Source: a bacterium (lineage in GTDB: Bacteria > CG2-30-53-67 > CG2-30-70-394). From it: a DNA stretch of 32,203 nucleotides. Shown piece after piece: positions 1 to 32,203 of this stretch (position 1 is its first letter; every line of letters starts with the position of its first letter). The notes beneath the pieces were generated by a model. The model worked only from the letters and a program-made list of their open reading frames with translations. It was not told where the DNA came from and made no database searches. A program made the translations under genes and the position numbers. Location: NCBI GenBank assembly GCA_024278555.1, contig JAJRSX010000087.1:1-32203 (forward strand). The letters run 5' to 3'.

Positions 1-12
1 CCTGCGGTGTCT

Positions 13-175
13 GGGGGTGGGGGCAAATACGGGGATGGGGGATGGGGGGTGAGGGATGGGGGGAGGACCCGGCCTACGGCCGGCGAAGACTATTTGTTGC
101 GTGCGGACCTCTTCGTCATGATTGCTGGCCCGTAGGGGCGACCGCCTCCTCACCCCTCATCCCCCACCCCCGGCG
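13..175. repeat. G-rich foldback upstream of mutL
   Basis: The left arm (about 31-55) is a run of GGGGGATG-type words. The right arm (about 147-175) is its inverse, built of CCCCTCATCCCCCACC words, with only a few mismatches over about 24 bases. Positions 13-64 contain at least six runs of four or more G separated by short loops, so the left arm could also form a G-quadruplex. The right arm ends about 20 bases before the mutL start codon. No gene is visible in 1-195. Confidence 0.55.
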
Positions 176-195
176 CGCATGGCGCGTCTCCCCCC

Positions 196-2010
196 ATGCC
201 CATCCGCATCCTCTCCGACGGCGTCATTGACCGCATCGCCGCGGGGGAGGTGGTGGAGCGGCCGGCGTCGGTGGTGAAGGAGCTGGTGGAGAACAGCGTC
301 GACGCCGGCGCCACCCGTATCGATGTCCACCTGGAGGGGGGCGGGATTCGCCGGATCCGGGTGACCGACAACGGCTGCGGCATCCCCCTGGACGAGCTCC
401 CCCTCGCCTTCGCCCGCCACGCCACCTCCAAGGTCTCCCGCTTCGAGGAGCTGGAGGGGGTGACCACCATGGGGTTTCGCGGCGAGGCCCTCGCCTCGAT
501 CGCGGCGGTGGCGCAGGTGCGCCTGGCGAGCCAGCCGGCGGCGGGGGAGGGTGGGGTGGCGATTGTCGCCCCTGATGCGGCCCTGTCGGTGCGTCCGGCG
601 GCGAGGGCGCAGGGGACCGAGGTGGAGGTGGCCGACCTCTTTGCCCGGGTGCCGGCGCGGCGCAAGTTCCTCAAGCAGGAGCGGACCGAGCTCCACCACG
701 CCACCGACGGCCTCACCCGCCTCGCCCTCGGTCGTCCCGACCTCCGTCTTACCCTCACCCACCACAAGCGGCGACTCCTCGACCTGCCGCCCCACCGGAC
801 GGTGGCCGAGCGGCTGCGGGTGGTGAAGGGCGACCGCCTCGGGCCGCTGCTGGAGTTTCGCGAGGAGATGGACGGTATCGGGGTGGCCGGGGTGGTGGCC
901 CTGCCGGGCACCGAGCTGCCCCGTTCCGCCGCCTCGCTCCTCTACGTGAACGGTCGGCCGGTGCGCGACCGGCTCGTTGGCCACGCCATCCACCAGGCCC
1001 ACGAGACCCTGGTGATGCGCCACCGCACCCCCTTCGTCCTCCTCTTTCTGGAGGTGGGGGCGGGGGAGGTGGATGTCAACGTCCACCCGGCCAAGGCGGA
1101 GGTCCGCTTCCGTGAGCCGGGGCGGATCCACAACATCGTCGCGGCGGTCCTCCGCGACTGCCTCACCGGCTGGGGACGGGAGGTGGAGGGCGAGATCGTC
1201 TCGTCGCCTCCCTCCGACGCCACCGTCCGGGTGCCACCCGCATTGGGCCACGGTGGTGGGCCGCCGCCGGTGGCGGGCGAGCACCGCCGCGATTACCGCC
1301 CCACCTTGGAGGCGTGGCGCGGCAACGCGGTGGCCGCCCCTGCCGCGCCCAGTGCGCCAGCGGAGGAGGGCGCTCCGGCCGATCCCCTCGCCCCCGAAGC
1401 GCCGGGTCCCTTCGCCTCCCTCTTCGAGCGCAAGCTCACCCCCCTCGGGCAACTCCACCGCACCTACCTCCTGGCCGAGGACCGGGAGGGGCTGCTGCTG
1501 GTGGACCAGCACGCCGCCCACGAGCGGATCCTCTACCACCGCCTCAAGCAGCAGCACGAGCGGGGCCGCGCCGAGGTCCAGGGGCTCCTCTTCCCGGAGA
1601 CCGTCGAGCTCGACGCCGCCGAGGCGGTGCTCCTCGAGGACCACCTCGACGCCTTCCGCGCGGCGGGGCTCGACATCGACCCCTTCGGCGATCGCACCTT
1701 CACCGTTCGCGCCACCCCGGCCCTGATGAAGGGGGTCGACCTCGCCGGCTACCTGAAGCGGGCGCTGGTGGAGTTGGCGCGGCTGGAGGGGGAGGGGAGC
1801 CCGCCGTCGGCGGTGGCCGACCAGCTCCTCTTCACCATGGCGTGCCGGTCGGCGGTGCGCGCCGGCGACTACCTGCCGCCGCAGGAGATCGAGGCGCTGC
1901 TCGCCGATCTCCGCGACGCCCCCCTGCCGTTCACCTGCGAGCACGGCCGCCCGACCCTGATCCGCATCTCCAAGGGCGAGATCGAGCGGCGGTTCAAGCG
2001 GCAGGTGTGA
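196..2010 (+). CDS. mutL: DNA mismatch repair protein MutL
   Basis: MutL couples mismatch recognition by MutS to strand incision or excision. The 604-residue length is normal. The N-terminal GHKL ATPase domain (about residues 1-330) shows the family motifs IAAGEVVERPASVVKELVEN, TDNGCGI and GFRGEAL. A poorly conserved proline/alanine-rich linker (about 335-415) leads to the C-terminal dimerisation domain. Endonuclease-type motifs are present: DQHAAHE at 437-443, ACR near 550 and CEHGRP near 581. The DQHA(X)2E(X)4E motif is imperfect, because its last Glu is His448. The start at 196 places the conserved N-terminus correctly; no strong ribosome binding site precedes it. The ATG at 179 is out of frame. 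It appears to be a single-gene unit, followed by a perfect inverted repeat. Confidence 0.97.
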   Translation: MPIRILSDGVIDRIAAGEVVERPASVVKELVENSVDAGATRIDVHLEGGGIRRIRVTDNGCGIPLDELPLAFARHATSKVSRFEELEGVTTMGFRGEALASIAAVAQVRLASQPAAGEGGVAIVAPDAALSVRPAARAQGTEVEVADLFARVPARRKFLKQERTELHHATDGLTRLALGRPDLRLTLTHHKRRLLDLPPHRTVAERLRVVKGDRLGPLLEFREEMDGIGVAGVVALPGTELPRSAASLLYVNGRPVRDRLVGHAIHQAHETLVMRHRTPFVLLFLEVGAGEVDVNVHPAKAEVRFREPGRIHNIVAAVLRDCLTGWGREVEGEIVSSPPSDATVRVPPALGHGGGPPPVAGEHRRDYRPTLEAWRGNAVAAPAAPSAPAEEGAPADPLAPEAPGPFASLFERKLTPLGQLHRTYLLAEDREGLLLVDQHAAHERILYHRLKQQHERGRAEVQGLLFPETVELDAAEAVLLEDHLDAFRAAGLDIDPFGDRTFTVRATPALMKGVDLAGYLKRALVELARLEGEGSPPSAVADQLLFTMACRSAVRAGDYLPPQEIEALLADLRDAPLPFTCEHGRPTLIRISKGEIERRFKRQV

Positions 2011-2036
2011 TTTTTTTCGCCTGTGGCGAAAAAAAT
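2010..2036. repeat. Perfect inverted repeat after mutL
   Basis: Twelve-base arms (ATTTTTTTCGCC and its exact inverse) surround a TGT loop, starting at the last base of the mutL stop codon. The T-run comes first and the A-run last on both strands, so neither transcript has a U-tail after the hairpin. It may still end or protect the mutL message, but it is not a textbook intrinsic terminator. The following stretch to 2152 is G-rich with no visible gene. Confidence 0.6.
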
Positions 2037-2152
2037 GGGCGCTGCGCGCCTGGGGGGATTGGGGGGAGGTGGACGGAGGGTGGGGTGGCGCTATACGCGA
2101 AGAGGTGAGGGCATCGATTGCCGGGGAAGCGGTAGGCACCCTAGAAAGGGGG

Positions 2153-2560
2153 ATGGGAGTCATCCTTACTCCGCTGGCTCGGGTGATCGCCAGCCTCCGG
2201 CGGGGCGTTGATCGTTCGCGTGTGGAGCCGGAGGATGAAGAGGTGCGCGACGCGGTGATCCAGCGGTTCGAGTACACCTACGAGCTGTGCTGGCGGATGC
2301 TCAAGCGGCAGATCGAGCAGGAGTCGGCGACTCCCACGGAGGTGGATCGGCTTGGCTTCCGGGACCTCATGCGGGTGGGGGCCGAGCGTGGATACATCGC
2401 CGATCCGGAGGCGTGGTTTCGTTATCGTGAGGCACGCAACGTCACCTCCCACACCTATGATGAGGCCAAGGCGAAGGTGGTCTATCGTACGGCGGTGACC
2501 TTTCTCGATGATGCCCAGCGTCTCTACGATGCCCTCCTGCGGCGCAACCCGTCTGCATGA
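2153..2560 (+). CDS. hepT: HepT-like HEPN toxin of a HepT/MntA pair
   Basis: This 135-residue all-helical protein belongs to the HI0074 / nucleotidyltransferase substrate-binding family, now regarded as the HEPN toxin of type VII HepT-MntA systems. The HEPN active-site motif RX4HXY is intact as R95-NVTS-H100-T-Y102. In studied systems this is the RNase site, and its Tyr is AMPylated by the partner to silence it. The ATG at 2153 gives the family N-terminus (LTPLARVIASL) and follows the purine run AGAAAGGGGG; an upstream in-frame ATG at 2069 would add 28 unconserved residues. The stop overlaps the next start as ATGA, so the pair is translationally coupled. The toxin looks intact while the antitoxin does not. 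Confidence 0.88.
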   Translation: MGVILTPLARVIASLRRGVDRSRVEPEDEEVRDAVIQRFEYTYELCWRMLKRQIEQESATPTEVDRLGFRDLMRVGAERGYIADPEAWFRYREARNVTSHTYDEAKAKVVYRTAVTFLDDAQRLYDALLRRNPSA

Positions 2561-2867
2561 TCGAGTTGGAGCCACGCCACCTTGCGGTGGTGAAAACGAT
2601 CCTCGCCACCCACCTGGCGGAACGGGAGGTGTGGGCCTTCGGCTCACGGGTTCATGGTCGCGGCCTGAAGCCCTTCTCCGACCTCGACCTCGCGGTCCTG
2701 GGTGATACCCCCCTCGATCTCGGCCGCCGGGCGCGGGTGGGTGACGCCTTTTCTCAATCCGCGCCCCCTTCCGCGTCGATCTGGTGGATTGGGCCACGGC
2801 GGAGGCCGGCTTTCGCGCGGCGATCGAGCGCGACCACGTGGTCCTCCAGAAACCGCGTTCCCGCTGA
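2557..2867 (+). pseudogene. mntA: MntA-like nucleotidyltransferase antitoxin, frameshifted
   Basis: The minimal nucleotidyltransferase (MNT) half of the HEPN/MNT pair. Residues 1-69 read normally, with the nucleotide-binding motif G29-S30 and Asp42/Asp44 (SDLDLAV). At the C-run 2764-2768 the family reading moves to the -1 frame: PFRVDLVDWATAEAGF and onward to the TGA at 2865-2867. Restoring one base gives a 103-residue protein, normal for the family. The third catalytic Asp (in VDLVDW) lies after the shift, so the unshifted product could not work; it would instead run on into the kinase gene in a foreign frame. Possible causes are a missing base in the homopolymer (sequencing), a real mutation, or programmed -1 slippage on the C-run. 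Confidence 0.85.
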
Positions 2868-2975
2868 GGAGCGCGGCCTCTGCGTCTCTGCCTCACCGTC
2901 TCTTTTCACGGTGATCCATTGCTTACCCGAACCCCCTCCGGGTCCGATGAGGCCGGAAGCCCCCCTGTCGGACCG

Positions 2976-4640
2976 ATGCTGCCCTCTGTCTTCTCCTCTC
3001 CGGACTCCGATACGCCGCCGCCCCTGCTGGATGGGGATGCGATGGGTGACGCCCTCGGCCGCTACCAGCTCCTCGGAGAGATCGGTCGTGGCCAGATGGG
3101 GGTGGTCTACCGCGCCTTTGATCCGAAGATCGATCGGCAGGTGGCGATCAAGACGATTCAGATGGGGACGATGGGCTCGGCAATGGACTCCGCGGCCCAG
3201 CGGCGCCGGTTTGTCCTTGAGGCGCAGACCGCCGGCCGCCTGTCCCACGCGAACATCGCCACCGTCTTCGACGTCGGTGAGGAGGGCGATACCACCTTCA
3301 TCGCCATGGAGCTCGTGGAGGGGCGGACCTTGGAGTCGTACCTGGCGACGAACCCCACGCCGCGCTTTGATGAGACCCTGGAGATCCTCTCGCAGGTCGC
3401 CGCCGGCCTCGACGCGGCGCACGCCCAGGGGGTGATCCACCGCGACGTGAAGCCGGCGAACATCCTCATCCGCGCCGACGGCCAGGTGAAGATCACCGAC
3501 TTCGGCATCGCCCGCTTCTCCGCCACCGAGCTCACCCAGACGCGCACCGCCCTGGGCACCCCGAGCTACATGTCGCCGGAGCAGCTCAGTGGCGAGGAGC
3601 TCGACGGCCGCACCGACCTCTACGCCCTCGGGGTGATCGCCTTCCGCATGCTCACCGGCGAGAAGCCGTACCAGGCGGAGGAGGTGGCGACCCTGATCGT
3701 GAAGATCATGCAGGGGAAGACAGCAGATCCGATCCACCTCAACCCCCTGCTGCCCCAGGCGTGTCGCAAGGTCCTCAAGCGTGCCATCGCCCACAAGCGC
3801 GAGCAGCGGTTCGCCACCGGCGCGGAGATGGTTGCCGCCCTGCGCAAGGTCCTCCTCGACCCCGCCGAGCTCCGCCGTCTCATGGAACTCACCCGCCGCA
3901 ACCGGCCCCCCACCTGGTGGCAACGGTCGTCGCCGTGGATCGCCGGGTTGCTGGTGGCGGTGGCGGTGGTCGCCCTGTGGATCTCCTTCGGTCGCAGCGA
4001 CCGCGAGGTGGTGGTCATGGCCCCCGAGGCGCTCCGCGACCACCCCCTGTCGGCAGATGAACGCGAAGCCCTCAAGGAGCTTGGTCGTGGGGAGTCGTTG
4101 GTGAGCGACGGCAAGCTGGATGCGGCGATGCACGCCTTTGACCGGGCGTGGGGGTTGGCGCCCAACGTCGTGCGCCTGCGCAAGGCGGCGTATGTCCAGC
4201 TCCTCCTCTCCACCGCCCGCGACCTGACCAGACGGGAGCCGGCGACCGCGATCCACCACTACAACCGCATCCTCGAGCTCTCTCCCGAGTACACCGACGT
4301 CTACGATCGTCTCGGTCGGCTCCACGCCCAGGAGGGGAGCTGGGAGGCGGCGCGCGACGACTTCATCGAGGTCCTCCGGCGCCGCCCCGATCGCCTGTCG
4401 ACCCGCTTCGCCTATGCCAAGACCCTCTACCACCTCGGCCGCTACGAGGAGGCCTCCGGTGAGCTGTGGGTGGTGATCAAGAAGAGGCCTCCCTATCTCG
4501 CCGACCTGCGGGTGTGGCGCGGTATGTGCTGGGAGCGCCTCGGCGAGGCCCACAAGGCGCGGGTCAACTACCGCAAGGCACTTGCACTCGACCCCAATAA
4601 CCGCGACGCCCGGCAGCGGCTGCGGGCGTTGAAGGGGTAG
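2976..4640 (+). CDS. PknB-type Ser/Thr protein kinase with TM helix and TPR repeats
   Basis: A membrane-anchored Hanks-type kinase. The kinase domain begins at YQLLGEIGRGQMGVVY (glycine-rich loop) and has VAIK (ATP lysine), the catalytic loop HRDVKPANIL, DFGIARF and the activation-segment GTPSYMSPEQ. All catalytic residues are present. One TM helix (WIAGLLVAVAVVALWISF, around 3946-4000) follows, then a C-terminal region of about 190 residues with several tetratricopeptide repeats (for example SWEAARDDFIEVLRRRPD and HKARVNYRKALALDPNN). With one TM helix, the TPRs are probably periplasmic. I chose the ATG at 2976; TTG 2919 and ATG 3042 are alternatives in the same frame, and none has a clear ribosome binding site. 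No phosphatase or FHA gene is adjacent, so the substrate is unknown. Confidence 0.93.
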   Translation: MLPSVFSSPDSDTPPPLLDGDAMGDALGRYQLLGEIGRGQMGVVYRAFDPKIDRQVAIKTIQMGTMGSAMDSAAQRRRFVLEAQTAGRLSHANIATVFDVGEEGDTTFIAMELVEGRTLESYLATNPTPRFDETLEILSQVAAGLDAAHAQGVIHRDVKPANILIRADGQVKITDFGIARFSATELTQTRTALGTPSYMSPEQLSGEELDGRTDLYALGVIAFRMLTGEKPYQAEEVATLIVKIMQGKTADPIHLNPLLPQACRKVLKRAIAHKREQRFATGAEMVAALRKVLLDPAELRRLMELTRRNRPPTWWQRSSPWIAGLLVAVAVVALWISFGRSDREVVVMAPEALRDHPLSADEREALKELGRGESLVSDGKLDAAMHAFDRAWGLAPNVVRLRKAAYVQLLLSTARDLTRREPATAIHHYNRILELSPEYTDVYDRLGRLHAQEGSWEAARDDFIEVLRRRPDRLSTRFAYAKTLYHLGRYEEASGELWVVIKKRPPYLADLRVWRGMCWERLGEAHKARVNYRKALALDPNNRDARQRLRALKG

Positions 4641-4706
4641 GCGCGCGCCGCAGTGGGCCGTGCGCGGGGAGAGGGGAGGGAGACCTGTCGGGTGGCCGCT
4701 CCACGG

Positions 4707-4801
4707 GTAGGAACGAGCTCCCCCTCGCGATCCGCGCCGCGGACGCGGCAGCCCCCCGATCTCAAGATGGGGCCTGATCGCCGGCGGGAGCCGGCTCCTA
4801 C
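4707..4801. repeat. REP-like foldback element, copy A
   Basis: Begins GTAGGAACGAGCTC and ends GAGCCGGCTCCTAC. Its two ends are different stem-loop modules: a CGAGCTC...CTCGCGATC type on the left and a GATCGCCGGCGGGAGCCGGC type on the right. The centre contains smaller hairpins. The same modules recur at 7683, 22895 and 28645. The rest of 4641-4872 shows no gene. Confidence 0.75.
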
Positions 4802-4872
4802 CCAAGGGGTGAGACGCTATCCTTGCTCCGTTGGGTTTTTTCCTACGGACGTGGGACCGAGGAGGGACGACG

Positions 4873-5901
4873 ATGCGGGCGATGGTGTTGCGGCGGATCG
4901 TAGGGCTCGCGGAGGAGCCGGAGCCCCTGGAGCCGGCCGACCTCCCCGAGCCGGAGGCGGGTCCCGGCGAGGTGGTGGTGGAGGTGAGCCGCTGCGGCGT
5001 CTGCCACACCGAGCTCGACGAGATCGAGGGGCGGACGCCGCCGCCTAAGCTTCCCGTCGTCCCCGGCCACCAGGTGGTGGGCCGGGTGGCGGCGGTGGGT
5101 AGGGGGGTGAGCAGGGTAGGGGAGGGCGACCGCGTCGGGGTGGCGTGGATCTACTCCGCGTGTGGTCGCTGTGCCGCCTGCCGCCGTGGCGACGAGAACC
5201 TGTGCGGAGACTTCCAGGCCACCGGCCGCGACGCCAACGGCGGCTACGCCGAGCAGATGGTCGCCCCCGCCGACTTCGTCCACCCGATTCCCGCGCCGCT
5301 CACAGACGGTGAGGCGGCGCCGCTTTTGTGCGCCGGCGCCATCGGCTACCGGTCGCTTCGCCTTGCCCACCTGCCACGCGGCGGCCGCCTCGGCCTTACC
5401 GGCTTCGGCGCCTCAGGCCATCTGGTCCTCAAGCTCATCCGCCACCTCGACCCGGAGGCGACCGTCTACTGCTTCGCCCGCAGCGAGGCCGAGCGCACCT
5501 TCGCCCTGGAACTCGGCGCCGTGTGGGCGGGCGACACCGCGGAGCGCGCCCCGGCACCGCTGGACGCGATCATCGACACCACCCCCGTGTGGCGACCGGT
5601 GGTCGAAGCGCTCCCCAACCTCGCCCCGGGCGGACGGCTGGTGATCAACGCGATCCGCAAGGAGGCGGCGGACCAGGCGGCGCTCCTGGAGCTCGATTAC
5701 CCGACCCACCTGTGGATGGAGCGGGAGATCAAGTCGGTGGCCAACGTTGCCCGGCGCGACGTGCGCGAGTTTCTGGAGATCGCCGCCGCTGCTGACCTCC
5801 GCCCGGAGGTGGAGCTCTACCCGTTGGCGGAGGCGAACCGGGCGCTCGTCGAGCTCAAGGGGGGCGAGATCCGTGGCGCCAAGGTCCTGCAGATCCGCTG
5901 A
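4873..5901 (+). CDS. Zinc-dependent alcohol dehydrogenase (MDR family)
   Basis: A 342-residue medium-chain dehydrogenase that probably oxidises alcohols or reduces aldehydes with NAD(P). It has the catalytic-zinc motif GVCHTE, GHQVVGRVAAVG, and the structural-zinc cluster CGRCAACRRGDENLC with four cysteines. The Rossmann signature GFGASG follows. A GGAGG sequence at 4861-4865 lies about 7 bases before the ATG at 4873, which decides this start over the upstream ATG 4831. The sequence resembles the AdhP / zinc-binding alcohol dehydrogenase group. The gene stands alone between two repeat-bearing gaps, so context does not help with the substrate. Confidence 0.93.
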   Translation: MRAMVLRRIVGLAEEPEPLEPADLPEPEAGPGEVVVEVSRCGVCHTELDEIEGRTPPPKLPVVPGHQVVGRVAAVGRGVSRVGEGDRVGVAWIYSACGRCAACRRGDENLCGDFQATGRDANGGYAEQMVAPADFVHPIPAPLTDGEAAPLLCAGAIGYRSLRLAHLPRGGRLGLTGFGASGHLVLKLIRHLDPEATVYCFARSEAERTFALELGAVWAGDTAERAPAPLDAIIDTTPVWRPVVEALPNLAPGGRLVINAIRKEAADQAALLELDYPTHLWMEREIKSVANVARRDVREFLEIAAAADLRPEVELYPLAEANRALVELKGGEIRGAKVLQIR

Positions 5902-5935
5902 TGCCCTAATCGCCGGGTGAGTGCCTCGCGCAGAG

Positions 5936-6185
5936 ACGCGGAGACATAGAGGGGATCAGCAGAAATCCCCCCGAGCGTTCCATCCTCCATCACACCGCCG
6001 GGACACGAAAACACGAAAGGGGGACGACACGAAAGACAACCCACATGCTCTTCATGATGAAAACGTTGTTTGCCAAGCAGGACAGGCTCCGTCCGGCCCC
6101 CTCGCGGTTCGCGCCGTACCCACTGTGGACGAAGACCCCCTCTGCCTCCTCTGCCTCCTCTGAGCCCTCTGTGGTGAATTCGTCT
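5936..6185. repeat. Composite word-repeat foldback region
   Basis: The gap 5902-6354 has no credible gene. It contains a left flank of CGCAGAGACGCGGAGA words, a block at 5949-6041 that is clearly homologous to 14812-14904 (GAGGGGATCAGC, then the CGTTCC...TCCATCACACC core, then CACGAAA words), and a right flank of CCTCTGCCTCCTCTG words ending in CTCTGTGGTGAATTCG. The flanks are roughly inverse to each other, as in a degenerate foldback. Confidence 0.6.
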
Positions 6186-6354
6186 GTCCACGACACTCGT
6201 GATCACGGTCCTTCCATCCACGATATCGGCAGCCTCCCTCTTCACCCCGTGGTGAGCCCTTCCCGATCTACCGGTCTGTCGACCCCCTCGGTAGACTCGC
6301 CGTTGTCCGCCGGTGGCGGGCTCCCACCCCTCGCACCCTCTCTGGAGCACCCAC

Positions 6355-7686
6355 ATGGCCGGCATCTTCAAGGCGTACGACATCCGCGGCACCTACCCCG
6401 AGCAGGTGAACGAGGCGATCGCCGAGCGGATCGGCATGGCCCTGGCGGATCTCCTGCAGGTGGAGGCGATCGTCGTCGGGCGTGACTGTCGCGCCTCCTC
6501 CGACGCCCTGTTTGCGGCGCTCACCCGCGGCATCTGCCGGCGCGGCACCGAGGTCATCGATATCGGCCTCGCCTCGACCCCCATGTCGTACTTCGCCGTC
6601 GCCAGCCTCGGGGCGGGCGGCTCGATCATGATCACCGCCTCTCACAACCCGCCCCGGTACAACGGCTTCAAGATGTGCCGTGCCGGCGCCGTGCCGATCA
6701 GCGGCGACACCGGGATCGCGGAGATCGAGCGGCTCGCCACCGGGCCCGCGCCCCCGGATGCGGCGACCCCCGGGACGGTGCGCCGGGTGGCCCTCTTCGA
6801 CGACTACCTCGACCACCTCATGGGGTTTGCCCGGTCGATCCGGCCGATGCGGGTGGCGGTGGACGCGGCCAACGGCATGGCCGGGATGGTCCTGCCGGCG
6901 CTCTTTGCGCGGCTGCCCCAGCTCACCATCGAGCCGCTCTATCTGGAGCTTGACGGCACCTTCCCGAACCACCCCGCCGACCCCCTCACGGTGGAGAACC
7001 TGCGCGACCTCCAGCAGCGGGTGCGCGACTCCGGTGCCGAGGTAGGCTTCGCCTTCGACGGCGACGCCGACCGGGTGATCTGCGTCGACGACACAGGCGC
7101 CGTGGTCTCCGCCGATCTCACCACCGCCATGCTGTCGCGCATCTTTCTCGCCGAGCACCCCGGCGCCACCATCCTTTATGACCTGCGCTCCTCCGACGTG
7201 GTCCGGGAGGAGATCGAGGTGGCGGGCGGCAAGGCGATCGAGTGCCGCGTCGGCCACGCCTTCATCAAACAGCAGATGCGCGAGGTGGACGCCCTGTTCG
7301 CCGGCGAGCTCTCGGGCCACTTCTACTACAAGGACAACTTCTTCACCGACTGCGGTATCACCACCATGCTCCGCCTCCTCACCGCCCTCTCCGACGGCGA
7401 GGCGCCCCTCTCCGCGCGGGTGGCGGGGCTGCGCCGCTACGCGGCCAGCGGCGAGATCAACTCCCGCGTCGACGACCCGGACGCGGTCCTCGCCCGGCTA
7501 GAGAGGCGGTTCGGCGGCGACGGCGAGGTCTACCACCTCGACGGCCTCTCGGTGCGCCTCGACTGGGGGTGGTTCAACGTCCGCAAGTCGAACACCGAGC
7601 CCCTGTTGCGCCTCAACCTGGAGGCGCGCACCGAGCAGGAGATGGCCGCCCACCGGGACGAGGTCCTGGCGGTGATTCGCGGGTAG
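6355..7686 (+). CDS. Phosphomannomutase/phosphoglucomutase
   Basis: A 443-residue alpha-D-phosphohexomutase that interconverts hexose 1- and 6-phosphates to supply GDP-mannose or UDP-glucose precursors for surface polysaccharide. All four signatures are visible: the phosphoserine loop TASHNPPRYNG (Ser96), the Mg-binding loop DGDADR (about 235-240), the sugar-binding loop GELSGH (about 318-323) and the phosphate-binding loop RKSNTEP (about 410-416). The start at 6355 is supported by GGAG seven bases upstream (6344-6347). GELSGH-type loops are typical of AlgC/ManB enzymes of dual specificity. The stop codon TAG lies inside the terminal GTAGGAG of a repeat. Confidence 0.95.
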   Translation: MAGIFKAYDIRGTYPEQVNEAIAERIGMALADLLQVEAIVVGRDCRASSDALFAALTRGICRRGTEVIDIGLASTPMSYFAVASLGAGGSIMITASHNPPRYNGFKMCRAGAVPISGDTGIAEIERLATGPAPPDAATPGTVRRVALFDDYLDHLMGFARSIRPMRVAVDAANGMAGMVLPALFARLPQLTIEPLYLELDGTFPNHPADPLTVENLRDLQQRVRDSGAEVGFAFDGDADRVICVDDTGAVVSADLTTAMLSRIFLAEHPGATILYDLRSSDVVREEIEVAGGKAIECRVGHAFIKQQMREVDALFAGELSGHFYYKDNFFTDCGITTMLRLLTALSDGEAPLSARVAGLRRYAASGEINSRVDDPDAVLARLERRFGGDGEVYHLDGLSVRLDWGWFNVRKSNTEPLLRLNLEARTEQEMAAHRDEVLAVIRG

Positions 7687-7766
7687 GAGCCGGCTCCCGC
7701 CGGCGATCCCGCCCGGAGGGCGGGCGGTGCCTTCGGTCCCGATCGCGAGCGGCAGCTCGCTCCTAC
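7683..7766. repeat. REP-like foldback element, copy B
   Basis: Begins GTAGGAGCCGGCTCCCGCCG and ends GCGAGCGGCAGCTCGCTCCTAC. The modules are those of copy A in reverse order. The first TAG is the stop codon of the phosphohexomutase gene. Confidence 0.78.
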
Positions 7767-7785
7767 CGTGTTCCCGTGTTCCCGA

Positions 7786-7824
7786 GATCGCGGTGGGGGG
7801 AGGCGGGCTCCCCCCGCCGCGATC
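7786..7824. terminator. Probable bidirectional terminator hairpin
   Basis: A 17-base stem (GATCGCGGTGGGGGGAG against its inverse, one mismatch) with a five-base loop sits between two convergent genes ending at 7686 (+) and 7841 (-). There is no U-run on either side, so termination is inferred from position and stem stability. Confidence 0.5.
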
Positions 7825-7840
7825 TTCCGCCTTACGCGCC

Positions 7841-9103
7841 TTACACGACGCGGCGGCGCCGCGCCGCCATGGCTACAAGGCAGGCGGCCACGAGGGCGAG
7901 GGAGGCGGGTTCGGGTACCGGAGTGATGTCGAGGGCGTCGAGGTCGTCACCCACCTGGAGACCGAACAGGCTCATTGCCGTGCCGCTGCGCGCGGTGGCC
8001 AGCCCCATCCACTCGGCGGGCACGAGGATCGAGGGGAAGGGGGAGAGTCCTCCCGCTCCGACCGGCACCGGCAAGGTGAGGATGTCCCCCTCCTCGATGG
8101 GGGCACCGAAGAGGGAGTCGGGCTTTCCGATCACTGCGGAGCCGCGGCGGACGGAGAAGGCGATGAAATCGGTCCCCGGGGCGAACTGTTCGAGGATCCC
8201 ATCGACCTCCTCTACCAGGAGGGCGTCGAGGTCATCCGAGTCCGGACCGGCTCCGACCACTTTGTCGAGGCCGAGGGCGGCGGCGGTCGCGTAGAGGATG
8301 AGGCCGGCGCCCGGGACCGGCTCTACCAGGACGTCACCGCCCACGAAGCCGTTGGCCATGGCGGTGCCGGCGTTCGCCGGCGGGACCTCCAGTGGGTCCC
8401 CGAATCCGGCGTCGAGGGAGAGGTAGAGGGGGGTCCCCGCGTCATTCGGCGTGGTGTCCACGTCGAGGGCGTCGAGGTTGTCTCCATTGTCGGGCAGGGC
8501 CAACGGTGTCGGCGGGTTGGGGTCTTTGAGGCCGAGGCCGGGGATGGCGGGGACAGGGGAGACCATCCCGTCACCGTCGATGGCGAGTGTGTTGCCGGTG
8601 GTCGGGAACGGCGGTGGGACCAGGAAGCCCGGCGCCGGGCTGCGGTAGACGTCGGCGGACGCCTCGGTGGCGCCGAGCGCCCCCTCGGTGGCGACGTTGG
8701 GTGGTGTGGGTGTGCCGGGGATGCCGGTGGCGAACTCGTCCACCGAGAAGTAGATCGACCCTATCCCGTCGATGAGGGTGTTACGGATCGGGTCGTGGCC
8801 GTAGGAGAGGGCGTCGAGCTCACGGATGCCTGGTCCAGACGGCAGGATCGCCGGGACGGTCCGGAAGATCCCCGGCGGCGGCAGCGGCCCGAGGGCGGGC
8901 GGATTCGGCCCTGGGGCTGGCCCCGTGGCGGGGGTGAGGACATCTCCCTCGGTGATCGGCCCGATAGCGAAGCTGTCCGGGGTGCCGATCGTCGGCCCCT
9001 GGAAGTCGATGGAAAAGGTGGGGGTGAACCCGTGGGCCGGGGTGGGGCTACCCGCCACGACCGCGAACAGGGCGCCACCGGCGATGAGTGTGAGCCGCTT
9101 CAT
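7841..9103 (-). CDS. PEP-CTERM sorting-domain protein with LDAL repeats
   Basis: A 420-residue exported protein. It has an N-terminal signal peptide (MKRLTLIAGGALFAVV, probable cleavage after AHG at about 25) and a C-terminal PEP-CTERM tripartite tail: VPEPASLAL, a hydrophobic helix, then ARRRR. PEP-CTERM tails are recognised by exosortase in EPS-producing Gram-negatives; no exosortase gene is in the window. The mature part has four LDAL motifs (residues 96-99, 210-213, 292-295, 388-391) and a partial duplication (IGTPDSFAIGPITEGDVL near 39 and IGKPDSLFGAPIEEGDIL near 325), so it is probably a repeated beta-rich surface protein. GGAGG lies about 6 bases before the ATG. A sigma-54 promoter lies about 100 bases upstream. 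Confidence 0.88.
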   Translation of the reverse strand: MKRLTLIAGGALFAVVAGSPTPAHGFTPTFSIDFQGPTIGTPDSFAIGPITEGDVLTPATGPAPGPNPPALGPLPPPGIFRTVPAILPSGPGIRELDALSYGHDPIRNTLIDGIGSIYFSVDEFATGIPGTPTPPNVATEGALGATEASADVYRSPAPGFLVPPPFPTTGNTLAIDGDGMVSPVPAIPGLGLKDPNPPTPLALPDNGDNLDALDVDTTPNDAGTPLYLSLDAGFGDPLEVPPANAGTAMANGFVGGDVLVEPVPGAGLILYATAAALGLDKVVGAGPDSDDLDALLVEEVDGILEQFAPGTDFIAFSVRRGSAVIGKPDSLFGAPIEEGDILTLPVPVGAGGLSPFPSILVPAEWMGLATARSGTAMSLFGLQVGDDLDALDITPVPEPASLALVAACLVAMAARRRRVV

Positions 9104-9200
9104 GACCTGTCCTCCTCAATGAGGGGTGATGGCCGGAGACGCGGGAGGCCGGACGGTCTCTGTGAACCGGCCGAGAAACAAAGACTCATATAGAAACTAC

Positions 9201-9215
9201 GCAAATCATGTGCCA
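9201..9215 (-). promoter_or_regulatory. Sigma-54 (RpoN) promoter of the PEP-CTERM gene
   Basis: Read on the minus strand the sequence is TGGCACATGATTTGC, matching the -24/-12 consensus TGGCAC-N5-TTGC exactly. The predicted start is near 9189, giving a leader of about 85 bases with the ribosome binding site near its end. It lies in a conspicuously AT-rich gap (about 9170-9470). Confidence 0.8.
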
Positions 9216-9247
9216 ATGGCTCACCAATCATTTGGAAACTCACACAA

Positions 9248-9266
9248 CATCTTGATAATCAAGATG
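9248..9266. promoter_or_regulatory. Perfect 19-bp palindrome, candidate activator site
   Basis: CATCTTGATAATCAAGATG has nine-base arms around one central base, centred about 68 bases upstream of the predicted sigma-54 start. It is a candidate binding site for an enhancer-binding protein or another dimeric regulator. Function is inferred from symmetry and position. Confidence 0.45.
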
Positions 9267-9439
9267 AAATCTGTCCCTCATCACCCCGCCGCACGGGTCG
9301 CGCCCCACCCAAAAACGAAAAGATATCGAACACATTTTTCAGGGGAAGAGGTGTTCGCGGGCGCCTCAATTCGGATCATGACCCATAAGTTATTGATATA
9401 GATGAAGAATAATGTATAGAGAAAATCTAGCTGACGTGG

Positions 9440-9473
9440 TGTCCACGAATGGACATTTGTCTCAATATGAGAC
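9440..9473. repeat. Two adjacent short hairpins between genes
   Basis: TGTCCA-CGAA-TGGACA (9440-9455) is followed at 9459-9473 by GTCTCA-ATA-TGAGAC. They lie 40-75 bases after the end of the glycosyltransferase gene (minus strand) and far upstream of the PEP-CTERM promoter. They could act as a weak terminator or as operators. No U-run follows. Confidence 0.35.
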
Positions 9474-9512
9474 GCGGCCCCACGGGCGGCGCGATCGGCG
9501 CTTATCTGCGCC

Positions 9513-10631
9513 TCAGTCGGTCGCCGCGGAGGGGGCCACAGCCTCCACCGCAACGTCCAGCCGGGGGGCGTGGTCGGGCCAGAGGAGGTCGGCGACGCGG
9601 CTGCGGCCGGCCTCCGGGTCGCCGGACCAGAGGTCGCCCGCGGCGAGGCGGGCGGCCGCCTGCTCGATGGCCGCGGCGAGCCCCGCGGGGGTGCCGTCGT
9701 AGAGAAGGGGGGGGGAGCCGCCGCCGTACCGCTCGGGGTAGGCGAGGCGGTTCGGGAGGAGCGGGTAGCAGCCGGCTCCCACCGCCTCGGCCACGGCGAT
9801 GCCGAAGAACTCGTGGTGGGCGGTGGAGATGACCACGTCCGCCCAGGTGAGGCAGGCGCGGTAGGCCGCGCGGGTCGGCTGGTAGCCCCACCGGTCGATG
9901 CGGTCGCCGAAGCGGCGGCGGATCTCGTCGAAGCAGGCCGGGTGGTCGGTGAACGCCTGTCCCACCACCGCCAGACGAAAGTCGACCCCCGCGGTGGCGG
10001 CGCGGTCGAGGGCGGCAAGCAGCTCGTCGCCCCCCTTGTCGTACTCCCACCGCGCCGCCCACAGGAGGCGCAGGGGGCCGGGGGGGCGCGGCGGCCGCGG
10101 CGGGAAGGGGTCGATGCCGGGGGGGAGGACGGCCGCCTTGGCGCGGATCTCCGCGGCGATCTCCGGGTGGCCGTGGTCGGGCATGCGCGCCAGCCACCCC
10201 TCGAGGGCGCCGGTGAAGGCCTTCAGGTGGTAGCGGCTGTTGAACCAGCAGGCGTCGGCGGCCAGCGCGGTGGTGGCGTTGGTGTAGGCGAAGTGGAGGT
10301 CGCGCTCGTGGGCCTCCCGGACCGGGTAGGTGAGCTGGTTCTCGTGGAAGTAGACCACCGCGGGCAGGGCGGCGATCGGCGCCGGGGCGAGGCCGCGGAG
10401 GGTGGCGAGGTCCAGCATGTCGGTGCACACCAGGGCGTCCCAACGCTCCCCGCCGGTGATCCGTCGCCGCAGCTCGCGGGCGAGGGTGAGGGCGGCGTGG
10501 CGCATGCGCCACCGCCAGTGGCGTGGCTCCAGGGTCAGGAGGGTCCACCGGTGGCGGCTGTGACCGCGCCAGCCGTCCATGAAGGCGGCGTGGCTGCCGC
10601 CGTGGTAGGGATCGAGGGCGAGGAGGCGCAT
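9513..10631 (-). CDS. DUF3524 glycosyltransferase, tRNA-queuosine mannosyltransferase-like
   Basis: A 372-residue protein. The N-terminus DPYHGGSHAAFMDGW (residues 7-21) and the downstream YFHENQLTYP and FNSRYHLKAF are hallmarks of the DUF3524 glycosyltransferase-like domain, the family of human GTDC1/QTMAN, which mannosylates queuosine in tRNA-Asp. The second half is a GT4-type Rossmann domain with the donor-site segment HEFFGIAVAEAVGAGCYPLLP. The expected role is transfer of a sugar (mannose in the studied enzyme) to queuosine-tRNA in the cytoplasm; for the bacterial members this is by homology. No queuosine genes are nearby. The ATG at 10631 is preceded by only a weak AAGG site. Confidence 0.85.
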   Translation of the reverse strand: MRLLALDPYHGGSHAAFMDGWRGHSRHRWTLLTLEPRHWRWRMRHAALTLARELRRRITGGERWDALVCTDMLDLATLRGLAPAPIAALPAVVYFHENQLTYPVREAHERDLHFAYTNATTALAADACWFNSRYHLKAFTGALEGWLARMPDHGHPEIAAEIRAKAAVLPPGIDPFPPRPPRPPGPLRLLWAARWEYDKGGDELLAALDRAATAGVDFRLAVVGQAFTDHPACFDEIRRRFGDRIDRWGYQPTRAAYRACLTWADVVISTAHHEFFGIAVAEAVGAGCYPLLPNRLAYPERYGGGSPPLLYDGTPAGLAAAIEQAAARLAAGDLWSGDPEAGRSRVADLLWPDHAPRLDVAVEAVAPSAATD

Positions 10632-11093
10632 GGACGCCTTATTTCACATACGGCCGTCGCGATCACAGGGGGGCGCCCAATCCATCACCGCCGGTCCGGC
10701 CGCCGTCCGGATGACACCACGAAGGTGGTGTGGCGCGGGCGGCGCCACACCGCCCCGGCGACGGCCCGACCTCCACGGGGGCTTGTGGGGCGGCAGGCGG
10801 CTGATTCTTTGGCGGCGCCGTCGTGAGGCCGCGAAGCCGCCCTTCGCGGGGGCGTGTACAGAACCACCGCCCCTCTCTGTGCCCCGGTCTTCCCCGTGTC
10901 CCCCGTGGTCAACCCTCTGCCAGAAGGGAAGCCGCGGTGGTGTGAAGGATGGAGGAACGCCTGGGGCCATTTTCCCTGGCCCTCTTCGCGCCCTTTGCGT
11001 CTTCGCGGTGAGCCATTGAGAGCTGACTGCCGAGTGCCCCGCACCGCCGTTTGGGGTAGCGGGCCGGGAGTCGAGCCCGGTCCGCCGGCCGCT
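10632..11093. repeat. Gene-free gap with hairpins and repeat core
   Basis: No credible gene is visible. Two perfect hairpins are present: GGTGTGGCGC with its inverse at 10727-10751 and CCGCGAAG with its inverse at 10829-10849. Around 10935-10969, read on the minus strand, is a third copy of the GGCCCC..GCGTTCCTCCATCCTTCACACC core found at 5949-6041 and 14812-14904, flanked by CGCAAAGGGCGCGAAG words on one side and CACGGGGGACACGGGG words on the other. Confidence 0.5.
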
Positions 11094-11439
11094 CTACGCG
11101 GCGATGAGCTCGTCGACCGCCTCCACCAGGTCGTGGCGGTCCACCGGCTTGGTGAGGGTGCGGCGGGCGCCCAGGAGGGTGGCGGTCTCCAGGTAGCCCG
11201 AGGGGCCGACACGGCCGCCGCCGGAGACGGCGATGATCTTGACCTTCGGGTCTTGCCGGCGCAGGCCGATGATGGTCTCGATGCCGTCGCGGTCGGGCAT
11301 GAGGATGTCGGTCACCACCACGTCGGCGCCGGATTCACGAAAGCGGCGCTCCGCCTCCATGCCATTGTGGGCGGTGACGACCTCGTGGCCTTCACGGAGG
11401 AGGACCTCTTCGAAGAACGACAGGCTCTGGTTGTCGTCA

Positions 11440-11462
<23 letters not shown>
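11094..11462 (-). CDS. Stand-alone receiver-domain response regulator
   Basis: A 122-residue CheY-like receiver with no output domain. It shows the acidic pair (IIDDDN), the phosphoacceptor Asp in VVVTDILMPDRDG, and the conserved Lys in LTKPV. I chose the ATG at 11462 because it starts the domain (MARILIIDDD); 12 further upstream residues are possible but unconserved. It overlaps the end of the hybrid kinase gene by 23 bases, so the two are co-translated. It probably receives phosphate from that kinase. The output is not visible in this operon. Confidence 0.92.
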
Positions 11463-13941
<2,479 letters not shown>

Positions 13942-14179
13942 GGGGGAGGTGGAGCAAGAAAAGGTAAAAATACTATTAGGCAACTATTGCTTAGTTTCAC
14001 CACTGCGCAACCGTTCCAGTGGTCTCCTCCGTGACGAAACCGGTGACGGGTACTACCGATTGGTGGACCGATTCGTCTCTCTCTTCCCCGTTTCAGTGCT
14101 CATGATCTTATTGCACGCCGTACTATAACCGACTGTCAAAAAAAGGAAAAATAATTATCTTGTGGGGCTGCATCGGGGT
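13942..14179. other. AT-rich divergent promoter gap
   Basis: A gene-free, notably AT-rich stretch between the hybrid kinase (minus) and the DsrE operon (plus). A dyad CCACTG-N11-CAGTGG lies at 14000-14022, about 195 bases upstream of the predicted sigma-54 start of the DsrE operon. A TTGACA occurs on the minus strand at 14133-14138, but I could not pair it with a convincing -10 box. The kinase promoter is therefore unassigned. Confidence 0.4.
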
Positions 14180-14195
14180 TGGCACGGGGGTTGCT
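14180..14195 (+). promoter_or_regulatory. Sigma-54 (RpoN) promoter of the DsrE operon
   Basis: TGGCACGGGGGTTGCT matches the consensus TGGCAC-N5-TTGCW at every conserved base. The predicted start is near 14206, leaving a leader of about 34 bases before the ATG at 14240 that includes GGAGG at 14228-14232. Confidence 0.82.
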
Positions 14196-14239
14196 ATAGC
14201 TCCCCCGACAGGGGGTCAACCGAGCACGGAGGTCAGATC

Positions 14240-14599
14240 ATGAAGGTAGCCATCATCCTGCACGAGGGGACCGAGCGGGGAGAGTCACTCGGCCGCGCGG
14301 TCCACGCCCTCCTCTACGCCCAGGAGGTCCACGAGGCCGGCGGCGAGGTCCAGGTGGTCCTCGACGGCGCCGGTACCCAGTGGCTGGCGCGCTTCGAGGA
14401 GCCGGAGTTTCCCTACGCCGCCCTCTACCAGCGGGTGCGCGACGCCGGCCTCATCTCCGGCGCCTGCGACTATTGCGCCGGCGCCTTCGGGGTGAAGCCG
14501 TCGGTGGAGGCGTCGGGGCTGCCCCTGGTGGACGAGTACCAGGGCCACCCGAGCCTCGTGTCGCTGATTCGCGACGGGTATCAGGTGGTGGTCCTGTGA
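14240..14599 (+). CDS. DsrE-family protein (possible sulfur carrier)
   Basis: A 119-residue DsrE/DsrF-like protein. It starts MKVAIILHEGTERGESLGRA and has the family signature GACDYCAGAFGVK (Cys76 and Cys79) followed by GLPLVDEYQGHPSL, both typical of single-domain DsrE-like proteins. DsrE-fold proteins bind or relay sulfane sulfur on cysteines in the cytoplasm; which reaction this one serves is not shown, since no dsr, tus or sox genes are nearby. GGAGG lies seven bases before the ATG. It is the first gene after a perfect sigma-54 promoter and overlaps the next start by four bases. Confidence 0.87.
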   Translation: MKVAIILHEGTERGESLGRAVHALLYAQEVHEAGGEVQVVLDGAGTQWLARFEEPEFPYAALYQRVRDAGLISGACDYCAGAFGVKPSVEASGLPLVDEYQGHPSLVSLIRDGYQVVVL

Positions 14600-14910
14600 C
14601 CGGTGCGGCTACCTCGCTGGGGGCGGCGCCGCTGCTTGTCGTCCTCCTCCTTCCCCTTGTCGCCTCGGCGTCGGGGAGCTTCGAGGTGCCGGCGCCGACG
14701 GTGAGCATCGATCCCAACGCCTTCGTCCCCGACCAGAAGGAAGGCGACGCCTTCGCGCCCCACGACCACCCGCCGGCGGGTGAGCGGCTCGCCGCTGGTT
14801 CGCCGAACGCGGAGGGGATCAGCGAAAATAGCCCCGAGCATTCCGCCGTCCTTCACGCCGCTGGAACACGAAACCACGAAATGGGGAAAGCACGAAAAAC
14901 AGCCGATTGA
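14596..14910 (+). CDS. Small secreted protein of unknown function
   Basis: The reading frame starts at a GTG that overlaps the DsrE stop (GTGA), a coupled pair. It has a classic signal peptide: TGAATSLGAAPLLVVLLLPL, then VASAS as the cleavage region. The mature protein starts GSFEVPAPTVSIDPNAFVP and stays hydrophilic through HDHPPAGERLAAG. From about 14812 the frame runs into repeat DNA, so the last 30-odd residues are encoded by the repeat and the native C-terminus may be lost. I do not recognise the family. Coupling to DsrE and a shared sigma-54 promoter suggest a joint role. The GTG start and signal peptide make expression plausible but unproven. Confidence 0.6.
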   Translation: MTGAATSLGAAPLLVVLLLPLVASASGSFEVPAPTVSIDPNAFVPDQKEGDAFAPHDHPPAGERLAAGSPNAEGISENSPEHSAVLHAAGTRNHEMGKARKTAD

Positions 14911-14957
14911 ATTCTTTCGTGTTTTGAACTTTTCGTGCTTTCGTGTTCCCCCCCCCT
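14812..14957. repeat. CACGAAA-word foldback with shared core
   Basis: The first part (14812-14904) is homologous to 5949-6041. From 14870 the arms GGAACACGAAACCACGAAA...GCACGAAAAAC and their inverse TTTCGTG...CTTTCGTGTTCC (ending about 14957) form an imperfect foldback built from the word CACGAAA. It overlaps the 3' end of the secreted-protein reading frame. Confidence 0.7.
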
Positions 14958-15023
14958 CGAGGTCTTGGGAACATCGACTTTTTCGCCAGCCATTATTTTC
15001 GCTGCGCCTCGGAGGGGCGACCA

Positions 15024-15125
15024 TCACTCCTGCCGCCCATCGACCACTTCATCCAGCGCGACCAAGACGACGCGGTCGGCCGACAGGCCGAGGTAACCCG
15101 GCAGGCCAATCCATAGATCGAGCCG
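15024..15125 (-). pseudogene. Protein-like remnant, possibly PRC-barrel
   Basis: The minus-strand frame reads RLDLWIGLPGYLGLSADRV, then VLVALDEVVDGRQE and a stop. This resembles the core of PRC-barrel proteins (G-x-G-G-F-L-G-I...V-A-V-P). No start codon precedes it: immediately upstream the frame enters GCAAATGG-word repeat DNA. It is probably the 3' remnant of a gene cut by a repeat. The identification rests on a short match and is weak. The rest of 14958-15200 shows no gene. Confidence 0.3.
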
Positions 15126-15200
15126 CAAATGGGGCGCAAATGGACGCGAATGGTGGTACCTCCGTTCTGGCGTCTCCGGCGCCGCTCATCCGCGCGCACC

Positions 15201-15419
15201 GGCCTGGAGGGCGGTTTTGGCCACGGAACCCACGGAAGCCCACGGAAGTAGGGGGCTTCCGTGGGGTTGGGCGAGCGACTCGGACTCCATTATTGCTCGC
15301 AGCACGGCCGGCGCCACCTCGTTTTCTTTCCTCCACGGTGCCTTCTCGCCCCTTCCGTGCGCTTCCGTGGGTTCCGTGGCCAATCCCCTGCCGGGTAGCC
15401 TGGTATCCGTGGGCAACTC
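15201..15419 (+). repeat. CCACGGAA foldback element, copy 1
   Basis: A 219-base element beginning GGCCTGGAGGGCGGTT. Its arms, 15217-15238 (TTGGCCACGG...CACGGAAG) and 15362-15383, are exact inverses over 22 bases. A conserved middle contains GGCGCCACCTCGTT. It aligns along its whole length with 17745-17967. Positions 15420-15691 hold no further gene; TATAGT at 15653 could be a -10 box for the next gene. Confidence 0.85.
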
Positions 15420-15691
15420 GTTGGCCACAACCGCTTTCGCCGGTGGCGCTCGGGAGAGGTCTTCGCGCCTTCGCGTGAGGTCCCGCCTCCCGGGCCGGAA
15501 TGGGCGGCAGGTATGGCAAGGAGGGCGCCACGCCCTCCATATTTCCGGCTCCGCGCCTCTCGTAGAGTCTGAGCCTGTTGAAGACTGTGCGAGATTCCTA
15601 CCCGACGTATGGTGGGCATTTGCCGCCCGTTGGTGGGGTCGGGGGGGCGCCGCTATAGTGCACGGCCATTGAACGTGGCCGGAGATGACGC

Positions 15692-16105
15692 GTGAAAGAG
15701 ACGATTAAGACCCTCTACGACGAGTGGCGGCAGGCCGACGACCCGCGCAGCCGTGATCGCATGGTGGCCGAGGCCCTGGGTGGCGAGGTGGTCGAGGCGG
15801 GGGATGCGGCTCGGGTTCGGTGGCACCACGAGGGGCGGCTGCCGGAGGAGCCGCTACCCGCCTTCACCACCAACCTGAACGATGCCGCCCGGGCCATGGA
15901 TTATGCGTGGGATAGCGTCGAGGAGGCGGCCCCCTTCCGTATCCACTGCCGCCGCGATCCCGACCATCCGCGCCGGCGGGGTGACTGCCAGGTGGAGTGG
16001 TGGCCGGACGAGGAGAACCACGTGGCCACGCCGCGCTTTTCCACCGAGGCCGAGGGGCGCGCCTTCGCCGCCTTCGCCTTTGCCCGCCTCCAGCGGGAGG
16101 TGTGA
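15692..16105 (+). CDS. Hypothetical protein
   Basis: A 137-residue soluble acidic protein, not firmly recognised. The GTG start at 15692 is supported by GGAG seven bases upstream; the ATG at 15685 is out of frame. The N-terminus (MKETIKTLYDEWRQADDPRS) is helical. The middle has LPAFTTNLNDAARAMDYAWD, and the C-terminal segment VATPRFSTEAEGRAFAAFAFARLQ looks like a strand-helix unit. The pattern 'P.FTT....A...' followed by a late A-rich helix recalls small phage ABA-sandwich proteins, but this is a weak resemblance. It is convergent with the sigma-54 regulator and shares the same repeat-bounded segment. Confidence 0.7.
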   Translation: MKETIKTLYDEWRQADDPRSRDRMVAEALGGEVVEAGDAARVRWHHEGRLPEEPLPAFTTNLNDAARAMDYAWDSVEEAAPFRIHCRRDPDHPRRRGDCQVEWWPDEENHVATPRFSTEAEGRAFAAFAFARLQREV

Positions 16106-16144
16106 CGGGCGAGCTCCCCTCTGCCCGGTCGCGGGCGGGCGGGG

Positions 16145-17524
<1,380 letters not shown>

Positions 17525-17744
17525 GTGCGCTCCTCTCCCGCGGGAACCGCGGGGGTGTCCGCCTTTTCGGACAGGCGCCGCTCGCGCTGGAGTATGACGC
17601 CGCCACCGTGTCGCCCCACCGCGTCAGTATTCCCGCCTCTCGCGAGGGGCCAACCAAAAAAGCACGCGCAGAGACGCCGAGGCGCAGAGGGGGGATGATC
17701 GGGGGGGGGCAGGCGTCACCGTTGCTGCAATGCAGTGGGGACGT

Positions 17745-17967
17745 GGCCTGGAAGGCGATTTTTTGGCCACGGAATCCACGGAAGGGCACGGAAGTAGGGA
17801 ACTCCCGTTGGGTTGATCGAGCGACCTGACTCCGTTCCTGCTCGAAACTACAGCAGGCGCCACCTCGTTCCTTTCCCCCCCGGCCGCGCGCTCTCGCCCT
17901 TTCCGCGCCCTTCTGTGGATTCCGTGGCTAATTCCCTGCCAGGCGGCATGGGATCCGAGGGCGACTC
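17745..17967 (+). repeat. CCACGGAA foldback element, copy 2
   Basis: A 223-base homologue of 15201-15419 in the same orientation. Arms lie at 17763-17784 and 17910-17931. Relative to copy 1, one position has changed in both arms so that pairing is kept, and two others became G-U pairs if read as + strand RNA. Upstream (17641-17700) are further CGCAGAGACGCCGAGGCGCAGAGG words. No gene is visible in 17525-18162. Confidence 0.85.
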
Positions 17968-18162
17968 GAATTCCGCCACAGCCCATCCTGAGCCCGTTGT
18001 GGCTTGCCCTCCACGACACAGGTCTCGGTCTTCACCCGGTGGGTGAACGCGATCACCGCGGCGACGATCACGGTGCCGGCGCCGCCGATCGACCCCTCGC
18101 CGGGAAGGCAGTACCCTCCCGGCCCCGCGCCGCGGCGAGCGGCGGTCTACTCAGGAGACGAC

Positions 18163-19641
18163 ATGGCGAGCGACAACGATCAGGTACGAGCCCGTCGCGA
18201 CAAGGTCGCGGCGCTGCGCGAGGCGGGGGTGGAGCCGTACGCCCGGGGCACCGCCCCGACCCACACCACGGCCGCCCTCCTCGCCGACCACGGCGACGCC
18301 ACCGCCGAGGCCCTCGACGACCAGCCGGTGGAGGTGGGCCTCGCCGGCCGTCTCATGGCCCTGCGGCGCTTCGGCAAGACCACCTTTGCCCACCTCCAGG
18401 ATGGCGGCGGGCGCCTGCAGCTCTTCTTCAACCGCGACCTCCTCGGCGACGCCTACCCCCTGGTGAAGAGGCTCGACCTCGGCGACTGGGTGGCGGTGGA
18501 GGGGCCCCTGTTCCGCACCAAGACCGGCGAACTCACCGTGCGGGTGGAGGAGCTCACCCTGCTCACCAAGGCGCTGCGGCCGCTACCGGAGAAGTGGCAC
18601 GGCCTCACCGACGTGGAGACCCGCTTCCGCCAGCGCTACCTCGACCTGATCGTCAATGAGGAGGCGCGGCAGGTCTTCCGCAGCCGCTCGGCGATCATCG
18701 ACTCCCTGCGCCGCTTCCTCACCGAGCGCGACTTTCTGGAGGTGGAGACGCCGATGATGCACGCCATCGCCGGGGGGGCGGCGGCGCGCCCCTTCGTCAC
18801 CCACCACAACGCCCTGGACCGCGACCTCTACCTGCGCATCGCCCCGGAGCTCTACCTCAAGCGGCTGGTGGTCGGCGGCTTCGAGCGGGTCTTCGAGATC
18901 AACCGCAACTTTCGCAACGAGGGGACCGACCTCGACCACAACCCCGAGTTCACCATGGTCGAGTTCTACCAGGCCCACGCCACCTACGAGCTCCTCATGG
19001 GGATGGTGTAGGAGCTCATCGTGCAGCTCGCCGAGCGCCACGCCGGTGGCCTCAAGCTCACCTGGCACGGTGAGGAGATCGACCTGACGCCGCCGTGGAC
19101 CCGCCTGCCCCTCCTCGACGCGGTGCGCGACCGGGTGGAGGACGGCGACCGGATCATCGCCGACGACGCCTTCGCTCGCGGTGTCGCCCGGGAGCTGGGG
19201 CTGGAGCCCACGAGCGCCGACCCGCACGGTAAGGTCATCACCAAGATCTTCGAGGAGCTCGTCGAGCCGACCCTGATCCAGCCCACCTTCGTCATCGACT
19301 ATCCTGTCGAGGTCTCGCCCCTGGCCCGCCGCAAGGCCGACGCCCCGGAGCTGGTGGAGCGGTTCGAGCTCTTCATCGGCGCCCGCGAGATCGCCAACGC
19401 CTTCACCGAGCTGAACGACCCGGACGACCAGCGCGCCCGTTTCGAAGAGCAGGTGGCGGAGCGCGCTGCCGGCGACGACGATGCCCACCTCCTGGACGAT
19501 GACTACCTTACCGCCCTGGAGCACGGCATGCCCCCGACCGCCGGCTGCGGCATCGGCATCGACCGCCTGGTCATGCTCCTCACCGGCACCGAGTCGATCC
19601 GCGAGGTGATCCTCTTCCCGCAGATGAAGCCGAAGGGGTAG
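18163..19641 (+). CDS. lysS: Class II lysyl-tRNA synthetase interrupted by an in-frame UAG
   Basis: Charges tRNA-Lys with lysine. Read through, the gene encodes about 492 residues, the usual LysRS length. The N-terminal OB-fold anticodon-binding domain (about 55-140) is followed by the class II catalytic core: [18 protein letters not shown] (motif 1 region), [20 protein letters not shown] (motif 2) and [15 protein letters not shown] (motif 3). An in-frame TAG at 19009-19011 splits it between motif 2 (LLMGMV-stop) and the rest ([10 protein letters not shown]), with no frame change. Neither half could be active alone. LysRS usually has Glu or Gln here, so one substitution (GAG or CAG to TAG) explains it. 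AGGAG lies five bases before the ATG at 18163. UAG is used as a normal stop by several neighbours, which argues against general reassignment. Confidence 0.9.
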
Positions 19642-19680
19642 GGCAGGCACCAACCGGCGGCTACCGCGCCGGGACGGTTT

Positions 19681-19955
19681 CCAACGCAAAAACGCCAAGG
19701 CGCGACCGGACATCAGACCAGGGTGCGGCGTCTCCGGGATGGAGAGTAGGACTGGGTGTGGCCTGGAAGGCGGTTCTCACCACAGAGGCATTGGGGTCAG
19801 GCTTGCAAACTTGCAAGTTTGGACCGTTGGTGGCCAACAGCGAGGTCCAAACTTGCAAGTTTGCAAGGCTGACCCCAGAGGCTGCGGGCCATCGGCATCT
19901 TCCGGTCCACCACCGGTGACCCCGTCCCCCTTGCGCCCCGGCGTCTTGGCGTTGG
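19681..19955. repeat. AACGCCAAG-word foldback hosting a nested repeat
   Basis: Arms CCAACGCAAAAACGCCAAGG (from 19681) and GCGTCTTGGCGTTGG (ending about 19955) are inverse over about 23 bases with four mismatches. Inside it, GTGGCCTGGAAGGCGGTT (about 19758-19775) is the same leader that begins the CCACGGAA elements. The interior also hosts a complete GGGGTCAG foldback. Confidence 0.6.
19793..19876. repeat. GGGGTCAG foldback, copy 1
   Basis: The arms run from GGGGTCAGGCTTGCAAAC to GGACC and back, 33 bases each with one mismatch. The loop contains its own TTGG...CCAA hairpin. It is nested in the larger foldback at 19681-19955. Confidence 0.85.
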
Positions 19956-20029
19956 GCCCTTCCGGATTTGGCTCTCGGGTCGAGGCCGTGGCTGAATCCG
20001 TTGGCAAGCCGGTGCATGATGGGCGCGCC

Positions 20030-20770
20030 ATGGCCGTCGAGATCACCAGCCCTGCCAATCCGCAGATCAAGCAGGCGCGGCGGTTGCGCGAGCGGCGGGA
20101 GCGGCAGGCGACCGGGCGCTGCTTGATCGAGGGGTGGCGGGAGGTGGCGCGGGCGCAGGGGGCCGGGGTGGTCTTCGACGCCCTCTACTACGCCGGTGAC
20201 CCGGGGGAGGGGGTAGACCTCGCCGGCGCGATCGAGGTGGCCCCGCGAGTGATGGCGCGGCTGGCGGTGCGCGAGAGCGGCGTGGTCGCGGTGGCGGAGA
20301 TCCCGGCGCGGCCGCTGGCCGCCCTGCCGCGGCCGGCGCGGCCGGTCTACCTGGTGGCGGACGGGGTGGAGAAGCCGGGCAACCTCGGCGCCATCCTCCG
20401 TTCCGCCGACGGCGCCGGGGTCGACGGAGTGGTCGTCTGCGGCGGCACCGACCTGTGGAACCCGAACGTCGTGCGCGCCTCCCTCGGCACCTGCTTCACC
20501 GTCCCGGTCGCGGAGGCCGGCGCCGAGGCGGCGATCGCCTGGCTCGCCGGCCTGCCGATCGTCGTCGCCACCCCGGAGGCGGAGACCCTCTACCGCGACG
20601 CGGAGCTGTGGGGCGGTCTGGTCGTGGGGCGCGAGGACAGCGGGGTGAGCGCCCCGTGGCGGGCGGCGGCGACCGAGGTGGTGCGGATCCCAATGCGCGG
20701 CGTCGCCGATTCGCTGAATGTGGCCCAGACCGCGACCCTCCTCGCCTACTCCGCGGTGACGGGCGGCTGA
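20030..20770 (+). CDS. SpoU/TrmH-family RNA 2'-O-methyltransferase
   Basis: A 246-residue SPOUT methyltransferase that probably methylates a ribose in rRNA or tRNA using SAM. The N-terminal substrate-binding region (SPANPQIKQARRLRERRERQ, CLIEGWREV) is followed by the SpoU catalytic domain. Motif 1 is NLGAILRSADGAGVDGVV, motif 2 is LVVGREDSGVS, and motif 3 is IPMRGVADSLNVAQTATLLA, the trefoil-knot SAM site. The ATG at 20030 gives the family N-terminus; no ribosome binding site is visible and the upstream DNA is repeat. The exact target (23S rRNA or tRNA) cannot be read from the sequence. It stands between two repeat-filled gaps. Confidence 0.92.
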   Translation: MAVEITSPANPQIKQARRLRERRERQATGRCLIEGWREVARAQGAGVVFDALYYAGDPGEGVDLAGAIEVAPRVMARLAVRESGVVAVAEIPARPLAALPRPARPVYLVADGVEKPGNLGAILRSADGAGVDGVVVCGGTDLWNPNVVRASLGTCFTVPVAEAGAEAAIAWLAGLPIVVATPEAETLYRDAELWGGLVVGREDSGVSAPWRAAATEVVRIPMRGVADSLNVAQTATLLAYSAVTGG

Positions 20771-20829
20771 TGCACCCCATCTTCACGCCGTGTCCTCGCC
20801 CGGAGCGCCTCAACGTACAACCAGTCAAT

Positions 20830-20912
20830 GGGGTCAGGCTTGCAAACTTGCAAGTTGGTCCGTTGGTGGCCATCAGCGAGGTCTAAGTTTGCAAACTTGC
20901 AAGCCTGACCCC
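20830..20912. repeat. GGGGTCAG foldback, copy 2
   Basis: Same ends and loop as copy 1. In the right arm the inner TTGCAA words are in the alternative order (AAGTTTGCAAACTTGC rather than AAACTTGCAAGTTTGC). It is followed directly by another foldback. Confidence 0.85.
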
Positions 20913-20928
20913 AGAGGCTCCGGACGGA

Positions 20929-21098
20929 GTTTTCACTACAGAAACACCGAGGGCACAGAGAACTACATCTGAAGACAACGGGCATTTGCGCCGTTCTTCT
21001 TTGTAGCAACCCCTTGGCGATCCCTCGCGAGCCCGAAGAGGGGAAGTGCACCTTTCCTTTGCAGTTCTCCGTCTCCTCGGTGTCTCCGTGGTGAAAAC
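20929..21098. repeat. ACACCGAGG-word foldback
   Basis: The left arm starts GTTTTCACTACAGAAACACC and continues GAGGGCACAGAGAAC. The right arm ends GGTGTCTCCGTGGTGAAAAC. They are inverse over about 38 bases with about eight mismatches. The middle (about 95 bases) shows no gene. Confidence 0.75.
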
Positions 21099-21221
21099 GT
21101 CTTCCGGGTCGCGGCCGGAGGGCTGTCTGTCGCCGCGGAGGCCCGTCCACCCGCGATTGACTCGCCGTGGCGCTCCTCCCTACCGTCTCTCCCCCGCCAC
21201 ACCCTACTCGGAGCCCCACCC

Positions 21222-22898
21222 ATGCTTGATCCCACCCCGTCCGATGCCGTGCAGATGATCCCCCTCGGAGGGTGCGGCGAGATCGGTATGAACATGACCG
21301 TCTACCGCCACCGCGACGAGGCGATCCTGGTGGACGTGGGGTTGATGTTCCCCGACGAGGAGATGCTCGGTGTCGATGTGGTCCTCGCCGACATCACCCA
21401 CCTGCGCGAGCAGGGGAAGGAGCTGCAGGGGATCTTCCTCACCCACGGCCACGAGGACCACATTGGGGCGCTGACCTATCTCCTCCCCGACCTGCCCAAG
21501 GTACCGATCTACGGCACCGCCATGACCCTCGGTCTGGTGCGGGCGAAGCTCAAGGAGATGGGGCTTCTGAGGCGCGCTGACCTGCGCGAGGTGGAGCCGC
21601 GCGATGTAATTCGGGCCGGCTGCTTCTCGGTGGAGTTCCTGCAGATCACCCACTCGATCATCGGCGGCTGCTCCCTGGCGATCGAGACCCCGGCCGGGAC
21701 GGTGGTCCACACCGGCGATTTCAAGATCGATCCGCACCCGGTGGACGGCAAGCTGTTCGACGAGGAGCGGTTCCGTGCCTACGGCGAGAAGGGGGTCCTC
21801 GCCCTCTTCTCCGACTCGACCAACGCCGAGAACCCGGGCCGGACCCTCTCCGAGCGCGAGGTGGGCAAGGGGCTCGACGACGCCTTCTCCAAGGCGGAGT
21901 CGGGGATGATCTTCGTCGCCACCTTCTCCTCGCACATCCAGCGGGTGCAGCAGATCGTCGAGATGGCCGATGCCTACCACCGCAAGATCGTGGTGATGGG
22001 CCGCTCCATGGAGCGCAACGTGGAGATCGCCCTGGAGCTCGGCCTGCTGCACATCCCTGATGGGATGCGGGTGATGCCGGCGCGCATGTCGGAGTTTCAC
22101 CGCGAGCGGCTGGTGGTGGTGACCACCGGGTCTCAGGGAGAGCCGCTGTCGGCCCTGTCGCGCCTGGCGGTGGGCGACCACCGTTCCCTGTCGGTGGAGG
22201 CGGGCGATACGGTGATCCTCTCGTCGAAGGCGATTCCCGGCAACGAGCGGTCGGTGTCGCGGGTGATCAACCACCTCTTGCGGCGCGGCGCCCGGGTGGT
22301 CCACGGCAAGGTCTCCGAGGTTCACGTCTCCGGCCACGCCGCCCAGGGGGAGCTGGCGCAGATGTATGAGATGGTGCGGCCGCGCTACTTCGTCCCGATC
22401 CACGGCGAGCTGCGCCACCTGGTCGCCCACCGCGAGCTCGTCTGCTCCCTCGGCCACCGGGCGAAGGACACGGTGGTGGTGGAGGACGGTGCGGTGGTGG
22501 AGCTCTCTCCGCGCGGTATCCGCCTCGGCGACGAGGTGACCCACGGCCGTCGCTTCGTCGATGGCAAGGGGGTGGAGGACGTGGGCGAGGTGGTCATGCG
22601 CGACCGCAGGTTGCTCTCCGAGGACGGCACCCTGGTGCTGGTCCTCGGGATTGACCACGCCACCGGTGAGGTGACCTCCGGGCCGGACATCATCTCCCGC
22701 GGCTTTGTCTATGAGGAGGAGTCGCAGGAGCTCCTCGACGAGATCAAGCAGATGGTGGTCGACCTCCTGCCGACCCTGGACAAGGAGATCCTCGCCGAGC
22801 GCGCCCTCTTGGGGGTGCGGCTGCGCAACAAGGTGCGCCGCTTTCTCGATCGCAAGATGGGCCGGCGGCCGATGGTCCTGCCGTTGATCCTCGAGTAG
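21222..22898 (+). CDS. rnj: Ribonuclease J
   Basis: A 558-residue beta-CASP metallo-beta-lactamase RNase, both 5'-3' exonuclease and endonuclease, central to RNA decay and maturation. It starts with the family segment MIPLGGCGEIGMNMTVY. Zinc ligands are visible in THGHEDHIG and HTGDFKID. The beta-CASP domain has FSDSTNAENPG, FATFSSHIQR-like VATFSSHIQR and TTGSQGEP. The C-terminus has HVSGHAAQGEL and PIHGELRHL, then a short C-terminal domain (SRGFVYEEE). All catalytic motifs are intact. GGAG about nine bases before the ATG is the only start signal. Its TAG stop is inside the terminal GTAGGAG of the following repeat. Confidence 0.96.
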   Translation: MLDPTPSDAVQMIPLGGCGEIGMNMTVYRHRDEAILVDVGLMFPDEEMLGVDVVLADITHLREQGKELQGIFLTHGHEDHIGALTYLLPDLPKVPIYGTAMTLGLVRAKLKEMGLLRRADLREVEPRDVIRAGCFSVEFLQITHSIIGGCSLAIETPAGTVVHTGDFKIDPHPVDGKLFDEERFRAYGEKGVLALFSDSTNAENPGRTLSEREVGKGLDDAFSKAESGMIFVATFSSHIQRVQQIVEMADAYHRKIVVMGRSMERNVEIALELGLLHIPDGMRVMPARMSEFHRERLVVVTTGSQGEPLSALSRLAVGDHRSLSVEAGDTVILSSKAIPGNERSVSRVINHLLRRGARVVHGKVSEVHVSGHAAQGELAQMYEMVRPRYFVPIHGELRHLVAHRELVCSLGHRAKDTVVVEDGAVVELSPRGIRLGDEVTHGRRFVDGKGVEDVGEVVMRDRRLLSEDGTLVLVLGIDHATGEVTSGPDIISRGFVYEEESQELLDEIKQMVVDLLPTLDKEILAERALLGVRLRNKVRRFLDRKMGRRPMVLPLILE

Positions 22899-22962
22899 GA
22901 GGGGGTTGTACCCCCGATCCAGGCCTTTCGGGCCTGTTCCGCCGGCGGGAGCCGGCTCCTAC
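22895..22962. repeat. REP-like foldback element, copy C
   Basis: Begins GTAGGAGGGGGTTGTACCCC and ends GGCGGGAGCCGGCTCCTAC. It combines a third arm type (GGGGGTT..ACCCCC) with the CCGGC arm. The central AGGCCTTTCGGGCCT is a small hairpin. Its first TAG is the stop codon of rnj. Confidence 0.78.
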
Positions 22963-23014
22963 CGGTCGTCGGCTGGGTGGTGCGTGCTCGGCAAGGGCGC
23001 GGCTCCTCTCGACC

Positions 23015-23557
23015 CTACCGGTCACGCCGCCACACCGGCTCGGCGATTCCGGCCTCGCGGTTGAGGTGGCGGGCGAGGCAGAAGAGGAGGTCGGAGAGGC
23101 GGTTGAGGTAGCGCACCGCCTCCGGTCCCACCGGCCCGCCGCTCTTTTGCAGGGTAACGAGGCGCCGTTCGGCACGCCGGCAGACGGTGCGCGTTACATG
23201 GGCGAGCGCCGCGGCACGGCCGCCGCCGGGGAGGAGAAACTCTTTCAGGGGAGGAAGGTCGTGGCTCACCTCCGCCTGCCACCGCTCCAGCCGCGCCACC
23301 GCCGGGGCGGTGAGGAGAGGGTGGCCGGGGGTGGCGAGCTCACCTCCGAGGTCGAAGAGGTCATGCTGGACGGCGATCAGGCCGTCGTGCACCGGGTTGG
23401 GCAGGGTCTCGACGAGGAGCAGGCCGATCTGGCTGTTGAGCTCGTCCACCGCCCCGATCGCCTCGATCCGCGCGTCGTCCTTCGCCACCCGGCTGCCGTC
23501 GCCGAGGGAGGTGGCGCCGATGTCGCCGGTGCGGGTGGTGATCTTGGCGAGGCGCAT
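23015..23557 (-). CDS. PduO-type cob(I)alamin adenosyltransferase
   Basis: A 180-residue enzyme that transfers the adenosyl group of ATP to cob(I)alamin to make coenzyme B12. The N-terminal ATP loop KITTRTGDIGATSLGDGSRV, then AIGAVDELNSQIGLL, HDLFDLGGELATPG and the C-terminal signature HVTRTVCRRAERRLV and YLNRLSDLLFCLARHLN are all typical of the PduO/CobA-O family. Start at 23557 (MRLAKITTRTG) fits the family; an in-frame upstream extension would be repeat-encoded. No ribosome binding site is visible, because a GGGTCAG foldback begins eight bases upstream. No other cobalamin gene is nearby. Confidence 0.94.
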   Translation of the reverse strand: MRLAKITTRTGDIGATSLGDGSRVAKDDARIEAIGAVDELNSQIGLLLVETLPNPVHDGLIAVQHDLFDLGGELATPGHPLLTAPAVARLERWQAEVSHDLPPLKEFLLPGGGRAAALAHVTRTVCRRAERRLVTLQKSGGPVGPEAVRYLNRLSDLLFCLARHLNREAGIAEPVWRRDR

Positions 23558-23564
23558 GGGTTTT

Positions 23565-23656
23565 GGGTCAGGTCTCGTCTCGCCGCGTTTTTTCAACTCG
23601 CCCAGATCGGGCAGAGACTTGGCCACAAGAAAGGTGGCAAGACAAGAACTGACCCC
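23565..23656. repeat. GGGTCAG foldback, divergent copy
   Basis: Starts TTGGGTCAG (from 23563) and ends CTGACCCCAA, with inner arms GTCTCGTCTCGCC and GGCAAGACAAGAA forming an imperfect hairpin of about 40 bases per arm. It fills the whole gap between the cobalamin adenosyltransferase start and the RNase D stop, so it occupies the place of a promoter for the former. Confidence 0.7.
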
Positions 23657-23659
23657 AAG

Positions 23660-24817
23660 CTACTCTCTACCGTCGTGCAGCACCTTCAAGATCGCCTCAC
23701 CGTGGCGTTTGAGCTGCCAGCGGCGGATGGCGGTGACCTTGGCGAGGGCGTCGTGGTCGGCGGGTTCCGCCAGGGCGATGTGGTGGAGGAGGTCGTTGTT
23801 CGCCACCATCCCCGGCGGCACCCCCTCCTCCTTGGCGGTGTGGTTGCGCCACTCCTTCAGGCGGGTGAGGCAGCGCTCCTGGCTGCGGGTCAGGCGGCCG
23901 TTGGACTCCCGCGCCGGCGGTGCAGGGATCGGCGTGTCGTCGCTTTGGCCGTCGGCGATCGCCGCCAGGATCTCCTTGGCAAAGCGGTTCGCTGCCGGTG
24001 AACGGGGCGGGAGGGTGGCGCGCAGGGCGGATTTGGTGGTGGGCTGGTCGCAGGCGAGGAGCAGCAGGTCCTGGTTCGAGATCACCTTAAAGGTGGCCCG
24101 CCCCATCCCCTCGGCGAGGCGCTCGCGGGTGCGCCACAGCCACAGCAGGACCTTGAGCTGCGCATCGTTGAGACGCGACGCCCCCTTCATCCGCCGCACC
24201 CGGTCGATGTCGCGCAGCGGCGCCGGCGGCTCCAGCCGCTCCAAAAGCTCCATCTCCTCCGCCATCTGGTCGCTGCGGCCGCGCTCGGCGAGCTCGACCC
24301 GCAGCCGGTCGTAGAGGCCGTGGAGGTAGTAGGTGTCGAGGATCGCGTAGAGGCGCTGCTCGTCGCTCAGGGGGCGGGCACCCCAGTTACACTTCTGGAA
24401 CCGCTTGTCGAGGTTGACCTCGAAGTAGTGGCGGACCAGGTCGGCGAGTCCGAAGCGATCCAGGCCGACGAGCTGGGCGGCGACCATCGTGTCGAAGACC
24501 GGCGATAGGCGAAAGTCGAAGTCGCGTCGGAGGCAGAGGATGTCGTAGCTGGAGCCGTGGAGGATCTTGAGGATTGAGGGATCCGCGAGGATCGGCCCGA
24601 GGGGGGAGAGGTCATTGATTGCCAGGGGGTCGACAATGGCGTGCTCCAGGGAGCCGTCCTCGAAGCGGGCGGTCATCTGGATCAGGCAGACCTGCTCGCG
24701 GTAGGCGTGGAGTGAGTTGGCCTCGGTGTCGATGGCCAGCTCGCGACAGGAGGCGAAACGTTCTACGAGGGCGATGAACGGCGCCTCTTCGGCGATCAAT
24801 GGGGTGGTTTCGGGCAC
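23660..24817 (-). CDS. rnd: Ribonuclease D
   Basis: A 385-residue 3'-5' exoribonuclease that trims tRNA and other stable RNA 3' ends. The DEDDy active site is complete: Asp30 and Glu32 (AIDTEANS), Asp92 (SSYDILCL), Tyr157 and Asp161 (YAILDTYYL). Two HRDC domains follow (about 215-295 and 310-385), as in E. coli RNase D. It starts at a GTG (24817) only three bases after the stop of the upstream LOG-like gene, with AAGGA in that gene's end as the likely ribosome binding site, so the two are an operon. Confidence 0.95.
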   Translation of the reverse strand: MPETTPLIAEEAPFIALVERFASCRELAIDTEANSLHAYREQVCLIQMTARFEDGSLEHAIVDPLAINDLSPLGPILADPSILKILHGSSYDILCLRRDFDFRLSPVFDTMVAAQLVGLDRFGLADLVRHYFEVNLDKRFQKCNWGARPLSDEQRLYAILDTYYLHGLYDRLRVELAERGRSDQMAEEMELLERLEPPAPLRDIDRVRRMKGASRLNDAQLKVLLWLWRTRERLAEGMGRATFKVISNQDLLLLACDQPTTKSALRATLPPRSPAANRFAKEILAAIADGQSDDTPIPAPPARESNGRLTRSQERCLTRLKEWRNHTAKEEGVPPGMVANNDLLHHIALAEPADHDALAKVTAIRRWQLKRHGEAILKVLHDGRE

Positions 24818-24820
24818 AGA

Positions 24821-25567
<747 letters not shown>

Positions 25568-25692
25568 GGGCGCTGACGCTACCACCGGTGGGGGTCTCTG
25601 GCAAAAAAACGGCGGCCGGTTTGTCCGGGATCACCGCGACCGGCATCATGGCCGCGGTCCACCCTCCCAACGCCCCTCCCCTTGGAGTCTCT

Positions 25693-26277
25693 ATGCAGCT
25701 CGACATGTTTATCGACGAAGCCGACGACACCCGCCGCGCCACCACCGGCTGCGTGGTCGCCTTTGACTTGGAGACCCAGCACTCCTTCGAGGAGGTTGGC
25801 GGGCGCGGCAACATGGACAAGCTGAAGGTGTCGGTGGCGGTGGTCGGCAACCTCGACCACGGTACCTACACCAGCTACCGCGAGGCGGAGATGGGGGCGT
25901 TGGTCGAGGACCTCTTCGCCGCCAAGCGGGTGGTGGGGTTCAACACCCTCGGCTTCGACTACGCGGTGCTCGCCGCCTACACCGACCGCAACCTCAAGCG
26001 TCTCGCCTCCCTCGACATCCTCCAGGAGATCCACCGGGAGCTCGGTTACCGGGTGAGCCTCGACAAGGTGGCGGCGGCGACCCTCGGCAGCCACAAGTCG
26101 GGCCACGGACTGGAGGCGATCGAGTGGTACCGGAGCGGCGAGTGGGAGAAGCTGATCCGCTACTGCACCGACGACGTCCGCCTCACCGCCGACCTCTACC
26201 GCTTCGGCCGCGACAACGGCCACCTCTTCTACCTCAACCGGTGGGGGGAGAAGGCGCGGGTGAACGTGAGTTGGTAG
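25693..26277 (+). CDS. DEDDy 3'-5' exonuclease-like protein (RNase H fold)
   Basis: A 194-residue protein with a complete DEDDy set: Asp25 and Glu27 (VAFDLETQHS), Asp89 (GFNTLGFDYAVL), and Tyr157/Asp161 (YCTDDVRLT). It resembles stand-alone RNase H-like exonuclease domains elsewhere found fused to helicases. It is expected to degrade DNA or RNA from 3' ends; the substrate is unknown. GGAG lies about five bases before the ATG at 25693. The divergent gap 25568-25692 presumably holds promoters for both this gene and the LOG-rnd operon. Its TAG stop is the first part of a perfect palindrome. Confidence 0.9.
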   Translation: MQLDMFIDEADDTRRATTGCVVAFDLETQHSFEEVGGRGNMDKLKVSVAVVGNLDHGTYTSYREAEMGALVEDLFAAKRVVGFNTLGFDYAVLAAYTDRNLKRLASLDILQEIHRELGYRVSLDKVAAATLGSHKSGHGLEAIEWYRSGEWEKLIRYCTDDVRLTADLYRFGRDNGHLFYLNRWGEKARVNVSW

Positions 26278-26299
26278 GCCGGGGCTGCGCCCCGGCCTA
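26275..26299. repeat. Perfect palindrome at the exonuclease stop
   Basis: TAGGCCGGGGC-TGC-GCCCCGGCCTA has 11-base perfect arms. The first TAG is the stop codon of the exonuclease gene. It could act as a terminator hairpin, although no U-run follows. Confidence 0.7.
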
Positions 26300-26519
<220 letters not shown>

Positions 26520-26560
26520 GATCCATCTCCCTCTCCCGGACCGCGCGCGGCGCCCCCCAT

Positions 26561-28042
26561 ATGCCCCCCGCCTCTCCCCCCCTGCCACCGCACCGGCGGC
26601 TGCTGGTGCGCATTGTCGCGGTGATGGTGGTGGCGATCGTCGCCATCGAGGGGGTGATCCTCATTCCCACCACCCTCCACGACCGCGACGAGATGCGCCG
26701 CAACTTCTTCGCCGAGGCGGAGGCGGCGGCGTGGGAGGCGGCACCGGCGCTGGCCGCGGCGCTGGCTGCCGGTGAGACGCCGCGCCTGCCCGAGGTGATG
26801 TGCTCGCGGGTTACCGTCTACGATCCGGCGGGGAGGGTGGTCGTTACCACGGACCAGGACCCGGGTCTCGGGCCGAAGGCGGCGGCCCTGGTGCGCCGCG
26901 GTGATCGCGTGGAGCGGGGACAGGAGCCCGACGGTCGTTGTTACCTCCTCCTGCGCCTCAACTACCACGACACCCCGGTGGGGTGTGTCGCGGTGGTGAA
27001 GCCGGCCGATGCCATCGCCCGCGCGACCTACCGCTATGTCCTTAAGACCCTCGGGTTGGTCCTCCTGATTTGCGGTTTCACCGCCCTCATCCTCCTCCTC
27101 TACCTGGTGCGCGCGGTCCTGCGACCGGTGGAGCGGATCGTCGCGGCCAACGTGGCGAGCGGCGCCGGTGGGGAGAAGATCATCCCCGAGACGGAGATTC
27201 CCGCCACCGAGATCGGTGAGATCATGCGTACCCGCAACCGGATGTTGGCGAGCCTGCGGGTCACCCGCGAGGAGGTGGAGGCGAAGAACCGCGAGCTCGC
27301 CTCGTGGGCGCAGACCCTGGAGGAGCGGGTGGCGGAGCGCACCGCGGCGCTGAAACAGGCGCAGGAGCAGGTGGTGCAGGTGGAGAAGATGGCGGCGATC
27401 GGCAAGCTCGCCGCCTCGGTGGCGCACGAGATCAACAATCCACTGGGGATCATCGGCACCAGCGGTGAGGAGCTTCGCCGCGCCCTCGCCGGGGTGGAGG
27501 AGGCGCAGCGCCCCCTGGAGATCATCCACTCGCAGGTGGGGCGGTGTAAGCGGATCATCGACGCCCTCCTCGACTTCTCCCGCCGCCGCCCCGCCCGCCC
27601 CGAACCCACCGACCTCGCCCCCTTCCTGGAGGAGACCCTGGAGCTCCTCCGACCGCGGGCGCGCCAGGAGCACAAGGAGCTTCGCCTCACCGTGGCCCCG
27701 GGGGTGCGCGCCACTCTCCTCCCCACCCAGCTCCAGCAGGCGCTGGTGAACCTGGTGACCAACGGCCTCGACGCCACCCCGGAGGGCGGCGCGGTGCGGG
27801 TCGGCGCCGAGGCGCGCGGCGCGCGGGTCTGTCTGTGGGTGGAAGACGACGGCCCGGGTGTCCACGCGGAGCAGGTGGCGGAGGCCTTCGAGCCCTTCTT
27901 CACCACCAAGGCGCCGGGGCAGGGGGCGGGCATGGGGCTCGCCATCGCCGCCAACTTTATCCACGCCCAGGGCGGCACCCTCACCTACGAGGCGGCGGCG
28001 GACGGCGGCGCCCGCTTCGTCATCGACCTGCCGGCGGGGTAG
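26561..28042 (+). CDS. Membrane sensor histidine kinase (NtrB/ZraS-like)
   Basis: A 493-residue sensor. The first TM helix is at about 13-36 (LLVRIVAVMVVAIVAIEGVI), a periplasmic sensor region of about 120 residues contains VMCSRVTVYDPAGRVVVTTD, and the second TM helix is TLGLVLLICGFTALILLLYL. A HAMP domain (LRPVERIVAAN...) and coiled coil follow, then HisKA with the phospho-His in SVAHEINNPLGII and HATPase_c with NLVTNGLDAT, EDDGPGV and GAGMGLAIAANF. This architecture normally pairs with an NtrC-type activator, yet none adjoins. The only such activator in the window is at 16145-17524. The HIT gene starts 13 bases downstream, probably in the same transcript. Confidence 0.95.
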   Translation: MPPASPPLPPHRRLLVRIVAVMVVAIVAIEGVILIPTTLHDRDEMRRNFFAEAEAAAWEAAPALAAALAAGETPRLPEVMCSRVTVYDPAGRVVVTTDQDPGLGPKAAALVRRGDRVERGQEPDGRCYLLLRLNYHDTPVGCVAVVKPADAIARATYRYVLKTLGLVLLICGFTALILLLYLVRAVLRPVERIVAANVASGAGGEKIIPETEIPATEIGEIMRTRNRMLASLRVTREEVEAKNRELASWAQTLEERVAERTAALKQAQEQVVQVEKMAAIGKLAASVAHEINNPLGIIGTSGEELRRALAGVEEAQRPLEIIHSQVGRCKRIIDALLDFSRRRPARPEPTDLAPFLEETLELLRPRARQEHKELRLTVAPGVRATLLPTQLQQALVNLVTNGLDATPEGGAVRVGAEARGARVCLWVEDDGPGVHAEQVAEAFEPFFTTKAPGQGAGMGLAIAANFIHAQGGTLTYEAAADGGARFVIDLPAG

Positions 28043-28055
28043 GGGGGCTGCGTCC

Positions 28056-28472
28056 ATGAACGAGCCACCTCTCGATCCGCGCCTCGCCGCCGACTGCCAC
28101 CTCCTCGGCCGCCTCGGTACCACCCGCCTGCTCCTCCTCGACGACGCCCGTTTCCCGTGGTTCATCCTCGTCCCGGCGACCGAGGCAGTGGAGGTGTGCG
28201 ACCTGAGCACGGCGGAACGGCAGGCGGTGTGGGCGCAGGTCAACGAGGTCTCGCAGCTCGTGCGGGCGCTCTTTCCGGTGGACAAGCTCAACGTCGCGGC
28301 GATCGGCAATGTGGTGAGCCAGCTTCACCTCCACGTGGTCGGCCGCCGGCGGGACGACGATTGCTGGCCCGGGGTCGTCTGGGGGGCAGGGGGTGGGGAG
28401 CCGTACGCGGCGGCCGAGGTGGCGCGGATCCGCGCCGCGGTGGCCGCCCACCCAGGAGTCTGTCGGACTTAG
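28056..28472 (+). CDS. HIT-family protein
   Basis: A 138-residue histidine-triad protein, probably a nucleotide phosphoramidase or hydrolase. The triad region is SQLHLHVVGRRRDD (Gln89, His91, His93), the Q-x-H-x-H form seen in a common proteobacterial HIT branch, preceded by KLNVAAIGN and followed by WPGVVWG. The ATG at 28056 directly follows the kinase gene. The last five or so residues (GVCRT) and the TAG stop are encoded by the foldback that begins at 28454, so the original C-terminus may have been altered. Confidence 0.92.
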   Translation: MNEPPLDPRLAADCHLLGRLGTTRLLLLDDARFPWFILVPATEAVEVCDLSTAERQAVWAQVNEVSQLVRALFPVDKLNVAAIGNVVSQLHLHVVGRRRDDDCWPGVVWGAGGGEPYAAAEVARIRAAVAAHPGVCRT

Positions 28473-28617
28473 GCCCGATCTACTGCGGGAAAGCGGATCT
28501 CGGCCCGGATCGCGCCCCGTTCTTCGTTGCATAGGCCCACGTAGCGCTCGAACGGGTCGCAATCCGGACTCGAGCCCGCTTTCCCTCGTCACGATCGCCT
28601 AAGTCCGACAAACTCCT
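28454..28617. repeat. Long AGGAGTCTGTCGG foldback
   Basis: The ends AGGAGTCTGTCGGACTTAGG and the inverse CCTAAGTCCGACAAACTCCT differ at one position. Pairing continues inward (GGGAAAGCGG against CCGCTTTCCC; CCGGATCGCG against CGCAATCCGG), so about 70 bases per arm fold around a loop near 28525-28550. It begins inside the HIT gene. Confidence 0.85.
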
Positions 28618-28644
28618 AGGCGACCGGTTCGTCCCGGTCCCCCG

Positions 28645-28728
28645 GTAGGAGGGGGTTGCACCCCCGACCCCGGCCCTTCGGGCCGGCCGCGCCTGGGGCG
28701 CGGATCGCGAGCGGGAGCTCGCTCCTAC
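28645..28728. repeat. REP-like foldback element, copy D
   Basis: Begins GTAGGAGGGGGTTGCACCCC (left module of copy C) and ends GAGCGGGAGCTCGCTCCTAC (right module of copy B). The centre holds CGGCCCTTCGGGCCG. A further GGGCGGC-GGG-GCCGCCC hairpin at 28744-28760 lies just after the end of the minus-strand ebo operon and may terminate it. Confidence 0.78.
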
Positions 28729-28761
28729 CGGAGCGCGAAGAGGGGGCGGCGGGGCCGCCCG

Positions 28762-29625
28762 TCACCGCAAGACGGTGTTGCCCTCGAAAAATCCCGACTT
28801 GTCTGGGTGGTCCAGGGCGTCCAGCTCCGCCAGGTCCAGCCGGCCGCTCTGGGAGAAGAACTCGATGGGGTTGTGCCACACGACCCGCTCGATCTCCGCC
28901 TCGTCGATCCCGGCGGAGCGCATGTTCTCCACCGCGATGGGGACGTTCAGGGGGTCGGACTCGCCCCAGTCGGCGGAGGAGTTGATCAGCATCCGCTCGG
29001 CTCCGAACTGCTGGATGATCTTCGTCGCCCGCTCCGGGGTGAGCTTGGTCTGCGGGTAGATGGTGTGGCCGGCCCAGCAGTGGGTCCGCTCCTTCACCAT
29101 CGGGATGGTCTCCTCGGTGTTGTGGTCGATGAGCACCCGATCGTGGTCGAGCCCCATCTCCAGGACGAGGTCGATGGTCCGCTCCACCCCGCGGCGCTTG
29201 TCGCGATGCGGCGTGTGGATCAGGACCGGCAGGTCGAAGCGGACGGCGAGCTCGAGCTGGGCGCGGAAGCAGCGCTCCTCACGGGAGGTCATCTCGTCGA
29301 AGCCGATCTCGCCGATCCCCACCACCGACTGCTTCTCCAGGTAGTCGGGGAGCAGCTCGAGGACCGCGTCGCTCACCCGGTCGTCGTTCGCCTCCTTCGG
29401 GTTGAGCGACAGGGTGCAGGTGTGGAGGATCCCGTACTGGGCGGCGCGGAACCGCTCCCAGCCGACGAGGGTGTCGAAGTAGTCCTTGAATGTATCGACG
29501 GAAGTCCTTGGCTGACCGAGCCAGAAGGCGGGCTCGTTCACGATTCGGATGCCGCGCGCGCGCATCCGCTGGTAGTCGTCGGTGGTGCGGGAGAACATGT
29601 GGATGTGGGGATCGAAGATCTGCAT
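28762..29625 (-). CDS. eboB: EboB-like TatD-family metal hydrolase
   Basis: A 287-residue TIM-barrel amidohydrolase of the TatD type. Metal ligands are visible: HxH in FDPHIHMF (His7, His9), Glu in VGIGEIGFDE, His in VLIHTPH, His in VLIDHNTEE and Asp in INSSADWGES. The long insert EPAFWLGQPRTSVDTFKDYF and VVWHNPIEFF set it apart from DNase-type TatD and fit the hydrolase found in ebo clusters. It is the last of four minus-strand genes, starting five bases after the eboA stop. The substrate is unknown; ebo proteins are linked in cyanobacteria to export of a secondary-metabolite precursor to the periplasm. Confidence 0.82.
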   Translation of the reverse strand: MQIFDPHIHMFSRTTDDYQRMRARGIRIVNEPAFWLGQPRTSVDTFKDYFDTLVGWERFRAAQYGILHTCTLSLNPKEANDDRVSDAVLELLPDYLEKQSVVGIGEIGFDEMTSREERCFRAQLELAVRFDLPVLIHTPHRDKRRGVERTIDLVLEMGLDHDRVLIDHNTEETIPMVKERTHCWAGHTIYPQTKLTPERATKIIQQFGAERMLINSSADWGESDPLNVPIAVENMRSAGIDEAEIERVVWHNPIEFFSQSGRLDLAELDALDHPDKSGFFEGNTVLR

Positions 29626-29629
29626 GGGC

Positions 29630-30316
29630 TCACTCGGGGTGGGTGGGGTCGAGGCGGTCGGCGACAGCCTCCGCCTCTTCGGGCCACGGACGACCGGAGA
29701 TTCGTCGTTCCCGTACCAGGCCGCGGAGCATCCGGGCGAGCTCCGCGCCGCCGCGTTCGTCGAGGCGGACCACCGGGGTGATGGGTAGGCCGAGGGTGGC
29801 GCGCTTGAGGACGGCGTGGGCGAAGGCGTCGTCGTCGAGCCAGCGCGAGGCGTACGGGTTGACCGTGGCGGCGTCGAACAGGGGCAGGACGTTGGAGCGG
29901 CAGCCATCCTCCACGGCCGGCACGGCCGCAGCGGAGGCCTCCAGAAGCCCCAGGGCGCGGAGGCAGGCGATCCGCTCACCGATCTCGCCTTTGTCGTAGA
30001 TCGCCACCGCCGCCGTCAGGCCGTGGCCCACGCCGCGCGCCAGGGCGAGCAACAGCGAGGCACGGGCGGCGGTGGCGAGGGGCCAGCCGGCCACCGGGAT
30101 CGGGTCGGTGGCGCCCTTCAGCGGCGGGATATCGGCTCCGAGCGCTCCACGTCCTGCGTGGCGGTCGAGGGCGGCGAAGCGGCGCGCCGCCGCGCGCAGG
30201 TCGCTGCCCGCCGCCGCCTCACCGCGCGCCTGCTCCAGCGCCGCCCAGCCGGTGGTGCTGAGGCGCGGGCGGAGGAGGTCGAGGAGAGCGTCGTCGGCGG
30301 CGGCGAGGTGGCTCAT
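29630..30316 (-). CDS. eboA: EboA-like protein
   Basis: A 228-residue mostly helical protein. The family core is recognisable: GEIGERIACLRAL, then RSNVLPLFDAATVNPYASRW, then AVLKRATLGLPI, and LDERGGAELARMLRGLVRER near the C-terminus. EboA has no known catalytic activity. Its ATG at 30316 overlaps the eboC stop (ATGA), so the two are coupled. The N-terminal third (residues 1-75) is Ala-rich and poorly conserved. Confidence 0.85.
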   Translation of the reverse strand: MSHLAAADDALLDLLRPRLSTTGWAALEQARGEAAAGSDLRAAARRFAALDRHAGRGALGADIPPLKGATDPIPVAGWPLATAARASLLLALARGVGHGLTAAVAIYDKGEIGERIACLRALGLLEASAAAVPAVEDGCRSNVLPLFDAATVNPYASRWLDDDAFAHAVLKRATLGLPITPVVRLDERGGAELARMLRGLVRERRISGRPWPEEAEAVADRLDPTHPE

Positions 30317-31266
30317 GTCATCGGGATCCGGCGGGCGAGGTAGAGGGCGGCGGGGAGGAGGGCGAGGATGGCGATCGCCGCCCACGGCCGGTCGCTGCCG
30401 AGGGCGAGGGCGGCGTCCAGGGGGATGAGGCCGAGGAGGATACGTTGGATCGCTCCCTGCAGGCGATCCGGGGTGGGGCGGGCGAGGGGGGGGAGGGTAG
30501 CGACCATGGCGGCCGCGGCCACCACCGCCACCGCGATCGCCCCTTGCGGAGCGAAGAGCCCCCCCCAGGCGAGGAGGGCGCCGGTGGCGGCGGCGAGGGC
30601 CAGGAGGGCGAGGGTGAGAAGAGCGCATGTGGCGGGACGCCAGCCGGACCTGTGCCGGCTGGCGAGGGGGGCGGGTGGCGTCCCCCTGCCGATCGGTGGC
30701 GCGCTGCGCCTGTCGCCGGCGACCTCCACCCGGCTCAGGGGCATGACCGCGGCCACATAGAGGGCGAGGGGGAGGGCGAGGATGAGGTCGCCGTGGCCCA
30801 CCGGCGCGGCGGTCATCCCGAGCCCCACGTCGAGGAGGCGGCAGGTAGCGATCGCCATGGTGCCCGCCACCGCCTGCCGTTTGAGGCCGGCGTCGTAGGC
30901 GATGGCGAGCCCGGCGATGGCGGTGCCGACCCAGCCGGAGAGGCGGCCGGCGACAGCGGCGAGGAGGACCCCGGCGGCGAGCAGGGTGACTGCGACCAGG
31001 AGGCCGGCGGCGGGGTTCACCGCGCCGGAGGGCAGCGGCCGGCCGGGCCGCTCGATCGCGTCGACCGTGCGGTCGCACCAGTCGTTGAGGACCACCCCGC
31101 CGCCGTACAGACACGGCCCGGCGAGGAGCAGCAGGGCGGCGCGGTCCAACGGCACCGGCCCCCCGGCGAGGGCGAGACCGGCGGCAACGTCCGCTACCGC
31201 GGTAACGAGGTTGGGGAGGCGCAGGAGGCGCGCCCACGCCGTTGCCCGGCTGCCGCGACGGCTCAC
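30313..31266 (-). CDS. eboC: EboC-like UbiA-family prenyltransferase
   Basis: A 317-residue polytopic membrane protein of the UbiA superfamily with about eight or nine hydrophobic helices. The first Asp-rich motif is LNDWCDRTVDAIERPGRPLP (NDxxDxxxD) and the second is YDAGLKRQAVAG followed by CRLLDVGLGM. These match the EboC branch rather than the ubiquinone, heme or menaquinone enzymes. It would transfer a prenyl group to an unknown acceptor at the inner membrane. The GTG at 31266 overlaps the upstream gene's stop (GTGA), which decides the start. A hydrophilic loop of about 30 residues (SRVEVAGDRRSAPPIGRG...) separates the two halves. Confidence 0.85.
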   Translation of the reverse strand: MSRRGSRATAWARLLRLPNLVTAVADVAAGLALAGGPVPLDRAALLLLAGPCLYGGGVVLNDWCDRTVDAIERPGRPLPSGAVNPAAGLLVAVTLLAAGVLLAAVAGRLSGWVGTAIAGLAIAYDAGLKRQAVAGTMAIATCRLLDVGLGMTAAPVGHGDLILALPLALYVAAVMPLSRVEVAGDRRSAPPIGRGTPPAPLASRHRSGWRPATCALLTLALLALAAATGALLAWGGLFAPQGAIAVAVVAAAAMVATLPPLARPTPDRLQGAIQRILLGLIPLDAALALGSDRPWAAIAILALLPAALYLARRIPMT

Positions 31267-32105
31267 CGGAGCCACCGGCCGAGGAAGTCGCGGGCTGCCC
31301 GCGCCGCTTGCTCGGGGGCGTCGACGCAGGTGTAGAGCTCCACCGCGGCGGCGCCGTTGTAGCCGATCTCGGTCAGCGCCGCGAAGAGGGCGGCGAAGTC
31401 GATCTCCCCGTCGCCCGGCACCCGGTGGTAGTGGACCCGATCGCGGATGTCTTCCAGGTGGAGGTGGAAGAGGCGCTTTCTCCCCATCTCGCGGACCACC
31501 GCCGCCGGCGCCTCCCCCACCACCCAGGCGTGGCCCACATCGAGGTTGAGACCCAGGGCCGGGCTCGCCACCGCCGCGAACAGGTCGGCCGCCTGGCCCG
31601 CCCGCTCGATCAGCAGCCCCGGCTCGTACTCCAGGGCGATCCGCACCCCGAGGCGCTCGGCCACCGTGGCCAGCTCGCCGACGGCGTCGACCAAGAGCGG
31701 CCATGCCTGCTCGGGCGGGCAGCCGGGGCGGGGGCGGCCGGCGGTGATCGTCACCACCGGGGCTTCGAGCTCCGTGGCCACCTCCAGGCAGCGGCGGGTG
31801 AAGTCGATGCGCCAGGCGCGCAGCTCCCGGTCCGGGTGGCAGAGGCCGGGGCCGAAGAGCGGCTCGTCGGGCGGCTCCAGGTAGTAGCCCACCGCGGTGT
31901 TCCCGTTGAGCGCCGCCGCCGCGAGACCGAGGTCGGCGAGGAGGCGGCGCAGGGAGCCGAGGTCGCTCCCCTCCACCGCCGGCGGCCACAGGTGCGGCCG
32001 GTCGGCGAGGAGCTCGACGCTGGTGTAACCGGCCGCCGCGATTGCCCCACACGCCTCCTCCACGGAGGTACGGATGAAGCCGTTGGTGGAGAAGGCGAGG
32101 TGCAT
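31263..32105 (-). CDS. Sugar-phosphate isomerase/epimerase-like TIM barrel of the ebo cluster
   Basis: A 280-residue xylose-isomerase-like barrel. It starts MHLAFSTNGFIRTSVEEACG, then AGYTSVELLADRPHLWPP. Candidate metal ligands are Glu in IALEYEPG, Asp and His in LNLDVGHAWV, His in LFHLHLEDI and Glu in AAVELYTC. It heads the four-gene operon and overlaps eboC by four bases. EboE is also a TIM-barrel protein, but usually about 100 residues longer, so I do not assign that symbol. The ATG at 32105 fits the fold; a longer frame reaching upstream is encoded by the repeat at the window edge. Confidence 0.82.
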   Translation of the reverse strand: MHLAFSTNGFIRTSVEEACGAIAAAGYTSVELLADRPHLWPPAVEGSDLGSLRRLLADLGLAAAALNGNTAVGYYLEPPDEPLFGPGLCHPDRELRAWRIDFTRRCLEVATELEAPVVTITAGRPRPGCPPEQAWPLLVDAVGELATVAERLGVRIALEYEPGLLIERAGQAADLFAAVASPALGLNLDVGHAWVVGEAPAAVVREMGRKRLFHLHLEDIRDRVHYHRVPGDGEIDFAALFAALTEIGYNGAAAVELYTCVDAPEQAARAARDFLGRWLR

Positions 32106-32163
32106 GGGTGCGAGCTTACTGTGCCGGGCCCCGACGGCCGAGGGGAGATATGGCCAAGGCTCT

Positions 32164-32203
32164 GGGGTCAGGCTTGCAAACTTGCAAGTTTGCAAGCCTG
32201 ACC
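32164..32203. repeat. GGGGTCAG palindrome at the window edge
   Basis: From 32166 the last 38 bases form an exact palindrome starting GGTCAGGCTTGCAAACTTG. It carries the ends of the 84-base copies at 19793 and 20830 but lacks their GGACC...GGTCC centre, so it is a shortened form. The window stops inside it. It lies about 60 bases upstream of the ebo operon. Confidence 0.85.

Follow-up and report, generated by a model that had tools for sequence, protein, structure and literature searches.

The in-frame TAG codon that interrupts the lysyl-tRNA synthetase (LysRS) gene of a draft bacterial genome is, in all likelihood, absent from the living organism and represents a base error in the draft; the true lysS would be intact and encode glutamate at codon 283. 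A first-pass annotation of the 32,203-nucleotide stretch of DNA analyzed here (henceforth termed the window) had offered three explanations for this codon: a single-base error, a real nonsense mutation tolerated through another LysRS, or suppression or recoding of UAG. Our analysis of the genome best supports the first, through similar stray stops across the genome. We regard the lysS TAG as most likely a base error because about a dozen similar stops occur in this genome, none of which is found at these places in close relatives, and because no readthrough machinery was detected. Were the stop real, synthesis of an essential enzyme would hinge on readthrough of a stop codon, a remarkable situation; as a probable base error, the TAG is an ordinary finding and most likely not a real feature of the gene.

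The lysS gene occupies window positions 18163-19641 (+) and encodes a class II LysRS in a 492-residue frame that a single TAG interrupts at codon 283 (19009-19011, +). Its 5′ part (18163-19011, +) consists of 282 codons followed by the TAG and carries, according to Pfam and PDB matches, the anticodon-binding OB-fold and motifs 1 and 2. The 3′ part (19012-19641, +) continues in the same frame, contains motif 3, and ends in a TAG as well (19639-19641, +). The assembled sequence thus bears out the earlier description of a TAG that divides an otherwise intact LysRS into two in-frame halves, with motif 2 upstream, motif 3 downstream, and all LysRS motifs present. In the read-through product, the OB-fold and the catalytic domain are full-length in Pfam (PF00152 at positions 2-308 of 308; the PF01336 match is also full-length), the top PDB matches are LysRSs, and the Pfam and PDB matches continue across the internal stop.

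Comparison with relatives supports the integrity of the gene on both sides of the interruption. A congeneric genome (G001) carries an intact, 88% identical ortholog with the same sigma-54 regulator upstream, and the two halves are therefore not a chance pair of open reading frames (ORFs); outside the genus, LysRS identity (measured with the G001 protein) was at most 58% to anything found. Codon 283 is GAA in G001, and among 103 aligned LysRS relatives this position holds Glu in 101, Lys in one, and Gln in one. Across the 108 alignment columns that are at least 97% conserved, codon 283 is the sole departure in lysS. By its full-length domains, complete motifs, and identity to the congeneric ortholog the gene resembles a typical class II LysS, from which it differs by a single in-frame TAG where Glu is nearly invariant. 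LysRS matches in two other genomes (G002 and G039) that seemed to contain internal stops were rejected, as their frames are open to the end and the stops are terminal.

Relative to G001, dN/dS of lysS is 0.28 upstream and 0.21 downstream of the TAG, and the latter value, a sign of purifying selection, shows that the 3′ part is not decaying. The probability that lysS is a decaying pseudogene is accordingly next to nil: one nonsense codon would fit such a history, but the gene has no other lesion, shows dN/dS values of 0.2-0.3 in both halves, and is the only LysRS gene in the genome. A two-piece LysRS, with termination at the TAG, re-initiation at GTG 19021, and assembly of the two halves, is also extremely improbable. 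Natural split synthetases occur in other families, and the stop is directly followed by an AGGAG and, after a 6-nt spacer, a GTG (19010-19023, +), the only plausible restart candidate, which would yield a 206-aa C-terminal fragment. However, this signal is chance coding sequence and is not conserved in G001, which has GTC instead of the GTG; the break would fall just after motif 2, inside the catalytic domain; and similar breaks in unrelated genes leave nothing special about LysRS.

These similar breaks emerged from a codon-usage (coding-potential) scan for in-frame stops flanked on either side by strong coding signal, which covered 1.32 Mb of the draft genome (G000), or approximately 43% of it. 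Candidates were filtered by Pfam searches with the read-through translations, and the lost residue was then taken from orthologs. Many candidates were ordinary gene boundaries, e.g., rpsF-rpsR, motA-motB, and dapA-hisD. Comparison of G001 ORFs with the retrieved G000 contigs showed, besides lysS, three real genes in which a stop replaces Glu. The count of in-frame TAGs in conserved genes, suggested as a check by the first-pass annotation, yielded eleven TAG or TAA codons (lysS counted) within otherwise intact conserved genes in the 1.32 Mb, spread over ten contigs with two on contig C160; besides lysS, the G000 loci of these stray stops are L162:12417, L162:2784, L205:2177(-), L261:7769, L147:2584(-), L251:5953, L061:2681, L263:7224(-), L193:6086(-), and L248:1449. 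Three additional stops, in genes for an FAD-dependent reductase, an NtrC-type regulator, and a beta-propeller protein (L152:2687, L262:9238, and L048:17749(-)), are probably of the same kind.

At the eleven sites, relatives carry Glu in eight cases, Asp in one (probably Glu in this lineage), Gln in one, and Ser in one. Glu was assigned from G001 for lysS (TAG), an RND/MMPL transporter (TAA), a sigma-54 response regulator (TAA), a multihaem cytochrome on C160, motB, an AlaC-type aminotransferase, and an OmpR-type regulator, and from class relatives for a second multihaem cytochrome. The remaining sites lie in dsrE (Asp in class relatives), cbbQ/norQ (Gln, fitting a C-to-T change), and a NAD-glutamate dehydrogenase gene (Ser). 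For three of these stops, in the cytochrome on C160, motB, and NAD-glutamate dehydrogenase, the uninterrupted frame in G001 is stronger evidence than a Pfam domain across the stop. TGA is absent among the verified stray stops.

The same scan applied to 0.27 Mb of G001 yielded no verified stray stop, where approximately 2-3 would be expected at the G000 rate; coming from a control five times smaller, this zero is no more than suggestive. Wherever a G001 ortholog of an affected gene was observed, it likewise lacks a stop at the corresponding site. Comparing individual genes with those of relatives provides a stronger control: for the nine genes tested, none of the top-scoring orthologs in G001-G007 contains an internal stop. 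Frameshift-like breaks numbered one to two in approximately 29,000 aligned codons. The draft genome therefore displays the hallmark of assembly errors, i.e., many isolated stops absent from close relatives accompanied by few frameshifts. A frameshift-like break relative to a G001 ortholog is located at approximately 10322-10332 of L204.

A single G:C-to-T:A change fits 10 of the 11 sites when dsrE is taken as Glu in this lineage, while under equal substitution likelihood such changes would account for about half of all nonsense changes (P about 0.006). Within the G:C-to-T:A class Glu is mildly overrepresented (9/10 versus 57% expected, P about 0.03), and ten such sites would lack TGA with a chance of about one in four. 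Because stops also stand at Gln and Ser sites, UAG cannot have one single sense meaning, and a recoding to Glu only was rejected on account of the same two sites in cbbQ and NAD-glutamate dehydrogenase.

We also searched the genome for components that could read UAG. Its 48 tRNA genes, found with the Rfam model and assigned with ARAGORN, cover all twenty amino acids with standard anticodons, and none of the 48 has a CUA or UUA anticodon. A pattern search for a CUA anticodon arm followed by a T-arm returned six places, all within known tRNAs, and the anticodon stems of the two tRNA-Glu are normal, with 5 bp (sequences judged by eye). For PylS, only background matches were obtained, none above the cut-off. 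RF1 and RF2 are intact with open frames, and loss of RF1 was thus rejected. Among the terminal stops of 540 high-scoring ORFs, TGA occurs 274, TAG 211, and TAA 55 times; TAG terminates approximately 40% of genes in G000, lysS included, and likewise in G001, with nearly equal stop proportions in the two genomes. This normal use of TAG upholds the earlier argument against wholesale reassignment. The RNA 3′ of the lysS TAG shows no unusual structure that could act as a readthrough signal (z-score -0.65), and a literature search for readthrough in LysRS was without result. A tRNA-Sec (G000:C88:6654-6747 (-), L273) was considered as a UAG reader with a changed anticodon and rejected, its anticodon being UCA. 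The presence of this tRNA suggests that the organism probably makes selenoproteins.

With known UAG recoding, i.e., the pyrrolysine system or code 15, in which TAG encodes Gln and which is used by some phages (PMC9523058), the genome shares in-frame UAG codons in several genes. It differs in that neither PylS above the cut-off nor a CUA tRNA was found, TAG is neither avoided as terminal stop nor accompanied by loss of RF1, and the lost residues vary. The option of UAG suppression or recoding is accordingly not supported. A weaker form, in which UAG and also UAA are partly sense, mainly Glu, through an unrecognised suppressor or near-cognate tRNA that allows full-length LysRS to be made, is very improbable in our assessment. 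It would account for the replacement of Glu (or Asp) at eight or nine of 11 sites and for the lack of a verified TGA, but the tRNA complement, the normal tRNA-Glu stems, the intact RF1, and the terminal use of TAG speak against it, as do the Gln and Ser sites, which misfit Glu insertion, and the unremarkable RNA structure. Still less probable is the general proposition that UAG and UAA are normal terminators and yet mostly mean glutamate inside many conserved genes, the sole LysRS gene among them, with no cognate suppressor tRNA involved.

Another source of LysRS was likewise not found. Across the whole genome, a 3.06-Mb draft in 211 contigs that is scored 100% complete, a class II family search identified four places: AspRS (C1), lysS, and two pieces of an EpmA-like lysyl-transferase gene. 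The latter gene is split over contig ends, namely the end of C71, where it adjoins efp (L004), and the start of C160 (L003), and the assembly therefore has a gap there. lysS is the only class II LysRS gene in the draft genome; a whole-genome search with the LysRS N-terminal part as query revealed no second copy, and a search for class I LysK returned only two weak partial matches, which lie in other long frames. These results remove the support for a stop tolerated through another LysRS. It remains improbable, though less so than the readings above, that the sampled population truly carries this nonsense mutation, with a second lysS or lysK concealed in an assembly gap. The 211 contigs leave real gaps, as the EpmA-like gene illustrates, and the G:C-to-T:A changes are compatible with a mutator strain, given that mutY/mutM mutators also leave a G:C-to-T:A signature. 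Such a history would, however, place the missing gene outside a genome scored as complete, sits poorly with the normal constraint seen upstream and downstream of the TAG, and requires that a single strain recently acquired many other nonsense mutations in conserved genes.

We infer instead that the stray stops are errors rather than mutations. One-base nonsense changes that are scattered, that replace at least three different residues, and that no tRNA decodes point to base errors and argue against both recoding and readthrough. The lysS TAG is most likely one of several dozen such errors, the majority of them G:C-to-T:A, that damaged reads or reads of low coverage brought into the draft genome, with oxidative damage or low coverage as the presumable cause. 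Assemblies are known to acquire spurious internal stops through low coverage and low-quality reads, and poor read quality increases such stops to a greater extent than frameshifts (Cooley and Wright 2024, PMC11017572). Oxidation of guanine while libraries are sheared leads to C:G>A:T errors (PMC5521083), and contig titles indicate that a contig coverage of 1-2 occurs among public draft genomes. Like the spurious pseudogenes of PMC11017572, those in G000 consist of internal stops in intact conserved genes, with miscalls outnumbering frameshifts and differences between related assemblies; unlike that study, which re-assembled raw reads, we infer the error from its pattern. Two observations count against a base error: Glu at eight or nine of 11 sites exceeds the expectation of a pure G:C-to-T:A model, and LysRS contains no other unusual conserved residue, although the estimated error rate would predict few of them. 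The draft genome seemingly contains spurious internal stops at a density of roughly 8-11 per Mb scanned, and broken genes in it therefore need a read check before they are interpreted.

Two types of repeats were additionally observed. The palindromic sequence CAAACTTGCAAGTTTG occurs in the window at 19806-19863, 20843-20858, and 32177-32192 and recurs genome-wide, including in L055, L148, L152, L203, L250, L254, and L257, often as pairs approximately 41-42 bases apart; it looks like a REP-type element. At window positions 26414-26519, the 7-base unit CCGCTGA is repeated in 15 perfect tandem copies.
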